From Teretinema zuelzerae (GTDB lineage Bacteria; Spirochaetota; Spirochaetia; Treponematales; Treponemataceae), in assembly GCF_021021555.1 (NCBI RefSeq), contig NZ_JAINWA010000001.1:372001-436000 (forward strand): a stretch of DNA of 64,000 nucleotides. The letters are read 5' to 3'. Made by a program: the position numbers and the translations under genes. Positions 1 to 64,000 of the stretch are shown one piece after another (the stretch's first letter is position 1; every line of letters starts with the position of its first letter). The notes below the pieces were generated by a model. It worked only from the letters and a program-made list of their open reading frames with translations, searched no databases and was not told where the DNA came from.

Positions 1-1
1 G

Positions 2-1543
2 CACAAAACCTTCGACCAATTCCCGGATAAGGTCGCGATTCAGCTCAACGACACGCACCCGGCCATCGCTATCGCCGAACTGATGCGCATCCTCGTCGAC
101 ATCGAACGGCTCGACTGGGACGCGGCCTGGAACATCACCGTGCAGACGTTCGGCTATACGAACCACACCATCCTGCCGGAAGCCCTGGAAAAGTGGTCGG
201 TAGGCCTGCTCGGCCGCGTGCTCCCCCGCCATCTGGAAATAATCTACGAAATCAACAGCCGCTTTCTCGACGGCGTGAGGGAACGCTATCCGGCGGACCC
301 TGATCTGTGGCGGGATCTTTCCATCATCGAAGAAGGCGAAGACAAGAAGATCCGCATGGCGAACCTTGCGATAGTCGGCAGCCATTCGCTCAACGGAGTG
401 GCGGCCCTCCATACGGAAATTCTCAAAAAATCGGTCTTTCCGGGCTTCTATCGCCTCTGGCCTGAAAAGTTCAACAATAAAACGAACGGAGTTACGCAGC
501 GCCGATGGCTGAAGCTCTGCAACCCGGAACTCTCGGCCCTCATCTCCTCGAAAATCGGAGAAGGATGGATCACGAATCTGGGAGAACTGCGCAAACTCGA
601 GCCGTTCGCAGAAGATTCCGGTTTCAGGAACGAGTGGGCGCAGGTAAAGAAAAAGAAAAAAGAGCAGCTTGCGGCCTATATTCTGAGCAGGAATAATATC
701 GAGGTGAATCCGGAGTCCCTCTTCGACATTCAGGTTAAGCGCCTCCATGAATACAAACGCCAATTGCTGAACGCCCTCCATGTCGTCACCCTCTATAACC
801 GGATAATCGACAATCCCGCGGCAGACCATGTGCCCAGAACTGTTATTTTCGCCGGCAAGGCGGCGCCCGGCTACTGGATGGCCAAGCTCATCATCAAGCT
901 CATCACCTCCATCGCGGACAAGGTCAATTCAGACCCGCGCGTGGGAGACCTTCTGAAAGTCGTGTTCCTCAGGAATTACGCGGTTTCCAACGCAGAAAAA
1001 ATCATTCCAGCCGCGAACCTTTCCGAGCAGATTTCAACCGCGGGAACCGAGGCGTCCGGAACGGGAAACATGAAATTCGCACTGAACGGAGCCCTCACCA
1101 TCGGCACCCTGGACGGAGCGAACATCGAGATCCTCGAGGAAGTCGGTAAAGACAACATCTTCATTTTCGGCCTCGATTCCACGGGAGTTTCGGCCCTCAA
1201 ATCAAAGGGATACGATCCGTACTACTACTACAATAAAAACCGCGAACTGTACCGGATACTCAACCAGATACGGCAGGGATTTTTTTCGCCCGACCAGGTC
1301 GACCGCTTCGCTCCCCTTGCCGACGCGCTGCTGTCGAACGGTGACACGTATATGCTCCTTGCCGACTACGACTCGTACATCGCCTGCCAGGACCGGGCAG
1401 CGAAGCTGTGGAAGGATCAGGACGCATGGAACAAAAGTTCTATTCTCAACACGGCCCGAATGGGAAAGTTCTCTACCGATAGAACGATTGCGGAATACGC
1501 GAAGGATATCTGGAAGGTGCATCCGGTGCACATCGATTTTTAA
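2..1543 (+). CDS. glgP: Glycogen/starch phosphorylase, C-terminal part (5' end outside window)
   Basis: The reading frame is open from base 2, so the gene starts upstream of the window; about 513 C-terminal residues are present. Family role: PLP-dependent phosphorolysis of alpha-1,4-glucan ends to glucose-1-phosphate in the cytoplasm. Seen here: the NDTHP substrate-site motif at bases 50-64 and the PLP-lysine motif EASGTGNMKFALNG around 1048-1090, whose Lys would hold the cofactor. The frame ends with TAA at 1543, just before the inverted repeat around tRNA-Gly. No terminator other than that repeat is visible. Glycogen use fits the sugar catabolism elsewhere in the window. Identity is secure; the upstream start cannot be judged. 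Confidence 0.96.
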   Translation, partial: HKTFDQFPDKVAIQLNDTHPAIAIAELMRILVDIERLDWDAAWNITVQTFGYTNHTILPEALEKWSVGLLGRVLPRHLEIIYEINSRFLDGVRERYPADPDLWRDLSIIEEGEDKKIRMANLAIVGSHSLNGVAALHTEILKKSVFPGFYRLWPEKFNNKTNGVTQRRWLKLCNPELSALISSKIGEGWITNLGELRKLEPFAEDSGFRNEWAQVKKKKKEQLAAYILSRNNIEVNPESLFDIQVKRLHEYKRQLLNALHVVTLYNRIIDNPAADHVPRTVIFAGKAAPGYWMAKLIIKLITSIADKVNSDPRVGDLLKVVFLRNYAVSNAEKIIPAANLSEQISTAGTEASGTGNMKFALNGALTIGTLDGANIEILEEVGKDNIFIFGLDSTGVSALKSKGYDPYYYYNKNRELYRILNQIRQGFFSPDQVDRFAPLADALLSNGDTYMLLADYDSYIACQDRAAKLWKDQDAWNKSSILNTARMGKFSTDRTIAEYAKDIWKVHPVHIDF

Positions 1544-1551
1544 AATACAAA

Positions 1552-1642
1552 ACGCGCCGCAGCGGATGAAGGGAGTCGAACCCTCGTCACGAGCTTGGGA
1601 AGCTCGGGTAATAGCCGTTATACGACATCCGCTGCGGCGCGT
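1552..1642. repeat. 17-bp perfect inverted repeat enclosing tRNA-Gly
   Basis: Bases 1552-1568 and 1626-1642 are exact reverse complements. Seven pairs are the tRNA acceptor stem; the other ten lie in the 5' leader, the discriminator position and the 3' trailer. On the tRNA strand the right arm is followed by TTTTGTATTTT, so leader plus tRNA plus trailer also resembles a giant rho-independent terminator. Confidence 0.9.
1561..1632 (-). tRNA. tRNA-Gly(CCC)
   Basis: Read on the minus strand the sequence folds as a cloverleaf: acceptor GCGGATG/CATCCGC, a D arm, an anticodon stem CGAGC/GCTCG closing the loop TTCCCAA (anticodon CCC), and a T arm with GGTTCGACTCC. The discriminator base is U73, as expected for glycine. 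CCA is not encoded; the next bases are GCG. Unusually, the acceptor stem continues outward for nine more perfect pairs beyond the U73/-1 pair (see the repeat entry). A TTGACA-17-CAGAAT promoter sits just upstream on the same strand. Confidence 0.95.
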
Positions 1643-1653
1643 CTTGCACGTTT

Positions 1654-1682
1654 ATTCTGCGCCAAAGAAATTCTTTTGTCAA
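1654..1682 (-). promoter_or_regulatory. Sigma-70 promoter of tRNA-Gly
   Basis: On the minus strand: TTGACA (1682-1677), a 17-base spacer, then CAGAAT (1659-1654). The -10 box ends about 21 bases before the mature tRNA 5' end, leaving a leader that contains the left arm of the inverted repeat. Confidence 0.7.
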
Positions 1683-1688
1683 CGCTCT

Positions 1689-1716
1689 TGTTCCTGAACC
1701 CGCGCCGGGGTATAGT
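1689..1716 (+). promoter_or_regulatory. Putative birA promoter, near-leaderless
   Basis: TTGTTC, 16 bases, TATAGT. The -10 box ends seven bases before the ATG at 1724, so transcription should begin at or next to the start codon; no Shine-Dalgarno sequence is present. Confidence 0.5.
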
Positions 1717-1723
1717 AGCGTCC

Positions 1724-2554
1724 ATGACGCCATCCCACGAATCGCACGCCGCCGCGGCATACGACCGCATGGAGGATTCCCGCGCGTTCGGCGCTCCGGT
1801 CTACCACATCGCGGAAACCGGCAGCACCATGCAGGACGCCCGCTTTTTTTCCGCTCAAGGCGCTCCCGACGGAACCGCGGTATACGCCGACTTTCAGAGA
1901 TCGGGCAGGGGAAGAATCGAAGGAAGGGTCTGGGATGGTGAAACAGGAAAGGATCTGCTGTGCACGGTAATGCTCAAGCGGCAGCCCCCTCCGGGATTCA
2001 CGCTCAGGGTAGGCCTCGCGGTTTCCCGCGTTTTTGAACGATATCTCTCTGGTTCCTGCTGCACGCAGATCAAATGGCCAAACGACGTTCTCGCCGACGG
2101 AAAAAAACTTGCCGGCATTTTATGCGAATCGGACGGCGAATATCTCTATATCGGTACCGGCTTCAATATCGGGAGAACCTCGTTCTCCGAAGAATTGGCG
2201 CGGAAAGCCTCGTCTCTCGCTCTTCTCCTCCGGGATACCGGAACCGGGGAAGCCGTGCGATCCCCGCAAACCGCTTCGTTTCCGCAGCTCCCGTCGATCA
2301 GGGAAGTCCTTGAAACCTGGCTAGAAGAACTGCGCCTCGTTCTTGAGGACGAAGAATGGAACCGCGGAGTGACGGAGCGGCTCTACCGCAAAAACGAAAC
2401 GCTCAGGTTCCTGAACGGGGATCCTGAAAGAAACGAATATATAGAAGGAATTCTCGTCGGCATCGGACCGTCCGGAGAGCTGTTGGTGCGAGAGTCCGGC
2501 TCGGAAGAAAGCACTCCCCCGCGCAGGCTCTTTTCAGGAGAGATTCCCTACTGA
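1724..2554 (+). CDS. birA: Biotin--[acetyl-CoA-carboxylase] ligase
   Basis: Attaches biotin to the carrier domain of biotin-dependent carboxylases, by way of biotinyl-AMP, in the cytoplasm. Seen: a GRGR motif in the stretch SGRGRIEGRVW near residue 65 and KWPNDV near residue 115, both hallmarks of the catalytic domain. About 276 residues with no N-terminal helix-turn-helix, so a monofunctional (group I) ligase that is unlikely to repress transcription. The ATG at 1724 is chosen because longer in-frame starts lie inside tRNA-Gly and because a TATAGT box ends seven bases before it. ATG at 1769 is an alternative without a ribosome site. Confidence 0.93.
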   Translation: MTPSHESHAAAAYDRMEDSRAFGAPVYHIAETGSTMQDARFFSAQGAPDGTAVYADFQRSGRGRIEGRVWDGETGKDLLCTVMLKRQPPPGFTLRVGLAVSRVFERYLSGSCCTQIKWPNDVLADGKKLAGILCESDGEYLYIGTGFNIGRTSFSEELARKASSLALLLRDTGTGEAVRSPQTASFPQLPSIREVLETWLEELRLVLEDEEWNRGVTERLYRKNETLRFLNGDPERNEYIEGILVGIGPSGELLVRESGSEESTPPRRLFSGEIPY

Positions 2555-2613
2555 TCCGAACCGAATGAACCCCCTTGAACCTTTTCTTCCCTCCGCTATA
2601 TTATGTATCCACT

Positions 2614-3891
2614 ATGTTGGATTATCGTTTTATCAAGGAAAACCTTGAAGCCGTTAAGGCGAATATCGCGGCGCGCCACATGAAGGCCGACGCCGATGCC
2701 GTTGTTACATTGTTTGACAGGCGGACCGCGCTCGTCACTTCGCTACAGAGCCTTCAAACCCGGCGCAACGACAACGCGAAAGCCATGAAGGGCAAGCTTT
2801 CCGACGACGAACGCAAGGCGCTCATCGAAGAAGGCAAGTCGATCAAGGACGAAATCGCCGCGGCGGAAGCCGAGCTCGCATCAGCGGAAAAGGAACTTGA
2901 AAACGCCGCCCGGCAAATCCCGAACATGGCCCACCCCGACGCTCCCGTCGGCAAGGAAGACAAGGATAACACGGAAGTAAAGCGGGTCGGAACGCCGACC
3001 GCCTTCTCCTTCGAAGCGAAAGACCATGTACAGCTCGGCGAGGAATTGGATCTCATCGACTTCGAGGCCGGAACCAAGGTCTCGGGCGTTAAATTCTATT
3101 ATCTGAAAAACGAAGCCGTTTTCCTCGAACAGGCTCTCATCATGTACGCCATGAATCTCCTGCGCAAACACGGCTTTACGCCCTTCATCACCCCGGACGT
3201 CGCCAAGGAAGAAATCCTCTACGGCATCGGGTTCAATCCCCGCGGAAACGAATCGAACGTATACAATATCGAAGAAGAAGGCACCTGTTTGGTGGCTACC
3301 GCGGAAATCACCCTCGGCGGCTACCATAAGGACGAAATTCTTCCCAAAGAAAAGCTGCCGCTCTTTTACTGCGGCCTGTCCCATTGCTTCAGGCGCGAGG
3401 CCGGCGCCGCCGGACAGTTCTCCAAGGGACTGTACCGCGTTCACCAGTTCAACAAGCTGGAAATGTTCGTGTACTGCCTTCCCGAAGAATCCGACGCCAT
3501 TCATCAAAAGCTCCGCGAAATCGAAGAAGAAATCTTCGCAGGGCTCGGCATTCCCTTCCGCGTCGTGGACACCTGCACCGGAGACCTCGGTGCCCCCGCG
3601 TACCGCAAGTGGGATCTTGAAGCCTGGATGCCCGGAAGAAACGGCGGAGACTGGGGAGAAGTCACCTCGACCAGCAACTGCACCGATTTCCAGGCGAGAA
3701 GACTCAACGTTCGCTACAAGGACGACGACGGTAAAAACAAGTTCGTGCACATGCTGAACGGAACCGCAATCGCCCTTTCCCGCGCGATGATCGCCGTCAT
3801 CGAAAACGGACAACAGGCCGACGGCTCAATCAAAATACCCGCGGCCCTGGTTCCCTTCTGCGGATTCGACGTCATCAAACCGAAAAAATAA
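2614..3891 (+). CDS. serS: Seryl-tRNA synthetase
   Basis: Charges tRNA-Ser (and tRNA-Sec where present) with serine. About 425 residues, normal length. The N-terminus MLDYRFIKENLEAVKANI is typical; residues ~30-105 form the charged coiled-coil arm that grips the tRNA; class II motif 2 is seen as FRREAGAAGQ and motif 3 as NGTAIALSRAM. The start at 2614 matches the family N-terminus; an in-frame ATG 13 codons earlier would add a non-conserved tail. TATATT at 2597-2602 ends 11 bases before the start and there is no Shine-Dalgarno sequence. A strong terminator follows. Confidence 0.97.
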   Translation: MLDYRFIKENLEAVKANIAARHMKADADAVVTLFDRRTALVTSLQSLQTRRNDNAKAMKGKLSDDERKALIEEGKSIKDEIAAAEAELASAEKELENAARQIPNMAHPDAPVGKEDKDNTEVKRVGTPTAFSFEAKDHVQLGEELDLIDFEAGTKVSGVKFYYLKNEAVFLEQALIMYAMNLLRKHGFTPFITPDVAKEEILYGIGFNPRGNESNVYNIEEEGTCLVATAEITLGGYHKDEILPKEKLPLFYCGLSHCFRREAGAAGQFSKGLYRVHQFNKLEMFVYCLPEESDAIHQKLREIEEEIFAGLGIPFRVVDTCTGDLGAPAYRKWDLEAWMPGRNGGDWGEVTSTSNCTDFQARRLNVRYKDDDGKNKFVHMLNGTAIALSRAMIAVIENGQQADGSIKIPAALVPFCGFDVIKPKK

Positions 3892-3932
3892 TCCTGTCCC
3901 CCGCGGCAAACGCTTCGCGGCGGAATAAACAG

Positions 3933-3960
3933 AAAAAGCCGGCTCGCGCCGGCTTTTTTT
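3933..3960 (+). terminator. Rho-independent terminator after serS, probably bidirectional
   Basis: AAAAAGCCGGC, loop TCGC, GCCGGCTTTTTTT. It lies between convergent serS and the minus-strand gene ending at 4004, and the A-run on the left gives a T-run on the other strand. Confidence 0.92.
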
Positions 3961-4003
3961 ATATATCGCTCGTGATTGTCTTACAGTGCGAGTCTCTACC
4001 CGA

Positions 4004-4630
4004 TCAGGAAATCTGGCTGAACTGGCCGGCTATGTCGGCTCGCCATTCAGCCTTCGTTTCGCGCTTCTCCCATTCGATAGTCCGCACAATCTTGAATTTC
4101 CGCAGGTCCGAAGGCGTTTCGAATACCATGACGGCGAAGCGTCCCTGGCCGATGTACACAATTTTTTCTTCGGGCTTGATGTTTTCAGCCCCTTGAAGAA
4201 ATTCGATGGCGCAATCAAAGTGGATAGGAGAGCCTGATTCGCGGTCGGCCAGCGCCGACGTCACGTCCTGAATCGGCTGGCCGCAGCGGGCGCACTGCGG
4301 CGTCGGAAGAACAGGCAGCGGAATGATCTCTTCCCTCCGCTCGCGCCGCAGTTCGCGGCCTCCGTTCTGCGGTGAACGCTGCCGGGAAGATCCGCCTGAA
4401 TCGCGCTGCCCCGGGGACTGCTTCTGCCTGCCCGAGTTTCGCTGCGGTTCTCTTGATCCTGCGCTGTACGGCGATCCCTGGTTTTTCGCAGTCCCGACCT
4501 GGGAAGAATTTCCCCTTCCATCGCCGGTTTTATTTGCGGACGACCGTTCCTCGCCCTGGCGGGATGATCTCCCCCGCCCTCTTCTATTATGACGATCCCG
4601 TCGCCGGTTTCCTTCAGATACGTCGCTCAT
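4004..4630 (-). CDS. Hypothetical protein: disordered Arg/Gly/Ser-rich N-terminus and Cys-pair C-terminal domain
   Basis: 208 residues. The first ~105 are low-complexity and very basic (R, G, S, Q, N), likely disordered and possibly nucleic-acid binding. The C-terminal ~95 residues look folded and contain CARCGQP and, some 35 residues on, HFDC, which could form a zinc site. It is the last gene of the minus operon and overlaps the 51-residue ORF by 17 bases. A similar protein downstream of the YraN gene is, as I recall, usual in treponemes. Function unknown. Confidence 0.8.
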   Translation of the reverse strand: MSDVSEGNRRRDRHNRRGRGRSSRQGEERSSANKTGDGRGNSSQVGTAKNQGSPYSAGSREPQRNSGRQKQSPGQRDSGGSSRQRSPQNGGRELRRERREEIIPLPVLPTPQCARCGQPIQDVTSALADRESGSPIHFDCAIEFLQGAENIKPEEKIVYIGQGRFAVMVFETPSDLRKFKIVRTIEWEKRETKAEWRADIAGQFSQIS

Positions 4631-4769
4631 GCATAGTGTCCTTCACCTCTAGAATACGATCGCTCAACACAAGAGCAATCCGCTGAATCGCTCCCTGAAC
4701 ATACCCATTGTCCTTGATCTTCTCTTTCAGTTCAAGAATTCTCGGGTCGGTAATAATCTGTTTTGTCAT
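4614..4769 (-). CDS. Small hypothetical protein, 51 residues
   Basis: A short frame starts with ATG at 4769, overlapping the stop of yraN as TGATG, and ends with TGA at 4614 inside the next gene. It begins MTKQIITDPRILELKEKI, continues as an amphipathic helix-rich peptide and ends MHERRI. Both overlaps suggest translational coupling, and the gene would otherwise leave an unexplained 138-base gap in an operon that has almost none. No family recognised. Confidence 0.65.
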   Translation of the reverse strand: MTKQIITDPRILELKEKIKDNGYVQGAIQRIALVLSDRILEVKDTMHERRI

Positions 4770-5152
4770 CAGTCATGCTCCGAAAAGGCATCTTTGAGGT
4801 GTTCAATCCGCAACTCAGCGTCTTTCAGGGGATCCGAAGATACCAGAATCACATCGAATTGAATGTACATACCCTTATATTGTCGATGCAGGCTCAGGAA
4901 ATATTTAGCCGTTTCAATCATTCTGAGCCGTTTCTTCGGACCGATGACGATATCCAGATCGGCCGCTGCTCCTCGAGGCCACGTTTTGACCTCAATAAAG
5001 TACAGCGTATCAGCGTCGCCGCTGATTATATCAATTTCTCCGCGCCGTGTCCTCCAGTTTCGATGATGAATCGTCTGGCCGAGGGTTTCAAGATAGCGGG
5101 AAACGGCTTCCTCTCCCGCCATTCCCGTATCCCGCGCGCGGTAGCCGCTCAT
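4769..5152 (-). CDS. YraN/UPF0102 family endonuclease-like protein
   Basis: 127 residues. Seen: GEEAVSRYLETLG near the N-terminus and the PD-(D/E)XK-like core GEIDIIS...YFIEVKTW around residues 38-58, the signature of UPF0102 proteins related to Holliday-junction resolvases. The cellular role is not settled. Its start overlaps the stop of the HD-GYP gene by four bases (ATGA), and its stop overlaps the start of the 51-residue ORF. The same order (HD-GYP then YraN) is known in treponemes. Confidence 0.9.
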   Translation of the reverse strand: MSGYRARDTGMAGEEAVSRYLETLGQTIHHRNWRTRRGEIDIISGDADTLYFIEVKTWPRGAAADLDIVIGPKKRLRMIETAKYFLSLHRQYKGMYIQFDVILVSSDPLKDAELRIEHLKDAFSEHD

Positions 5153-6534
5153 TGAAACTTGCGGTACTCCGCAGGGTCGATGGCGCGCGCAATGAACAGA
5201 TTACGATTCTCCATGAGATTGACGATCTCGCCCTCGTTTTGCGTATACGGCTTCGCGAATTCATCGATCAACACCCGAATTTTCGGCCGCAGGGGGGCTT
5301 CCTTGTGGCTGTCGATGACCCGCGCGATTACCGAATTGTTCATGAGAACGATCGAGCCGATCGGATATATTCCGATGCTCTGAATCATCGCCTTAATGAT
5401 GTCCGGATCGAACCTGCGGGCGTTATCCGCCAATAAATTCTTCATCGCCTGATAACCGACCATCGCGTCGCGCCAGGTTTTCGGCGAAACCATCGCCTCG
5501 AAGGCGTCCGCGACGGAAATAATCCGTGCGCCGATATCTATCGCCGCGCCTGCTATCCGTCCGGGATATCCTTCTCCGTCCCAGCGTTCATGGTGCTGAA
5601 CCGCCGCCCTGCCGACCTCGTCGGCGTACAGCAGCTCGTTGACGATCATCTTGTATCCGTAAAAGGTATGGGACCGCATAGCCTGCGTCTCGGCCTCGTC
5701 AAGCTTCCCCTCTTTGCTTACAATGTTTTCAGGAACCTTGATCATTCCGACGTCGTGAAGCAGAGCCGCCGTCGCGATCTGCAACAGCCTATGGCGCGGA
5801 AGGCCCAGGTGCTCCCCGATGATGATCGATAAAATTGCGATGTTGACCGAGCTTTTCGCCATCCGGCTTTCTTCTACGTCTCCGCCTAAAATAAAGCCCA
5901 GGATTTCGCTTCTATCGGAAACAACCAAATTAAACAGATCCGATACAATTTTGTCGATTGAACGGGTGCGGATTTCGCTCTTGGACCGGAGATCTTCGAA
6001 CACCGCATCCAGAGAGGAGATCAGAGCCGTATACCTTGAATACAGGGCGTCGTTCGCAAGCACCGAAGGAAGCTTCAAAATCTGTTCGCTCGTATACTCC
6101 AGCCGGTCGAGCTCGGGCTTTTCAACCGAGGAGGCGGGTTTCTGAACCGCGACAGGGGCTTTCTGCATCGAAACAGGCGTTTTCTGAGCCGCAGCGGGAG
6201 CGGGGTTCTCGGTTCGACGGGCGGCGACAGGCGCAGACTGCACTACTGCGCCGCCCGATCGCATCTCGTCTTCTTCATCGAGATCCTCAAGCTCTTCAAG
6301 CTCGTCGAGCTCAGTCGGTTCATCGATCATTTCCCCGGAAGAATCGGCCGAATCCGGCAAAACTTCTCCGGCTGTCAACACATACGAAATTTTCCATCGA
6401 TCCAGGGCGTCGAGCTCCCGTTTCTTGATCGGGACACCCTTGCTCGCAAGCATGTTTTCCCCATCGTCGAAGAAAACAGGGGCGGAAAACCTCATTCCCT
6501 CTTCCAAATCATGGCGCATTACTTTTTTCAACAT
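5149..6534 (-). CDS. HD-GYP domain cyclic-di-GMP phosphodiesterase-like protein
   Basis: About 461 residues. A ~70-residue N-terminal domain is followed by an acidic and then a Pro/Ala/Val-rich linker (residues ~75-145), a helical region, and an HD-GYP domain: LLHDVGMIKVP near residue 260, HHERWDGEGYPGRI near 315 and SVADAFEAM near 340. The metal-binding HD pair and the GYP signature are intact, so c-di-GMP hydrolysis is plausible. The ATG at 6534 is preferred over TTG at 6540. The C-terminal ~80 residues resemble the tail of the second HD-GYP protein at 47791, so the two are probably paralogues. Confidence 0.9.
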   Translation of the reverse strand: MLKKVMRHDLEEGMRFSAPVFFDDGENMLASKGVPIKKRELDALDRWKISYVLTAGEVLPDSADSSGEMIDEPTELDELEELEDLDEEDEMRSGGAVVQSAPVAARRTENPAPAAAQKTPVSMQKAPVAVQKPASSVEKPELDRLEYTSEQILKLPSVLANDALYSRYTALISSLDAVFEDLRSKSEIRTRSIDKIVSDLFNLVVSDRSEILGFILGGDVEESRMAKSSVNIAILSIIIGEHLGLPRHRLLQIATAALLHDVGMIKVPENIVSKEGKLDEAETQAMRSHTFYGYKMIVNELLYADEVGRAAVQHHERWDGEGYPGRIAGAAIDIGARIISVADAFEAMVSPKTWRDAMVGYQAMKNLLADNARRFDPDIIKAMIQSIGIYPIGSIVLMNNSVIARVIDSHKEAPLRPKIRVLIDEFAKPYTQNEGEIVNLMENRNLFIARAIDPAEYRKFQ

Positions 6535-6558
6535 ACTCAACCTCGTTCGCTTACTTTA

Positions 6559-6831
6559 TTAAAACCATCTGCTTTGAATCGCTTCGTCAAGAAAAGAAAA
6601 TACGGCCGCTATCGCCTGCCAGCATTCCTCCGGAACGCAGGAACCGATCTCGCGCGTCGAAAGAAACTGCGCAAGTTCGGAGTCCTCAACCAGGGGAATG
6701 GAATACTCGCGCGCAAGGGCGATGATGTCGTCGGCGCGCAGGCGAGTTCCAGAGGCCAGAATCAACGGAGCCGGAAGAGACCGGTCCCACCGCAGAGCTA
6801 CAGCCAAGGAGTCGTCATCCGCAGTATTCAT
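6559..6831 (-). CDS. FlhB C-terminal-domain-like protein (YlqH/FlhX type)
   Basis: 90 residues. It matches the cytoplasmic domain of FlhB/EscU export-switch proteins without the membrane part: SLAVALRWD, then a helix, PLVEDSELAQFL, and a terminal helix. Standard FlhB has the self-cleavage motif NPTH just before the first strand; here that position reads ADDDS, so cleavage is not expected. It overlaps the upstream FliK-like gene by four bases. Stand-alone copies next to the rplS cluster are known in several bacteria; a part in the flagellar export substrate switch is inferred, not shown. Confidence 0.85.
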   Translation of the reverse strand: MNTADDDSLAVALRWDRSLPAPLILASGTRLRADDIIALAREYSIPLVEDSELAQFLSTREIGSCVPEECWQAIAAVFSFLDEAIQSRWF

Positions 6832-7718
6832 ATATACACATCCACTCCGTCAGGCGCTGTTAATCCGGCGCTGTTATCGTACACGATATCGGCAATGCCG
6901 ACAGCGTTCAGCAGCCGTTTTAAATATACTACACATTTATCAGAATCGACAGATGAAAGAACCGGATCGGACGAAACAGAGCAGCATTTTGAATCGAATC
7001 TGAAGGCCCAGGAATAATCGAGCACCTTACATATTACGGCATACTCGAGCGTTTTTTTTAGCTCAGCGTCAATCAAAAAACGAAAAGAGCCCTTCACCGG
7101 TATCGACTCCGCAGGGCTTTTTTTCAGGCGATATTCGAACGGAAGCAGAATCCAGTGATTCGCAGCGCTCCTTTTCCGGTTGAAAAACTCCAGAAAGATA
7201 GAATCCTTTTCATCGGCGGATCCCTGAAACCCGGCAAGAATGATAGCGATCAGCCGCTCGTCGAGAGGAATATCCTTTCCGTCTAGAAGCATCGCGGCTT
7301 CTGCGGCTTCCTTCGCCTGATCGGGATGTTTTGCGGCTATCTTCAGGTAAGACCGCATGCGGTCAGGATCGAGCCGCATGCCGGAGCGCGTCATGAGAGA
7401 GATAAGATGCGTTGACAGCTGATCGTTCGGGATGCCGGGCAATACAGGGCGGAACGTTTCGGTTTTAGAGTGAAGAGGGGTAAGAAACGCTTTCCCTGAA
7501 CGCATCGAAACAAGAGCCTTAAACGCGGTTCCCGGTTCGGAGATCGCGCCGGGAAGCGAAGACGCCGTTACCAGACGCGAACCCAGTTTGATCAGCACCG
7601 TTCCGTTCTTCTCCCGGCCGATAATCGTAACGGAAACCTCGGAGCCGTCTTTGAGCGCAAGATTCGATGATTTAGGATCGGCGGGTACGGAAAAGCCGAA
7701 AGAAGACACCTTATGCAT
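6828..7718 (-). CDS. Hypothetical protein, possibly FliK-like (YlqG position)
   Basis: 296 residues, no signal peptide or membrane segment. An N-terminal beta-rich part (VSVTIIGREKNGTVLIKLG) is followed by a helical middle and a C-terminal domain with WILLPFEYRLKK and FRFLIDAELKKTLE, resembling the C-terminal core of hook-length-control proteins. The position directly before an FlhB-like domain protein and after rplS parallels ylqG-ylqH of Bacillus. The start is at a terminator edge: TATTAT at 7729-7724 ends only five bases before the ATG. Family placement is tentative. Confidence 0.72.
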   Translation of the reverse strand: MHKVSSFGFSVPADPKSSNLALKDGSEVSVTIIGREKNGTVLIKLGSRLVTASSLPGAISEPGTAFKALVSMRSGKAFLTPLHSKTETFRPVLPGIPNDQLSTHLISLMTRSGMRLDPDRMRSYLKIAAKHPDQAKEAAEAAMLLDGKDIPLDERLIAIILAGFQGSADEKDSIFLEFFNRKRSAANHWILLPFEYRLKKSPAESIPVKGSFRFLIDAELKKTLEYAVICKVLDYSWAFRFDSKCCSVSSDPVLSSVDSDKCVVYLKRLLNAVGIADIVYDNSAGLTAPDGVDVYI

Positions 7719-7726
7719 AGGAGATA

Positions 7727-7755
7727 ATAAAAAAGCCGAACCCAGAGGTCCGGCT
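7727..7755 (-). terminator. Terminator between rplS and the FliK-like gene
   Basis: On the minus strand: AGCCG-G-ACC, loop, GGT-T-CGGCT and a run of six T. It ends the rpsP-rplS transcript; the T-run overlaps the putative -10 box of the next gene. Confidence 0.8.
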
Positions 7756-7845
7756 CATGATGCTGAAATTAAGCATGAAATCCGCGACGAAAACGGAAGA
7801 CAATGATCCGTATGCCTCATCGCGGGTATCAAAGAAATCGGACAA

Positions 7846-8214
7846 TCAAGCCTCGGTGTGTTTCTTAACAATGAGGGTTTTGATCTTTGCAGCCTTACCG
7901 ATCTTCTCGCGGATGTAGTACAGCTTCGCGCGGCGTACTTTACCGGGGCGAACAAGTTCGATATCGGCGATGCGCGGCGAATGAAGGGGGAACACCCGTT
8001 CGACTCCGACGCCGTAGGAATTCTTGCGCACGGTAAAGGTCTTGCCGATGCCGGAATTCTTGAAACAGATTACGAGGCCTTCGTACAGCTGAATGCGCTC
8101 GGTCTTTCCTTCGACGATCTTAAAGTGAACCTTGACGGTGTCGCCGACTTTAAATGCGGGTACTTCAGCCTTTTTCTGGCTTTCTTCGATCGTTCGGATC
8201 AGATCCATTCCCAT
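7846..8214 (-). CDS. rplS: 50S ribosomal protein L19
   Basis: 122 residues. Typical sequence: [14 protein letters not shown], the family signature region [19 protein letters not shown] and the basic tail [13 protein letters not shown]19 sits at the 30S-50S interface. The start at 8214 is set by AAGGAG seven bases upstream, inside the end of trmD, so the two genes overlap by 50 bases, an unusually long overlap for this conserved pair. Last gene of the operon before a terminator. Confidence 0.97.
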
Positions 8215-8980
8215 TTTGAAGCTCCTTGATGATTTTTTCCGCTTCCTCTGAAAGGGAGCCGGAAATCCGGGCCTGTTCTATCAGGTCCGGCCGCACGCGC
8301 AACGTTTTCTCGACGCGTTTCCGCAAACGCCAGCGGCGGATATTTTCATGATGCCCCGAAAGAAGCATCTCCGGGACAGACATATCCCGGAATATTTCAG
8401 GTCTCGTATACTGGGGATACTCCAGCAACCCGTCGGAAAAGCTTTCCTCCGCCAGGGATTCGCTGGAAATAACGCCGTCGATGAGCCGGTACACGGTATC
8501 GATGATCACGGTAGCCGCCAGTTCGCCCGACGACATCACGTAATCTCCGATGGAAATCTCATCATCAACCCACCCGTCTATTATCCTCTGATCGATGCCT
8601 TCGTATCGACCGCAGATAAAAACGAGCTCCTCTTCATGAGACAGCTCCTGTGCAAGCCTTTGAGTCAAAGGCGTGCCGGAAGGAGTCACGTACACAACCC
8701 GGGGCCGGTTTGAAGCCGTTTCAGGGGATTTGAATCCCGCTCCTACGGATTCGAGAGCCAGGGCAAGAGGTTCAGGAAGCATGAGCATTCCGGGAACATG
8801 CTTATCGTTGACGGCTCCATAGGGTTTATCATCGCAGGATTTATGCTTATTAAAGGCAAAATCGCGGATATTAACCAGATTGTAGGCAATAATTCCCTTC
8901 TTGACCGCCCGTGCCATAATCGAATTATCGAAAAAAGCCTGCGGTATTTCAGGGAATAAGGTCAGCACATGGAACTTCAT
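8165..8980 (-). CDS. trmD: tRNA (guanine-37-N1)-methyltransferase
   Basis: Makes m1G37 in tRNAs read by CNN codons, preventing frameshifts. About 271 residues. Seen: [10 protein letters not shown] at the N-terminus, the SAM-binding trefoil-knot segments [21 protein letters not shown] and [13 protein letters not shown], and the C-terminal helical domain with [13 protein letters not shown]. Lies four bases after rimM and overlaps rplS. Confidence 0.97.
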
Positions 8981-8984
8981 GGAA

Positions 8985-9563
8985 TTAATCCAGAATCCAG
9001 CGGTGCATCAGCTCAACGGTCCGCGCCTGCAAGTCAACCTTGCCGACGAATTCCTTACGCATGGGAACAAGACGCGTTTGTTTTCCGGATGGCGCGTCTT
9101 TTTTAGAGACGGAAGCATCGTGCGTCGACGCTTCAACCGATTCCGGAACAGAGCCCTCGAAGAGAGTAACCGCGAGAAGGTCACCCGCTCCGCCTTCCAC
9201 TACATCTGTGATGTTTCCTATTGGAAGACCCTCATATACAAGAACACACTGACAAAGATCGCTGACATAGTACTCGCCCTCCGAAAGAGGACAAGCCAAG
9301 TCGCGCGGAACCAGAATTTGCGCGCCGGCGAGCGTTTTAGCCTGCTCCGGCGTATCGATTCCGCGAAATTTAATCAACAGACACTGGCTGTGGCCTTCCA
9401 CGGCCTCGATGTCGTATGACTTCTCGGCGCCGGTCTTATTGATCCGCAGAACCACCGAAGAGAGATCAGCGAAGTGATCGACCTCTCCGGAAGAACTGTC
9501 AACTCGAACAAAGCCGTCCAGCCCGTGAGCCGAACGGACAACCCCTGTTATCATCAAATCCAT
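8985..9563 (-). CDS. rimM: 16S rRNA processing protein RimM
   Basis: 192 residues. Helps 30S head maturation by binding S19. Seen: the N-terminal beta-barrel start TGVVRSAHGLDGFVRV, CLLIKFRGIDTPEQAK, and the PRC-barrel half with EYYVSDLCQCVLV and LVPMRKEFVGKVDLQ. A ~30-residue polar insertion (VPESVEASTHDASVSKKDAP) lies in the C-terminal half. The first base overlaps the stop of the KH gene. Confidence 0.94.
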   Translation of the reverse strand: MDLMITGVVRSAHGLDGFVRVDSSSGEVDHFADLSSVVLRINKTGAEKSYDIEAVEGHSQCLLIKFRGIDTPEQAKTLAGAQILVPRDLACPLSEGEYYVSDLCQCVLVYEGLPIGNITDVVEGGAGDLLAVTLFEGSVPESVEASTHDASVSKKDAPSGKQTRLVPMRKEFVGKVDLQARTVELMHRWILD

Positions 9564-9796
9564 CAGTCAAGAATTTCCAGAGAAACCCTTTTACCGGATT
9601 TGCCGGAAGAAGCGCTCAGCACGGTTCGCATCGCTTTGGCAATGCGTCCGTATTTGCCGATCACCTTGCCGATATCATCCGGCGCGACACGGAGTTCGAG
9701 GATGGTGGCTTTTTCGCCCTCAACCTCATTAACCGTTACCGCACCGGGATCGTCTACCAGGGATTTAGCAATATATTCAACTAAATCTTTTTCCAC
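9563..9796 (-). CDS. khpA: KH-domain RNA-binding protein (KhpA/YlqC)
   Basis: 77 residues, a single KH domain with the GXXG loop in GKVIGKYGRIAKAMR. In other bacteria KhpA pairs with KhpB and binds many RNAs; the gene is a standard member of the rpsP cluster. Short spacing to rpsP (21 bases) and overlap with rimM indicate one transcript. Confidence 0.94.
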   Translation of the reverse strand: MEKDLVEYIAKSLVDDPGAVTVNEVEGEKATILELRVAPDDIGKVIGKYGRIAKAMRTVLSASSGKSGKRVSLEILD

Positions 9797-9817
9797 GCTC
9801 GGTGCCCTTCCCGTGTC

Positions 9818-10066
9818 TTACAGGCTGAAGTTCTTGCGGTTCAGGAGGCTGCGCACGGTATCAGTAGGCTGAGCACCGTTATTAAGCCACTTGCGAACCT
9901 TGTCGGCGTCGAAAGCAACCTGCTTTTCTTCCGCTTCGATAGGATGATAGATTCCCAACTCATCGAGAGTTCGGCCATCGCGGGGAACGCGGGAATCCTG
10001 CACAACGATACGGTAGTAGGGTCGCGCCTTGCTTCCGAATTTCTTTAATCTGATCTTTACGCTCAC
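9818..10066 (-). CDS. rpsP: 30S ribosomal protein S16
   Basis: 82 residues: SVKIRLKKFGSKARPYYRIV at the start, then DSRVPRDGRTLDELGIYHP, both characteristic. Start is GTG at 10066 with AGGAGG nine bases upstream; the usual second residues (SVKI) confirm it. First gene of the operon, behind a good sigma-70 promoter. Confidence 0.97.
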   Translation of the reverse strand: MSVKIRLKKFGSKARPYYRIVVQDSRVPRDGRTLDELGIYHPIEAEEKQVAFDADKVRKWLNNGAQPTDTVRSLLNRKNFSL

Positions 10067-10120
10067 AATATCCTCCTGGGTAATTTTCGCCCATAATGTT
10101 CACAGTGTAATTGAACCATA

Positions 10121-10149
10121 CTTATACCTGAAAAGGAAAAAACCGTCAA
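10121..10149 (-). promoter_or_regulatory. Sigma-70 promoter of the rpsP operon
   Basis: On the minus strand: TTGACG, 17 bases, TATAAG. It leaves a leader of about 45 bases before the GTG of rpsP and lies back to back with the GGDEF-EAL gene start at 10199. Confidence 0.75.
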
Positions 10150-10198
10150 TATACGCAAATTATCGCGCAATTTTTCAGAAGTATAGTATACTTTTTCC

Positions 10199-11797
10199 AT
10201 GGGTAAGCGGAATACACACAACACAGACTTCATACTTATATCCGATAGAAAAAAAACATGGACAATCGCGTTTAAAATATCCCTGATTTATCTGTTATTC
10301 GGGCTCGGCTGGATTTTTATCTCCGATATTCTTTTTAACCTCATCGTTCCCGATCCACTTCTCAGATCTAAAATCGAGGTTTTCAAAGGAACTTTCTTTG
10401 TAGTCATAAGCGCCGTCATCATATATCAACTAATCGCGCCGCAGCTCGCTCGTTTAAGCGACAAGGAACAGGTAATCGCAGAAAGCAGAAACGAACTGAA
10501 GGCTCTCCTGTATTACGATCATCTGACCGGGCTTTCCAACAGACGAAAGCTCATAGAGCGGCTTCCCGATTACCTGAACGACTCCACCTCGAAGGGAAAA
10601 GCGCTCCTTTTCATCGATATAGACAACATCAAGCTCATAAACGATTCGCTCGGCCATGCATACGGCGATAAATTGATCGTGGAAACGGCACGGCTTCTTT
10701 CCGAGCATATACAGCCTCCGGATGAAATATTCCGCATCGGCGGAGACGAACTGATCATCCTAACCAAATTCCATCAGATTTCCACGCTGAAGGAAAAGGC
10801 GGAAGATCTTCTTCATCTATTCAACAATCCGCTTAATATCGACAAAAATCTCATCCACAGCACTCTGAGCATCGGCATATCGCTGTATCCGATTCATTCG
10901 GAAGATCCGGGGGAACTGCTCAAATGCGCCGATATCGCGATGTTCCAGTCCAAGAAAACCGGAAAAAACAGGGCGGTGCTCTACAACAACAACATGCTTT
11001 CCGCTATAAACGAACGGATGAACCTGGGCGAATACCTGCACGACGCCCTCGAACGGAACGAACTGGACGTCATGTACCAGCCGCAAATCAACACCGAGAG
11101 CCGCCGGATCACCGGATTCGAAGCGCTGCTCCGTTGGAATAACAGGATACTGGGAAAGGTCACCCCGGATAAATTCATCAGCGTGGCAGAGGAAACACAT
11201 CTCATCATTCCCATCGGAGACTGGATACTCACAAAGGCATGCCGATTCATCAAGAAAATGCAGGGCCAGGGATATCCGCACCTCTGTATTTCGGTAAACA
11301 TCTCAATGATACAGCTTCTCCAGGAGAATTTCGTCAACCGCGTACAGCGGGCTCTCGAGGAAACAGAGATCGATCCTGCGAAGCTGGAATTGGAAATCAC
11401 CGAATCGATTCTCATGGAATCGCACACCATCATCACCACGCATCTGGCGCGCCTGCGCTCTCTCGGCATAGGAATCGCCCTCGACGACTTCGGCAAGGGA
11501 TACTCGTCGCTGAGCTACCTTGAGCAATTGCCGATCACCACGCTGAAAATCGACAAGATTTTCATCGATGGAATCACGGATGCCGAAAAAGATACGTCGA
11601 TCACCGGCAATATCGTAAAAATAGGCAAAAAGCTCGGTTTGTCGGTTGTAGCGGAAGGCGTTGAATCGGAAGTCCAGCTGGCGTATCTCGCCAATCAGCA
11701 ATGCGATAAAATTCAGGGATGGATATTCAGCAAGGCGCTGTCCGAAGAAGACGCCGAGAAGTTCGTAATAGAAAATCTGGCGGAGATTACAACCTGA
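10199..11797 (+). CDS. Membrane GGDEF-EAL protein (cyclic-di-GMP turnover)
   Basis: 532 residues. Two membrane helices (about 25-46 and 58-80) are followed by a GGDEF domain (~100-260) with DHLTGLSNRR and RIGGDEL, and an EAL domain (~275-525). EAL metal/catalytic motifs are all visible: GFEALLRW, SVNIS, LEITESILM, DDFGKGYSSL, LKIDKIF and VAEGVES. The usual RxxD product-inhibition site before GGDEL is absent (QPPD). Phosphodiesterase activity is likely; the GGDEF half (final L, not F) may be active or regulatory. TATACT at 10187-10192 ends six bases before the ATG with no ribosome site, so the mRNA may be leaderless. Confidence 0.93.
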   Translation: MGKRNTHNTDFILISDRKKTWTIAFKISLIYLLFGLGWIFISDILFNLIVPDPLLRSKIEVFKGTFFVVISAVIIYQLIAPQLARLSDKEQVIAESRNELKALLYYDHLTGLSNRRKLIERLPDYLNDSTSKGKALLFIDIDNIKLINDSLGHAYGDKLIVETARLLSEHIQPPDEIFRIGGDELIILTKFHQISTLKEKAEDLLHLFNNPLNIDKNLIHSTLSIGISLYPIHSEDPGELLKCADIAMFQSKKTGKNRAVLYNNNMLSAINERMNLGEYLHDALERNELDVMYQPQINTESRRITGFEALLRWNNRILGKVTPDKFISVAEETHLIIPIGDWILTKACRFIKKMQGQGYPHLCISVNISMIQLLQENFVNRVQRALEETEIDPAKLELEITESILMESHTIITTHLARLRSLGIGIALDDFGKGYSSLSYLEQLPITTLKIDKIFIDGITDAEKDTSITGNIVKIGKKLGLSVVAEGVESEVQLAYLANQQCDKIQGWIFSKALSEEDAEKFVIENLAEITT

Positions 11798-11818
11798 AAG
11801 ACGGCAGGCAGCGCGGAG

Positions 11819-12565
11819 CTACTCGCTGAAACGCTTCAGAAAGGCCTTGGTTCGCTCGTTCCTGGGGTTTCTGATGAGGGATTCCGCGTCGCCCTCTTCG
11901 ATAATAACCCCCGAATCCATAAAAATTACCCGGTCCGCAACATCGCGCGCAAACGACATTTCATGAGTGACGATCACCATCGTCATTTTCTCCGCAGCCA
12001 ATTCGCGGATAACCTTCAGAATTTCGCCGGTCAGTTCAGGATCAAGAGCGCTCGTCGGCTCGTCGAAAAAGAGGACCTCCGGATCAAGCGCGAGGGCGCG
12101 AGCGATAGAAACGCGCTGCTGCTGCCCTCCTGAAAGCTCGAAAGGATAGGCATGGGCTTTGTCGGCCAAACCCATCTTCTCAAGCAGGACCATGCTGCGT
12201 TTTTCTGCTTCGAAGACGCTCCGCTTAAGCACGTGGATCTGCGCTTCTGTGATGTTGCGAAGCACGGAAAAATGGGGAAAGAGGTTGAAATTCTGGAAGA
12301 CAAGGCCGACTTTCAGGCAGATCGACCGAAGAGTCGCGGCGTCCGCGTATATTCCGTCGCGAACCATCACCTTTCCGGAGACGGTTACGGAACCGCCGGT
12401 TACGGTTTCAAGATGGGTCACCGATCGCAGCAGTGTGGACTTGCCCGAACCTGAGGGTCCGATGATCGCAAGGACCTCTCCCTGCAGAACGGAAAATGAA
12501 ATATCCTTGATGACCTCGAGCGTTCCGAAAGATTTTGATAAATGTTCTACCTTGATGATTTCCAT
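11819..12565 (-). CDS. Polar amino-acid ABC transporter, ATP-binding protein
   Basis: About 248 residues from ATG 12565. Walker [11 protein letters not shown]-loop [10 protein letters not shown], signature LSGGQQQR, Walker [14 protein letters not shown] and H-loop VTHEMSFA place it in the GlnQ/HisP group. It powers uptake through the permease encoded just upstream. An in-frame TTG/ATG region further upstream lies inside the permease gene and is rejected. Substrate class (polar amino acid) is inferred from family and neighbours. Confidence 0.94.
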
Positions 12566-12590
12566 GTTTCTGCCCTGCCCTGCTCTATAA

Positions 12591-13226
12591 TTAGCGATAA
12601 TACGAAAGTTTTTTCTCAAACCGGCTGAAGGCCGCAGAGACAACCCAATTCATCAGAAAATAAAAAATACCCGCAATAAAGATGGGCATGGTGGAAAACT
12701 GCCGGGCGGAAGCATTCTGAGCGACGCGGAAGAGTTCGGCGACGCCTATGGTCTGAGCGAGAGCGGTGTCCTTCACCAGTGTAATGACCTCGTTCGCGGT
12801 CGACGGAAGGATTCGTTTAACCACCTGGGGAAGCACAATGCGGAAGAAGGTCTGCGTCCGGGAGAAACCGAGAACCTTCGCGGCCTCGTATTGGCCTCGC
12901 GGAATCGATTCAATTCCTCCGCGGTAAATTTCCGCGAAGTACGCGGCGTAATTGATCACATAGGCAACGACTACCGCTATAAAACGGTCGTAGGATACCC
13001 CGAACAAATAATAAGGAGCGAAATACACGAAAATGAGCTGAAGAATCAGGGGAGTGCCGCGCATGATCAATAGATACCCGTTCACCAGGGCGCTGATTCC
13101 CCGGTTCTTCGACATGCGGCCGAAAGCTACCGGAAGGGCGAGCGGGAGGGCGAAAAGCAGGGTCAGAAAGAAAATTTCCAGGGAAACAAGAGTTCCTTGA
13201 AACATCGCTTCCAGCATCTTGAACAC
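12591..13226 (-). CDS. Polar amino-acid ABC transporter, permease
   Basis: 211 residues with about five membrane helices and the family motif [21 protein letters not shown] (EAA loop, shown in part). HisM/GlnP type. Start is GTG at 13226 with GAGGAG nine to ten bases upstream; ATG at 13217 is a possible alternative. Separated from the binding-protein gene by a terminator-like hairpin, which should give less permease than binding protein. Confidence 0.93.
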
Positions 13227-13241
13227 GGAGGGCTCCTCTTT

Positions 13242-13280
13242 TTAAAAAAACAAACCGGCTCCGGCGGAGCCGAAACCGGT
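13242..13280 (-). terminator. Intra-operon attenuating terminator
   Basis: On the minus strand: CGGCTCC, loop GCC, GGAGCCG, then GTTTGTTTTTTT. It sits between the binding-protein gene and the permease gene, a common way to make the binding protein in excess. Confidence 0.75.
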
Positions 13281-13291
13281 TGTGAAAAAGT

Positions 13292-14101
13292 TTATTTTCC
13301 GACTATTGAGATATCGGCTCCGAACCACTGCGTAGCGATACGTGCGATCGTACCGTCGGCGGCCATTTCTTCAAGAACCGATTGAACCTTGTTCATGAGA
13401 GCGAGGTCGGCTTTGCGGAAACCGATGCCGTATTCTTCCGGCGAAAGTCCTTCTTCAAGGATGCGATATGATTTGCCCGAACGGTTGATGTTGTCGTTGG
13501 CGACCATCAAATCCATGATCACGGCGTCGACGCCCTTCACTTCAAGATCCATGAGCGCGGTAAGGTTTTCCTTGAACTCGACGACGCCCTTCAGGCTCGC
13601 CTTGAATTCCACGGAAGCTTCGAGGGCGTCCGCGGCGGAAGATCCTGCCTGGAGTCCGACGGTTTTGCCTGCGAGATCTGCAAGGGTGTTGAAGGAGGAA
13701 TCCCCGCGCACCACGACGACCTGAGCGTTCTTCAGGTACGGCTTGCTGAAGGTCAGAGCCTCGGCGCGCTGAGGGGTGATGGTGAAGCCGTTCCAGATGC
13801 AATCGATCTTTCCGGTGTTGAGCTCCTGCTCCTTCGCGTTCCAATCGATGGGCTGCAATACGAGCTCGACGCCCATGCGTTTCGTCGCTTCGCGGGCGAG
13901 ATCCACGTCGTAGCCGACGATTTCATTGTTCTCGTTCCGGAATCCCATGGGGGGGAAGGAATCGTCGAGACCGAGTACGAAGGCTTTTTTGTCCAGGACT
14001 TTCTGGAGCGACTTGTCCGCGGCTTCGGACTTTCCTGCGCAGGAAGTCAGCGCGGCAGCGGCGATTACGGCGCATGCCGCTAAAAGAATCAGTTTTTTCA
14101 T
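13292..14101 (-). CDS. Polar amino-acid ABC transporter, substrate-binding lipoprotein
   Basis: About 269 residues from ATG 14101. Signal peptide with lipobox LTSC near residue 20, so a lipoprotein at the periplasmic face. Typical family-3 binding-protein segments: VLGLDDSFPPMGF, IVGYDVDLAREATKRMG, GKIDCIWNGFTIT and GSSAADAL. A good Shine-Dalgarno (GAGGAG) and a TTTACA-15-TATACT promoter precede it. Binds the amino acid and delivers it to the permease. Confidence 0.95.
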   Translation of the reverse strand: MKKLILLAACAVIAAAALTSCAGKSEAADKSLQKVLDKKAFVLGLDDSFPPMGFRNENNEIVGYDVDLAREATKRMGVELVLQPIDWNAKEQELNTGKIDCIWNGFTITPQRAEALTFSKPYLKNAQVVVVRGDSSFNTLADLAGKTVGLQAGSSAADALEASVEFKASLKGVVEFKENLTALMDLEVKGVDAVIMDLMVANDNINRSGKSYRILEEGLSPEEYGIGFRKADLALMNKVQSVLEEMAADGTIARIATQWFGADISIVGK

Positions 14102-14124
14102 GAGAGTGTCTCCTCGCGGGCAAT

Positions 14125-14151
14125 AGTATACGTTTTTACATTCTCTGTAAA
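14125..14151 (-). promoter_or_regulatory. Promoter of the amino-acid ABC operon
   Basis: On the minus strand: TTTACA, 15 bases, TATACT, then about 24 bases to the ATG. Confidence 0.6.
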
Positions 14152-14159
14152 CGGAAAAA

Positions 14160-14789
14160 CTACCCGTTATCGCCCCTGAGCGTCCGCGCCAATTCCTTCC
14201 AGACGATTTTATCCTGTTCGGAAAGGGCTTCGAAATCGGACTGTCTTCCCCATGCCGAAAATTCAATGAAGTCGCGGCTGCGGACTAACAGGGTATCGAA
14301 GCGCTGGATCTGGAATTTCTCGAGCCAGGACGGAACGCGTCGCACGAGCGACAACATTTTCCGGTAATGGGGAAGGCATAAGCCCTCGGAGGCGGTAAAA
14401 AACGAAGTAAACGAGGCGTCCTCTGTTCCGGCCAAAAAACCGAGAAACTCTTTCTCTATGCGTTCGGTTTCCGCGCAGGCAGGGCATTTGCCCTTATAGA
14501 TCCGCGGCTTGCGTTTTTTCAGGAGAGGGAGAGCGTCCGAAAGGATGTCGGCTCCCAAAATAGCCACAGCCAGGCCGTCCCTGAACGATTCAAGCCGGCT
14601 CGCGTGGCGGGTGCAAAACCCGCCGGCCTCGCGGTACAGCGCCCTGAAGCCCCGATCGGAGACGTGCTCGAACAGCATATTGTCGATATACCGCTCCGAA
14701 CGTTCAGCGATAATGGTACACAGCGGGCATCCCGGTCGGGCGCACGCCTTCTCCAACGCAAACCAGTTTACGTGTTTTTCTGCGCTCAT
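14160..14789 (-). CDS. DUF6062-type cysteine-rich protein
   Basis: About 209 residues from ATG 14789. Four spaced cysteine motifs are visible: CPLC near residue 20, GGFCTRH near 60, CPAC near 105 and EGLCLPHY near 140. This two-fold CxxC ... CxxH pattern is that of the DUF6062 family, a soluble all-helical protein of unknown function that probably binds a metal or does thiol chemistry. It follows the Dabb gene and overlaps its end slightly if the upstream in-frame start at 14816 is used. Function not known. Confidence 0.82.
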   Translation of the reverse strand: MSAEKHVNWFALEKACARPGCPLCTIIAERSERYIDNMLFEHVSDRGFRALYREAGGFCTRHASRLESFRDGLAVAILGADILSDALPLLKKRKPRIYKGKCPACAETERIEKEFLGFLAGTEDASFTSFFTASEGLCLPHYRKMLSLVRRVPSWLEKFQIQRFDTLLVRSRDFIEFSAWGRQSDFEALSEQDKIVWKELARTLRGDNG

Positions 14790-14797
14790 ACCGTCTA

Positions 14798-15100
14798 TTA
14801 CGATTCCCAGTCGCAAACCATGCGCGAGGTTCTCACCTTGCCGACATATTCGCTGACCTTCATGTGTTCGGGATGAACAGCGTATAAATCCAGATCTTCC
14901 TTGGAATCGAATTCGGTTATCAGGACCATGTCCGCGCCCATGGACGACGGATATCCGTTAAGATGAACTTCAAGATTTCTGATGTACGGAATGACGGAAG
15001 GAAGGGCCTCGAGAGCCGCTTTTACGTACAGGCAGTTTTCTTCCCGCGTCCTGCCCTCGGCCTCGTCCTTGAACTGCCACATTACAATGTGCTTAAGCAT
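14798..15100 (-). CDS. Dabb family (stress-responsive alpha/beta barrel) protein
   Basis: 100 residues. It opens with LKHIVMWQFKDEAEG, where the His after the first strand is the usual conserved residue, and contains ADMVLITEFDSKEDLDLYAVHPEH, a Dabb signature (shown elsewhere in part). These small dimeric ferredoxin-fold proteins include enzymes and proteins of unknown role. AGGAGG lies nine bases before the ATG and a TATACT box upstream. Confidence 0.88.
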   Translation of the reverse strand: MLKHIVMWQFKDEAEGRTREENCLYVKAALEALPSVIPYIRNLEVHLNGYPSSMGADMVLITEFDSKEDLDLYAVHPEHMKVSEYVGKVRTSRMVCDWES

Positions 15101-15129
15101 TCGAACCTCCTGATGCTCGTATGAGTTTC

Positions 15130-15158
15130 AGTATACTGCCTTTGCGGCGAGAGGTCAC
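15130..15158 (-). promoter_or_regulatory. Putative promoter of the Dabb-DUF6062 genes
   Basis: On the minus strand: GTGACC, 17 bases, TATACT. Lies downstream of the GGGtGRT terminator, so this pair is probably transcribed separately. Confidence 0.5.
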
Positions 15159-15265
15159 TAGCGGCGGGAAAAACAGGAATCTCCGCGTCAATTTCCGCCG
15201 CTCGCATATTCCCGGATGCCCCGGTTCCAGCAAAACACGGCGATGCTTCCGGCGTCAACATTTAA

Positions 15266-15308
15266 AAGAAAAAAAAAGGCTCATCCCCGGAAAACCGGAA
15301 ACGAGCCC
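15266..15308 (-). terminator. Terminator of the GGGtGRT transcript
   Basis: On the minus strand: GGCTC...GAGCC with an inner CCGG/CCGG pairing, followed by nine T. It ends the NifU-like/GGGtGRT message about 150 bases after its last stop codon. Confidence 0.85.
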
Positions 15309-15310
15309 TT

Positions 15311-15466
15311 GAAGAAATAACGCTACGCGTTATTTCTTCTTGGAGTTTGCCGCTGGTGCGGCAAACCTCCGCTATGCATTATTAACGCTGCGCGTTATTT
15401 CTTCATATGGAGAATTTCAGCAAAGATGAAATTCTCCGGAAGAAGCGACGTATACGTCACTTCTTC
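15311..15466 (-). repeat. Array of five consecutive hairpins in the 3' region of the GGGtGRT gene
   Basis: Seen in order: 15311-15339 (13-bp perfect stem, 3-base loop); 15342-15370 (12 bp, one bulge, GTTTGCCGC arms); ~15373-15403 (imperfect stem carrying a second copy of the first hairpin's core TAACGC/GCGTTA); 15409-15437 (11-bp perfect stem); 15439-15466 (11 bp plus one G-U pair in RNA, containing the TGA stop of the gene). The motif GAAGAAATAACGC or a near copy recurs three times. The 356-base stretch 15101-15456 holds only these hairpins, a terminator and the Dabb promoter. Confidence 0.85.
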
Positions 15467-16458
15467 ATTGCCTCGCTGATCGCTACCGCTACCGCGACGG
15501 ACGCGCCGACCATGGGGTTGTTTCCCATGCCGATGAGTCCCATCATTTCAACGTGAGCGGGTACGGATGAAGATCCGGCGAACTGCGCGTCGGAGTGCAT
15601 GCGGCCCATGGTGTCGGTCATGCCGTAGGAAGCGGGACCGGCGGCCATGTTGTCCGGATGCAGGGTGCGTCCGGTACCGCCGCCCGAGGCGACGGAGAAG
15701 TACTTCTTGCCGGCGTCGTTGGTTTCCTTTTTATAGGTACCGGCGACTGGGTGCTGGAAGCGGGTCGGGTTTGTGGAGTTTCCGGTGATGGAAACGTCTA
15801 CGCCTTCCTTCCACATGATCGCGACGCCCTCGCGGACATCGTCGGCTCCGTAGACGCGGACGGCTGCGCGCTCGCCTTCGGAATACTTGAATTCCTTGAC
15901 GATTTTAAGCTCGCTGGTGTAATAGTCGAACTGGGTCTGCACATAGGTGAAACCGTTAATCCGGCTGATGATCTGGGCGGCGTCCTTTCCAAGACCGTTC
16001 AAACACACCTTGAGGGGGGTCGAGCGGGCGCGGTTGGCGCTCTTGGCGATACCGATCGCGCCTTCGGCTGCGGCGAAGGATTCGTGTCCGGCAAGGAAGC
16101 AGAAGCACTTGGTCTCGTCGGAAAGGAGCATCGCGGCGAGATTTCCGTGTCCGATGCCGACCTTGCGGTCGTCAGCGACTGATCCGGGGATGCAGAATGC
16201 CTGGAGGCCTTCGCCGAGCGTGCGCGCGATGTCGGCAGCGTTCTTCTCGCCCTTCTTGATCGCGATGGCGGCGCCCACGATATAGGCCCATTTCGCGTTT
16301 TCGAAACATATCGGCTGGATGCCGGCGACTAAACCGCCGACGTCCACGCCCGCGTCGTCGCACACCTTCTTGGCGTCTTCGACAGAGTTGATTCCATATT
16401 TCTTCAACACGGGAAGAATCTGGTTTATTCTGCGCTCGTAGCTTTCAAACAGTGCCAT
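15457..16458 (-). CDS. GGGtGRT family protein
   Basis: 333 residues. Contains the sequence SVASGGGTGRTLHPDNM around residue 262, the motif after which this family of unknown function is named. Other conserved-looking stretches are GSVADDRKVGIGHGNLAA, CFLAGHESFAAAEGA and GLIGMGNNPMVGASVA. No signal peptide or clear membrane helix. The upstream partner 15 bases away is a NifU-like scaffold protein; this two-gene pairing is known across anaerobes. A role in metal-cluster handling or a redox reaction is inference. The stop codon lies inside a hairpin stem. Confidence 0.93.
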   Translation of the reverse strand: MALFESYERRINQILPVLKKYGINSVEDAKKVCDDAGVDVGGLVAGIQPICFENAKWAYIVGAAIAIKKGEKNAADIARTLGEGLQAFCIPGSVADDRKVGIGHGNLAAMLLSDETKCFCFLAGHESFAAAEGAIGIAKSANRARSTPLKVCLNGLGKDAAQIISRINGFTYVQTQFDYYTSELKIVKEFKYSEGERAAVRVYGADDVREGVAIMWKEGVDVSITGNSTNPTRFQHPVAGTYKKETNDAGKKYFSVASGGGTGRTLHPDNMAAGPASYGMTDTMGRMHSDAQFAGSSSVPAHVEMMGLIGMGNNPMVGASVAVAVAISEAMKK

Positions 16459-16473
16459 AATTTCCTCCCTTCC

Positions 16474-17166
16474 TTACTCGTGCCTGGGGTCGACATACTT
16501 CGCGGCGTCGGCGAAGCGACCGTAGGTGCCCTTTGCTTTGGCGAGCGCCTCGTTGGCGTCCGTTCCCTTCTTGACCGCGTCCATCATTTTTCCGAGGTTA
16601 ACGAACTCGTAGCCGATGATCGCGCCCTCTTTGTCCACGCCGAGGCGGGTGACATAGCCTTCCGCGAGCTCAAGATAGCGGGGACCTTTCGCCTTGGTGG
16701 CGAACATGGTTCCGACCTGGCTGCGAAGACCTTTTCCGAGATCCTCGAGCGAAGCGCCGACTACAAGACCGCCCTCGGAGAAGGCGGACTGGCTGCGGCC
16801 GTATACGATCTGGAGGAACAGCTCGCGCATTGCGGTATTGATCGCGTCGCATACGAGGTCGGTGTTAAGCGCCTCGAGGAGGGTCTTTCCGATCAGGATT
16901 TCTGAAGCCATCGCGGCGGAGTGGGTCATACCGGAGCAGCCGAGGGTTTCAACAAGGGCTTCCTCGATGATTCCGTCTTTGATGTTCAGAGTCAGCTTGC
17001 ACGCGCCCTGCTGGGGAGCGCACCAACCCACGCCATGGGTAAAACCGGAAATGTCCTTGATTTCCTTTGCCTGCACCCACTTTCCCTCCTGGGGAATCGG
17101 TGCCGGACCGTGATAAGCGGCCTTGGCAAGAGGACACATGTGTTCGACTTCAGTCGAATAAACCAT
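16474..17166 (-). CDS. NifU/IscU-like iron-sulfur scaffold protein paired with GGGtGRT
   Basis: 230 residues. The stretch LGCSGMTHSAAMASEIL, then IGKTLLEAL, lines up with the IscU/NifU segment around its second cluster cysteine. GWCAPQQGACKL supplies further Cys. The third canonical Cys of IscU is not clearly in its usual context (DLVCDAI is the nearest), and the C-terminal ~90 residues are specific to this subfamily. It probably binds or transfers an Fe-S cluster to the GGGtGRT partner; that is inference. AAGGAG precedes the ATG. Confidence 0.88.
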   Translation of the reverse strand: MVYSTEVEHMCPLAKAAYHGPAPIPQEGKWVQAKEIKDISGFTHGVGWCAPQQGACKLTLNIKDGIIEEALVETLGCSGMTHSAAMASEILIGKTLLEALNTDLVCDAINTAMRELFLQIVYGRSQSAFSEGGLVVGASLEDLGKGLRSQVGTMFATKAKGPRYLELAEGYVTRLGVDKEGAIIGYEFVNLGKMMDAVKKGTDANEALAKAKGTYGRFADAAKYVDPRHE

Positions 17167-17254
17167 ATTTGTCTCCTTGATCGAGAGTTTGAAAACCGTT
17201 TGTTGGTTTAAGTTTGGGTGTGATTGTATAAAAAAAGAGAGAGTTGTTCTAGGG

Positions 17255-17294
17255 GGAGCGTCTTTCTGCAGGGGAAAGCCTTCCCCTGCGCTCC
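17255..17294. repeat. Hairpin-forming inverted repeat next to the 50-bp palindrome
   Basis: GCAGGGGAA (17268-17276) pairs with TTCCCCTGC (17281-17289) around loop AGCC, and outer GGAGC pairs with GCTCC across a seven-base bulge. Confidence 0.8.
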
Positions 17295-17298
17295 GAAA

Positions 17299-17348
17299 GT
17301 AAAGCCCCCTTTATATACCTACCGGTAGGTATATAAAGGGGGCTTTAC
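17299..17348. repeat. 50-bp perfect palindrome, no loop
   Basis: Bases 17299-17323 and 17324-17348 are exact reverse complements. The centre is TACCTACCGGTAGGTA and the arms end GTAAAGCCCCC. No T-run follows on either side, so it is not a normal terminator. It lies between yigZ and the promoter region of the NifU-like gene. The rest of 17167-17375 contains a TATACA box near 17225-17230 (minus) and nothing coding. Confidence 0.93.
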
Positions 17349-17375
17349 GTTTCTCCGCTACCCCTTCTCCGCCGC

Positions 17376-17969
17376 CTACTGAAAAACAACCTGTATTTTG
17401 CCGGCCGACGCATTCCTGACATACTCTTGCAAAGCGGATGCTGTCTCAATCCTCACCGAACCGGTTATTTCCACGTCCGAAGAAAACGAGTCAACACTTT
17501 CGGTAATGCCCAGAGAATCGGCGTCGCGCTTGTACCGTTCATACAAGGCATACGGTAAAGAGAGAATAAATGACCGTGTTTCGATTATTTCATGCGGCTC
17601 GCAGATATCGAGCACCGCTTTCACCGAATCGCCGTACGCCTTCACCAGACCGCCGGTGCCCAGTAAGGTTCCACCGAACCACCGGGAAACCGTTACCAGA
17701 ATATTCGTCGCACCGGAACCCTTGAGCACGTCCAGGGATGGCCGCCCGGCGGTACCGGAAGGTTCTCCGTCGTCGGAACAGCCGAGAATTTCCCCGGACG
17801 AACCGATGACGAAGGCATGCACGACATGAGTCGCGTCGAAATACCGTTCCTTCTGCTTTTTCAAGAGTTCCCGGGCTTCCTCCTGCGAGGAAACCGGGAA
17901 GGCCTCCGCAAGGAAGCGCGATTTCTTTATATCCAGCTCGCAAACTGCGTTTTGGGATATTGTTTTCAT
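17376..17969 (-). CDS. yigZ: YigZ/IMPACT family protein
   Basis: 197 residues. N-terminal IMPACT domain with KKSRFLAEAFPVSSQEEA, DATHVVHAFVIG, CSDDGEPSGTAGRP and RWFGGTLLGTGGLVKAYG, all typical; a C-terminal ferredoxin-like domain with YERYKRDADSLGI. The family is linked to translation or stress functions, without a settled biochemical role. Probably follows the adenylate cyclase gene on the same strand with 62 bases between. Confidence 0.94.
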   Translation of the reverse strand: MKTISQNAVCELDIKKSRFLAEAFPVSSQEEARELLKKQKERYFDATHVVHAFVIGSSGEILGCSDDGEPSGTAGRPSLDVLKGSGATNILVTVSRWFGGTLLGTGGLVKAYGDSVKAVLDICEPHEIIETRSFILSLPYALYERYKRDADSLGITESVDSFSSDVEITGSVRIETASALQEYVRNASAGKIQVVFQ

Positions 17970-18031
17970 TGTCCGCCACTATAACCTGAAACGAGCCTTT
18001 CGACACGCCCGGAAAAACAAGACGAGGGCGC

Positions 18032-20833
18032 TTACTTGCTCGTCATATTTACGACATCAGACCAATCCGGCGGTACGCCTTCCTTCACCAGCTTGTGCAC
18101 CTTTTCAAGGAATATTGAAGACGCGGCGTCGTCCGGCTCGATCTCAAGGCATTTGGAAAACAGAATGATCGAATCGCCGAAGCGCTTCTCGCGGTATGCG
18201 TCGATCGCGGAGTTGAATTTCTCCGCCAGGGCGACCATGCGTCCGGAGGCCTCAGAACGGACAGCCATGATATTATAGAGCTGCACCGGCGTATTGATTC
18301 CGACTACGCGCACCCGATCGAGCTTTCTGCCGAGGAACATTCCGTTCGTCTGGTTCCAGGTGCTTTCCGAAACTAGAATCCAGGTTCCGTACGCCTTGTT
18401 TACGCCTTCCAGACGAGCCGCGAGATTTACGTCGTTGCCCATGATCGTATAGTTCATTTTATTGTCTGTGCCCATGTTTCCCACGACCATAGCGCCGGTA
18501 TTCACGCCGATGCGGGTATAAATGGGCATGGGAGTTTCGTTCGCCGCCATCATTTCTTCGTTCAGCTTCTCTTCAGCCTGCTTCATTCTCACAGCCGCAA
18601 GACAGGCCCGGGAGGCATGGTCGGGCAGATCGATCGGAGCGCCGAAGAACGATACGATCGCGTCTCCGATGTATTTATCGATCGTGCCCTTCTGTTCAAG
18701 AACGATGTCGCTCATCACCGTCAGATATTTATTGAGAATTTCTACCAGATGTTCAGGAGTAACTTTCTCCGACAGGGTTGAAAAGCTCTTGATATCGGTG
18801 AACAGGGCGGTTATCTGTTTTTCCTGTCCGCCGAGCTTCAAGAGGCTCGGATCCTCGACGATCTGGTTTACGACGTCTGAAGACAGATACATGGTAAAGG
18901 CTTTGCGCAGAAAACTCTTCTCCTGTTCCGAGAATATGAACTTGAGGATGGAAACAAGGAGGAAGGTGACGACCACGGTCATAAGAGGAGCGAATACATG
19001 GATATACACGCGGAACAGGGCGAACGCCGCGGCGAAGGAAAGATATACGACGACGATGGACGCGAGGCCGAACAGTATCCTCCCTTTTAATCCTTTGATG
19101 CGCCTGTATGCGATTCCCGAAACGAGAGCGAGAACGAAAGACAGTATCCATGAAAACCATGAGGGGAACGGGTAGATGAATTCCTGTGTCATGATCGTGT
19201 TATAGATATTCGCGTGCGTACCGACGTTGGCATAGGATTTCTGGAAGGGATTGACGCCGAGATCGGAAGTTCCCACGCCGCTGTAGCCGATTATGCAAAA
19301 GGACCCCTCGCATTCTTTTTCGAGCCGGCTTATATGATCGCGGTATAGCGCGAACTGATCGCGGTACACCTGGAAATTCCCCATGATGTTGGCCGAAAGC
19401 TCATCGTAGCGGGAATCTCCCGTCGCTTCCTTGATGCGGTCGAACACGGTTTTGATCTCTTCATCGTAACCGCCGGTAAGATACTCCTCGTACATAGCAA
19501 AAAACTCGTCGCGCGCGGCGAAGTACCCGGAATAATCGTTCCTCGATTCATCCATCAGGGATTCTTTCCATGCATTCAAATCCGCGTAGGAGGACAGCAG
19601 CCATACGGCAGCCTCATGGTAGGGAAGAAAGCCCGAGGAATCGCGGATTCCGTATTCAGTGATGCGCGAAAGATTGTCGATCAGCTGCTCTTCGAGGTCG
19701 TCGGCGAGTTTCAGCGCGTACACCGAGATATGACGGAAGCTCTGATCGGTCGGATCGGAGACCGAGGTAAAAGCGCGTTTAAGCCAGTTTATGAGGAACC
19801 GGCCGTGATCGTCGAGAGGGATGGAAATATCGGAGCGCTGGCCGGATTCAGGGTTTTTCGGATCGAGGGCATTCCGGAGAATCAGGGTTCTGCCCCTGCG
19901 CTCCAGGAGTTCAGGCTTGAGGATGTCGAGCACCGGCGAAAACACCAGCTGCGCGACATAGGCGCCCTCGTGCTCTGCCAATAATTCAATGCGTCTGCGC
20001 ACCCCGTCTTCGTCGATGATGACGTTCGGGAAACCGGCTCCTGAAGAGGCCTGAAGCAAGGGAAGGATAGCGGGAGCGATGCCGCGCTCGAAATCGCTGT
20101 CCCGGTAGGTATGCGCCGTTTCGCGGGCGATCTTCCCCCCCGGATCGAGAACATTTGTCCATAAACGGTTCTCGTACGCCCATTTATTGAGTATTTCCGT
20201 ATCGTCGTTGGTGTTGATGCGCTCGGCGTTTATCGTTAAATAAGATTTTCCGAAAAATTTAAGGCTCCGCGCGAAATATTCGTCATTATCCTGAAAGATA
20301 TTCGAACTGATGGACTCAGCAAGGCCGTTCAACCGTTCGTCGATATAGCCTGACATTTCCGTTCCTACATCGACGGCGTACTCGACGGGTATGGATCCAG
20401 AGGAGACCGCCCCGGAGAAATCCGAAAGATACTGCAGGATTTCCTGATGTACGCTTTTGTATTCGGCTGGAAACTCGGTTTTCACATAGTTGCGATTAAC
20501 GCCCGTCTGGCCGGGAGAAAGATACTCGATATCGAATACGGCGTAGCGACCGCCGGACTCCCGCAGGCGAACAAGCGCGTTTCCGATAATATCCCGGGTC
20601 CAGGGCCAGGCGCCGATCTGCTCGATCGCCTCATCGTCGATATTGACGAGCAGCACGTCCTTGCGTTCCGAAACTTCGGGCTTTATCGCTAACAGCGTAT
20701 CGTACATTCCATATTCGATTTTTACGCCTGATTCCGTCAGGGAAAGAGAGACGAATACCGCCAACGTAATGAAAGCAACCGCATATTCAAGCTTTTTTTT
20801 CAGATAATCGAGAATTCCGGCGATGATTTTCAC
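18032..20833 (-). CDS. CHASE2-domain class III adenylate cyclase
   Basis: About 933 residues from GTG 20833, which has CTGGAGGA at the right distance. An N-terminal membrane helix is followed by a long extracytoplasmic CHASE2 sensor (with VLLVNIDDEAIEQIGAWPW), three membrane helices around residues 550-625, then the cyclase domain. Cyclase motifs: metal Asp in FTDIKSFSTLSEK, second metal Asp in KYIGDAIVSFFG, and GNDVNLAARLE. The Lys of DKYIGDA is the adenine-selecting residue, so the product should be cAMP. An open frame continues 170 codons upstream but overlaps the divergent gene and lacks domain features. The same domain layout is known in treponemes. Confidence 0.93.
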   Translation of the reverse strand: MKIIAGILDYLKKKLEYAVAFITLAVFVSLSLTESGVKIEYGMYDTLLAIKPEVSERKDVLLVNIDDEAIEQIGAWPWTRDIIGNALVRLRESGGRYAVFDIEYLSPGQTGVNRNYVKTEFPAEYKSVHQEILQYLSDFSGAVSSGSIPVEYAVDVGTEMSGYIDERLNGLAESISSNIFQDNDEYFARSLKFFGKSYLTINAERINTNDDTEILNKWAYENRLWTNVLDPGGKIARETAHTYRDSDFERGIAPAILPLLQASSGAGFPNVIIDEDGVRRRIELLAEHEGAYVAQLVFSPVLDILKPELLERRGRTLILRNALDPKNPESGQRSDISIPLDDHGRFLINWLKRAFTSVSDPTDQSFRHISVYALKLADDLEEQLIDNLSRITEYGIRDSSGFLPYHEAAVWLLSSYADLNAWKESLMDESRNDYSGYFAARDEFFAMYEEYLTGGYDEEIKTVFDRIKEATGDSRYDELSANIMGNFQVYRDQFALYRDHISRLEKECEGSFCIIGYSGVGTSDLGVNPFQKSYANVGTHANIYNTIMTQEFIYPFPSWFSWILSFVLALVSGIAYRRIKGLKGRILFGLASIVVVYLSFAAAFALFRVYIHVFAPLMTVVVTFLLVSILKFIFSEQEKSFLRKAFTMYLSSDVVNQIVEDPSLLKLGGQEKQITALFTDIKSFSTLSEKVTPEHLVEILNKYLTVMSDIVLEQKGTIDKYIGDAIVSFFGAPIDLPDHASRACLAAVRMKQAEEKLNEEMMAANETPMPIYTRIGVNTGAMVVGNMGTDNKMNYTIMGNDVNLAARLEGVNKAYGTWILVSESTWNQTNGMFLGRKLDRVRVVGINTPVQLYNIMAVRSEASGRMVALAEKFNSAIDAYREKRFGDSIILFSKCLEIEPDDAASSIFLEKVHKLVKEGVPPDWSDVVNMTSK

Positions 20834-20963
20834 CCTGTCCTCCAGGTCGTTTCGCGAACTTTCACTTAAGTATAACACATGAAATAAAAAGCAAGGCATG
20901 GTTGGAAATGCTTTATTTTTGCCTAAAATGAGGTATAGTTTATCGAAGACAAGGAGAACGCGG

Positions 20964-22052
20964 ATGAAAAAGTCGATGATCCCCGTATACTGCGCCCTCG
21001 CAGGATTTCTAGCCTGTCCGGTATCAGCCGAAATCCTTACCTGGAGAGCGAGCACCGGCCAGCAATACGAAACGAAAAAGACTATTACAGAATACGTCAC
21101 CATGATGGATACGGTGACGTCGAAACCGGTTCTTATCGTGCAGGATGCGGTGTACCAGGAAACAGCGGCACAGAACAAAAGCACGCTCAGCCACATCCGC
21201 GGCATCCCAACCTTCCCGCACAGCAGCGTGGACGCCGGAACCGAATGGACGGAAGAAGCTCTCATTACGCTGAATCTCGCGGGCTTCGGTTTCAAGGAGC
21301 CGCTTGAATTATCAGTTCCTGTTTCGTACGTATGCACCGGCATCGAGGAACTTGAGGGACGAACCTATTACCGCATTAAAGCGATGTGGGAGCCCGCGCA
21401 CGAGCCTGACAGGGCGGCCGCGAAAAAAACAGGGATCAAACGTATACGGGGCCTCTCGACGATGGATATCCTCTGGGATACGAAATCCGGCAGTCCCAAA
21501 CACATAGACCTTTCCGAAGAAACCCAATACAGATTCAACGACGGAAGCTCGATACTCCATACCCGGAAAATTGAAGACGAGTTTCGCACGGTTACCGACA
21601 TAGTCCGCGAGAGGATCATTAATCAGCTTGAAGAACAGATCATCGCCCAGAAGGTAGAAAACGTCGAGGTCAAGCAAACAGACGCAGGAATCGTTCTTTC
21701 TATAGAAAACATCCAGTTTCAGCCCGATTCCTCCGAGCTTGTCGAGGCAGAACAGGCCAAAATAGGAAATATCGGAAAGCTTCTCGCGACCTTGTCGGAC
21801 AGAAAACTCAGCATAGTAGGACACGCGGCGAATACGCCCGGTTCCGATGAACAGGAATTGGTGGATCTGTCCGCGGCAAGAGCGAGAAGCGTCGCGGATT
21901 TTCTGATCGCTTCAGGATTCCGCACCTCGGATTCCATCATCTCAAGCGGAATGGGCGGATCAGTCCCCCTCGATACGAACGACACGCCCGAGGGGAGAAG
22001 CAAGAACCGAAGGGTTGAAATCATCATCATGGATGCGGAGGAAGGATTATGA
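20964..22052 (+). CDS. Secreted OmpA-domain protein
   Basis: About 362 residues. Signal peptide (1-22, cleavage after SAE-like site), a ~230-residue beta-rich N-terminal region of unknown fold, a short coiled stretch (IINQLEEQIIAQK) and a C-terminal OmpA peptidoglycan-binding domain (~255-355) with IQFQPDSSELVEAEQ, ARARSVADFLIASG and SKNRRVEIII. It should sit in the periplasm or outer membrane and bind peptidoglycan. Start ATG 20964 is set by AAGGAG. First of four co-oriented envelope genes, divergent from the adenylate cyclase; TATAGT lies upstream. Confidence 0.92.
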   Translation: MKKSMIPVYCALAGFLACPVSAEILTWRASTGQQYETKKTITEYVTMMDTVTSKPVLIVQDAVYQETAAQNKSTLSHIRGIPTFPHSSVDAGTEWTEEALITLNLAGFGFKEPLELSVPVSYVCTGIEELEGRTYYRIKAMWEPAHEPDRAAAKKTGIKRIRGLSTMDILWDTKSGSPKHIDLSEETQYRFNDGSSILHTRKIEDEFRTVTDIVRERIINQLEEQIIAQKVENVEVKQTDAGIVLSIENIQFQPDSSELVEAEQAKIGNIGKLLATLSDRKLSIVGHAANTPGSDEQELVDLSAARARSVADFLIASGFRTSDSIISSGMGGSVPLDTNDTPEGRSKNRRVEIIIMDAEEGL

Positions 22053-22567
22053 AAAAAAAGATCCTGGGGTGTTTGATGCTCGCGCTTCTTGCGCCCTTGG
22101 CCGCGCAGGACGCCGCGACGATCAGTTCGATTTTAGCGAAGAAATCCGTCAGCTACCTTGATTTCTCATACCTTTTGGCGAGCGAATTGGGCTTGACGGC
22201 GACTCCGTTCGAAGCTTGGGCTTACTGCGACCGCTACGGCGCGTTTCCCTTCGACGCGAAGGCCGGAGACCCGGTTACCGTAAAGGAAATCTCCTTTTTC
22301 CTCGTAAAAAACTACGGCCTTGGAGGCGGGATCATGTGGTCGGCGTCTCAAAGCCCGCGCTATGCATGGAAGGAATTGCGCAACAACGGATTCTGGGCGA
22401 GAAACATTGACCCGGGAATGATTCTTTCGGGCAGAGACCTCGTCCAAGCGGTAAGCAAGTTCTTTAATACATACCCGGAGGCCCGCTTGCGCACCCCGCC
22501 AACTCCGGAGGCTCCGTACGAATACCGGAACATACTGCTCGCAGACTCCCAGGAGGACCCCTTATGA
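22049..22567 (+). CDS. Secreted hypothetical protein
   Basis: 172 residues with a clear signal peptide (MKKKILGCLMLALLAPLAAQ). The mature part is small and aromatic-rich with no family I recognise. Start overlaps the OmpA gene stop (ATGA) and its own stop overlaps the next start, so the three proteins are translationally coupled and likely act together in the envelope. Confidence 0.85.
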   Translation: MKKKILGCLMLALLAPLAAQDAATISSILAKKSVSYLDFSYLLASELGLTATPFEAWAYCDRYGAFPFDAKAGDPVTVKEISFFLVKNYGLGGGIMWSASQSPRYAWKELRNNGFWARNIDPGMILSGRDLVQAVSKFFNTYPEARLRTPPTPEAPYEYRNILLADSQEDPL

Positions 22568-23757
22568 AAAAAAGACTTCGCCTCATAACTCAAGCAATAG
22601 TCTTGGCATCGGCTATGATTCCTCTCTTTTCGGCTGATTGGGGACTGGAGCTGTCCAACGAAGGAGGCATTCAGGACGCCGGAGAGTTCAGTCTCATGAC
22701 GGATCACAAAGAAACCTTCTGGATGACGTTTCCGTTCAACCGGAAAAACACGGCGAATCTGGCAATTGAAGGAAGCCTGTACGCCTCTCTTCCCGCAGGC
22801 TCCGAGGATCTCACCTACTTCGCGGATCTCGATCTGTTCAGATTTTCAGCATCCCCGGTGAATAAACAGGGATTCAAGTTCAGCTTCGACGCAGGGCGAA
22901 TACCCATGTCGGACGCGACGGGATTCATACTCAACCAGAAAATCGACGGAATGGAGCTCCGGTTCAGCTTTCCGTTCGGAAACATCGATTTTTCCTCCGG
23001 ATACACCGGACTGTTAAACGCACGCTCCAGCAAAAGCGTAATCACTGCAGACGACGGAATCGACGCGGTTTCCGACGATATATACGCTTTCGGTTCAAAA
23101 CGGGTCATCGGAAAAGTAATCATCCAGATACCCCAGGCTATAGGAAATATCGATTTTGTAGCCGAGGGCGTCGGCCAGTATGATCTTAGACGCTACTTCA
23201 CCTCTTCCTGGCAGGAAATAATAGATACTGCATACGGAACCATTTCATTGAGCGGTCCGATGATGAATAAAATGTATTATTCGCTCACCGGCACCTATCA
23301 GACCGGCATTCAGGAATTAGCCGACGATGGACAGGCATCCGAAAACTCCCTCCTGGCCGCGGCAAGGCTCGATCTGTTCCCCGCAAAGGGAAACCAGCTT
23401 TTCGCACAGTTCATCTACAGTCCCGCACCGAACGATTTCTTTTCCGGGTATATTCCGATCACGGTTCAAACCGCGGGAAATCTTTTCGCCGGCGGATATG
23501 CGAATCTCATGCGTGCTTCGGCCGGATGGAATTTCAACCCGGTTAAGAGCTTTAACCTGGATTTCGGCGGAAAGGTTTTCATGAACTCCGGCGAGACGGC
23601 CACGCAATCGGGAACATATAACGCAACAGAAATCACCGGAGGAGCGACGATAAAAGCTACCAGCGATCTCCGTTTCCGCTTCGACTCGTCAGTTTTGCTG
23701 CCGAATTCGCAAGATTTACAGTACGAAACATCTCTCAAGGCTATCCTTGAGTTATAA
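22564..23757 (+). CDS. Putative outer-membrane beta-barrel protein
   Basis: 397 residues. Signal peptide to about residue 24 (IPLFSADWG). The mature chain is dominated by alternating-residue strands rich in F, Y, S and G (for example LRFSFPFGNIDFSSGYTG) with polar turns, and ends with a strand-like FRFDSSVLLPNS ... ILEL. No known family. Third gene of the overlapping envelope operon. Confidence 0.82.
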   Translation: MKKRLRLITQAIVLASAMIPLFSADWGLELSNEGGIQDAGEFSLMTDHKETFWMTFPFNRKNTANLAIEGSLYASLPAGSEDLTYFADLDLFRFSASPVNKQGFKFSFDAGRIPMSDATGFILNQKIDGMELRFSFPFGNIDFSSGYTGLLNARSSKSVITADDGIDAVSDDIYAFGSKRVIGKVIIQIPQAIGNIDFVAEGVGQYDLRRYFTSSWQEIIDTAYGTISLSGPMMNKMYYSLTGTYQTGIQELADDGQASENSLLAAARLDLFPAKGNQLFAQFIYSPAPNDFFSGYIPITVQTAGNLFAGGYANLMRASAGWNFNPVKSFNLDFGGKVFMNSGETATQSGTYNATEITGGATIKATSDLRFRFDSSVLLPNSQDLQYETSLKAILEL

Positions 23758-23776
23758 TGTATCCAGGAGGGAATGC

Positions 23777-24484
23777 ATGAAAACCAAACTGATAAGCGCA
23801 GGGATTCTTTTTGCTCTTGTTCTCGGGAGCGCGCACGCGCTGGACGGACAAATCGTCAGCATAAGCGGTAAAGTCGAAGCCCAGAATCAAAGCGGAACAT
23901 GGATTCCCCTGAAAGCGGGAGATGCGCTCGTAGCGGGAACCATGATTTCCACCGGGTTCAAATCGGAGGCGACCGTTAAGCTGGGAGCTTCTGTTCTGAC
24001 GATAAAGCCGTTGACGCGGATGACGCTGACACAGCTGTTGGAAAAAGAAGATACAGTGGATACCGAATTGTACCTCGAAGTCGGAAACGTAAAAGCCGAG
24101 GTTAATTCCCTGAACAACAAGAAAAACGGATTCACCGTCAGAAGCCCGGTTGCGACTGCTTCCGTGCGCGGTACAGTGTTTGAAATGGGAGAAGAACTCG
24201 TGATTCTTCAGGGAGCGGTTGTATTCACCTCTCCCGTCGGACAAAAACGGACCGGATCTGCCGGACAAGAGCTGAAAATAACGAATGATTCGGTATCCAG
24301 CCCGGTCGCGGCGCTGCAAACGCAAATGGCGACCATAGTCTTGTCGTCTACGCCGTCTACAGAAGTAAAATCGGCGATCAAGGCAACCTCGGTAACCGCA
24401 GAAACTGTTCCGCCGCCCGCGGTCAGCGCGGCGGCCCCGGTGGTGATACCTGCAAGCGCCTCTCTTGCGGTCAGCATCGATTGA
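23777..24484 (+). CDS. FecR-domain secreted protein
   Basis: About 235 residues. Signal peptide ending SAHA-LDG, then a FecR-type beta domain (~22-165) with GKVEAQNQSGTWIPLKAGD, MISTGFKSEATVKLG and VRSPVATASVRGTVFE. The C-terminal ~60 residues are Ala/Ser/Val-rich. FecR domains occur in envelope-stress or iron signalling and in structural periplasmic proteins; here no sigma factor is adjacent, so a structural role is as likely. GGAGGG precedes ATG 23777; TATAAT at 23753-23758 overlaps the previous stop codon. Confidence 0.9.
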   Translation: MKTKLISAGILFALVLGSAHALDGQIVSISGKVEAQNQSGTWIPLKAGDALVAGTMISTGFKSEATVKLGASVLTIKPLTRMTLTQLLEKEDTVDTELYLEVGNVKAEVNSLNNKKNGFTVRSPVATASVRGTVFEMGEELVILQGAVVFTSPVGQKRTGSAGQELKITNDSVSSPVAALQTQMATIVLSSTPSTEVKSAIKATSVTAETVPPPAVSAAAPVVIPASASLAVSID

Positions 24485-24510
24485 TGTAGACTGACTCCTG
24501 TAGAATTTGA

Positions 24511-24549
24511 AAAGGCTGACGGATGATCGCATCCGCCAGCCTTTTTTTT
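24511..24549 (+). terminator. Terminator after the FecR gene
   Basis: GGCTG-A-CGGATG, loop ATCG, CATCCG-C-CAGCC, then eight T. It separates this operon from the convergent GH16 gene. Confidence 0.9.
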
Positions 24550-24579
24550 ACCCTATTTCAGTTAATCAGAGATCATTCG

Positions 24580-26775
24580 TCAGGGCGCTACAGTCCAGGT
24601 ATGCGAAGTACCGACGCCGTTCGCTTCCTGTCCGTCTTTTCTGACGGTAAACCGATAGTCAAGGACTGAACCGGCGCTGTAGCCAGACAAGACAGCCCGC
24701 CAGACGCCGTTCCCCACATGCTCCATGGAGGTGAACCCCGGAGAATAGAGCCACACCCATTCGAATCCGGCGCCTCCGTTGAATGTAACATGCACATCCG
24801 AGCCCTTCAGCTCTGCGGTCGTGGTGTAGGAGACGGGAGCTCCGTTAATCAAGCCGTTCGGAAGAGTGCCGGAAAACGAATATCCGCCGGGAACAACAGG
24901 ATCATCGACTACAGTCGATTCCGATACAGTCCATACATGAGACGCGCCGACATTATTCGCTTCTTGTCCGTTTTTTCGAACAGTAAAACGGTACTCCAGC
25001 GCGGAACCGGGAACATATCCTTCAAGCTCGACCTTCCACACATTGCTGCCGGAATTCGTCATTACCGTATGTCCGGGGTTGAAGAACCACACCCATTCGA
25101 AGCCCGCTCCGCCGTCGAAGATAACAGTCGTAATGCCGTTGGAATACGAAGCAGTCGTCGTATATTCGACCGGCTGACCATTGATCAAGCCATTCGGCAG
25201 AGTTCCGGTGAAAGAATAACCCGGGGCGATAACAGGATCGTCGATAACAGGATCGTCGATGACAGGATCGTCGATGACAGGATCGTCGATGACAGGATCG
25301 TCGATGACAGGATCGTCGATGACAGGATCGTCGGAATCTTTGGGATTGTCGGTCCAGAAGTGTATGTTGTCCAGGTATATGACGTCTCCGGGAGCGAATC
25401 CTCCGGTCGAGACGAACATGAACATTTGCGTCAGTTGCGTGATGTTAAAATACTGGTTTTGATTCATGAAGGCGCTCAGCGGTATGGAAACTTCTTTCCA
25501 TTGTCCATTCGCCGAGAAACCGTATTCGCTGTTAAGATCGACCCATTGCTCCATGATCGGGCCGGACTTCATGCCTACGCGGAACAATCCCGACGATGTG
25601 GTTTTGATCGCAAAACGAAGATACCCGTCGGTAAAGTTTTTAAGGCTTTTTCCGGTCAAAGAGGACATTCCCAAACCGAGCCATCCGGAATTTCCGGCTG
25701 TAAGCTTCAATGATTCGGAGCCTTCAAATTTTTCGGACTTCGTTGTTTCGATTTCAAGCGTTTCCGCCCATGCGTCGATCGAATTCCACTCGTCTTCCGC
25801 GACGAACTTGTTCGCAGAGAGAGTTTCGCTGAATAGATTTACGCTGTTCCCTCCCGGTGTCCAGGGTTTGTAGGCAAGATCATCCTTCGTATAGACGCGG
25901 ATCCAGTCTACCATCATGGCCTGGGGGAACTGGGCGGTGATCATCGAGGGAGAAGAGAGGGGAGGATCGAAGAAGGTTCCCCCTACGGCAAGATTCAACA
26001 GAATATACATGGGAAACTGGAACTCGGTTTTAGCCTTGGGATCGGGAAGAGAGCCTTCCTCGGCCCAGAAATTGTCGAAGGTCCAATACACTTCTCCGTC
26101 GACGCTTGCGTATATGAATTGCTTGTCCCATTCAAGCATATATACGTGGTAATCCTCGGAGAGTTTTTCATCGAGAGTCAAACTTTCGCTGTACATGGCA
26201 TGCCCTACGCCCGGCTGATCCCAGTGAGATGCCGCCGAAGCGGTGTTGTCCTGTCCTCCACGCATTTCGAGGATATCCAGTTCTCCGATGGCGGGCCAGT
26301 TCTGTCCGTCGAAATCCTGTCCGAGCATCCAGAACGCGGGCCAAACGCCGAGTCCTTCCGGGAGCTTCATACGGGCGGCGATTCTGCCGTAATGAACGCT
26401 GTACTTTCCCTGGGTATGAATTCTACCGGAGGTGTACGGCATGCCGTTATGATCTTCTCGCTTCGCGGTTATTACAAGATTTCCGCCCGTTACCTGCACG
26501 TTGTCCGGCCTGTCGGTATAGTACTGAAGCTCATTGTTTCCCCAGCCCCAGGCGCCGGTTCCCGTATCATAGGACCACTTCGTCATATCAAGGAAGTTCT
26601 CGTTGAACTCGTCATGCCAGGAAAGATTCCAGCTTCCTCCGTCTGATGGATCGAACGCCGCTCGGGCTCCCGAACTCCGCCCGCCGTCCGACGATGCTTC
26701 CAACGCGGGTTTACAGCCGCCGACCAGCGCAATAACACCGATAAGGCCCATTGCAGCAAGGCTTGTTTTTCTCAT
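24580..26775 (-). CDS. GH16 beta-glucanase lipoprotein with repeat linker
   Basis: About 731 residues from ATG 26775 (GGAGG upstream). Lipobox GGC near residue 21. GH16 domain ~45-290 with the catalytic motif GELDILEM (two Glu and an Asp of ExDxxE, the laminarinase/lichenase form) and SWHDEFNENFLD at its start. Residues ~300-455 form a carbohydrate-binding-like beta domain (YLDNIHFW near its end). Seven copies of DDPVI make a linker, then two ~90-residue C-terminal repeats share GFEWVW, YRFTVRK and GQEAN. It should cut beta-1,3 or mixed beta-glucans at the cell surface. Confidence 0.93.
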   Translation of the reverse strand: MRKTSLAAMGLIGVIALVGGCKPALEASSDGGRSSGARAAFDPSDGGSWNLSWHDEFNENFLDMTKWSYDTGTGAWGWGNNELQYYTDRPDNVQVTGGNLVITAKREDHNGMPYTSGRIHTQGKYSVHYGRIAARMKLPEGLGVWPAFWMLGQDFDGQNWPAIGELDILEMRGGQDNTASAASHWDQPGVGHAMYSESLTLDEKLSEDYHVYMLEWDKQFIYASVDGEVYWTFDNFWAEEGSLPDPKAKTEFQFPMYILLNLAVGGTFFDPPLSSPSMITAQFPQAMMVDWIRVYTKDDLAYKPWTPGGNSVNLFSETLSANKFVAEDEWNSIDAWAETLEIETTKSEKFEGSESLKLTAGNSGWLGLGMSSLTGKSLKNFTDGYLRFAIKTTSSGLFRVGMKSGPIMEQWVDLNSEYGFSANGQWKEVSIPLSAFMNQNQYFNITQLTQMFMFVSTGGFAPGDVIYLDNIHFWTDNPKDSDDPVIDDPVIDDPVIDDPVIDDPVIDDPVIDDPVIAPGYSFTGTLPNGLINGQPVEYTTTASYSNGITTVIFDGGAGFEWVWFFNPGHTVMTNSGSNVWKVELEGYVPGSALEYRFTVRKNGQEANNVGASHVWTVSESTVVDDPVVPGGYSFSGTLPNGLINGAPVSYTTTAELKGSDVHVTFNGGAGFEWVWLYSPGFTSMEHVGNGVWRAVLSGYSAGSVLDYRFTVRKDGQEANGVGTSHTWTVAP
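25232..25334 (-). repeat. 15-bp tandem repeat coding for the (DDPVI) linker
   Basis: Six full units of ACAGGATCGTCGATG (the first ending A) plus a 13-base seventh, read on the plus strand; on the coding strand each unit gives Asp-Asp-Pro-Val-Ile. Near-identity at DNA level suggests recent expansion and likely length variation between strains. Confidence 0.95.
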
Positions 26776-26790
26776 ACATCCTCCAATAAA

Positions 26791-26961
26791 GTATACGTAT
26801 ACATCAGATACCTCAAAGCATCTGATATGAAATTCAAAAATTTCGATGCAGATACTTGGATTTATCCCGATTGATACTCTATTTTCACAGTCAAACTCAT
26901 ATTCTGTCAAGTTATTTTTACTTGCTTTCAAAAATCGTATACGCAGATTGGGAGCGTATAC
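26791..26961 (-). promoter_or_regulatory. Putative promoter and operator region of the GH16 gene
   Basis: On the minus strand TTGACA (26910-26905) with TGAAAA 17 bases on is a weak promoter candidate. GTATAC occurs four times: 26956-26961 and 26937-26942 upstream of the -35, and as the 12-bp palindrome GTATACGTATAC at 26791-26802 next to the ribosome site. ATCAGAT/ATCTGAT (26803-26809, 26820-26826) can form a leader hairpin. The 272-base gap 26776-27047 also holds the parC terminator. Confidence 0.45.
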
Positions 26962-26982
26962 ATTTATCCATATCCGCATATA

Positions 26983-27012
26983 TAAAAAAAAGCCGCCCCC
27001 TGCGGGACGGCC
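26983..27012 (-). terminator. Terminator after parC
   Basis: On the minus strand: a GCCG/CGGC-type G+C stem around loop GCA followed by eight T. Confidence 0.85.
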
Positions 27013-27047
27013 TCGATACAAATCGACTCATGTTCTTGATGGGCAGA

Positions 27048-29045
27048 CTACTTCTTTTTTTCCGTCTTTTTCGCCGGCGCTTTTTTCTCTGCCGGAGCGG
27101 AAGCTTCTGCGGGGGCATGAGATGACGCCTTTGTAGAAACCTCGACAGTTACGGACTCGACCTCCCTGTTAGCGAGCCTGACGCCCTGAGCCTTCAATCC
27201 CTTTTCGGGATATTCCTGCGCCTTGAAGTTCGACGACAGGGTTTTAAGCCGCGGCTTCGGTACATAATTCACCGTAAAGGAGCACTTGTCCTTAGTGCTG
27301 ACGAACAGGACTTCCGCGCCCTCGGGTGCGATAAAATAATCCCGGTTAAGTATATAACCGGATATCCTGCAGCGTTTGATGCAGGGAAATCCCGTTTTCT
27401 GATCGCGGTATACTACCGTGAACAAAACCTTCGAGAGTTCCTCTTTTGCGGAAAAACCGCAGTACCACAATCCCTTATCGACGAATACCTTGTCCGGAAC
27501 ATCCATCACGGTATACACGCCGCTTCGCCTGAGAACAACGATGCGGTCGTACGGGGTCACCCTCATCAGTTCTTTGCCGGAAGCTACGGCGAGGCCAAGA
27601 TATCCGGTTTCTTCATCGTAGCGGAGAGGCAGATCGCGAGTAACGGCTTCCTTCACGTCGACTTTGGTGAACCGGTCGACCTTGGTTCTCCTCTTCACCG
27701 CCTCGGGGTCGAGTTTTGACAAAAGACCGTCGAGAACCGAAACGGCGTACGCTACGAGATTCTTCAGGAGCTTGCCGATCTCTTTGATCCTGGCGTTGAT
27801 TTCCGCCACCTCTGCCCGGTTTTTATTGATGTCGTACAGTGATATTCTGCGGATCGGTATTTTCAGAAGCCGTTCCACGTCGTCTTCGGTCACTTCTCTG
27901 ATCAGCTCAGCGCTGAAAGGCTCGAAACCCTTCAGCACGGCGTTCAGGACGCCTTCGGCGGTTTTCATGGTTTCGATTTTCTTGTATATCCGTTCCTCGA
28001 TGAAAATTCGCTCCAGGGTGCGCATGTGCAAACGCTCGGCGAGGGAAGCCTTTTCAAGCTCAAGCTCCTCTTTGAGAATCTTCACCAGTTTTTTGGCATG
28101 GTCCTGAATCACCTCGGTGATCGTAAGGACCACCGGGTAATTGTCCTTGATGACCAGCAGATTGCAGGAGATGGACTGTTCGCATTCGGTAAAGGCGTAT
28201 AAGGCGTCTACGACGTCCTTCGCGTAGACTCCGCGCTGGAGCTTCACCTCGATTTCGACCTGATCGGTCGTGTAATCGTTGATTTCGGAAATCTTGATCT
28301 TGCCGCTGCGCGACGCGGCTTCCAGCGAAGCTATGACGCTTTCCGTCGTGCTGCCGAAGGGGATTTCGCGGATCACCACCCTCTTCTCGTCGGACACATC
28401 GAGCTTAGCCCGGATAAGAACCTTGCCCAGACCGTCCTGATATTCAGAGACGTCGACAAAGCCTCCTGAAGGAAAGTCGGGAAAGAGAGAAAAGGGCTTT
28501 CCCGTTAAACAGGCTTTTTCTGCTTCTATTATCTCGCGGATGTTGTGGGGAAGGATTCGGGTGGACATGCCGACGGCTATCCCTTCTGCGCCGATGACGA
28601 GAACGATGGGCAGCTTCGCGCGGAACGCGGTCGGCTCCTTGTTGCGTCCGTCGTAGGAGGGAACAGAATTGGTTATTTCGGGATTATAAAGGATGTCCTT
28701 TGCGAGCGGAGTGCAGCGGCATTCGATATACCTTGCGGCCGATGCGGAGTCTCCGGTGAGAATATTGCCGAAGTTTCCCTGCTTGTCGATGAACAGGTCC
28801 TTGTTCGCAAGCACTACCAGCGCGCCTCCGATCGAAGCGTCCCCGTGCGGGTGATACTTCATGCAGTGCCCGACGACGTTTGCGACCTTATGGAATTTTC
28901 CGTCGTCCATCTCGAAAAGCGAATGCATGATGCGCCGCTGAACCGGCTTCAAGCCGTCTTCAAGATCGGGTATCGCCCGGTCCCGAATGACGTAGCTGGC
29001 ATATTCCAGAAAGTTTTTGTTAAAAAGGCTCTTTATATAATCCAT
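27048..29045 (-). CDS. parC: DNA topoisomerase IV subunit A
   Basis: 665 residues. Breaks and rejoins DNA in a type IIA topoisomerase. Seen: VIRDRAIPDLEDGLKPVQRRI at the start (cut short), the catalytic Tyr in SAARYIECRCTPLA near residue 122, and ANVVGHCMKYHPHGD. The GyrA box typical of gyrase is absent and the C-terminal part is short, with a Lys/Ala/Glu-rich tail, so topoisomerase IV is preferred. Starts two bases after parE stops. Confidence 0.93.
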   Translation of the reverse strand: MDYIKSLFNKNFLEYASYVIRDRAIPDLEDGLKPVQRRIMHSLFEMDDGKFHKVANVVGHCMKYHPHGDASIGGALVVLANKDLFIDKQGNFGNILTGDSASAARYIECRCTPLAKDILYNPEITNSVPSYDGRNKEPTAFRAKLPIVLVIGAEGIAVGMSTRILPHNIREIIEAEKACLTGKPFSLFPDFPSGGFVDVSEYQDGLGKVLIRAKLDVSDEKRVVIREIPFGSTTESVIASLEAASRSGKIKISEINDYTTDQVEIEVKLQRGVYAKDVVDALYAFTECEQSISCNLLVIKDNYPVVLTITEVIQDHAKKLVKILKEELELEKASLAERLHMRTLERIFIEERIYKKIETMKTAEGVLNAVLKGFEPFSAELIREVTEDDVERLLKIPIRRISLYDINKNRAEVAEINARIKEIGKLLKNLVAYAVSVLDGLLSKLDPEAVKRRTKVDRFTKVDVKEAVTRDLPLRYDEETGYLGLAVASGKELMRVTPYDRIVVLRRSGVYTVMDVPDKVFVDKGLWYCGFSAKEELSKVLFTVVYRDQKTGFPCIKRCRISGYILNRDYFIAPEGAEVLFVSTKDKCSFTVNYVPKPRLKTLSSNFKAQEYPEKGLKAQGVRLANREVESVTVEVSTKASSHAPAEASAPAEKKAPAKKTEKKK

Positions 29046-29047
29046 AA

Positions 29048-30865
29048 TTAGACGTCCACCTCAGCCAGGAGATTTTTCATGATGTATTCCCGACGATCGG
29101 GGGTGTTTTTTCCCATATAGAACTCGAGAATCTGCGGCACGTTCTTCAGCGCAGGCGCGCTGACGGGCAGAAGGCGTATATCGGCGCCGATGAACTGGCC
29201 GAATTCCTTCGGGCTGATTTCTCCCAATCCCTTGAACCGGGTCACCTCCGCGGACGAGCCGAGCCGCTTGACGGCGGCGTCACGCTCTTTCTCCGTATAG
29301 CAATAGCAGGTTTCCTTTTTATTTCTCACCCGGAACAGAGGAGTCTCAAGAATGTAAACGCGCCCGGATGCGACGAGCTCCTCGAAGAAGCTTAAAAAGA
29401 AAGTGAGCAGAAGATTGCGGATATGGAAACCGTCGTTATCGGCATCGGTCGCGATGATGATCTTGGAGTAGCGGAGCCCGTCGATATCGTTTTCGATGCC
29501 GAGAGCCATCATCATGTTGTAGAGTTCCGCGTTCTTGTAAATTTCAGCCCGCTTTTTTCCGAACATGTTTTCGCATTTGCCGCGAAGAGAGAAAATCGCC
29601 TGGCTATACACGTCGCGGCTGGAAACCATTGAACCGGAAGCCGAGTCTCCCTCGGTAATGAAAATCACCGAATTTTCGCCCTTTTTCCCGTCGTCAAGAT
29701 GATATTTGCAGTCCTTGAGCTTCGGTATTTTCAGCGCGATTTTCCGGGCAGCTTCCTTCGCTTCCTTCTTGACGCTGTTCAATTCAGTCCGCAGGCGTTC
29801 GTTGGCGAGAATCTTTTCTTCCAGCTGTTTCGCGGCTTCCGGATTCTTGTGCAGCCAGTCGTCTACCGCGGATTTTGTTTCGGTTACGATCCATGAGCGG
29901 ACTTCGGTATTTCCCAGCTTGTTTTTCGTCTGGCTTTCGAACACGGGAGACTGTATCTTCACCGCGATCGCCGCGGCCGTTCCTTCCCGGACGTCTTCGC
30001 TTTTATAGCTCTTCCTGAAATACTCGTTTATGCCCTTCAGGAAGCCTTCCTTGAAAGCGGACAGGTGCGTTCCGCCGTCAGAAGTATACTGCCCGTTCAC
30101 GAAGGAAAAGTAGTTTTCGCCGTAGTTGTTCGTATGGGTGAAAGCGAACTCGAGCTGTTTGCCCTTATAGTATCCGACGGGATACAGATGTTCTTTGCCG
30201 ACCTCTGCGTCGAGAAGGTCAAGAAGCCCGTTCTCCGAAACATACGACTCGCCGTTGAACTGAAGCTCGAGTCCTGCGTTCAAATACGCGTAATTCCATA
30301 TGCGCCGTTGAAGGAATTCCATGTTGAATTCATAATCGCCGAACACGCTGCCGTCGGGAACGAACTCGACCATGGTGCCGTTTTTAACGCCCGGCTTCAC
30401 CGTTCCGTTCCGCTGGCTCTTTAAAACGCCGCGTTCGAATACCGCTTCGGCGCATTTCCCGTCGCGGACCGCCATAACCCGAAAATGGCTGGAAAGGGCG
30501 TTCACCGCCTTCGTTCCCACGCCGTTGAGGCCGACTGAAAACTGGAAAACGTCGTCGTTGTATTTCGCTCCGGTGTTGATGACGGAAACGCATTCCACGA
30601 TTTTACCGAGCGGAATGCCACGGCCGTAATCTCGTACAAGAACGGAATTGTTCTTTATGGATATATCGATCCGCTTTCCGTTACCCATGATGTATTCATC
30701 GATGGAATTGTCGATGACTTCCTTGACGAGTATGTAAATGCCGTCGTCGGGATTGGTGCCGTCCCCAAGCCTTCCGATGTACATGCCGGTTCTAAGCCGA
30801 ATATGTTCGAGAGAACTGAGGGTTTTTATCTTTGATTCGTCGTAATCCGCTGTTTTTTTGGCCAT
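29048..30865 (-). CDS. parE: DNA topoisomerase IV subunit B
   Basis: 605 residues. GHKL ATPase domain with VKEVIDNSIDE, RDYGRGIP and GLNGVGTKAVNALS; transducer domain; TOPRIM domain with ITEGDSASG and IATDADNDGFHI (the usual V in DADVDG is N). Hydrolyses ATP to drive strand passage with ParC, which is encoded immediately downstream. Confidence 0.95.
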   Translation of the reverse strand: MAKKTADYDESKIKTLSSLEHIRLRTGMYIGRLGDGTNPDDGIYILVKEVIDNSIDEYIMGNGKRIDISIKNNSVLVRDYGRGIPLGKIVECVSVINTGAKYNDDVFQFSVGLNGVGTKAVNALSSHFRVMAVRDGKCAEAVFERGVLKSQRNGTVKPGVKNGTMVEFVPDGSVFGDYEFNMEFLQRRIWNYAYLNAGLELQFNGESYVSENGLLDLLDAEVGKEHLYPVGYYKGKQLEFAFTHTNNYGENYFSFVNGQYTSDGGTHLSAFKEGFLKGINEYFRKSYKSEDVREGTAAAIAVKIQSPVFESQTKNKLGNTEVRSWIVTETKSAVDDWLHKNPEAAKQLEEKILANERLRTELNSVKKEAKEAARKIALKIPKLKDCKYHLDDGKKGENSVIFITEGDSASGSMVSSRDVYSQAIFSLRGKCENMFGKKRAEIYKNAELYNMMMALGIENDIDGLRYSKIIIATDADNDGFHIRNLLLTFFLSFFEELVASGRVYILETPLFRVRNKKETCYCYTEKERDAAVKRLGSSAEVTRFKGLGEISPKEFGQFIGADIRLLPVSAPALKNVPQILEFYMGKNTPDRREYIMKNLLAEVDV

Positions 30866-30894
30866 AACAGCGGAAGTATATCAGAATTTCCTGT

Positions 30895-32127
30895 TCACGT
30901 CACGGGAGGAAATTTTTCCAATTCTTCTTCGAGCCCGGTTTTTCTCTCTATGCAGACAGCCCTGTCCTTTTTCGCATCCGCGATGCTGGAGGACAAGCCC
31001 TGTATCATTTCCTGATAATGAATAATTTTCCGTTCGTATTCGTGAACCGACTTTTCGAAGGACGCAATATTCTTGTCGAGCGAATCGATTTTCAGAGAGT
31101 TCTCGAGAATTTCGATTTTACGACGGATCACCGATATTTCCATGCGATATCGGGACACCTGTTCAAGTTGATGTGCGTATTCCCCCATATCGGAAAAACC
31201 CGAACCGTCGCCTGAGCCGCCCAGCAAGGATCTTCCATCCTCGTCCAGGAACTTATCGCTGTATTCGCGGGCCGATAAACCGGTGAGAGAATCGATTTTA
31301 CGGTCCGTTTCGCGTATCCGGGTTCGAAGATCGTCCATTCTGCGGGAAGAATTATCGGCTGCTTCGTATCCTTTAAGGGTTTCGCGAACCTGGGCCAAAT
31401 CGGACTCCAGGGTGACTGCGCGTTCTTCAAGATCACGCTCTCTTTGCACCGACTGAGCAGCCTTATCCAATGCGGCCGCCGATTCGCCGGACGGATACAA
31501 CTGTCGTAGACGGATTGTCAGGCCTTCATCCCGCAGGACCGGGAGCAGTGCGTCCGTTAACAGGCCTTCGAGGCGCATCTGCTGTTGTTTGATCGCGGAC
31601 GAAAGGCTTGTATTCTTCAACTGAAGAAAAATCTTGCCGATGAAACCGTTGTCGCCGTTTTCGAGTTGATTCTGTTCCTGTTTTTCAAGCAAAACCGCGA
31701 TTTCGCTCCGGCAGAGGGAAGCCTTTTCAAGAGCGGCTCGGGAGGCTTCGCCGATAAAATCGAGAGATGCAGGATCAGCCGAATAATGATCGAGAACGAA
31801 CCTTCCGAAAACGGAGGCGCTTCGCATCGATGCGGTACGGTCTTCCATCCTCGTTTTTTCAAGCTCTTTTTTAAACTGAAGCAGCTCCTGCAGCCTGTTC
31901 GCCGCAGTACGGATTTCCAGAACTGCGCAGGTGTCGGATTCGCGGGACGACATCAAGGATCGCCAGGAATCGGACCTCTCTTCGCTCAGGGCTCCGGCCA
32001 TGCGGGAAGGATTAACGGAGTCTTCCAGCATCCGCGCGCCGAACTGCCGGTAAAACACGGAAAGCGAGTCCCTTTTTTCGTCAAGGGAAAGAGAGAGCGA
32101 TTGAATGTTCTTTCTATATGAATCCAT
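30895..32127 (-). CDS. Coiled-coil hypothetical protein
   Basis: 410 residues, very rich in charged heptad-like sequence, with two long predicted coiled-coil stretches (about 200-260 and 315-405) and a Gly/Ser break (LGGSGDGSGFSDMG) near residue 305. No signal peptide or membrane segment. Ends 29 bases before parE starts, so probably co-transcribed. No family recognised; a structural or adaptor role is only a guess. Confidence 0.85.
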   Translation of the reverse strand: MDSYRKNIQSLSLSLDEKRDSLSVFYRQFGARMLEDSVNPSRMAGALSEERSDSWRSLMSSRESDTCAVLEIRTAANRLQELLQFKKELEKTRMEDRTASMRSASVFGRFVLDHYSADPASLDFIGEASRAALEKASLCRSEIAVLLEKQEQNQLENGDNGFIGKIFLQLKNTSLSSAIKQQQMRLEGLLTDALLPVLRDEGLTIRLRQLYPSGESAAALDKAAQSVQRERDLEERAVTLESDLAQVRETLKGYEAADNSSRRMDDLRTRIRETDRKIDSLTGLSAREYSDKFLDEDGRSLLGGSGDGSGFSDMGEYAHQLEQVSRYRMEISVIRRKIEILENSLKIDSLDKNIASFEKSVHEYERKIIHYQEMIQGLSSSIADAKKDRAVCIERKTGLEEELEKFPPVT

Positions 32128-32228
32128 ACATCTATAGTAATCATATATTATTTTCTTGACAATACGACAATTCAGAACCTACGATTAATCATCATCTATC
32201 AGCACACGTGATGCAGAAGGAGAGCCAC

Positions 32229-34313
32229 ATGGGATTTGCAACGGATTCAGTACGAGCTGTAGCCGTCTCCGGCCACGGTCAAACAGGGAAGACCACTTTA
32301 ATCGAACAAATGCTGCTCGCTGCCGGAATGATTCAGAAGGCTGAAACAATAGAGTCGGGAAAAACAGTCTGCGACTACACTCCCGAAGAAATCGAACGAA
32401 AAATATCAATTTACGCGAAATTAACCCATCTCCGCTGGAAGGAGAAACTGATAAACGTCTGGGATACGCCCGGATCGTCGGATTTCACCGGCGAAGTCAT
32501 CACCGCGTTCCGGGCCTCGGAACTCGCCGTTCTGATGATTAACGGAAAAGCGGGAATTCAGATTGAAACGATAAAACTCTGGAGAAATCTCGACCGCAGG
32601 AACAAAGCCCGTCTCGCATTTATAAACAACATGGACGAGGAACGAGCGGACTACCAGCGGTGCGTCCAGGATATACACAGCCGCTTCGAGGTCGAAGTGT
32701 GCCCGGTAACAATGCCGATGGGATCCGGATCGGGCTTCTCGGGCGTCATAGACGTATTGCGCGAAACAGCATGGATCATGGAAGGCGGAGCAGAGAAACA
32801 GGCACCGATTCCCGATGAATATGCAGATGCAGTCGCCAGGGCGCGCGAGGTTCTCGCGGGAGCCGCGGCCGAAGGCGATGAGGAACTGCTGGTAAAGTTT
32901 ATAGACGAAGCGGGTCTTTCGACCGAGGATATGATTCGCGGCCTTAAACTCGCCATAAAGGACAATCGCGTAGTGCCGGCATTCGCAGGATGCGCCCGCA
33001 CGGGATCTGGTGTAAACGCTCTTCTCGATTTCATCGCAGACATCGTTCCGTCGCCTGCTGGCGCCCTGGAAATGGTAAAGAAAAACGAAGACGAAGAACT
33101 GGTGGTGAAGATCAATCCGGCCCAGCCCTTCTCCGCCCTCGTCGTGAAAACATCCAACGATCAATTTTCGGGAAAACTTTCCTACATTAAGGTTGTGACC
33201 GGCTCTCTGGCTTCAGATTCGGAAGTATATAACTTTACCGAAGCAAAAAAAGAGAAAATCGGCAAATTGTACCGCGCTATCGGGAAAAAACTGGTTGAAA
33301 CAAACGAACTTTTCGCCGGGGACATCGGCATAGCCGTCAAACTGCCGTACGCGAGAACGAACGATACTCTTTCGTCCTCGCCGGACGCCCTGCCTTTTAT
33401 CAAGCTCAGGACTCCGAATCCCGTGTATTCGATGGCGGTCTCGGCCGCCGAGAAAAAGGACGAGGATAAACTGGGAGAACTGCTCGTCAGGGCTTGCGAA
33501 GAAGACAAGACGCTTTCCTATGCATACAACTCAGAAACAAAGCAAAGCGTTCTTTCGGGAATGGGAGACCTGCATATTACGATCATTTTGAACCGGATAA
33601 AGGCTCTCACGAAGATAGCCATTCAGACCGCGATGCCGAGGATCGCATACCGGGAAACCATTCAGAGGAAGGCGCAGGCCGAATATACGCACAAAAAGCA
33701 GACTGGAGGCCACGGCCAGTACGCGAGGGTTGTTCTTTCGATCGCGCCCCTGGAAAGGGGAGAAAATTACAGTTTCTCGAACGCAGTATTCGGAGGAGCG
33801 ATTTCCAAAGGCTATATTCCGGGAATCGAGAAGGGCGTGAGGGAAGCGATGGACTGCGGCGTGCTGGCAGGCTATCCGGTCGTCGATGTGGGCGTTACCG
33901 TACTCGACGGAAAGGAACACCCGGTAGATTCTTCTGAAATGGCCTTTAAAATAGCCGCGCGCAACGCATTCAAGGACTCGATGCGCAATGCGGGTCCCAT
34001 TTTGCTCGAACCCATCATGAATCTAACCGTGTTCGTGGATTCCCATTACCTCGGGGACATCATGAGCGATCTTTCCAGCCGACGGGGCCACATACTGGGA
34101 CAAAGCGATCTGGGTGGAGGAATCGAAGAAATACGCGCGCAGGTACCGCACCACGAATTGCTTAAATACGCTATAGATCTCCGGGCGATGACGAGCGGAA
34201 CCGGTTCGTTCGAAATGACCTTCGACCACTACAGCCCGATTTCCGGAAAAATCGCCGACGAAGTAATAGCCGCGGCAAAAGAGTTTATGAAGCACCAGGC
34301 GGAAGACGAATAA
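32229..34313 (+). CDS. EF-G-like translational GTPase with altered G motifs
   Basis: About 694 residues, with all EF-G domains in order (GTPase, G', II, III, IV, V; QTGGHGQYARV in domain IV and GRGH-like SRRGHILGQS in domain V). P-loop GHGQTGKTT is intact. G3 reads DTPGSSDF, so the usual catalytic His after DTPG is Ser, and G4 reads NNMD rather than NKxD. These changes mark it as an EF-G paralogue, not the main elongation factor. AAGGAG sets ATG 32229; an upstream in-frame ATG at 32208 is less likely. Its exact role is not known. Confidence 0.92.
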   Translation: MGFATDSVRAVAVSGHGQTGKTTLIEQMLLAAGMIQKAETIESGKTVCDYTPEEIERKISIYAKLTHLRWKEKLINVWDTPGSSDFTGEVITAFRASELAVLMINGKAGIQIETIKLWRNLDRRNKARLAFINNMDEERADYQRCVQDIHSRFEVEVCPVTMPMGSGSGFSGVIDVLRETAWIMEGGAEKQAPIPDEYADAVARAREVLAGAAAEGDEELLVKFIDEAGLSTEDMIRGLKLAIKDNRVVPAFAGCARTGSGVNALLDFIADIVPSPAGALEMVKKNEDEELVVKINPAQPFSALVVKTSNDQFSGKLSYIKVVTGSLASDSEVYNFTEAKKEKIGKLYRAIGKKLVETNELFAGDIGIAVKLPYARTNDTLSSSPDALPFIKLRTPNPVYSMAVSAAEKKDEDKLGELLVRACEEDKTLSYAYNSETKQSVLSGMGDLHITIILNRIKALTKIAIQTAMPRIAYRETIQRKAQAEYTHKKQTGGHGQYARVVLSIAPLERGENYSFSNAVFGGAISKGYIPGIEKGVREAMDCGVLAGYPVVDVGVTVLDGKEHPVDSSEMAFKIAARNAFKDSMRNAGPILLEPIMNLTVFVDSHYLGDIMSDLSSRRGHILGQSDLGGGIEEIRAQVPHHELLKYAIDLRAMTSGTGSFEMTFDHYSPISGKIADEVIAAAKEFMKHQAEDE

Positions 34314-34348
34314 CGGATACCCGGAATAACAATGCCTACATAATAAAA

Positions 34349-34388
34349 CGCCGTGCGGAGAACTGTCTCCGCACGGCGATTTTTTTTA
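34349..34388 (+). terminator. Bidirectional terminator between EF-G-like and citrate synthase genes
   Basis: CGCCGTGCGGAGA, loop ACTG, TCTCCGCACGGCG (13-bp perfect stem) with T-runs on both strands. It serves two convergent genes. Confidence 0.93.
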
Positions 34389-34416
34389 TCGGCTGCTTAG
34401 AAATTTTTTCAGAGCA

Positions 34417-35778
34417 TCAATGCCTGTCGTCCAGTTTGATGTACTCGCGGAGATCCCCGACCTGCTTGAACGCGGGACGGTAAATCCTTCCGCCGGAGAT
34501 GTTTTCCTCAAGGCGGTGCGCGGCCCATCCGGCGATTCGAGAAATGGCGAAAATAGGCGTATAGAGCTCGCGCGGAATGCCGAGCATCGAGTATACGAAT
34601 CCCGAGTAGAAGTCGACATTGGTGCAGATTTTCTTGCCGGCGCCTTTTTCAGCTTCGAAGATCCCGGGGAAAATACGTTCGATCATGCAGTACAAATCGA
34701 ATTCATCAGAACATTTTTTGACAGCCGCGAGCTTCCTCGCCTTTTCCCGGAGAAGTGTAGCCCGGGGATCGGAGATGGTATAGACAGCGTGTCCCTGTCC
34801 GTAGACGAGTCCGGAACGGTCGAAGGCTTCCTTCCTGAGAATTTTCCGCAGATAGTCCCCGACTTCTTTTTCGCTTGCCCAGTCCGAGACGTTAGCCTTC
34901 AGATCGTCCATCATTTCCATGACTTTCATGTTGGCTCCACCGTGCCTGCGGCCCTTGAGGGAGCCTACTGCGGCGCCGATGGCCGAATACGTATCGGTGT
35001 CGGCAGAGGAGACTACATGCACCGTCAATGAGGAGTTGTTTCCTCCGCCGTGTTCCGCATGCAGAATAAGCGCAAGATCGAGCAGCTCCGCTTCCAGTTT
35101 ATCGTAATTTTTGTCCGCGCGGATCATTCGGAGGAAGTTTTCCGCGGTCGAAAGATTGGGAAGAGGGTTGTGCAGATACATGCTCTTGCCGTCGTAGTGG
35201 CGGCGCTTAGCCTGATACCCGTAGGCTACCATCGCGGGAAAGCGGGCGATGAGCTGGATGCACTGAAGCAGGTTGTTGGCGGTCGATACGTCTTCCGGAT
35301 TCGGATCATAGGAATAAGACACCAGTACAGAACGAGCCAATTTATTCATGATATCGGAAGACGGGGATTTGAGGATCATATCTTCAACGAAATTGTCAGG
35401 GAGAACGCGGTACTGGCCCAATAGGGCGTCGAACTCGGCCAATTGAGAGGCATTGGGAAGGTCCCCAAAAAGGAGAAGATAAATCACCTGTTCAAAACCG
35501 AATTGTTCGCTTATCTCAATATCGCTGATAATATCCTCAACGTCATACCCGCGGTAAATCAATTTTCCGGGAACCGCGACGGGTTTTCCGTCGATAACAT
35601 CATACCCGTATACGTTGCCGATACGGGTCAGGCCGACCAATACGCCTTTGCCGTCCGAGTCGCGAAGACCGCGTTTGACATCGAATTTAGTATAAAGTTC
35701 CGGATCGATGTAATCATTCTTCTCCGCCAGGGCGGAAAGCTGGTTAATCATCGACGAGTCTACTTCTTCATACTGCAT
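34417..35778 (-). CDS. Citrate synthase family protein
   Basis: 453 residues. Condenses oxaloacetate with acetyl-CoA (or propionyl-CoA). Active-site segments: LHAEHGGGNNS, GSLKGRRHGGAN, YGQGHAVYTISDPRA and NVDFYSGFVYSMLGIP, containing the expected two His and one Asp. Longer at the N-terminus than small bacterial citrate synthases. GGAGGG precedes ATG 35778. Citrate and 2-methylcitrate synthase cannot be separated by reading alone; no other TCA genes are in the window. Confidence 0.92.
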   Translation of the reverse strand: MQYEEVDSSMINQLSALAEKNDYIDPELYTKFDVKRGLRDSDGKGVLVGLTRIGNVYGYDVIDGKPVAVPGKLIYRGYDVEDIISDIEISEQFGFEQVIYLLLFGDLPNASQLAEFDALLGQYRVLPDNFVEDMILKSPSSDIMNKLARSVLVSYSYDPNPEDVSTANNLLQCIQLIARFPAMVAYGYQAKRRHYDGKSMYLHNPLPNLSTAENFLRMIRADKNYDKLEAELLDLALILHAEHGGGNNSSLTVHVVSSADTDTYSAIGAAVGSLKGRRHGGANMKVMEMMDDLKANVSDWASEKEVGDYLRKILRKEAFDRSGLVYGQGHAVYTISDPRATLLREKARKLAAVKKCSDEFDLYCMIERIFPGIFEAEKGAGKKICTNVDFYSGFVYSMLGIPRELYTPIFAISRIAGWAAHRLEENISGGRIYRPAFKQVGDLREYIKLDDRH

Positions 35779-35809
35779 AATTTTTCCCTCCAGGGACGTG
35801 ATACGAATA

Positions 35810-35838
35810 TTTATACAGTAACTTCAAAAAAAACTCAA
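35810..35838 (-). promoter_or_regulatory. Promoter of the citrate synthase gene
   Basis: On the minus strand: TTGAGT, 17 bases, TATAAA, with about 31 bases to the ATG including a Shine-Dalgarno. Confidence 0.7.
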
Positions 35839-35932
35839 GCTTACATTTTCATCAAGAAGTAAAAAAGAACTGTATATCGGCGATTTCATGCATAATTATT
35901 CATAAAATTGCATAATGATCAGTTTTCAGGCT

Positions 35933-35961
35933 TTGACGAGGCGTATCAAACATGATATTGT
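35933..35961 (+). promoter_or_regulatory. asnS promoter, predicted leaderless
   Basis: TTGACG, exactly 17 bases, TATTGT, and only six bases before the ATG at 35968, so the first transcribed base should be at or beside the start codon. Upstream the AT-rich stretch contains GCATAAT twice (35890s and 35910s). Confidence 0.72.
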
Positions 35962-35967
35962 CTCGAT

Positions 35968-37389
35968 ATGAAAACGACCCTTATTAAGGAAATTTTAGTT
36001 TCGGAGCCGGATGGGCGAACGGTAACCATCTACGGCTGGGTACGGACGAAACGGGAAACAAAAAATCTTGTTTTCGTACAGATCAACGACGGCTCCTGTT
36101 TCGCCTCCATTCAGGCGACCTTCGACAGAGATAACGGACTGCCGGCCGAGATTGAAAATGAGCTGAAGAAGATAACAACCGGAGCCTCTGTGCAAATCAC
36201 GGGAAAACTGGTCCCGTCTCCGGCTTCAGGACAGGCGGTCGAAGTAAACGCTTCAGAGGTAACGGTGCTCGGCGAAGCTCCTGCCGAAACCTACCCTCTC
36301 CAAAAGAAAAACCATTCTCTTGAATTTCTGCGGGAAATAGCCCACCTGAGGCCGAGAACGAACACGTTCGGCGCGGTCGCGAGAATGCGGAGCCAGATGG
36401 CGTTCGCGATTCACAGCTTCTATCAGGAACGGGGATTCAACTACGTGCATACGCCCATCATTACCGCAAGCGACTGCGAAGGCGCCGGCGAAATGTTCCA
36501 GGTTACCACGCTCGATCTTGAGCGGATCGCCCGCGACGGCGCCGCTGCCATAGCGAAGGGCGATACGGGAGTGGATTTCTCGAAGGACTTTTTCGGAAAA
36601 CCCGCGAACCTCACCGTATCCGGACAGCTTGAAGCCGAAACCTACGCAATGGCCCTGTCCCGTGTATACACTTTCGGACCAACCTTCCGGGCTGAAAACT
36701 CGAACACCACCCGCCACCTGGCCGAGTTCTGGATGGTCGAACCGGAAGTAGCCTTCCATGACCTTCACGCGAATATGGATCTAGCGGAAGACTTTGTGAA
36801 ATACCTCATGAAGTGGGCTCTGGAAAAATGCGCCGAAGACATGAAGTTCTTCGACGAACGGATCCAGCCCGGACTGATTAAAACCCTGACCGAGGTGGCG
36901 AACGCGGACTTTGCGCGGGTGACCTACACCGACGCGATGGTCGAGCTTGAGAAAAACGCCGCCGCCTTTGAATTCAAACCCTTCTGGGGTTGCGACCTGC
37001 AGAGCGAACACGAACGATATCTGACCGAAAAAGTGTATAAGCGACCGGTTATGCTTTACAACTATCCGAAGGATATCAAAGCCTTCTACATGAAACTCAA
37101 CGAGGACGGAAAAACCGTGCGAGCGGTCGACGTTCTGGTGCCCGGGCTGGGAGAACTCATCGGCGGATCGGAGCGCGAGGAGAACCTCGAAAAGCTCGAA
37201 AAGCGCATTACGGACATGGGCTTAAAAATAGAAGACTACTGGTGGTATCTGGATCTCAGGCGCTTCGGCAGCGTTCCTCATGCGGGTTTCGGGCTCGGCT
37301 TCGAGCGCCTTCTTTTATACATCACCGGCATGGGCAATATTCGCGACGTGATTCCGTATCCGCGGGCGCCGAAACTGGCGGATTTCTGA
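35968..37389 (+). CDS. asnS: Asparaginyl-tRNA synthetase
   Basis: 473 residues. N-terminal OB anticodon-binding domain ([18 protein letters not shown]), class II core with motif 2 [15 protein letters not shown] and motif 3 [16 protein letters not shown], and [11 protein letters not shown] at the end, typical of AsnRS rather than AspRS. The start codon has no ribosome site and is very close to the promoter. The next gene begins two bases after its stop. Confidence 0.96.
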
Positions 37390-37390
37390 T

Positions 37391-38788
37391 TTGAAGATTT
37401 CAGCCTTTCAACGCCGCACGCTGCGTGCGGCGTTTTTTATTATCGGAGCGGCCTGCGCGGCGTTCATTCTTTCGGCCTCGGCCTGGACGGCATACCGATG
37501 CGCGTCTCCTCTGCCGGCACCCGCCGGAACGGCGGCCGAGGATCTCGCGCGGGCGGTCTACCATGAATTGTCTCCTCAGTCTCCGTTCGGCCTCGCCCGA
37601 TGGGACGGTAGAGGGTGGAACGCGGAAATTGAACCTAAGGCGGAGGCGATCGCGCAAAGGGTGAGCGCATCCGCGGCGATTCTCATCGATGCCGAAACAG
37701 GCGATATTCTCATGGAAAAAGACGCGGACATGATTATTCCGCCTGCCTCGATGACCAAGCTGGCGGCCCTCTACACCGCATTCCGGGCGATAGAAGCGGG
37801 AGAGACGACCTTCGACGCGGTCGTCGAACTTCCGCCGGAAAGCTGGGCGGCCAATATACCGCCGGGATCGTCGCTCATGTTCCTGGGCAAAGGGCAGACT
37901 GTAACCGTAAGGGAATTGATGGAAGGCATGGCGGTGGTCTCGGGAAACGACGCCGCGATAGCGCTGGCGGTGCATATTTCAGGATCTGTCCAAGCCTTTA
38001 CCGAACGGATGAACCGCGAGATGGAACAACTCGGGCTGATTCAAACGAGATTCGAAGAACCTTCAGGCTTAAGCGAGTTCAATAGAACAACAGCAAGGGA
38101 ATTCGCGGCTTTCGCGCGCATCTATATCCGCGAGTATCCCGAAGCCCTGCAGGCCTTTCATTCAAAGAAAAGCTTCGCCTATCCCCTCCCCCATAACGAA
38201 CCGGATAATCCGAATAGTTCGCCCGTATTCCAGCGAAGCACGAACAGGCTTCTCGACGCGCTCGAGGGTTGCGACGGCTTGAAAACGGGATTCATCTACG
38301 AATCGGGGTACAACCTCGCCCTGACCGTCCGGAGAGACGGCACCCGCTTTATTTCCGTCACCATGAACGGAGCGGGCCGCGGTTCGGCGGAAGGAAATTT
38401 TCACCGGATCCAGGACGGAACCGAGATGATGGAGTGGGCCTTTGCGCATTTCGCCACTCTTCGGCTCGAAGAACCGGAGATTCAGGCTATCCGGGTATGG
38501 AAAGGCTCAAAAACGGGAATCAGGCTGATTCCCGGACAGTCGGCGGTCTTCACCGCGCCCGCGGGAACGGAGGCGAAACGGCTTGTTCCCCGACTGAGGA
38601 TCCCGGTCTCGCTGGAAGCACCGATAGAGGCTGGCACGCCCCTCGGCAGAATCGAGTATTGCGAGGGCGAGAGAGTCGTCCGCAGCATCGAGCTCATCGC
38701 CGACAGGAGCGTGGAGAAAGCGAATATCGCGGCGAGGGCTGCAGACTCCGTCGCGATGCTCGTATGCAGGATGTTCAAGATTCGCTGA
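37391..38788 (+). CDS. dacA: D-alanyl-D-alanine carboxypeptidase (PBP5/6 type)
   Basis: 465 residues. N-terminal signal or anchor helix (~14-33), S11 peptidase domain with PPASMTKLAALY (SxxK), VVSGNDAA (SxN) and DGLKTGFIYESG (KTG), then a C-terminal beta domain. Trims terminal D-Ala from peptidoglycan stem peptides in the periplasm. The start is TTG at 37391, two bases after the asnS stop; no in-frame ATG occurs before the catalytic domain, and no ribosome site is visible, so translation is probably coupled to asnS. Confidence 0.92.
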   Translation: MKISAFQRRTLRAAFFIIGAACAAFILSASAWTAYRCASPLPAPAGTAAEDLARAVYHELSPQSPFGLARWDGRGWNAEIEPKAEAIAQRVSASAAILIDAETGDILMEKDADMIIPPASMTKLAALYTAFRAIEAGETTFDAVVELPPESWAANIPPGSSLMFLGKGQTVTVRELMEGMAVVSGNDAAIALAVHISGSVQAFTERMNREMEQLGLIQTRFEEPSGLSEFNRTTAREFAAFARIYIREYPEALQAFHSKKSFAYPLPHNEPDNPNSSPVFQRSTNRLLDALEGCDGLKTGFIYESGYNLALTVRRDGTRFISVTMNGAGRGSAEGNFHRIQDGTEMMEWAFAHFATLRLEEPEIQAIRVWKGSKTGIRLIPGQSAVFTAPAGTEAKRLVPRLRIPVSLEAPIEAGTPLGRIEYCEGERVVRSIELIADRSVEKANIAARAADSVAMLVCRMFKIR

Positions 38789-38812
38789 AAGCTTGAAGAG
38801 AGGGGCGTGCTG

Positions 38813-41140
38813 TCAGCGGGAGTTCTTCTGCAGGGTATCCACCGAGACGGGCGCATAGCCGGCTTCCATCAGGGCATTCACCAACAGATCTATTTTTTCA
38901 TACAGATAATCGCTTCTGCTTCCGGCTACCTTTCCGATTCGAACAGGGATGATGGAACCGGGCTTTTTAGCTTTCATGATCGAATCGATAATATCCGCTG
39001 AATCAAGGTACAAGCCGGGCATGAGACGCTCGTGTTCGCGCGTAACCCAGTCGAGAACGGGAACATCGGGAAGAACGTACCGGTAGCCGGCCTTAGCCCC
39101 CGAGTCAAGGATCAGCGGGGAGACGGTATAGTAGGGAGCGTGCCAGAGCAGGGTCAGCTCCTGGCCCGTCGCGTTATAGAAATCGTCCTCGTTGCGCGAG
39201 AGCCCCCGAATGATGAAATCTTCGTCGATGCGGTAGCCGGTGCCGGAGAGGTCCCAGGAAGTGAAGAACAGCGAAGCGGTTTGATGACCGGCCTTTACTA
39301 TTTCGTTCACCGCGCCCGGATGGCGGCGCAGAAACTCGCCGTTAATAAAAAAGGTCGCCCTGATGTTATAGGTGCTCAGGGTATACAGGATCTCGGGCAA
39401 TCCCTCTACCGTATCCATCGCGTCGAAAACCAGGGCAGCGTGCCGATAGCCGCTTCTCAAACCGTGAGAAAAGACCCGGTCGTCGACGGAGGATCTTTTC
39501 GGGCCGCCGGAGGAAAGCGAATCCAGAACGATGCCGGGTTCAGTCAACAGCGGTCTCGTACCGCCCTTCCCCGCCGCTGAACGAAGATACAGCATATTAT
39601 TGTAATAACCGGCAGAGGAATCTGCATACAGGCGCCAGACGCCGTTCGCTCCTGTGGCGGGCCGCATGCGGGCGGAAGCCGCCGGCTGCCATTTCATGTT
39701 CCCAAGGAACTGGAACCGGCCCAAGCGAGTCGTGTCGGCCAGCGGATGCACGCCCTGCTCGTCCCAGCCGAAGGCTGTTACAGAGGAAAGAAGAAGCAAG
39801 GACGCGGCGCCGGTCGTCGAATTCCATTTTCTGATCGTCTCCGAACCGCCGATATACAGGGACGATTCGTCCGCCCAGGCCGCGGATACGACGGGTTCGT
39901 CCTGCCAGACAGACACTTCCTTCCAGCCCGACGCATCGTACACCGCAAGCCCGCGCGCAGTGATGAACGCGACGGATCTTCCCTCCCGGGACGGAACCAT
40001 TTTCACGGAATCGGACGGAATCGCGAGAGGAGAGAACAAGCGGCCGGTTTTGATATTATCGAGCTTCCATGCGCGCATCGTTTTTTTTCCGTCTTCGACG
40101 GCGCAGGTAAACACCGCCGGAGAACCGTCCTGATTCCAGAAAAGGCTTACGGAAGCGGTGTTTCCGGGAAGCTGAAGATAGGGCAAAGGCCTCGCGTCCA
40201 GGGACGGAACATAATCGTCGCCGGTCAAGGGGCAAAAGTAGACGTTTCTGGCGTCCTGGGCGAATAACAGGGATTGTCCGTCCGGAGACGGGCGGAAGGA
40301 ATCTTCCGAAGGATTGAACGCGGAGGGGAGTTTTCCCGCCAGCTCGCCCAAGCCGAGAAGGGGATTATAGAGAGAACGCGCGAAGAGTTCGGCCGATTGA
40401 ATCCGATAGACTGAGGTTCCGTTCGCGTACAGAAAGCGAGTCGGAGAATACCAGGCTACGGACGAGACGGAGCCTGAACCGAGCATGCGGAATTTCTGGT
40501 CGACCTGGGAGGACGTGAAAAACGCTTCAGGACGCGCGAAGTAGATCGTCCGGTCGAGTTCATAGAGAAATACGGAGGAATCAGGAGCCCAGGACACCGG
40601 AGGAGAACTGCGCTCTACGGAATCGGAGATCACGGAGCGGAAGGACCGTTCGGCGTCGAACAGCACAAGGCGTCCGCGGGCGGCTGAAACAGGTTCTACC
40701 GATACGATCCATCTGCCGTTCGGGCTTACCGACAGATCCGCGAGGGCGCCGAATCTCGGATATCCGCCCTGATGAAAAGCTGTTCCGTCCTGAACCCATC
40801 GGAATGAATCCGAGCGGGTATCGTAGCGTCCGGTCCCGAAACGGCTGCGGACCTGAAGAACCGAGCCGTCGGCAAGAACTTCCATCGATTCCGGATATAT
40901 CGTCATCGGCTCGAGGGTGTCGATCGTCTCCTGAAGGGTCGGCTTGGCTACAGGATCGGAGGAAAGAGATCCAAGAGATTTGCGATACAGTGTTTTCGGA
41001 ACCGAATTGCCCGGCAGTTCCGCGTGGGCGGCGAAGATGACTTCGTTTTTGCCGTTCAAATCCGGACCGGAGAAAAAAACCCCCGCGCAGAGGGGATGAA
41101 CCGATAACAAGAGGACGAGAGGCATAAACCGTAATTTCAT
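38813..41140 (-). CDS. Secreted beta-propeller protein with degenerate polysaccharide-deacetylase domain
   Basis: 775 residues with a signal peptide (to about VHPLCAG). Residues ~30-500 are repeated beta-propeller-like blades (LSVSPNGRWIVSV, FRPSPDGQSLLFAQ). The C-terminal ~220 residues look like a NodB deacetylase fold (NIRATFFINGEFLRRHPG, AGHQTASLFF, LLWHAPYYT), but the metal and catalytic residues are changed: motif 1 is FDAMD instead of FDDG, the two His of motif 2 are missing, and motif 3 lacks Arg. It may bind glycan without cutting. Last gene of the minus envelope operon. Confidence 0.85.
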   Translation of the reverse strand: MKLRFMPLVLLLSVHPLCAGVFFSGPDLNGKNEVIFAAHAELPGNSVPKTLYRKSLGSLSSDPVAKPTLQETIDTLEPMTIYPESMEVLADGSVLQVRSRFGTGRYDTRSDSFRWVQDGTAFHQGGYPRFGALADLSVSPNGRWIVSVEPVSAARGRLVLFDAERSFRSVISDSVERSSPPVSWAPDSSVFLYELDRTIYFARPEAFFTSSQVDQKFRMLGSGSVSSVAWYSPTRFLYANGTSVYRIQSAELFARSLYNPLLGLGELAGKLPSAFNPSEDSFRPSPDGQSLLFAQDARNVYFCPLTGDDYVPSLDARPLPYLQLPGNTASVSLFWNQDGSPAVFTCAVEDGKKTMRAWKLDNIKTGRLFSPLAIPSDSVKMVPSREGRSVAFITARGLAVYDASGWKEVSVWQDEPVVSAAWADESSLYIGGSETIRKWNSTTGAASLLLLSSVTAFGWDEQGVHPLADTTRLGRFQFLGNMKWQPAASARMRPATGANGVWRLYADSSAGYYNNMLYLRSAAGKGGTRPLLTEPGIVLDSLSSGGPKRSSVDDRVFSHGLRSGYRHAALVFDAMDTVEGLPEILYTLSTYNIRATFFINGEFLRRHPGAVNEIVKAGHQTASLFFTSWDLSGTGYRIDEDFIIRGLSRNEDDFYNATGQELTLLWHAPYYTVSPLILDSGAKAGYRYVLPDVPVLDWVTREHERLMPGLYLDSADIIDSIMKAKKPGSIIPVRIGKVAGSRSDYLYEKIDLLVNALMEAGYAPVSVDTLQKNSR

Positions 41141-41154
41141 GTGCGAATCCTATT

Positions 41155-41403
41155 CTAGTTATGGAGAGTCTGGAGCGACGCAAGCTGAGACAGAATTTTT
41201 TCCAGATCTATCAGTTTTCGATCCAGAACATCTATCCGGGAGACGTTTCGGGAGCGGCGCAGTTCGTCCATTCGAAGGCACGCGTCCTGAACAGCTGAAG
41301 AAATATCTTCTTCAGGCATCAGGGAGCAGCCGCACCAGGGGCAAAAGTTGAAATTGCGTTCGACGGTCTTGCCGCAATCACGGCACACGATGACGGAATC
41401 CAT
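41155..41403 (-). CDS. Small zinc-ribbon protein
   Basis: 82 residues: VCRDCGKTVERNFNFCPWCG forms a four-Cys zinc ribbon, followed by a helical tail with a coiled-coil feel. TATACT and AAGGAGGG precede the ATG. Lies between the M23 gene and the propeller gene on the same strand. Function unknown. Confidence 0.85.
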   Translation of the reverse strand: MDSVIVCRDCGKTVERNFNFCPWCGCSLMPEEDISSAVQDACLRMDELRRSRNVSRIDVLDRKLIDLEKILSQLASLQTLHN

Positions 41404-41452
41404 ACGCCCTCCTTTTCACTTTCAGTATAACACAGCCGGCTTCAAGAGGCTT

Positions 41453-42529
41453 TCACTTGAGGACCGAATGAGGATCTATCGTTTTGCCGTTGCGGTAGAC
41501 GGAAAAATGAAGATGGCTGCCGGTAGAGTAGCCGGTGTTTCCGACCCGGCCGAGAATCGCGCCCTGGGTTAGCGACTGGCCGCGCTTTACCGCTATGCTG
41601 CTCAAATGCGCGTACAAAGACTGATATCCTGAATCATGGGTTACGATTACGTAGTTGCCGTAGACAGGAGAATAACCGGTGACCGCGACCTTTCCGTCCA
41701 GGGTCGTTTTAACGCGCGTGCCTGTCGGAGCGGCGAGATCGATGCCGGTATGGAATGTTCTCGCGCCGGTAAAGGGATCCTTCCGGGATCCATAGGGCGA
41801 GGTCAGTCTGCCGGTGATCGGATACACGAACAGCTCCCCCATCGCTCGGCGCAGATCCATGGTGGAAAGGGAGCCGCCGGGAATGAACAGCTTCTGATTC
41901 GGCACAAGAACTTCTGTTTCCAGATCGTTGGCGTCGAGAATAGCGGTAATGCCCAGAGAATGGCGGGAAGCGATGCTATGGAGGGATTCGCCCCGGGATA
42001 CGGTGTGCAGGATGCCGTCCATAGAAGGGATTCTGAGTGTCTGGCCGCTTCTGATCCGGCGGGCGTTGTCAATTCCGTTGACCGAAAGAATCGTTCCGAT
42101 ATTGCGAAGCCCGAAACGGCCCATAATGCCGGAAACGGTATCGCCGTTCCGCACCTTATAGTTTTGATAGCTCACCGCCGTGAATGAAGATGGAAGGGCG
42201 GGAGCGGCTTGCGATGCCATGGACCCCATCGCCAAATCCGGAATCGCGAACAGGCGCAGAGCGGATTCGCCGGAACTCTCGGAGGGAAGACTGATATCGG
42301 CAAGGCGGTGATGGCCGTACCGATTCTGAATAAGAGGAACCGACGAGACCGAGAAAAACGCGAGAAAGAGAAAAAACACCGGAAAAGACCGCAAGACCGG
42401 CATGATCCGCTGTTCGGATTCAATAGATAAATCGTTTTGGAAGGCTATCGGCCGGGACGCTGAGGAGGCGCGGCGGATTCGGGTTCCTGCGAGGGCATTA
42501 TCGGGCTGGTAAACAGTTATCACGTCCAT
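41453..42529 (-). CDS. LysM-M23 peptidoglycan endopeptidase-like protein
   Basis: 358 residues. A ~42-residue N-terminal tail, a membrane anchor (VLRSFPVFFLFLAFFSV), two LysM modules (YKVRNGDTVSGI and HTVSRGESLHSI) and a C-terminal M23 metallopeptidase domain with HTGIDLAAP and HLHFSVY, so the zinc ligands are present. It should cut peptidoglycan cross-bridges in the periplasm. ATG 42529 is preferred because GATACT ends six bases before it; ATG 42403 directly before the anchor is the alternative. Confidence 0.9.
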   Translation of the reverse strand: MDVITVYQPDNALAGTRIRRASSASRPIAFQNDLSIESEQRIMPVLRSFPVFFLFLAFFSVSSVPLIQNRYGHHRLADISLPSESSGESALRLFAIPDLAMGSMASQAAPALPSSFTAVSYQNYKVRNGDTVSGIMGRFGLRNIGTILSVNGIDNARRIRSGQTLRIPSMDGILHTVSRGESLHSIASRHSLGITAILDANDLETEVLVPNQKLFIPGGSLSTMDLRRAMGELFVYPITGRLTSPYGSRKDPFTGARTFHTGIDLAAPTGTRVKTTLDGKVAVTGYSPVYGNYVIVTHDSGYQSLYAHLSSIAVKRGQSLTQGAILGRVGNTGYSTGSHLHFSVYRNGKTIDPHSVLK

Positions 42530-42535
42530 AGAAAA

Positions 42536-42571
42536 AGTATCGACACAAAGACCGATGATTATTAGAATACT
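42536..42571. promoter_or_regulatory. Divergent -10 boxes in a 48-base intergenic region
   Basis: On the minus strand GATACT (42541-42536) ends six bases before the M23 gene ATG; on the plus strand AATACT (42566-42571) ends six bases before the lepB ATG. No clear -35 boxes and no ribosome sites. Both mRNAs would be leaderless. Confidence 0.5.
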
Positions 42572-42577
42572 TTCAGC

Positions 42578-43078
42578 ATGAAATCCTTACGCTCGCGCGC
42601 GCTGTATTTTTTCACCGTGGTACTCATCGCACTCTTCTGCAAGCTATTCGTCGTGGACGTCATGTATGTATCGGGTCCGTCGATGGAGCCTGCCCTTGTT
42701 CACGGAAACCTGGTGCTGGAATACAAACTCGCCTGGGGAATTCCCCTGCCGTTCGCGAACCGGTATCTCATGAGATGGGGCGAGCCGATCGAAGACGATG
42801 TGGTCATCTATCCCTGGAACGGACGATACGTCATCAAACGGTGCGCGGGAACCCCGGGAACCTCTCTGGTTTTTTCGCCTGATTCAGGATATAGTGTCGA
42901 CATACGGAAACGTATTGTTCCGCTCACCGAAGAACAATATTTGAAACTCCATCAAACCAAGGAGATTCCTCCCGGCACGATATTCGCTCTGGGCGATAAT
43001 CTGGATTATTCCCGGGATTCGCGGGATTATGGATTCGTAGCCCTGGATAGCATCCGCGGAAAGGTATTATGGAAGTAG
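42578..43078 (+). CDS. lepB: Signal peptidase I
   Basis: 166 residues. One N-terminal membrane helix (~9-28), catalytic Ser in SGPSMEPALVHGN, catalytic Lys in YVIKRCAGTPG, and GDNLDYSRDSRDYG. Removes signal peptides from secreted proteins at the outer face of the inner membrane. Its last ten bases overlap the start of the PBP gene. Confidence 0.95.
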   Translation: MKSLRSRALYFFTVVLIALFCKLFVVDVMYVSGPSMEPALVHGNLVLEYKLAWGIPLPFANRYLMRWGEPIEDDVVIYPWNGRYVIKRCAGTPGTSLVFSPDSGYSVDIRKRIVPLTEEQYLKLHQTKEIPPGTIFALGDNLDYSRDSRDYGFVALDSIRGKVLWK

Positions 43079-43647
43079 AGCGATACATTTCGCGCGCAAG
43101 GCTCGCCGTCCTCTCGGCAATCGGGGCTTTTCTGCTCGGCGCCGTCCTTTTCAAATACGGAGCGGTAATGCTTTCGGGCAGGCCGCCCGTGGCCGAGCGG
43201 AAAATACAGACTGAACGGGGGTCGATTCTCGACCGCAACGGCAAGATTCTCGCCGTCCAGACGACGCTCTACAATATTGCGGTCACTCGATCGGCCGTGT
43301 CTGACGAGGATGTGTTCTCGCAGGCTCTCGCTCCGGTAACGGGGATGAATGCGGAAGAAATAAAGCGGCGTCTGAGCGACAATCCCGGCGATTTCCTCTA
43401 CCTCAAGAAAAAAATCAGCGAAGGCGAAAAAAGCGCCATCGAAGCGGTCATCAGGGACGGCCGTTTGAAGGGAATCCGCCTCGAAGCGGTCGTCAGCAGA
43501 ACGTATCCCGAGAACCAGCTCGCCTCCCATGTCATCGGATTTCTCGGCGACGACGGCAAGGGTTTGACCGGTGTCGAATACTCATACCAGGACATCCTGT
43601 CCCCCCGGGGGACTTTCCTTCGGCGCAGTCGGAAGCGTACAACGTAA
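43069..43647 (+). CDS. Class B penicillin-binding protein, N-terminal fragment (frameshifted)
   Basis: 192 residues: a membrane anchor (~12-33), then the dimerisation/pedestal domain with TERGSILDRNGKILA and SRTYPENQLASHVIGFLG, as in FtsI/PBP2. The frame runs into unrelated sequence after DILSPRG at the CCCCCCGGGGG stretch (43601-43611) and stops at 43647. Adding one base there joins it in frame to the transpeptidase part that follows, so this is one gene with an apparent one-base deletion. The TAA overlaps the downstream ATG as TAATG, so coupled translation of two chains is a less likely alternative. Confidence 0.85.
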   Translation: MEVERYISRARLAVLSAIGAFLLGAVLFKYGAVMLSGRPPVAERKIQTERGSILDRNGKILAVQTTLYNIAVTRSAVSDEDVFSQALAPVTGMNAEEIKRRLSDNPGDFLYLKKKISEGEKSAIEAVIRDGRLKGIRLEAVVSRTYPENQLASHVIGFLGDDGKGLTGVEYSYQDILSPRGTFLRRSRKRTT

Positions 43648-44933
43648 TGCTGACGATCGACGGCAATATCCAATACGAACTCGAAAAGATAGCACGGCAG
43701 ACAATGGAGGAAACGCAGGCCGAAGGGGTTATGCTCATCGCGGCGGAAGCGAGAACCGGCGAAATTCTGGCATACGTCAGCGAACCCTCGGCGAACCTGA
43801 ACGCCTTCGGCGCGAGCCTCCCGACGGAGCGTTTCGATCGTCCGGCTCTCTACGCCTACGAGCCGGGTTCGGTTTTCAAAATCTTTTCCATCGCAGCACT
43901 CATGGAACTGGGAGCGGCCGCGGATCAGGACATTTTCTTTTGCGACGGCGGCTATGAGCATGTCACCCCCAAAGGCGAACGGTTCACCATCGGATGCCTG
44001 GACAGGCACGGCTGGGTGAGCCCGCGAGACATCATCAGATTCTCCTGCAACGACGGAACCGCCCAGATCGCCGAAAAAGCGAAAAGCGCCGACTTCGAGG
44101 CTAAGCTCCGCGGCTTCGGCTTCGGATCAAAAACCAACATTCAGCTTCCCGGCGAAACAACCGGCATATTCAGCTCGAACAACAACTGGTCGCTCAGGTC
44201 CAAGCCGACCATCGCCATCGGCCAGGAAATATCGGTCTCCGCGCTTCAGATGGTTCAGGCAGCGACGGCGCTGGCGAACAAGGGAACGGTGCTCCGCTTG
44301 AGCCTGTTATCCCGCTTGTATACCCAGGACGGCGAGGCGGCGGCTTCGCACCGGACCGAATCGCTCGGCCGGGTGATCTCGCCGGAAACAGCCCGGCTCA
44401 TGCTCGATTATATGCAGACGACTTCCGAGTCCGGGACCGGAACCCGGGCTTCGGTAGGAGACGTTCCTATGGCTGTAAAAACCGGAACAGCGCAAATGCT
44501 GGCGGAATCCAAGGCCGGCTACAGCAAAACGGACTACATTTCCAGCTGCATGGGAATATTTCCGGTGGATAACCCTGAACTAATATTGTATCTGGCGATT
44601 TTGAAACCGGTAGGCGAAACGTACGGAGGCCGGATCGCGGCTCCGGTAATCTCAAAAGCGGCGAACGCCATCATCGATTACCGCGGAATGGGACGGGAAA
44701 CCGCTACGTCCGTGCGCCATTCAGGCCTTGTCCAGATTCCGAAAAACGCTCCGGTCGAGATTCGGGACATAGTCCCCGATATGACGGGAATTCCGAAACG
44801 GATGATAGCGCCCCTCCTTCAGCGGGAGGATCTTGAAGTCTGGATCACCGGAGACGGATACGTCGTCAGCCAAAGCCCGGAACCGGGAACGCCCGTTACG
44901 GAAGGAATGCGCATTGAACTGCACCTTGAATGA
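43647..44933 (+). CDS. Class B penicillin-binding protein, transpeptidase and PASTA part (frameshifted)
   Basis: 428 residues: transpeptidase domain with EPGSVFKIFSI (SxxK), RFSCNDG (SxN) and AVKTGTAQML (KTG), all intact, then a PASTA domain (VPDMTGIPKRMIAPLLQ ... SQSPEPGTPVTEG). Cross-links peptidoglycan during division or elongation. Without the upstream fragment it has no membrane anchor. In-frame sequence continues upstream of the ATG as GDFPSAQSEAYNV, which reads like the natural linker, supporting a single gene starting at 43069. Confidence 0.9.
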   Translation: MLTIDGNIQYELEKIARQTMEETQAEGVMLIAAEARTGEILAYVSEPSANLNAFGASLPTERFDRPALYAYEPGSVFKIFSIAALMELGAAADQDIFFCDGGYEHVTPKGERFTIGCLDRHGWVSPRDIIRFSCNDGTAQIAEKAKSADFEAKLRGFGFGSKTNIQLPGETTGIFSSNNNWSLRSKPTIAIGQEISVSALQMVQAATALANKGTVLRLSLLSRLYTQDGEAAASHRTESLGRVISPETARLMLDYMQTTSESGTGTRASVGDVPMAVKTGTAQMLAESKAGYSKTDYISSCMGIFPVDNPELILYLAILKPVGETYGGRIAAPVISKAANAIIDYRGMGRETATSVRHSGLVQIPKNAPVEIRDIVPDMTGIPKRMIAPLLQREDLEVWITGDGYVVSQSPEPGTPVTEGMRIELHLE

Positions 44934-46771
44934 CGACGGAGCCGATTCTATACTTTCTGAAAACTGCGCACTCCTCGCGAATCGATTCCCCGGCCTCGCG
45001 GCTCTGACGGGATTGGATTCTGACGAAGGAAGAGACTATCTTTCGAAGAAGATACCGGACGACTGGAAGCTGCTTGATACGCCTGCGGGCTGTCCGACCC
45101 TTTCGGCGAGCGGCGTCTATCTTCATTCACGGCATAATCCCCTGAGAGAAGCTGAGAAAACGCTCGCATCCGCCTCGGGCGGCCCGGAAGGTCTCTTATT
45201 CGCCGGCCTCGGACTCGGCTATCTCGCGGAAGCCTACGCTCGGGCGCATCCGGACGCGCGCATCGTCGTCGTGGAACCCGATATTTTCGTGTTGTTCCTG
45301 GCCTTGAAGGCAAGGCCGCTGGCTCATTTGCTCAACCACCAGCACCTGATGCTGGCGGTGGGACTGAGCCCTCAGGACGCCTACTCTCTTCTGGAAAAAA
45401 CTTCGGCTCTCGAACTGAAGGCAGTCGAAAACCCCGCCCTCATGAACCCGTCCCGGGCGTGGTTCGCGGAGTTCAAAGAGATTTCGCTGAGGAACTCGCG
45501 CAAAAACGAAATCAACCGGAATACGCTTAAAAAATTCGGAGATCTTTGGCTGAGGAACATGGTTCGCAATTTGAGGAATCTGCGCGACGCCGAAGGCATA
45601 GATTCCTTCAAGGACGTCTTCAGCGGGATGCCGGCTCTGCTCGTTGCGGCCGGGCCGAGTTTGGATTCAGTGCTTCCCCGTCTGCCGAGCCTCGCGCGCT
45701 CGTGCCTGGTGATCGCAGTCGATACGGCGCTGAGAGCCTGCCTGCGCGCAGGAGTAGAACCGGACTTCGTGCTTCTCGTCGATCCTCAGTATTGGAACTG
45801 GAGGCATTTCGACGGACTCAGCGCTCCCCGCTCCGTTCTGATTACGGAGAGCGCGGCCTGGCCCGCCGTATACCGATTCCCCTGCAGGTCGATACGTCTG
45901 TGCTCGTCCCTCTTTCCCCTGGGCATGTTTTTGGAAACGCGCACCGGCAGGAAAGGCAGTCTTGGAGCGGGAGGATCGGTCGCGACGACAGCCTTCGATT
46001 TCGCGCTTCATGCCGGGTGCTCGCCTGTATACACCGCGGGCCTCGATCTCGGATTTCCGGAACTGAAAACCCACTTCAAGGGAAGCATCTTCGAAGAGCG
46101 AACCCATGCCGACTCCCGGAGGTTCACCCCCGCCGAGACCGCGGGGATCGGAGCGCTCTACGGCGCGAATCCGTACCCGGCCCCGGACTACAAGGGCGGG
46201 ACAGTGCTCACCGATAAACGCTTGAGCCTGTATGCCTGGTGGTTCGAGAGCAAGCTCGCCGCCTGTCCGAATATCGCATGCAAAACGCTGACTCCGGAAG
46301 GGATGAAAATCCCGGGTTTTACAACCGCTCCGATCGACGAAGCGGCCGGCCTTCCGGACAGACGCGACGAAATCGATGTCATGCTCGACGCCTGTCTTGC
46401 CGACAATACAGACGGACTCAATGCCGAGACTTCAGACGAAAAAAAGCGAATCGCGCTTTTTGATGGCGCCGTGCAGGAGCTGCTCTGCGATCTCGAAGAC
46501 ATGAAAAGCCTTACCGAAAAGGGAATATCGCTGTGCCGGAAAACGATTCCGGCCGATCCTGCCGGTCTGCAAAAACTTCTTGCGGAGCTGGACGAACTCG
46601 ACCGGATCATAATCCAGCACCCGGTTAAGGAGGTCGCGGCCATGGTGCTTGAATCCTCGCCCCCCGGGAGACTGCGGAAAATTCGCTTGCGCTGGAGGAC
46701 ACGGCGGCCCTCTACCGCGCGATTCAGAGAGCGGTGGAAAAAAACATCCGGTATCTGCGCACTTTTTATTA
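44926..46771 (+). CDS. Maf/DUF115 motility-associated glycosyltransferase-like protein (frameshifted near the 3' end)
   Basis: About 615 residues when corrected. Seen: LLFAGLGLGYLAEAYARAHP, ALLVAAGPSLDSVLPRL, AVDTALRACLRAGVEPDFV and GAGGSVATTAFDFA, typical of the DUF115 family whose members add nonulosonic acids to flagellin. The start is uncertain; TTG 44926 overlapping the PBP stop is favoured. At CCCCCCGGG (46660-46668) the frame breaks: one added base gives ETAENSLALEDTAALYRAIQ... ending LRTFY and TAA at 46771, clearly the natural end. Uncorrected, the frame runs on through a terminator to 47025. Confidence 0.85.
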
Positions 46772-46814
46772 AAGATCGGAGCCGATCGGCCGATATTTTA
46801 ATTGGTGGTTGCAA

Positions 46815-46856
46815 AAACAAAACGGCGAACTCGATTGACGTCCAGTCGCCGTTTAA
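46815..46856 (-). terminator. Terminator for the minus-strand gene at 46923
   Basis: On the minus strand: AAACGGCGA ... TCGCCGTTT (9-bp stem, long loop) followed by TGTTTTTG. Confidence 0.65.
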
Positions 46857-46868
46857 CGCGGACCCGCG

Positions 46869-46900
46869 GACCGTATCAATAGCGATACGGTCTTTTTTTT
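46869..46900 (+). terminator. Terminator after the Maf gene
   Basis: GACCGTATC, loop AATAGC, GATACGGTC, then eight T. Confidence 0.92.
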
Positions 46901-46922
46901 CGTCTGCGAAGGTCGATCTTTC

Positions 46923-47741
46923 CTACTTCGACTCCCAGGCCCAGGCCTCGGCTTCCGAAAAAAGCTTTCCCAGAACCACGACGTGCATGGCCGTTTTTTC
47001 GCTTTCAAAATACGGCTTCCACTGAGCGCGCGAAAAACGCTGTAGTACGCGTTCTCGCCCGGAAGCCGCGGACGTCTGAAGGCGGGCCGATTCATTGTTT
47101 ATTTTTGCGGAAAGAAGCGAGCCGCATACGTACGAGGCGAGAAAAACAGGAAGAACTTCCTTTCCCGACACGCACAGCGGCTCGAGCAATTCCGCGGCTC
47201 CCGGGTAGTCTCCGGCAAGGCGGCGCGACAGGCCGGCGTACAAAGAGAGCCATTCCCGGTCATGCCGCGGCAGTTTTTCCGAGTCTCGACACAGGCTTTC
47301 GGCCCCTTCCCTATCTTTCGCCAGCAGTGCGGCTGTAACGAAACGCACTCGCAATGCATTGTATATGCGTGGTTTTTGCTGTTCAACGAGGGTTCTGAGC
47401 TTCGCGACGGTGTTGAAATCCCCGAGCAGCACCAGAGAATCGCACAACAGAGAGGCTGTTCCGAATCCGATTCTGTTGCGTTTGAACACTTCGTTCTCCA
47501 AATGCTGAGCCAGTGCGGGCCAATCTTCCCGTTCCAGCGAATACAGGGTTTTGCGGTTTCTCAGAAACAATGCGTTGACGGCCGCGGAGACGGAAAAGAA
47601 GAGGGGAAAGAAAAACCAGTTCTGTTTCCAGAACGCCCCGAGATACGATCCGTCCATAACAAAAAGCGGTAGAAAAAAAATAGTTAAAAATGAAAGAAAA
47701 AAGACGATATTAAAGATAACCAGCAGAAGCTTGAATTTCAT
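46923..47741 (-). CDS. Membrane-anchored hypothetical protein, helical-repeat domain
   Basis: 272 residues. Two N-terminal membrane helices (about 5-27 and 42-58) followed by a ~210-residue helical domain resembling TPR-type repeats (DREGAESLCRDSEKLPRHD, RLAGDYPGAAELLEPL). No family recognised. It faces the divergent HD-GYP gene with 49 bases between. Confidence 0.8.
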   Translation of the reverse strand: MKFKLLLVIFNIVFFLSFLTIFFLPLFVMDGSYLGAFWKQNWFFFPLFFSVSAAVNALFLRNRKTLYSLEREDWPALAQHLENEVFKRNRIGFGTASLLCDSLVLLGDFNTVAKLRTLVEQQKPRIYNALRVRFVTAALLAKDREGAESLCRDSEKLPRHDREWLSLYAGLSRRLAGDYPGAAELLEPLCVSGKEVLPVFLASYVCGSLLSAKINNESARLQTSAASGRERVLQRFSRAQWKPYFESEKTAMHVVVLGKLFSEAEAWAWESK

Positions 47742-47790
47742 GAAAAAACTCCCAGAAGTGGGTATGATTGTACAACAGGGGAAGCGATAA

Positions 47791-48978
47791 GTGAATACAT
47801 TTAATGTAGTAGAACTGGAAGACGGCTATTTTTTTACCGACGACGTTTTCCTCGACAAAAAATTTCTCCTGACCACTCCCGGAGTTCCTGTTTCCGCGGA
47901 ATTCAAGCGCGCGCTCAAGGATTGGGAGTTTATTAAAGTTTTCTCCGAAGGAATCCCTTCGGAACACCCCGTACTTCGTTCGGCTTCGGAATCAAAAGCC
48001 CCGGGGAAAACCGACGCGGCAGAAAAAAAAGAATCAGAAGAAACGAAGGAAGAAGAGAACCAGAGCGATGATTCCATTTTCGCCCGGGTTGTAAAATCCT
48101 ACGACGAATACCAGGAATTCATCGCCCAGATATATACCCGATACGCCACGAAAAAAGAGCTTCCCCTGCAGGCGATTTCCGACAAGGTGAAGGAAATTTG
48201 CGAATTTATACGGGACAACCGCAGGTACGTACTGAGAATTCAACCCTCGGCCGAATCCCGGGACAAGAACTATCTCGTCGTCCACTCGATGCGTTCCACC
48301 GTATTCGCGATAGTCATCGGGCTCCAGCTGAAATTCCCCATACACAAGCTCATAGAACTCGGCGTTTCCTGCATCCTTCACGAAATCGGAATGATACGCC
48401 TTCCGCCGCAGCTCTACATGGGAAACAAGGTGCTCACTCCGGTGGAGAAAAACGCGATCTTCACCCATCCGGTCATTTCGTACAATATTCTCAGGGAATT
48501 CTCGTTTCCGCTGAATATCTGCCTCGGAGTCCTGGAACACCATGAACGGGAAAACGGCGAAGGCTATCCCCGTAAGCTGTCGAAAGAGAAAATATCGCTG
48601 TACGCCAAGATTATTGCGGTAGCCTGCTCGTATGAAGCCGTCACCGCGCCCCGCCCGTACAAGGAAGCGAGGGACGCCTACACCGGCATCATCGACATCA
48701 TGAAAAACCAGGGAAAGCAATACGATGAAACCATCATCAGAGCGCTCTTATTTTCGATATCGCTCTTTCCGATCGGATTATACGTGCTTCTCTCGAATAA
48801 TAAAATCGGACAGGTAGTCGATGTGAATCCGGAAAACCCCAAATATCCCGTCGTGGAAATTCTGGGAGAAACAAAGCCGGACGGCAGCCGGAAAATCGTG
48901 GAAACGAGCGAATACGGACTCACTATCTCCCGTCCTCTTACAAAGGAAGAAGGCGCAAAGCTCATTAAAAAGGACTGA
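47791..48978 (+). CDS. Divergent HD-GYP-like protein
   Basis: 395 residues. An N-terminal ~60-residue domain, an acidic Lys/Glu linker (~65-90) and an HD-GYP fold. The key pair is changed: LHEIGMIRLPP has HE where active enzymes have HD. The VAD motif is VAC, while HHERENGEGYP is kept. Catalysis is therefore doubtful; it may bind c-di-GMP as an effector. The C-terminal ~80 residues resemble the HD-GYP protein at 5149. Start is GTG 47791 with GGGGAAG upstream. Confidence 0.88.
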   Translation: MNTFNVVELEDGYFFTDDVFLDKKFLLTTPGVPVSAEFKRALKDWEFIKVFSEGIPSEHPVLRSASESKAPGKTDAAEKKESEETKEEENQSDDSIFARVVKSYDEYQEFIAQIYTRYATKKELPLQAISDKVKEICEFIRDNRRYVLRIQPSAESRDKNYLVVHSMRSTVFAIVIGLQLKFPIHKLIELGVSCILHEIGMIRLPPQLYMGNKVLTPVEKNAIFTHPVISYNILREFSFPLNICLGVLEHHERENGEGYPRKLSKEKISLYAKIIAVACSYEAVTAPRPYKEARDAYTGIIDIMKNQGKQYDETIIRALLFSISLFPIGLYVLLSNNKIGQVVDVNPENPKYPVVEILGETKPDGSRKIVETSEYGLTISRPLTKEEGAKLIKKD

Positions 48979-48991
48979 GCGTCAATCCGAA

Positions 48992-50734
48992 TCAGAAGAG
49001 CGTGACTTCCCCGGACTCGAAAATTCCCAAATCGCTTTGCTCGACTTCGAAGCCGCCGATTTCGCCCGCGGCTTGCTTGTGCGAGGTTATGGTGAAACGG
49101 GTTACCAGATCGCGCAATCTCGAATCATGTATTTGCCATGAGCTGATGCCCTTCTGGGAGAATATCGCGTTTCTGGTCGCGTGGAGCTCGATGGAGACGG
49201 CCTTCAATGCGGAAGAAGCGTTCTTGAAGGAATCTTTCGTGCCCCGGAACGTCGCGAAAAGCGACTCGATCTCTGCGCAGAGCGACTGGAAGGAATCGGG
49301 AAACACGCGCAGATCCATCACGGAGGAGGCCAGAGACCCCTGGCTATCCTTCATTCGGTGGAAAAACTCCGTGCGTTCCTGCTTGATGCGTTCCAGTTCC
49401 GTTTGATCTGCGGCGGCTGTCGTTCCGAACTCCCGGGTGACTTCCTCGATCTCGGCGATGAAGGCTTCCAGCTCGTTTCTGGTTTCCTGCACTCGGATAT
49501 CGGCCTTCATGATGAGGTCGCTCATATAATCGACGGTGTCCTTCACGGCGCTGATAGCGGGATTCTTGGCGACTTCGATCTGCTGGGTGATGCGCACGTG
49601 CTGAAGTCGGGAGATGATCGGGCGTATCGTATCGAAGAGAGTCCGCAGGTGCTTGACCTCGGATAAGATAAAGGCCGAATCGCGCACCATCGCTTTCTGG
49701 CCGCGCTGATACAGCGATATCTGTCCGATGTAATCGGAAAAGCCCGAGGTCATGCGGTCCAGAAGAACTGGCAGGGACTTTCCGGAAGAGCCGTGAGGAT
49801 CCAGATAGCGCGACAGGAAGGATTTCCGAAGGGCCTCGACCGAGGTGAGAATCTTGTGAACCGCGTCCCAATTAGCGGAAAAAATGGCGAGCGAGGCGTC
49901 GAGGTTTTTTTGCACGTCGTCGGCTATGCGGAGGCAGATTTCGATTAGTTCGATGTTCAGGGTGAGACAGTCGAGGGCATCCTCATCGGTTCCCGACGCC
50001 GAGTGAGCGCTCATCTCCGCCAGGGCGAGGAGAATCTGGTCGATCGACTGCCGGATGATATCCTGGAGCTGGATGCCGGACATCGCTTCATGGATGGGAG
50101 ACTGGACCCGAGACGCCTCCGAGGACATCCGGTCCAGATCCGACTGAGCCTGGCCCAGAGACTCCTGCAGTTCGGGAACCGTATCAAGCGACCGCGTGCG
50201 GGAAGCTTCGGATGAGCCTGAAAGAAGGGCTTTCACGGAATTCTTGAACGCGATGTTTTTCTCGATGAGCCGTTGCTCGTCGAGCAGGAGCTCGTTGGAG
50301 AGGGAAATCATCCTGGCCGAAAGTTTTTTCAAATTTTCCGTGATGCAGGAAAACGCCCTTCCTTTCTCGCCTGACTTTATGGAAATGACCATCGCGTTGA
50401 GGGAAATGATTTCAAGTTCTTCCGAATCCGCGCGTATCTGGGCGACCCGTTCGTTTATAGCGTCAAGAGACGCCATTTTCTCTCCAAGCACGGTGAACAG
50501 ATCCATATTGCGCGTATTCCAGCCGGAGAAGAATTCGGCCCCTCCGTCGGAATAGGCGGAAAAGCCCCGGTCAAGATCGTTCAGGAACGCTTTCAATCCG
50601 GGAAGAGAAGAGGATCCGGAGTTCTTGGTCACGGATAATAAACCGGGAAAGCTTTCGCCCAGTTTGGCATATATGCCCTCCGTAGCCTCGGAACAGTTCC
50701 GTATGGTATCCCGAATCGAATCAATCTTAATCAC
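48992..50734 (-). CDS. Soluble chemoreceptor-like coiled-coil protein
   Basis: 580 residues, no membrane helix or signal peptide. Residues ~85-140 carry a methyl-accepting-type hairpin tip (SEELEIISLNAMVISIKSGE, then KGRAFSCITENLKKLS), followed by long coiled coils and an IQLQDIIRQSIDQIL stretch like those after chemoreceptor tips. A second helical half ends with a ~50-residue domain. The tip departs from the chemoreceptor consensus, so CheA/CheW binding is uncertain. Its start overlaps the stop of the propeller-GGDEF gene (ATGA), suggesting a joint signalling role. Confidence 0.82.
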   Translation of the reverse strand: MIKIDSIRDTIRNCSEATEGIYAKLGESFPGLLSVTKNSGSSSLPGLKAFLNDLDRGFSAYSDGGAEFFSGWNTRNMDLFTVLGEKMASLDAINERVAQIRADSEELEIISLNAMVISIKSGEKGRAFSCITENLKKLSARMISLSNELLLDEQRLIEKNIAFKNSVKALLSGSSEASRTRSLDTVPELQESLGQAQSDLDRMSSEASRVQSPIHEAMSGIQLQDIIRQSIDQILLALAEMSAHSASGTDEDALDCLTLNIELIEICLRIADDVQKNLDASLAIFSANWDAVHKILTSVEALRKSFLSRYLDPHGSSGKSLPVLLDRMTSGFSDYIGQISLYQRGQKAMVRDSAFILSEVKHLRTLFDTIRPIISRLQHVRITQQIEVAKNPAISAVKDTVDYMSDLIMKADIRVQETRNELEAFIAEIEEVTREFGTTAAADQTELERIKQERTEFFHRMKDSQGSLASSVMDLRVFPDSFQSLCAEIESLFATFRGTKDSFKNASSALKAVSIELHATRNAIFSQKGISSWQIHDSRLRDLVTRFTITSHKQAAGEIGGFEVEQSDLGIFESGEVTLF

Positions 50735-53700
50735 GCTTGCCCTCCGAGACTCATTGGCTGTTGAACTGCGCCCGCGGAACCGAAAACGGTTATGCGGTTT
50801 CTGCCGTTGCGCTTAGACTCGTACAATGCCTGATCCGCGTTTCGTACATAGTCGACGAACGACTCGCCGGCTTGAGGAATAGACGCGAACATGCCCACGC
50901 TGACCGTCAAAAAACCGGTTTCATAGACGCCGAAGGAAATACGCTTTTCAGATACGGCGCTCATGATCCTGTCGCACACGATCCGGGCGTTTTCCCGGTC
51001 CGTATCGGGCAGAACCACGACGAATTCCTCGCCCCCATAGCGGGCCGCTACGTCCGAAACCCTGAAAAGAGAGGCGGTTACCGCCGCGGCGACTGCGCAC
51101 AGAGCAGAATCTCCCGCCTGATGTCCATATGTATCATTATAAAGTTTGAAGCAATCAATATCAATCATCAAAACGGAAAGATACGTCTTTCCCCGCAGGG
51201 CCGCGGCCCATTCCCTGTTGATCGAGTACTCGAAATACCGCCGATTGGCGATGCCGGTAAGAGGATCGCGGAAAGACAGCAGCTCCAGCTCGTCGTTGCG
51301 GTCCTTCAGGCTGAGCGCTGTTTCTTCGAGCTCTCCCACTTTTCGCTTAAGCGCGACGTAGGATCTGACCCGGTAAATAATAAAAAACAGGCCGATCAGC
51401 AGCAGGAGATATACCAGAAGAAAGTACCAGCGTAAAAACAAGGGCGCCTGGATTTGAAACGAAAACGTTCCAGATTCATGCATTTCAGGCGCGGCCGCGG
51501 GTTCGGCTTCCTGAAGATCGGCGGGCCCGCCCGGACGGGCGCGAAAGGTATACCGCCCCGGAGACAGATTCGTATATACCGCGAATCGCCGTTCGCCGGA
51601 GAACTGCCAGGACTCGTCGTATCCTTCCAGCATGTACGAATACGCATGGCGCGAAAGGGGAGAAAAGTCGAGGGCTGTATAGTAAAAAGAGATGTTTCTC
51701 TCGTCGGAGGAGAAAACCACCTCCTCCCGATTACCCGGAGTGAGCGGTCGGCGAATATTATTCACCGTCAGGGAAACCAGCGATACGCTCGGCTGCCGCG
51801 CGGAAGCAATCTGCAGATCTTCCGGCCTGCAATACACGATGCCGGAAGGGGTGCCGAAATACACGTAGCCGGCTGCCGTCGCGCCGGAAACGGTGTTGAA
51901 TTGTTGGCTGAGAAGACCGTCGGAGGTTTTATACGTGGCAAAGGTCTTTTGCCTTTTATCGAAATGAACCAGGCCGTTTTGGGTCGCAATCCATAAAAAA
52001 CCTTCGATAGAGGGGCTCACCCCCACGACCGTATCCGAAGGCAACCCGTCGCGCGAGATGAAATAGGAAAAAGAATTCAACTCGGGATCGAAAACAGAAA
52101 CGCCCCCGCTCCGCGTTCCGAACCAGAGAATCCCGGATTCGTCCTCGTAAATCGAATACACGGTATTGCCGCTGATGCCCGCGGGGTTTGAACGATCGTA
52201 TCGATAGTTCCTGAAACGGGGACGCCCGGTTCCTGTGCGGGGGATATCGTCGAGCCGATTCAAGCCCCGGTTCGTGCCGATCCACATGCGGCCCGCCGAA
52301 TCCTGATGCATACAGTAGACCAGATTATCGCTGAGCGAAGCATGATCAGACGGATCGTTCATATACATCGACAGCAGTCCGGTGGAGGGATCATAGCGCG
52401 TGATGCCGCGGTCGTAGCTGCCGATCCACAGAGAGCCGTCGGAAGATTCTCCGATCGTCGAAACAGTGAGTCCCTGAGCCCCGGAAAGAGTATCGTTATA
52501 CCATGACACGGGCGCCGAAACGCCGGTTTGCTCGTCATAGGCGAATAAACCCTTGTCTGTTCCCAGATACAGGGTATTTCGCGAATCTCGGTAGAGAGCG
52601 TACACGGTGTTGGAGGGAAGAGAGGAGGGATTTCGGGGATCGTGAACAAGACGGCGGAGTTCCCCTGATTCAGGGAAATACCGGGTCAGACCCCTGTTTA
52701 CGACGGAAATCCACAAAGATCCGTCCGGATTTTCGAGGATCGCGTTTACCTTGCCGGAGGGAAGACCGTGTTTTCCTTCCGGATCGGCGATTATCGCAGA
52801 AAACCATGCCCGGGTAGGATCATGGACGTTGAGCCCGCCTCCGTTCGTTCCCAGCCAGAGAATTCCGGTGCGGTCCACGAACAGGGAATACACGATGTCG
52901 CTCGTGAGACGCTGCCCGTAGGCGGAATCCTGCCGATAGGAACGCACCGCGCCGGTAGCGGTATCGAGGGCCTGCAGCCCTCCGCCCCAGGTTCCGACCA
53001 GAATCAAACCGTCTTGAAACCGGGTTTCCATGCAGTAGCCGCGATTATCCTCAAGGGGAAACAGCTTCCATTCCCCGGTTTCCGGATGTACGCGCACGAG
53101 CCCTGCATCCCATTTCAGAATCCACCAGAATCCGTTCGCGTCCATGCGCAGTCCGTACACGATGCCCGAACGGGCGGGATTATCGGCTGTAAGCTGGGGC
53201 GGTATGCCGAAGGAATCAGAAGCCGGGTCCCAGACATACAGGCCGTCGTAGGTCGAAGCGTATATGGCGCCCTCGGGAGATTCCCACAGGTCGCGGATAG
53301 TGTTGTTCGCAATCGTCCGGCCGTCGCGATTCTCCGACCGGTACGAAACGAACGAGGGCGAGCCCGGGTTCAGGCATGCCAGGCCGTCGAGGGTACCAGC
53401 CCACAGCCGGTCGGAAGAATCTATCAACAGGGATGCGACCACGTCGTTTCCGACATGATAATTGCGGAATCGGCCGGTTTCAGGATCGAAACGGTCGAGG
53501 CCGGAATAGGTTCCGATCCATACGGAATCGTCGCGGCCGATGCGTATGGTTTGAATCAAATTCGATGAAAGAGTGTTATCCGAAAAGGGAACGGAGGGAT
53601 ACAAGGTATACTCTATGCCGTCGTAGCGGATAAGGCCGCCCTGGCTGCCGAACCACAGAAAGCCGTGGGAATCCTGAGCGATCGATGAAATCGATTGCGA

Positions 53701-53832
53701 AGGCAGTGCGTCCGATATGCCGAAAAAACGAAACGGCTGAGATCCGCACAGGGCATCGAACAACAGGAACGTTGACAGAAGAAAAACGAACAATAAACGC
53801 CGCGGGAAAGGCATACTGAAATCATACGCCAT
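50731..53832 (-). CDS. Two-component-type propeller sensor with GGDEF output
   Basis: About 1033 residues. Signal peptide (~7-30), a 14-bladed-type series of regulator-propeller repeats (IAQDSHGFLWFGSQGGLIRY, then many LWIGT/GLxRFDP copies, to ~residue 680), a Y_Y_Y domain, one membrane helix (YFLLVYLLLLIGLFFIIY), a short coiled coil and a GGDEF domain with DPLTGIANRR and RYGGEEF. The inhibitory site RVSD precedes GGEEF. It should sense an extracytoplasmic ligand, perhaps a glycan fragment, and make c-di-GMP. ATG 53832 is chosen; TACAAT ends ten bases before it. Confidence 0.92.
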   Translation of the reverse strand: MAYDFSMPFPRRLLFVFLLSTFLLFDALCGSQPFRFFGISDALPSQSISSIAQDSHGFLWFGSQGGLIRYDGIEYTLYPSVPFSDNTLSSNLIQTIRIGRDDSVWIGTYSGLDRFDPETGRFRNYHVGNDVVASLLIDSSDRLWAGTLDGLACLNPGSPSFVSYRSENRDGRTIANNTIRDLWESPEGAIYASTYDGLYVWDPASDSFGIPPQLTADNPARSGIVYGLRMDANGFWWILKWDAGLVRVHPETGEWKLFPLEDNRGYCMETRFQDGLILVGTWGGGLQALDTATGAVRSYRQDSAYGQRLTSDIVYSLFVDRTGILWLGTNGGGLNVHDPTRAWFSAIIADPEGKHGLPSGKVNAILENPDGSLWISVVNRGLTRYFPESGELRRLVHDPRNPSSLPSNTVYALYRDSRNTLYLGTDKGLFAYDEQTGVSAPVSWYNDTLSGAQGLTVSTIGESSDGSLWIGSYDRGITRYDPSTGLLSMYMNDPSDHASLSDNLVYCMHQDSAGRMWIGTNRGLNRLDDIPRTGTGRPRFRNYRYDRSNPAGISGNTVYSIYEDESGILWFGTRSGGVSVFDPELNSFSYFISRDGLPSDTVVGVSPSIEGFLWIATQNGLVHFDKRQKTFATYKTSDGLLSQQFNTVSGATAAGYVYFGTPSGIVYCRPEDLQIASARQPSVSLVSLTVNNIRRPLTPGNREEVVFSSDERNISFYYTALDFSPLSRHAYSYMLEGYDESWQFSGERRFAVYTNLSPGRYTFRARPGGPADLQEAEPAAAPEMHESGTFSFQIQAPLFLRWYFLLVYLLLLIGLFFIIYRVRSYVALKRKVGELEETALSLKDRNDELELLSFRDPLTGIANRRYFEYSINREWAAALRGKTYLSVLMIDIDCFKLYNDTYGHQAGDSALCAVAAAVTASLFRVSDVAARYGGEEFVVVLPDTDRENARIVCDRIMSAVSEKRISFGVYETGFLTVSVGMFASIPQAGESFVDYVRNADQALYESKRNGRNRITVFGSAGAVQQPMSLGGQA

Positions 53833-53882
53833 GAGCAACCCGATTGTACAGGCTTCGTCCGGGAATCAATAAAATGATTCTA

Positions 53883-53911
53883 TTGACAGAAACAAAAAAG
53901 AGCGTTTACAC
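53883..53911 (+). promoter_or_regulatory. Promoter of trpB
   Basis: TTGACA, 17 bases, TTACAC. A leader of about 28 bases ends with AAGGAG. It contains no leader peptide or hairpin of the kind used for Trp attenuation. Confidence 0.75.
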
Positions 53912-53946
53912 TGCATTCACACAGCGCACACACAAGGAGAAATGCA

Positions 53947-55143
53947 ATGGCGGACTATATGAAACTCAATCCCGATGAAAAGGGGTATTTCGGCGAATAC
54001 GGAGGATCCTTCATTCCTCCCCAGCTTCAGGCGGAAATGGACAAGATCACTGACGCGTACTACTCGATCAGCAAATCCCACGATTTCATCTCTGAGCTGA
54101 GAAGCATCCGCAAGCACTTTCAGGGCCGCCCTACTCCCACCTATTTTTGCCGCAATCTGTCCAACAGGACGGGAGGCCGCATCTACCTGAAACGGGAAGA
54201 CCTGAACCACACCGGAGCGCATAAGCTCAACCACTGCATGGGAGAAGGACTGCTCGCCAAGTATCTGGGCAAAAAGAAGGTTATCGCCGAAACAGGCGCA
54301 GGCCAGCACGGAGTAGCCCTCGCGACTGCCGCGGCCTACTTCGGTCTTGAATGCGAAATCCACATGGGCGAGGTAGACATCGCGAAGGAACACCCGAACG
54401 TGGTCCGGATGAAGCTTCTGGGAGCCACGGTAGTTCCCGTATCCCACGGACTGAAAACCCTCAAGGAAGCGGTGGATTCGGCCTTCGAAGCATACCTTAA
54501 AGATCCGGTGAACGCGATCTACTGCATCGGTTCCGTGGTCGGACCGCACCCCTTCCCCATGCTCGTCAGGGACTTTCAGCATGTGGTGGGAGTCGAAGCC
54601 CGCGAACAGTTCATTGAAATGACCGGCGAACTTCCCGACTCGGTTACCGCCTGCGTCGGCGGCGGATCGAACGCGATGGGCATATTTTCCGGATTCATCG
54701 AGGATCAGGAAGTACGGCTGGTCGGAGTCGAACCTTCGGGGCGGTCGCTGAAAATCGGAGACCACGCGGCGAGCCTCAGCTACGGAAAGCCCGGAGTCCT
54801 TCACGGATTCAGGAGCTACCTTCTTCAGGACGACAAGGGCGAGCCCCTTCCGGTGTATTCCATCGCCAGCGGCCTCGATTATCCGGGCTCCGGACCGGAA
54901 CATTGCATGCTGAAAGACAAAGGTCGAGTCGAATATACCGTCGCCAGCGACGACGAATGCCTGGACGCCTTCTACACCCTTTCGAAAGTGGAAGGAATCA
55001 TTCCCGCCCTTGAAAGCTCCCACGCGGTGGCCTATGCGATGAAATACGCGAAAGAGAATCCCCGGAAATCCATCCTGGTCAATCTTTCGGGCCGCGGAGA
55101 CAAGGACATCGATTTCGTCGTGGACAATTACGGAATACGCTGA
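53947..55143 (+). CDS. trpB: Tryptophan synthase beta chain
   Basis: 398 residues. Joins indole and serine to give tryptophan. Seen: [13 protein letters not shown], the PLP-lysine motif [34 protein letters not shown], phosphate-binding GGGSNAMG and SGRGDKDID. Closest to the classical TrpB1 type by sequence pattern. No trpA or other trp gene lies nearby; the gene has its own promoter and terminator, so it is a single-gene unit. It may use indole from outside or pair with a TrpA encoded elsewhere. Confidence 0.95.
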
Positions 55144-55165
55144 GCCGCGCTATCCACGGATCCCC

Positions 55166-55198
55166 GAAAAAACCTCTTTGTATAAAGAGGTTTTTTTT
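55166..55198 (+). terminator. Terminator after trpB
   Basis: AAAAAACCTCTTT, loop, AAAGAGG followed by eight T. Confidence 0.92.
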
Positions 55199-55230
55199 AT
55201 CCTTTCGCGCTCGAACGCGGTTTTTCTTCG

Positions 55231-55236
55231 TATACT
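55231..55236 (+). promoter_or_regulatory. -10 box of pgl-zwf, near-leaderless
   Basis: TATACT ends six bases before the ATG of pgl; no ribosome site lies between. Confidence 0.5.
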
Positions 55237-55242
55237 ATCTGC

Positions 55243-55974
55243 ATGGAATGCATATACGGTTCGAACCCTGAACAGGTGAAAAACGCCCTGATTCAGGATA
55301 TGGCTGAAAAGCTGAAACTAAACATGCCCGTGCTCTTCCTCGCCTCGGGGGGATCCACCGCCGGCCTTGCCGCCGACGTGTGCAACGGACTGGCCGCCGG
55401 CTTTCCCAAAGACGATTCGCGCCTGAAATGGCTTCTCACCGTGACGCTCGCCGATGAGCGATGGGGAGCCGCCGGACACAGCGAGTCGAACTGGAAGCTA
55501 TTGCTGGAAAAAGGACTTCCCGTTCACCGAATCGGAACCGTTCCCCTGCTGAAGGACGACAAAGACACGGGAGCCGCCGGCATGGAGGCCGCGGTGCGCG
55601 CCTTCGAAAAACTCCTCGGAGAAGCGGTGGAGCGGCGGGAGCGCGGAGAACTGCATATAGCAGGACTGTTCGGCATAGGAGAAGACGGACACACGGCCGG
55701 CATTCTTCCAGGAAGCCCCGCTTCCCTCTGCGCCGAGAAAAACAAACAGGACGGCCCCTGGGCCGCCGGTTATTCGTCGGCCCTGTTTAAAAGAATCACC
55801 ATAACCCCCGCCTTCCTCTCTCATGTAGATCTCGCCTTAGCCTGGGCAGGAGGCGCGTCCAAAATGAGGGCGCTTGCGGCAATCCATTCGTCCGATTCAT
55901 TCGAAGACGTGCCCGCGAAATACCTGCAGACGGCCAGAAGAAGCGCCGTATATACCGACCAGGAGAACCGATGA
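55243..55974 (+). CDS. pgl: 6-phosphogluconolactonase
   Basis: 243 residues. Hydrolyses 6-phosphogluconolactone in the oxidative pentose phosphate pathway. NagB-like fold: FLASGGSTAGL, TLADERWG, ESNWKLLLE and FGIGEDGHTAGILPGSP, the last being the family signature. Placed directly before zwf (stop TGA abuts the next ATG), which supports the assignment. Confidence 0.94.
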   Translation: MECIYGSNPEQVKNALIQDMAEKLKLNMPVLFLASGGSTAGLAADVCNGLAAGFPKDDSRLKWLLTVTLADERWGAAGHSESNWKLLLEKGLPVHRIGTVPLLKDDKDTGAAGMEAAVRAFEKLLGEAVERRERGELHIAGLFGIGEDGHTAGILPGSPASLCAEKNKQDGPWAAGYSSALFKRITITPAFLSHVDLALAWAGGASKMRALAAIHSSDSFEDVPAKYLQTARRSAVYTDQENR

Positions 55975-57477
55975 ATGAAAAAACTTAAAAACACGATTTT
56001 GGTCATATTCGGCATAACCGGAGACCTTTCGAAACGGAAGCTTCTCCCCGCCCTCTATAATCTTGAGCGGGCCGGACTGTTACCGGAAGGATTCAGAATA
56101 GTCGGGGTATCGCGGAAGGGCACCGAGCCTCGGGACATCATCCGCATGCTCAAGCAAAGCGAAGCAGGAAAACAGGCGGACTGCCCGGACATCTGCGAGA
56201 AGCTGGAAAAAATTCTCTCCATAGTCGACATGAAGCTCGACGAGGGAGACACCTACGCCGGTCTGTCGCGCGAGCTGTCCCGCATCGAAGCCGAAGCGGG
56301 ACGGCCGCTCAACCGCCTGTTTTATCTCGCCATTCCCGCATCCCTGTTTCCGAAAGTGACCGAACGGCTGGCGGAAGCTGATCTGAACATGCACGAGAAC
56401 GGAATCTGCGAAAGCAGATATTTGATAGAAAAACCCTTCGGAGCGGACCTCGCTTCCGCGAAAAAACTGATATCGGACCTGAACGAGCGATTCGGCGAGG
56501 AGCGGATATTCCGCATCGATCACTACCTTGCCAAAGAAACGGTTCAAAACATCCTGTCCTTCCGGTTTTCGAACCCGCTTTTCAACGGAGCGTGGAATAA
56601 CCGGCACATCAGCCACATCATGGTGACCGCCTCAGAGTCCATCGGAATCGAGGGGCGGACAGCGTTTTACGAGGGAATGGGAGCCATGCGCGATCTGGTG
56701 CAAAGCCACCTGCTCCAGCTTCTGGCCCTCGCGACCATGGAAAAGCCCAAAACAATGGAAGCCGCCGAAATTCACCGGGAAAAGGAAAAAATCCTCGCCG
56801 CAATCCGGCCCCCGGAACCGGAACGCATGAAGGAAGAAACCGTGCGGGCTCAGTACCGAACCTATCGCAAGGAAACCGGAATAGCCGATTCGCTCACCGA
56901 AACCTACGCCGCGGTGAGGCTGTCAATCGATACGCCGGAATGGAAGGGCGTGCCGATGTTCATCCGAACCGGCAAGGCCTTGAAGGAAAAGGTAACGGAG
57001 ATAACGGTCGTGTTCACGGAAGGCGGGGCAGAAAGCCTTACGAGTGCGCGGGCGGACGCAGCCGGGGCAGAGATCAAGCGCAATTACCTGACGCTGAGAA
57101 TCCAGCCGAACGAGGGCATAGCCGTAGATCTTGACATCAAAAAACCCGGCCTCGACGAGGCTACGCAGGCGGTCCAGCTTGATTTCTGCTACCGCGACGC
57201 TCCGGGCTTCGAACAGATAGACGCGTACGCAAGGGTCCTGTACGACGGCATGCGCGGCGATCGGACGCTCTTTGCCACCGGGGATGAAGTGCTCGCCTGC
57301 TGGAGAATCACCGAGCCGGTATTGCGCGCCTGGGATTCGCCCGATTTTCCGCTGCATTTCTACGATAACGGAAGCGCCGGTCCCGAGGCGGCCGACGAGC
57401 TGATACAAAAGACCGGCATCGCGTGGTTCACCGATTCGCATCAGGTATGCACGCCCCCGAAACCGTCTTTCCGTTGA
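55975..57477 (+). CDS. zwf: Glucose-6-phosphate 1-dehydrogenase
   Basis: 500 residues. Oxidises glucose-6-phosphate to the lactone with NADP or NAD. Seen: VIFGITGDLSKRKLLPALYNL (nucleotide site, shown nearly complete), RYLIEKPFG and the active-site signature RIDHYLAKETVQN. Immediately follows pgl, so the two first steps of the pathway are co-expressed; gnd is not in the window. Confidence 0.96.
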   Translation: MKKLKNTILVIFGITGDLSKRKLLPALYNLERAGLLPEGFRIVGVSRKGTEPRDIIRMLKQSEAGKQADCPDICEKLEKILSIVDMKLDEGDTYAGLSRELSRIEAEAGRPLNRLFYLAIPASLFPKVTERLAEADLNMHENGICESRYLIEKPFGADLASAKKLISDLNERFGEERIFRIDHYLAKETVQNILSFRFSNPLFNGAWNNRHISHIMVTASESIGIEGRTAFYEGMGAMRDLVQSHLLQLLALATMEKPKTMEAAEIHREKEKILAAIRPPEPERMKEETVRAQYRTYRKETGIADSLTETYAAVRLSIDTPEWKGVPMFIRTGKALKEKVTEITVVFTEGGAESLTSARADAAGAEIKRNYLTLRIQPNEGIAVDLDIKKPGLDEATQAVQLDFCYRDAPGFEQIDAYARVLYDGMRGDRTLFATGDEVLACWRITEPVLRAWDSPDFPLHFYDNGSAGPEAADELIQKTGIAWFTDSHQVCTPPKPSFR

Positions 57478-57542
57478 CCGGTCATTGGTTTAGCAGTACT
57501 TTTAAACTTTGAGAAAATGTCTATAGCCAAAGGGAGAAATGA

Positions 57543-58151
57543 ATGAGCAAGGGAACAAAAACGCTTTTAGCCGTAGTGGCGGGCATCGCTGTGCTGGTTT
57601 TCGCCGGCGTGTCGTTTTATTCGGGAAATTATAACCGCATGGTCGCTCTGGACGAAGCCGTTTCAAGCCAATGGGGACAGGTGGAAAACGCCTATCAGCG
57701 CCGCTTCGACCTCATTCCGAATCTGGTCGCGACCGTTAAAGGCTACGCGGCCCATGAATCCGGCGTATTCACCGCGATCGCGGAAGCCCGCTCCAAGGCC
57801 GGCGGCGTGATGAACATATCGGACGAGGTTCTGCAGGACCCGGAAGCCTTCGAACGCTTCCAGCAAGCCCAGGGCGAACTGGGAAGCGCTCTCCAGAGGC
57901 TCCTCGTCATAACCGAAAACTACCCCGACCTGAAGGCGAACGAAAATTTCCTCGGCCTCCAGAACCAGCTCGAAGGGACGGAAAACCGCATCGCCGTAGA
58001 ACGAAAACGCTTCAACGACATGGTGCAGCAGTACAACTCCTTCATCCGCCAGTTCCCGCGCGCGATCATCGCGAACATGGCCGGCTTCCGGGTCAAATCC
58101 TACTTCAAGGCGGTTGAATCCGCCAATCAGGCTCCGGAGGTGGAGTTTTGA
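57543..58151 (+). CDS. lemA: LemA family protein
   Basis: 202 residues. One N-terminal membrane helix (~7-28) and the LemA helical domain with QVENAYQRRFDLIPNLVATVKGY (shown in part elsewhere) and RKRFNDMVQQYNSFIRQFP. Function of LemA proteins is not settled. GGGAG precedes the ATG, and a TATAGC box lies at 57522-57527. Heads a three-gene operon with two TPM proteins. Confidence 0.94.
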   Translation: MSKGTKTLLAVVAGIAVLVFAGVSFYSGNYNRMVALDEAVSSQWGQVENAYQRRFDLIPNLVATVKGYAAHESGVFTAIAEARSKAGGVMNISDEVLQDPEAFERFQQAQGELGSALQRLLVITENYPDLKANENFLGLQNQLEGTENRIAVERKRFNDMVQQYNSFIRQFPRAIIANMAGFRVKSYFKAVESANQAPEVEF

Positions 58152-58879
58152 CGGCGGAACACACGTCCAAAGAGTCGGAGAGAAACCGAAATAGAATTCT
58201 TTCCGAGCTGAAAATGAACGAATCCGATCTGAAAACCGTAGAGCAAATCATAGAAGCCGAAGAGCGAAAGACCGACGGCGAAATAGCGGTAGCGGTGATT
58301 CCTGAAAGCTCCGATTACGCAGCTTTCGAGCTCCTCTTTGCAGTCGTCCTCGGCGCGGCGGTTTTCGCCGCGCTCATGCTGTTTCACCAAAAAATAGAGG
58401 ACGCGCTTTCGGCGGCGTTCTGGCTGCCCTCGCGGGCGCTGACGACGGGCGTCATGGGACTTGCAAGCTTCGGATCCATAGCCCTCTTCTTCCAGCTGCT
58501 GAACCGCCCCGCGATAGACCGGATCATCGTGCCTTCCGCGGTCCGCAATACGGCCGTCAGAAGACGGGCGGTTCGCCGCTTCGTAGAAGGCGGCGTATAC
58601 GCCACCGAACGGAGAACCGGCATACTGCTGTTTCTTTCTCTAGCCGAGCGGAGAATAGAAATCGTCGCGGACACGGGAATCGCGGAACAGATCGAACAAA
58701 GCGAATGGGACGCGATCGCCGCGGGGATCGCCGAAGGCGCGCGACGGGGGAAAACCGCCGAAGCGCTCTCCGAAGCGGTTACCCGATGCGGAACCCTCCT
58801 TGCCTCTCGCTTTCCCCCGAAACAACACAATCCGAACGAACTCGCCGACAGAGTCGTTCTGCTGGAGGCCGGATCATGA
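58148..58879 (+). CDS. TPM-domain membrane protein
   Basis: 243 residues. An N-terminal helical piece (DLKTVEQIIEAEERKTDGEI), two membrane helices (~58-80 and ~95-118), then the rest of a TPM domain (TGILLFLSLAERRIEIVADTGIAEQ). Start is TTG 58148, overlapping the lemA stop (TTGA); its stop overlaps the next ATG. The membrane pair sits inside the domain region, typical of the smaller partner in LemA-TPM operons. Confidence 0.85.
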   Translation: MTAEHTSKESERNRNRILSELKMNESDLKTVEQIIEAEERKTDGEIAVAVIPESSDYAAFELLFAVVLGAAVFAALMLFHQKIEDALSAAFWLPSRALTTGVMGLASFGSIALFFQLLNRPAIDRIIVPSAVRNTAVRRRAVRRFVEGGVYATERRTGILLFLSLAERRIEIVADTGIAEQIEQSEWDAIAAGIAEGARRGKTAEALSEAVTRCGTLLASRFPPKQHNPNELADRVVLLEAGS

Positions 58880-59715
58880 CGCGCGCGAATGCTTCCCTTA
58901 CAACGCGTTTCTCAGCCTTTTTGGCCGTTTTCGCGGTCGCCGCGTTCAGCCTGCTGGGCGCGGAAGCAAAGGTTCCCGAGTTGAAAAGCGCAGTCCAGGA
59001 TCTGTCAGGGGTGCTCTCCGCGGGAGAACGGGCAGGATTGGAAGAATTCCTGACCGCTCTCGACCGGGACACCGGCGTTCAAATCGCGGTTCTCGTCGTC
59101 GATTCCCTTGAGGGAGAGCCGATAGAGTCGTTTTCCATGCGGGTTGCCGAAGCGTGGAAGCTCGGAGAAAAAGACAGGGACAACGGAGCCCTGCTTCTCG
59201 TCGCGGTGAAAGACCGCGCGCTCCGCATCGAAGTCGGGTACGGACTTGAAGAAAACCTCACCGACATGAGAAGCGGAGCCATCATACGCAACGTCATCGC
59301 CCCCCGTTTCCGCGCGGGAGAGTACGGAAAAGGCATTCAGGCGGGTGTGCTAGAAATGGCCGTCGCCGCGGCGGGGCAGGAAGCGGTGGAAAATCTGACC
59401 GGACGGAAGGTCGAGCCGGCGGCTGACGATTCAGGAGAAGAGGCCGGCGGAAGCGGATTTTCGGGGCTGCTCTTTCTTATTATTTTCTTTTTTATCATGA
59501 CGCGCGGCCTCGGCAGGCGCGGACGCTACCGGGGAAGAGATTCGGGAGGCCTGTTTTGGGCCCTGCTCCTTGGAAACATGCTGTCAAACTCCGGCCGCGG
59601 CGGACGCATCGGCTCGGGCGGATCGCGGGGATTCGGCGGAGGATTCGGAGGCGGCGGCGGCTTCAGCGGAGGAGGCGGAGGGTTCGGCGGCGGCGGCGCC
59701 TCGGGCGGCTGGTAG
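58876..59715 (+). CDS. TPM-domain secreted/membrane protein with Gly-rich tail
   Basis: 279 residues. Signal peptide (~10-29), a periplasmic TPM domain (~35-170) with LSAGERAGLEEFLTALDRDT, LLLVAVKDRALRIEVGYGLE and RSGAIIRNVIAPRFRAGEY, a membrane helix (LLFLIIFFFIM) and a C-terminal tail that is almost all Gly with Ser, Phe and Arg. Such tails are usual in the larger TPM partner of LemA. ATGA overlap with the preceding gene. Confidence 0.92.
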   Translation: MTRANASLTTRFSAFLAVFAVAAFSLLGAEAKVPELKSAVQDLSGVLSAGERAGLEEFLTALDRDTGVQIAVLVVDSLEGEPIESFSMRVAEAWKLGEKDRDNGALLLVAVKDRALRIEVGYGLEENLTDMRSGAIIRNVIAPRFRAGEYGKGIQAGVLEMAVAAAGQEAVENLTGRKVEPAADDSGEEAGGSGFSGLLFLIIFFFIMTRGLGRRGRYRGRDSGGLFWALLLGNMLSNSGRGGRIGSGGSRGFGGGFGGGGGFSGGGGGFGGGGASGGW

Positions 59716-59728
59716 CCCGAGGCGGCGG

Positions 59729-60235
59729 TCAGAGGATTTTCTGGTAGCACACCAGATCGAGCCATCTATCGAATTTATATCCCACTTCCCGATAGAGGGA
59801 GCATTGGAGATAGCCTGACCGCTCGAACAGAGCGCAGCTTGACGTATTTTCTCCGCAGATCTGGGCAATCAGGGCATGAAACCCCTGATCGCGGGCATGA
59901 GCCTCGATTATGTCGACCATTTTTCTTCCGATGCCCTTTCCGCAAAAAGAGGCATCGAGATAGACGGTTACCTCGGCGGTAAGGTTGAACGCTTCGCGGG
60001 CCTTATAGCGCGTGAGTATTCCGTAGCCGGCGAAGCGGCCGCCCGAGAACGCCGCGAACGATCGATACCGCCCGTCTTCGAAAAACAACAGCTGTTCCAT
60101 CTCTTTCAACGTAGCGGGACTGATTTGAAAGGTCGCCGTCGAATTCGAGACATACCATTGGTATACGTCCAAGGCCTGCGGCAGCCATTCGGGCCGCATC
60201 CAGCAGATTTCAAGCTCTTTTGTTTCAGCGATCAT
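59729..60235 (-). CDS. GNAT N-acetyltransferase, phosphinothricin-acetyltransferase-like
   Basis: 168 residues from ATG 60235. Acetyl-CoA motif FCGKGIGRKMVDIIE and the C-terminal block FERSGYLQCSLYREVGYKF, then RWLDLV, which is the pattern of Pat-like GNAT enzymes that acetylate small amines such as methionine analogues. The natural substrate is unknown. It overlaps the end of the RsuA gene by 11 bases. Confidence 0.9.
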   Translation of the reverse strand: MIAETKELEICWMRPEWLPQALDVYQWYVSNSTATFQISPATLKEMEQLLFFEDGRYRSFAAFSGGRFAGYGILTRYKAREAFNLTAEVTVYLDASFCGKGIGRKMVDIIEAHARDQGFHALIAQICGENTSSCALFERSGYLQCSLYREVGYKFDRWLDLVCYQKIL

Positions 60236-60992
60236 TTTCGGATTCTCCGTTGCATGCGGACGCGTTTTTGAGCGCCACGATTTCATTTTCTGCGAGTTCG
60301 CGCCATTGTCCGCTTTCAAGCAGCGGATCAAGGGTCAAAGGTCCCATGGATACCCGCTTCAGAAACGCTACCTCGTTCCCTACCGCCTTGAACATCTTCT
60401 TTACCTGATGGTATTTGCCTTCCTGAATCGTGAGCAGGACTTCCCCGTTCCCTCCCGGCGCCCGGGCGAGCCGCGCGGGAAGGCACTGGTACCCGTCCTT
60501 GAACGACACGCCGGTTTCGAAGGTCCGGCGGTACTGTTCGAACAGGTCGTCGTCAAGCTGATCGCGGAGGCGCACATAATAGGTTTTGTCGACGCCGGTT
60601 TTCGGAGACGTCAAACGATGGCCCAGGGGGCCGTCGTCGGTCAGCAAAATCAGGCCTTCAGTATCTACATCCAGCCGTCCCACGGAGAAGAGCTCCATCC
60701 TGGACCAGGGGGGACTGAGCAAGTCCATCACCGTCGCGTGGTCGGGATCGCGCGTCGAGGTGATCACGCCGGAGGGCTTGTTCAGCATCAGGTAATGAAA
60801 CTCCCGGAGAACCACCGGTTCGCCGTCTATCTCGATACGGTCTGAAAGGGGATCTACGCGGGTCGCCGCGTCTGCGCACACCGCGCCGTTAATGGTCAGC
60901 GAACAGGAATGAAGAAGGCGCTTTATGTCGCGCCTCGAGCCGAAGCCGTTCCCGGAAAGCAATTTATCGATGCGGAGAAAATGGTTTTTCAT
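60225..60992 (-). CDS. Pseudouridine synthase, RsuA/RluB family
   Basis: About 255 residues. N-terminal S4 domain (RIDKLLSGNGFGSRRD) and catalytic domain with the Asp motif GRLDVDTEGLILLTDDG, plus IQEGKYHQVKKMF. Converts uridine to pseudouridine in rRNA; whether 16S (RsuA) or 23S (RluB) cannot be decided by reading. ATG 60992 or GTG 60995 may be the start. It lies 19 bases after kdgK. Confidence 0.92.
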   Translation of the reverse strand: MKNHFLRIDKLLSGNGFGSRRDIKRLLHSCSLTINGAVCADAATRVDPLSDRIEIDGEPVVLREFHYLMLNKPSGVITSTRDPDHATVMDLLSPPWSRMELFSVGRLDVDTEGLILLTDDGPLGHRLTSPKTGVDKTYYVRLRDQLDDDLFEQYRRTFETGVSFKDGYQCLPARLARAPGGNGEVLLTIQEGKYHQVKKMFKAVGNEVAFLKRVSMGPLTLDPLLESGQWRELAENEIVALKNASACNGESENDR

Positions 60993-61011
60993 CACGATCG
61001 CGGACTCCGGC

Positions 61012-62079
61012 TTACCGTTTTACCCGGCCGGAGCCGTCTCCGGAGAGAAGGGCTTCGACTTCGGTCCGGGAAACCAGATTGAAGTCCCCGTGAATCGTAT
61101 GCTTGAGACAGGAGGCGGCCGCAGCGAATTCCAGGGCGTACGCTTCACGCTGTCTGTCTTCCGACAAAACGCAGATAAGTCCGGCCGCGAAGGAATCGCC
61201 GCCGCCCACGCGATCGACGATATCGGTAATGTCGTAGGAGCGGGATTCGTAAAAACCCGTCGATCCGGACAGAACCGCCGACCAGCCGTTCCTGTCGGCT
61301 GAATGCGACTCCCGGAGCGTGACGGCGACCTTCTCGAGATTCGGAAATGAGGCTTTCACCAGCGAAACCAACTCCCGGTAGTACGCTTTGTCGAGGGATG
61401 CCTTGGAAACGTCGAGGCCGCTCGATTGCGTCGTCGATTGAGGCGAAGGCTCAGGAAGCTCGATCCCGAGGGCGAGCTGAATATCTTCTTCGTTCGCGAT
61501 GAGCACATCGGCAAAGGACACGAGGCCGCGCATAACCTCCGGCGCGGTTTTACCGTACTTCCAGAGCTTTTTCCGGTAATTGAGATCGATGGAAACCGCA
61601 ACGCCTGCTTTTTTCGCCGCTTTCACGGCTGCAAGCGAAGCTTCCGCCGCGCCGGCTGAAACGGCAGGAGTGATGCCGGTGAGATGGAACCAGCCGGCGC
61701 CTTGAAAAATCGCGTCCCAGTCGAAGCTGTCCGCGCCGACGAGGGAAAGCGAGCTGCCTTCGCGGTCGTATACGACCTGGGAGGCGCGCTGGTTCGAACC
61801 GTTTTCGAGGAAATAGACGCCCATGCGTCCGGGGAGCCGCTTGCAACGGGAAACGTCGACACCGTATTTACGCAGTTCGCCTATCGCGCCGTCGCCCAGC
61901 GGGCCGGGCGGAAGAGCCGTAACATAGGAAGCTTCCCTGCCGAGGCAGGCGAGCGAAACCGCGACGTTGGCTTCCCCTCCGCCGAAGGTTGCCTCGAGGG
62001 CAGGAGACTGGAAAAGGCGTTCATGGCGGGGCGATGCGAGGCGGAGCATGATTTCGCCGAAGGCGACTGTTTTGGACAT
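61012..62079 (-). CDS. kdgK: 2-keto-3-deoxygluconate kinase (PfkB family)
   Basis: About 355 residues from ATG 62079 with GGGAGG upstream. PfkB-family features: FGEIMLRLASP, GGGEANVAVSLACLG and the catalytic-base region DRVGGGDSFAAGL. Phosphorylates 2-keto-3-deoxygluconate to KDPG, the substrate of the aldolase encoded divergently. A low-complexity Ser/Thr/Gln stretch (SPQSTTQSSG) interrupts the middle. Confidence 0.9.
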   Translation of the reverse strand: MSKTVAFGEIMLRLASPRHERLFQSPALEATFGGGEANVAVSLACLGREASYVTALPPGPLGDGAIGELRKYGVDVSRCKRLPGRMGVYFLENGSNQRASQVVYDREGSSLSLVGADSFDWDAIFQGAGWFHLTGITPAVSAGAAEASLAAVKAAKKAGVAVSIDLNYRKKLWKYGKTAPEVMRGLVSFADVLIANEEDIQLALGIELPEPSPQSTTQSSGLDVSKASLDKAYYRELVSLVKASFPNLEKVAVTLRESHSADRNGWSAVLSGSTGFYESRSYDITDIVDRVGGGDSFAAGLICVLSEDRQREAYALEFAAAASCLKHTIHGDFNLVSRTEVEALLSGDGSGRVKR

Positions 62080-62102
62080 ACGAGCGGTTCCTCCCGAAGG
62101 GA

Positions 62103-62132
62103 ATAGTAGACTATACCCGCCGCTCGGGTCAA
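62103..62132 (-). promoter_or_regulatory. Promoter of kdgK
   Basis: On the minus strand: TTGACC, 18 bases, TACTAT. The divergent eda has TATAAT at 62160-62165, so both promoters share a 122-base region where a common regulator could bind. Confidence 0.55.
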
Positions 62133-62201
62133 CGATATTCTCGGGGCCGCCTCCTGTGGTATAATGCTGCAGCCCCGCATGCATTCGGGAGGAGGTTGGT
62201 A

Positions 62202-63161
62202 ATGGATTCTACATTGGAAAAGATAGCTGCGTCAGGTTTGATTCCCGTCGTAAAAATAGATGATCCCGAACAGGCAGTTCCGCTCGCCCGCGCTCTCGCG
62301 AAGGGCGGACTGCGCTGCATAGAAATAACGTTCCGGACGACGGCCGCCGCCGCCGCGATCGAAGCGATTCGCCGCGAAGTTCCGGAAATGCTCGTTGGAG
62401 CCGGAACCGTTATCAATACGGAGCTTGCCCGCATAGCCTCCGATGCCGGAGCTTCCTTCATCGTCGCGCCGGGATTTAATCCTGCGGTCGTCGAGTGGTG
62501 CCTGGAACGCGAAATCCCGGTGATTCCGGGGGTGAGCGGTACGGCGGGAATAGAACAGGCGCTCGAGATGGGAATCAAGACGCTCAAGTTCTTCCCTGCC
62601 GAGGTTTCAGGGGGAACGGCAATGCTCGACGCCCTCGCAGGCCCCTACCCCCAGCTGACCTTCATCCCTACCGGCGGAATAGACCTTGCGAACATGCCTT
62701 CCTACCTTGCGAAGAAGAACGTTCTCGCGGTAGGCGGAAGCTGGCTATCTCCGAAGAACCTCCTCGAATCGGGCGGCTGGGACGCGATCGAAGCGCTCGC
62801 CCGCGAAGCGGTTGCGGCGGTCCACGGCTTCGAGCTAGCCCACATCGGGATCAACCAGGACAATCCGGAGGCGGCATCCGCGACGGCGAATCTGTTTTCA
62901 TCGTTCGGCTTCTCTCCGAAGGAGGGAAACTCGTCCATTTTCTGCGGAACCTCGATAGAAGTGATGAAACAACCCTTCAGGGGTGAAATGGGGCACATCG
63001 CGTTCCGCTGCAGAAGCATCGAACGTGCACTCGCATACCTCGAAACAAAAGGTTTCACGGGGGTTCAGGAAACGGCGAAATCAGATAACGGAACCCTCTC
63101 GGTCATCTACCTGGACCCTGAAATCGGAGGCTTTGCGGTTCATCTGCTGCGTTCGCGGTGA
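62202..63161 (+). CDS. eda: KHG/KDPG aldolase fused to a VOC (glyoxalase-like) domain
   Basis: About 319 residues. The first ~210 are a complete class I aldolase: GLIPVVKIDDPEQAV, EITFRT, GAGTVINTEL, the Schiff-base Lys region IKTLKFFPAEVSGG and VGGSWLSPKNLL. The remaining ~110 residues form a single VOC module (ELAHIGINQDNPEAA ... MGHIAFRCRSIERALAYLE ... GGFAVHLLRS). Cleaves KDPG to pyruvate and glyceraldehyde-3-phosphate. GGGAGGAGG sets ATG 62202. The role of the VOC part is unknown. Confidence 0.93.
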   Translation: MDSTLEKIAASGLIPVVKIDDPEQAVPLARALAKGGLRCIEITFRTTAAAAAIEAIRREVPEMLVGAGTVINTELARIASDAGASFIVAPGFNPAVVEWCLEREIPVIPGVSGTAGIEQALEMGIKTLKFFPAEVSGGTAMLDALAGPYPQLTFIPTGGIDLANMPSYLAKKNVLAVGGSWLSPKNLLESGGWDAIEALAREAVAAVHGFELAHIGINQDNPEAASATANLFSSFGFSPKEGNSSIFCGTSIEVMKQPFRGEMGHIAFRCRSIERALAYLETKGFTGVQETAKSDNGTLSVIYLDPEIGGFAVHLLRSR

Positions 63162-63228
63162 GCTCTGCCGTCGGGGCATTTTATTTCCCTAGCCAGAAAC
63201 GGTTTTTTTAAGATATACTTATAAAGTT

Positions 63229-64000
63229 ATGGATATAGATCAGTTTTTAAACGAATCCGGGGTCAAGCCTTCCACGCCCGCGGGGCAAGACCAGGTTTCT
63301 ACAGATATAGTAGTTCTCAATCCCCAGGAACGGATGCTGGTTAACCGGGTATTCGAAAATCTCAGGGTTATTTCTCCGGAAACGATGGTGGGAGTCGCCA
63401 CGCGCATCATGGATCTCGAGCGGCTTTCGGTTTCCATTTCGCGCTATCCTTCGATGCATCAGGGGGGATTCACCGTCGGAGCGCCGAGAAACACAGAAAC
63501 CCTCGTCGAAACCCTGTGCACCTTCGGCGACCACGAACGGCTTCTCACCCTGCCGACGAAGGCTATTCTGGGAAAGGGCTTTCTGGTAGCCAAATTCCAT
63601 GCCTTCGCCGCGATCACCAAGGTCGCCCTCAATTCCAACTTTTCCGACCGCGACATACAGGAGCTCCGCCAGGCCACGCTGAACATCATGTTTACGCTCA
63701 TGGCGGAAGAAGTGTACATGTCGATTCTCGACGATCCGAACCTTAATACAGACGTCCGCAGGGACGTCGCCGAAGCACTGGCGGAACTATGGGAGCACCG
63801 GCTCGACCAGCACGCCATTAGCGTCGCCCCCGTTCTCGACGCCGTCTGGTCGGTGCGGGACCAGATCGCCCCCAATTTCGGCACGATGATCGGCACCAGC
63901 GAGCTGCTCCTGATCACCATCGCCCTCGACGAAACCTGGCAGAGCTTCATTTCCCAGCGCCTTTCGAATTCCGACGTGGGGGCGGCCCTGGAAGAATTCC
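63229..64000 (+). CDS. Large hypothetical protein, N-terminal part (runs off the window)
   Basis: Open from ATG 63229 to the last base, at least 257 residues, so the 3' end lies outside. Starts MDIDQFLNESGVKPS. The rest is mainly helical, with a repeated Glu/Leu-rich look (DIQELRQATLNIMFTLMAEE, RRDVAEALAELWEHRLDQHA). No signal peptide or membrane segment and no family recognised. TATACT at 63214-63219 ends nine bases before the ATG. Confidence 0.85.
   Translation, partial: MDIDQFLNESGVKPSTPAGQDQVSTDIVVLNPQERMLVNRVFENLRVISPETMVGVATRIMDLERLSVSISRYPSMHQGGFTVGAPRNTETLVETLCTFGDHERLLTLPTKAILGKGFLVAKFHAFAAITKVALNSNFSDRDIQELRQATLNIMFTLMAEEVYMSILDDPNLNTDVRRDVAEALAELWEHRLDQHAISVAPVLDAVWSVRDQIAPNFGTMIGTSELLLITIALDETWQSFISQRLSNSDVGAALEEF

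Follow-up and report, generated by a model that had tools for sequence, protein, structure and literature searches.

The five hairpins behind the GGGtGRT gene of Teretinema zuelzerae are built from repeats of a unit with two hairpins, A and then B (GGAG..CTCC), joined by TT; the B hairpin is conserved across a family, whereas the A hairpin is specific to each locus. They occupy 15311–15466 on the minus strand of the window, the stretch of 64,000 nucleotides that was analysed (G000:C1:372001–436000, G000 being the 3.62-Mb source genome), and fill the space between the stop codon of the gene and an intrinsic terminator. In the NifU-like/GGGtGRT operon the array forms the 3' UTR. We consider it rather probable, from comparison with other gene ends, that it represents gene-end units of a repeat family related to Rfam TD-2, in which the 3' arm of A arose by fold-back copying and the block was then duplicated locally. 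Covarying perfect stems usually count as proof of functional RNA. Here, copying seems to have produced the partner of the coding arm, independently at several genes for which sister genomes provide both filled and empty sites, and the locus offers a natural test case for the origin of hairpins and of 3' UTR structures. It also suggests that Rfam families of the TD-1/TD-2 kind may need to be re-read as products of a process at the DNA level.

The GGGtGRT gene (15457–16458, minus strand) encodes 333 amino acids matching PF14057 (Pfam E 5e-194), and by this protein the nearest named relatives of the source genome are Spirochaetales MAGs, among them Treponema sp. MAG11. Upstream in the same operon lies the NifU-like gene (16474–17166, minus strand), with a weak NifU_N-like match to PF01592 which at E 2e-4 is just short of the cut-off. 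The gap upstream of this gene carries a 25-bp near-perfect inverted repeat, AAAGTAAAGCCCCCTTTATATACCTACC..GGTAGGTATATAAAGGGGGCTTTACG, at 17268–17351, and a second hairpin at 17268–17289.

The coding end of GGGtGRT reads ATG AAG AAG TGA, the stop codon being at 15457–15459. In H1, the first A hairpin (15439–15466; 12 bp including one G-U), the 5' arm consists of the last codons together with this TGA (15459–15457) and the 3' arm is their inverted copy. It is followed by the first B hairpin, H2 (15409–15437; GGAGAATTTCA..TGAAATTCTCC). H3 (15383–15406), a truncated A copy of sequence ATGAAGAAATAACGC GCA GCGTTA, repeats the Met-Lys-Lys-stop end of the gene directly and, of the pairing arm, has only the inner portion, forming a hairpin of 6 bp at 15383–15397. 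The array is completed by the second B hairpin, H4 (15342–15370; GGAGgTTTGCCGC..GCGGCAAACTCC), which lies inside a sub-threshold TD-2 match, and by the third A hairpin, H5 (15311–15339; GAAGAAATAACGC GTA GCGTTATTTCTTC), which is perfect, with 13 of 13 bp and a loop of 3. The motif GAAGAARTRACG occurs three times, at spacings of 65 and 62 nt. The intrinsic terminator 3' of the array (15275–15310, minus strand) has 16 pairs and then a U tract; a GC-rich stem followed by a U run is found at 15310–15275 only and in none of the five array hairpins. An earlier sequence-only reading had described five stem-loops, one of them containing the stop codon, and a thrice-repeated stop-region motif. All of these were found on the minus strand and at the coordinates given by that reading, to which the terminator has to be added as a sixth hairpin.

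Lying between stop codon and terminator, the array should be transcribed. Its predicted RNA fold has −76.6 kcal/mol, against −34.9 ± 4.0 for shuffled sequences (z −10.5; 0 of 200 shuffles), and z becomes −12.6 once the terminator is included. Two folds compete: without the terminator the 5' arm of H3 pairs in the best fold with the 3' arm of H5 and encloses H4, whereas with the terminator H5 folds locally. Nine clusters of adjacent hairpins were counted in 864 kb of the source genome (the window and 40 sampled stretches) versus no adjacent pair in the control of one Markov-1 random sequence per stretch.

Fixed sequence patterns recovered little, and the family was revealed only by structure-based search. 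A covariance model of the unit, R1, was made from an N-padded alignment of nine sequences, with the 11 outer pairs of each hairpin modelled. It is a small model, trained partly on sequences described here including the window locus, where H1–H2 (15466–15409) score 50.6 bits and H4–H5 (15311–15370, plus strand) 49 bits, both as training sequences. Matches were detected in 10 of the 12 genomes of the genus, at 0 to 6 per genome and mostly at loci outside the training set; the relative G037 has 15, and at E 1e-4 matches were obtained in 22 of 244 genomes of the order, mostly of family f5. The supposition that the hairpins belong to a family of small palindromic repeats was borne out, the two-hairpin unit recurring at other loci in low copy number. 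In the source genome four operons have a copy after the 3' end of 16S rRNA, and a further copy separates tRNA-Arg from tRNA-Ser. A DNA search of this genome for near-identical dispersed copies found none but the locus itself and a terminator-like stretch at C3:1521601. Around 88 GGGtGRT loci from other phyla and genera R1 gave nothing better than E 0.4; the unit is therefore lineage-specific and independent of the GGGtGRT gene family.

Three of the four unit-bearing 16S rRNA 3' ends (G000:C1:209811, 216069 and 222326) are spaced by ~6.26 kb, which suggests near-tandem rRNA operons. Where the unit stands beside a tRNA gene (L183 in G000; L175 and L257 in G028), its A hairpin lies within a few nt of the tRNA 5' end.

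Judged from sequence and layout, the unit family corresponds to Rfam TD-2 read from the opposite strand. TD-2 (RF03162, in a clan with TD-1, RF03155) shows the same two-hairpin layout, a GAGUUU..AAACUC hairpin being placed next to a variable one. Architecture and position agree: in G037 about five sites carry an R1 match overlapped by a TD-2 match on the other strand, and the same holds at the GGGtGRT end of G009, which TD-2 matches in its own right. In the array, TD-2 matches H3–H5 (15307–15396, minus strand) with 32.1 bits (E 0.009 per genome), and since this is under the gathering score of 48.7 bits the array is classed as TD-2-like rather than as a member. Rfam labels TD-2 as sRNA and TD-1 as cis-regulatory; the stop-codon overlap and the gene-end mirroring seen here are absent from these labels. 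Elsewhere in the source genome, at C1:1122477 (L121:1501–1598), a TD-2 match of 51.3 bits exceeds the gathering score; this site has a near-duplicate ~120 nt away and adjoins an ABC-transporter gene pair. Other Rfam families, namely PyrR, ctRNA and sX14, matched as generic hairpins only and were discarded.

Seven genomes of the genus, the source genome included, hold the GGGtGRT gene; many of the genomes compared are fragmented MAGs. In six of the seven a hairpin starts in the last codons and spans the stop, then comes a GGAG..CTCC-type hairpin (a GAAG..CTTC variant in G004) and then, usually, a terminator. The sequence-only reading had looked to close relatives for the same hairpins; these are present wherever the gene is present, intact in five and in a decayed version in G005. 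Variants in the coding arm (AAA/AAG, TAA/TGA and, in G009, GCG for AAG) are mirrored in the opposite arm. Behind the B hairpin, G008 carries an additional ATGAAGAAGTGACG and G011 a diverged ATGGAAAAATAACC. The duplication of the Lys-Lys-stop end proposed in that reading is consequently not private to the window.

The two arms of the A hairpin vary in concert. Among 36 matches at loci that were not used to train R1, each of the 11 pairs of helix A shows changes in both arms. Pairing amounts to 99.1%, a percentage leaning towards R1 because the alignment is fitted to the model, and G-U to ~1.5% (5 of ~340 cells); helix B of the same matches keeps GGAG/CTCC and then varies. By direct reading of the sequences, A arms are 99% complementary to their own partner versus 42% to the partners of other loci. 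The near-absence of G-U pairs and of one-sided changes argues against slow compensatory evolution. Such covariation is no proof of RNA function, because copying from arm to arm can produce it.

In four genes, GGGtGRT, pgk, purF and an OmpA-like gene, the 5' arm of A consists of the last codons of the gene, usually including the stop. Where relatives lack the hairpin, their coding end is the same and the mirror arm is missing. The OmpA-like gene has the unit in G011 only, and in the other 11 genomes of the genus it ends LEK/LDK-type with neither arm nor B hairpin. The pgk hairpin, a 16-bp stem with the stop codon in the loop, is found in G003 and G009 and in none of G000, G005, G006, G007 and G008, the G002 and G010 sequences in this comparison ending at the stop. 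At purF a perfect stop-codon hairpin of 16–18 bp is present in G002, G007, G008, G009 and G011 (for G011 with one mismatch or G-U allowed), decayed in G005 and absent from six genomes, with a 3' arm that in each case follows the synonymous codons of the genome concerned. In these last three genes one arm pre-exists and its reverse complement has been gained in one lineage, the pattern by which template switching is recognised. Since the coding arm came first, it is the 3' arm that is derived. The idea that each copy had acquired its own pairing arm fits these comparisons, in which the arm resembles the gene end copied in reverse orientation. In a survey of 1,640 genes sampled from four genomes as mechanically called ORFs, 6 had perfect stop-spanning hairpins of at least 9 bp versus 0 in both control sets (shuffled downstream sequence and internal positions, each a single random draw). 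The same mirroring, apparently independent at other gene ends, points to a quirk of DNA copying that would build gene-end hairpins.

Template switching is documented as a single-step route to perfect hairpins and to their maintenance (Monttinen and Loytynoja 2022, PMC8794818). Given this process and a coding arm that pre-exists, we infer fold-back copying at the stop region, the comparison being of orthologues whose non-coding flanks are too diverged to align. The hairpins of PMC8794818 are alike in their perfect stems from inverted copying of adjacent sequence and in paired changes without G-U intermediates, but they concern rRNA and other RNA genes, whereas those described here are at the stop codons of protein genes and often come with a conserved second hairpin. 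According to this model, the gene end would be copied by fold-back (template switching) to yield the 3' arm, the same process would keep both arms of A matched, and the copying would often be coupled to the family B hairpin. In the source genome, the block of gene end plus hairpins would then have been duplicated locally, giving A-B-A'-B-A followed by the terminator. The account covers the 3' arm of A and the local duplication; any effect on mRNA stability would be secondary. Against copying, the persistence of the GGGtGRT hairpins in six of the seven gene-bearing genomes could mean selection for function. More tentative is a generalisation by which an active stop-proximal fold-back process in this spirochaete lineage, whether template switching by the polymerase or an element making inverted copies of its target, would repeatedly mirror last codons, capture a conserved second hairpin and multiply the block into arrays, TD-type RNAs being a residue of this process and not riboregulators; we regard this as conceivable, though we would not expect it to hold.

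Function of the array RNA is possible. A selected 3' UTR device, shielding the mRNA from 3'-5' exonucleases or acting on terminating ribosomes, with arms co-evolving by compensation, would be consistent with the position between stop codon and terminator, with the very stable fold and with hairpins, one of them decayed, in every genome of the genus that has the gene. Gradual compensatory evolution, however, is at odds with the scarcity of G-U pairs and one-sided changes; moreover, the same fold-back comes and goes between genomes at purF, pgk and the OmpA-like gene, and the G005 version has decayed. Taking both sides together, we think such a device unlikely. The array might also be no more than a transcription terminator strengthened by additional hairpins, serving a highly expressed operon, its last hairpin being a classical terminator and such hairpins being present in some relatives at pgk, a gene that is usually highly expressed. 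This is improbable, since the five array hairpins are devoid of U tracts and start inside the coding sequence, and related units lie within rRNA and tRNA transcription units, following 16S rRNA or separating tRNA genes, places at which a terminator would do harm.

Integron attC sites, too, are located behind stop codons, and the array shares this position at a gene end. Chromosomal integrons exist in Treponema (PMC3607928), but 15271–15490 contains neither a GTTRRRY nor a RYYYAAC core site, the unit has two separate near-perfect hairpins in place of one imperfect palindrome, and a cassette array was not seen around the GGGtGRT operon. With the core sites missing, the attC reading was abandoned as hardly credible. 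REP/BIME elements moved by a REP-associated tyrosine transposase (Y1_Tnp/RAYT; PMC2817692) are likewise short extragenic palindromes, sometimes arrayed, and Y1_Tnp genes do occur, one in the source genome and three in G037. REPs usually number >100 copies per genome (PMC2817692), whereas 0–6 units were detected per genome of the genus and the sequence of the A stem is not conserved. Furthermore, the element was found in the flanks of 0 of 14 Y1_Tnp loci, where R1 gave nothing better than E 2.5, and G009 and G011 hold several copies with no Y1_Tnp detected. We rejected RAYT-driven movement on the evidence of these flanks and rate it very unlikely. The REP-like outcome that the sequence-only reading had envisaged thus holds for the dispersal of some copies and fails on their small number per genome and on a link to REP/RAYT, which was not found; of its overall interpretation, the guesses of a repeat family and of a duplicated gene end are the parts that stand. 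Double-hairpin elements are known from fungal mitochondria. Repetitive hairpin elements of sponge mitochondria have been reported (PMC2800124). By the description given of them, these mitochondrial elements are alike as dispersed hairpin units in intergenic DNA, but they are organellar.

An independent parallel to the window array is found in another genus, at the pgk 3' end of G014 (L258:251–418). Three direct repeats of 56 nt follow one another there, each containing two hairpins and the final pgk codons with their stop. In the source genome, the core of another palindrome, TAGCTTCAYRTGAAGCTA, spans the stop codon of two unrelated genes (L146:14200–14265 and a second gene end), and at one of the two a second copy of the palindrome lies alongside.
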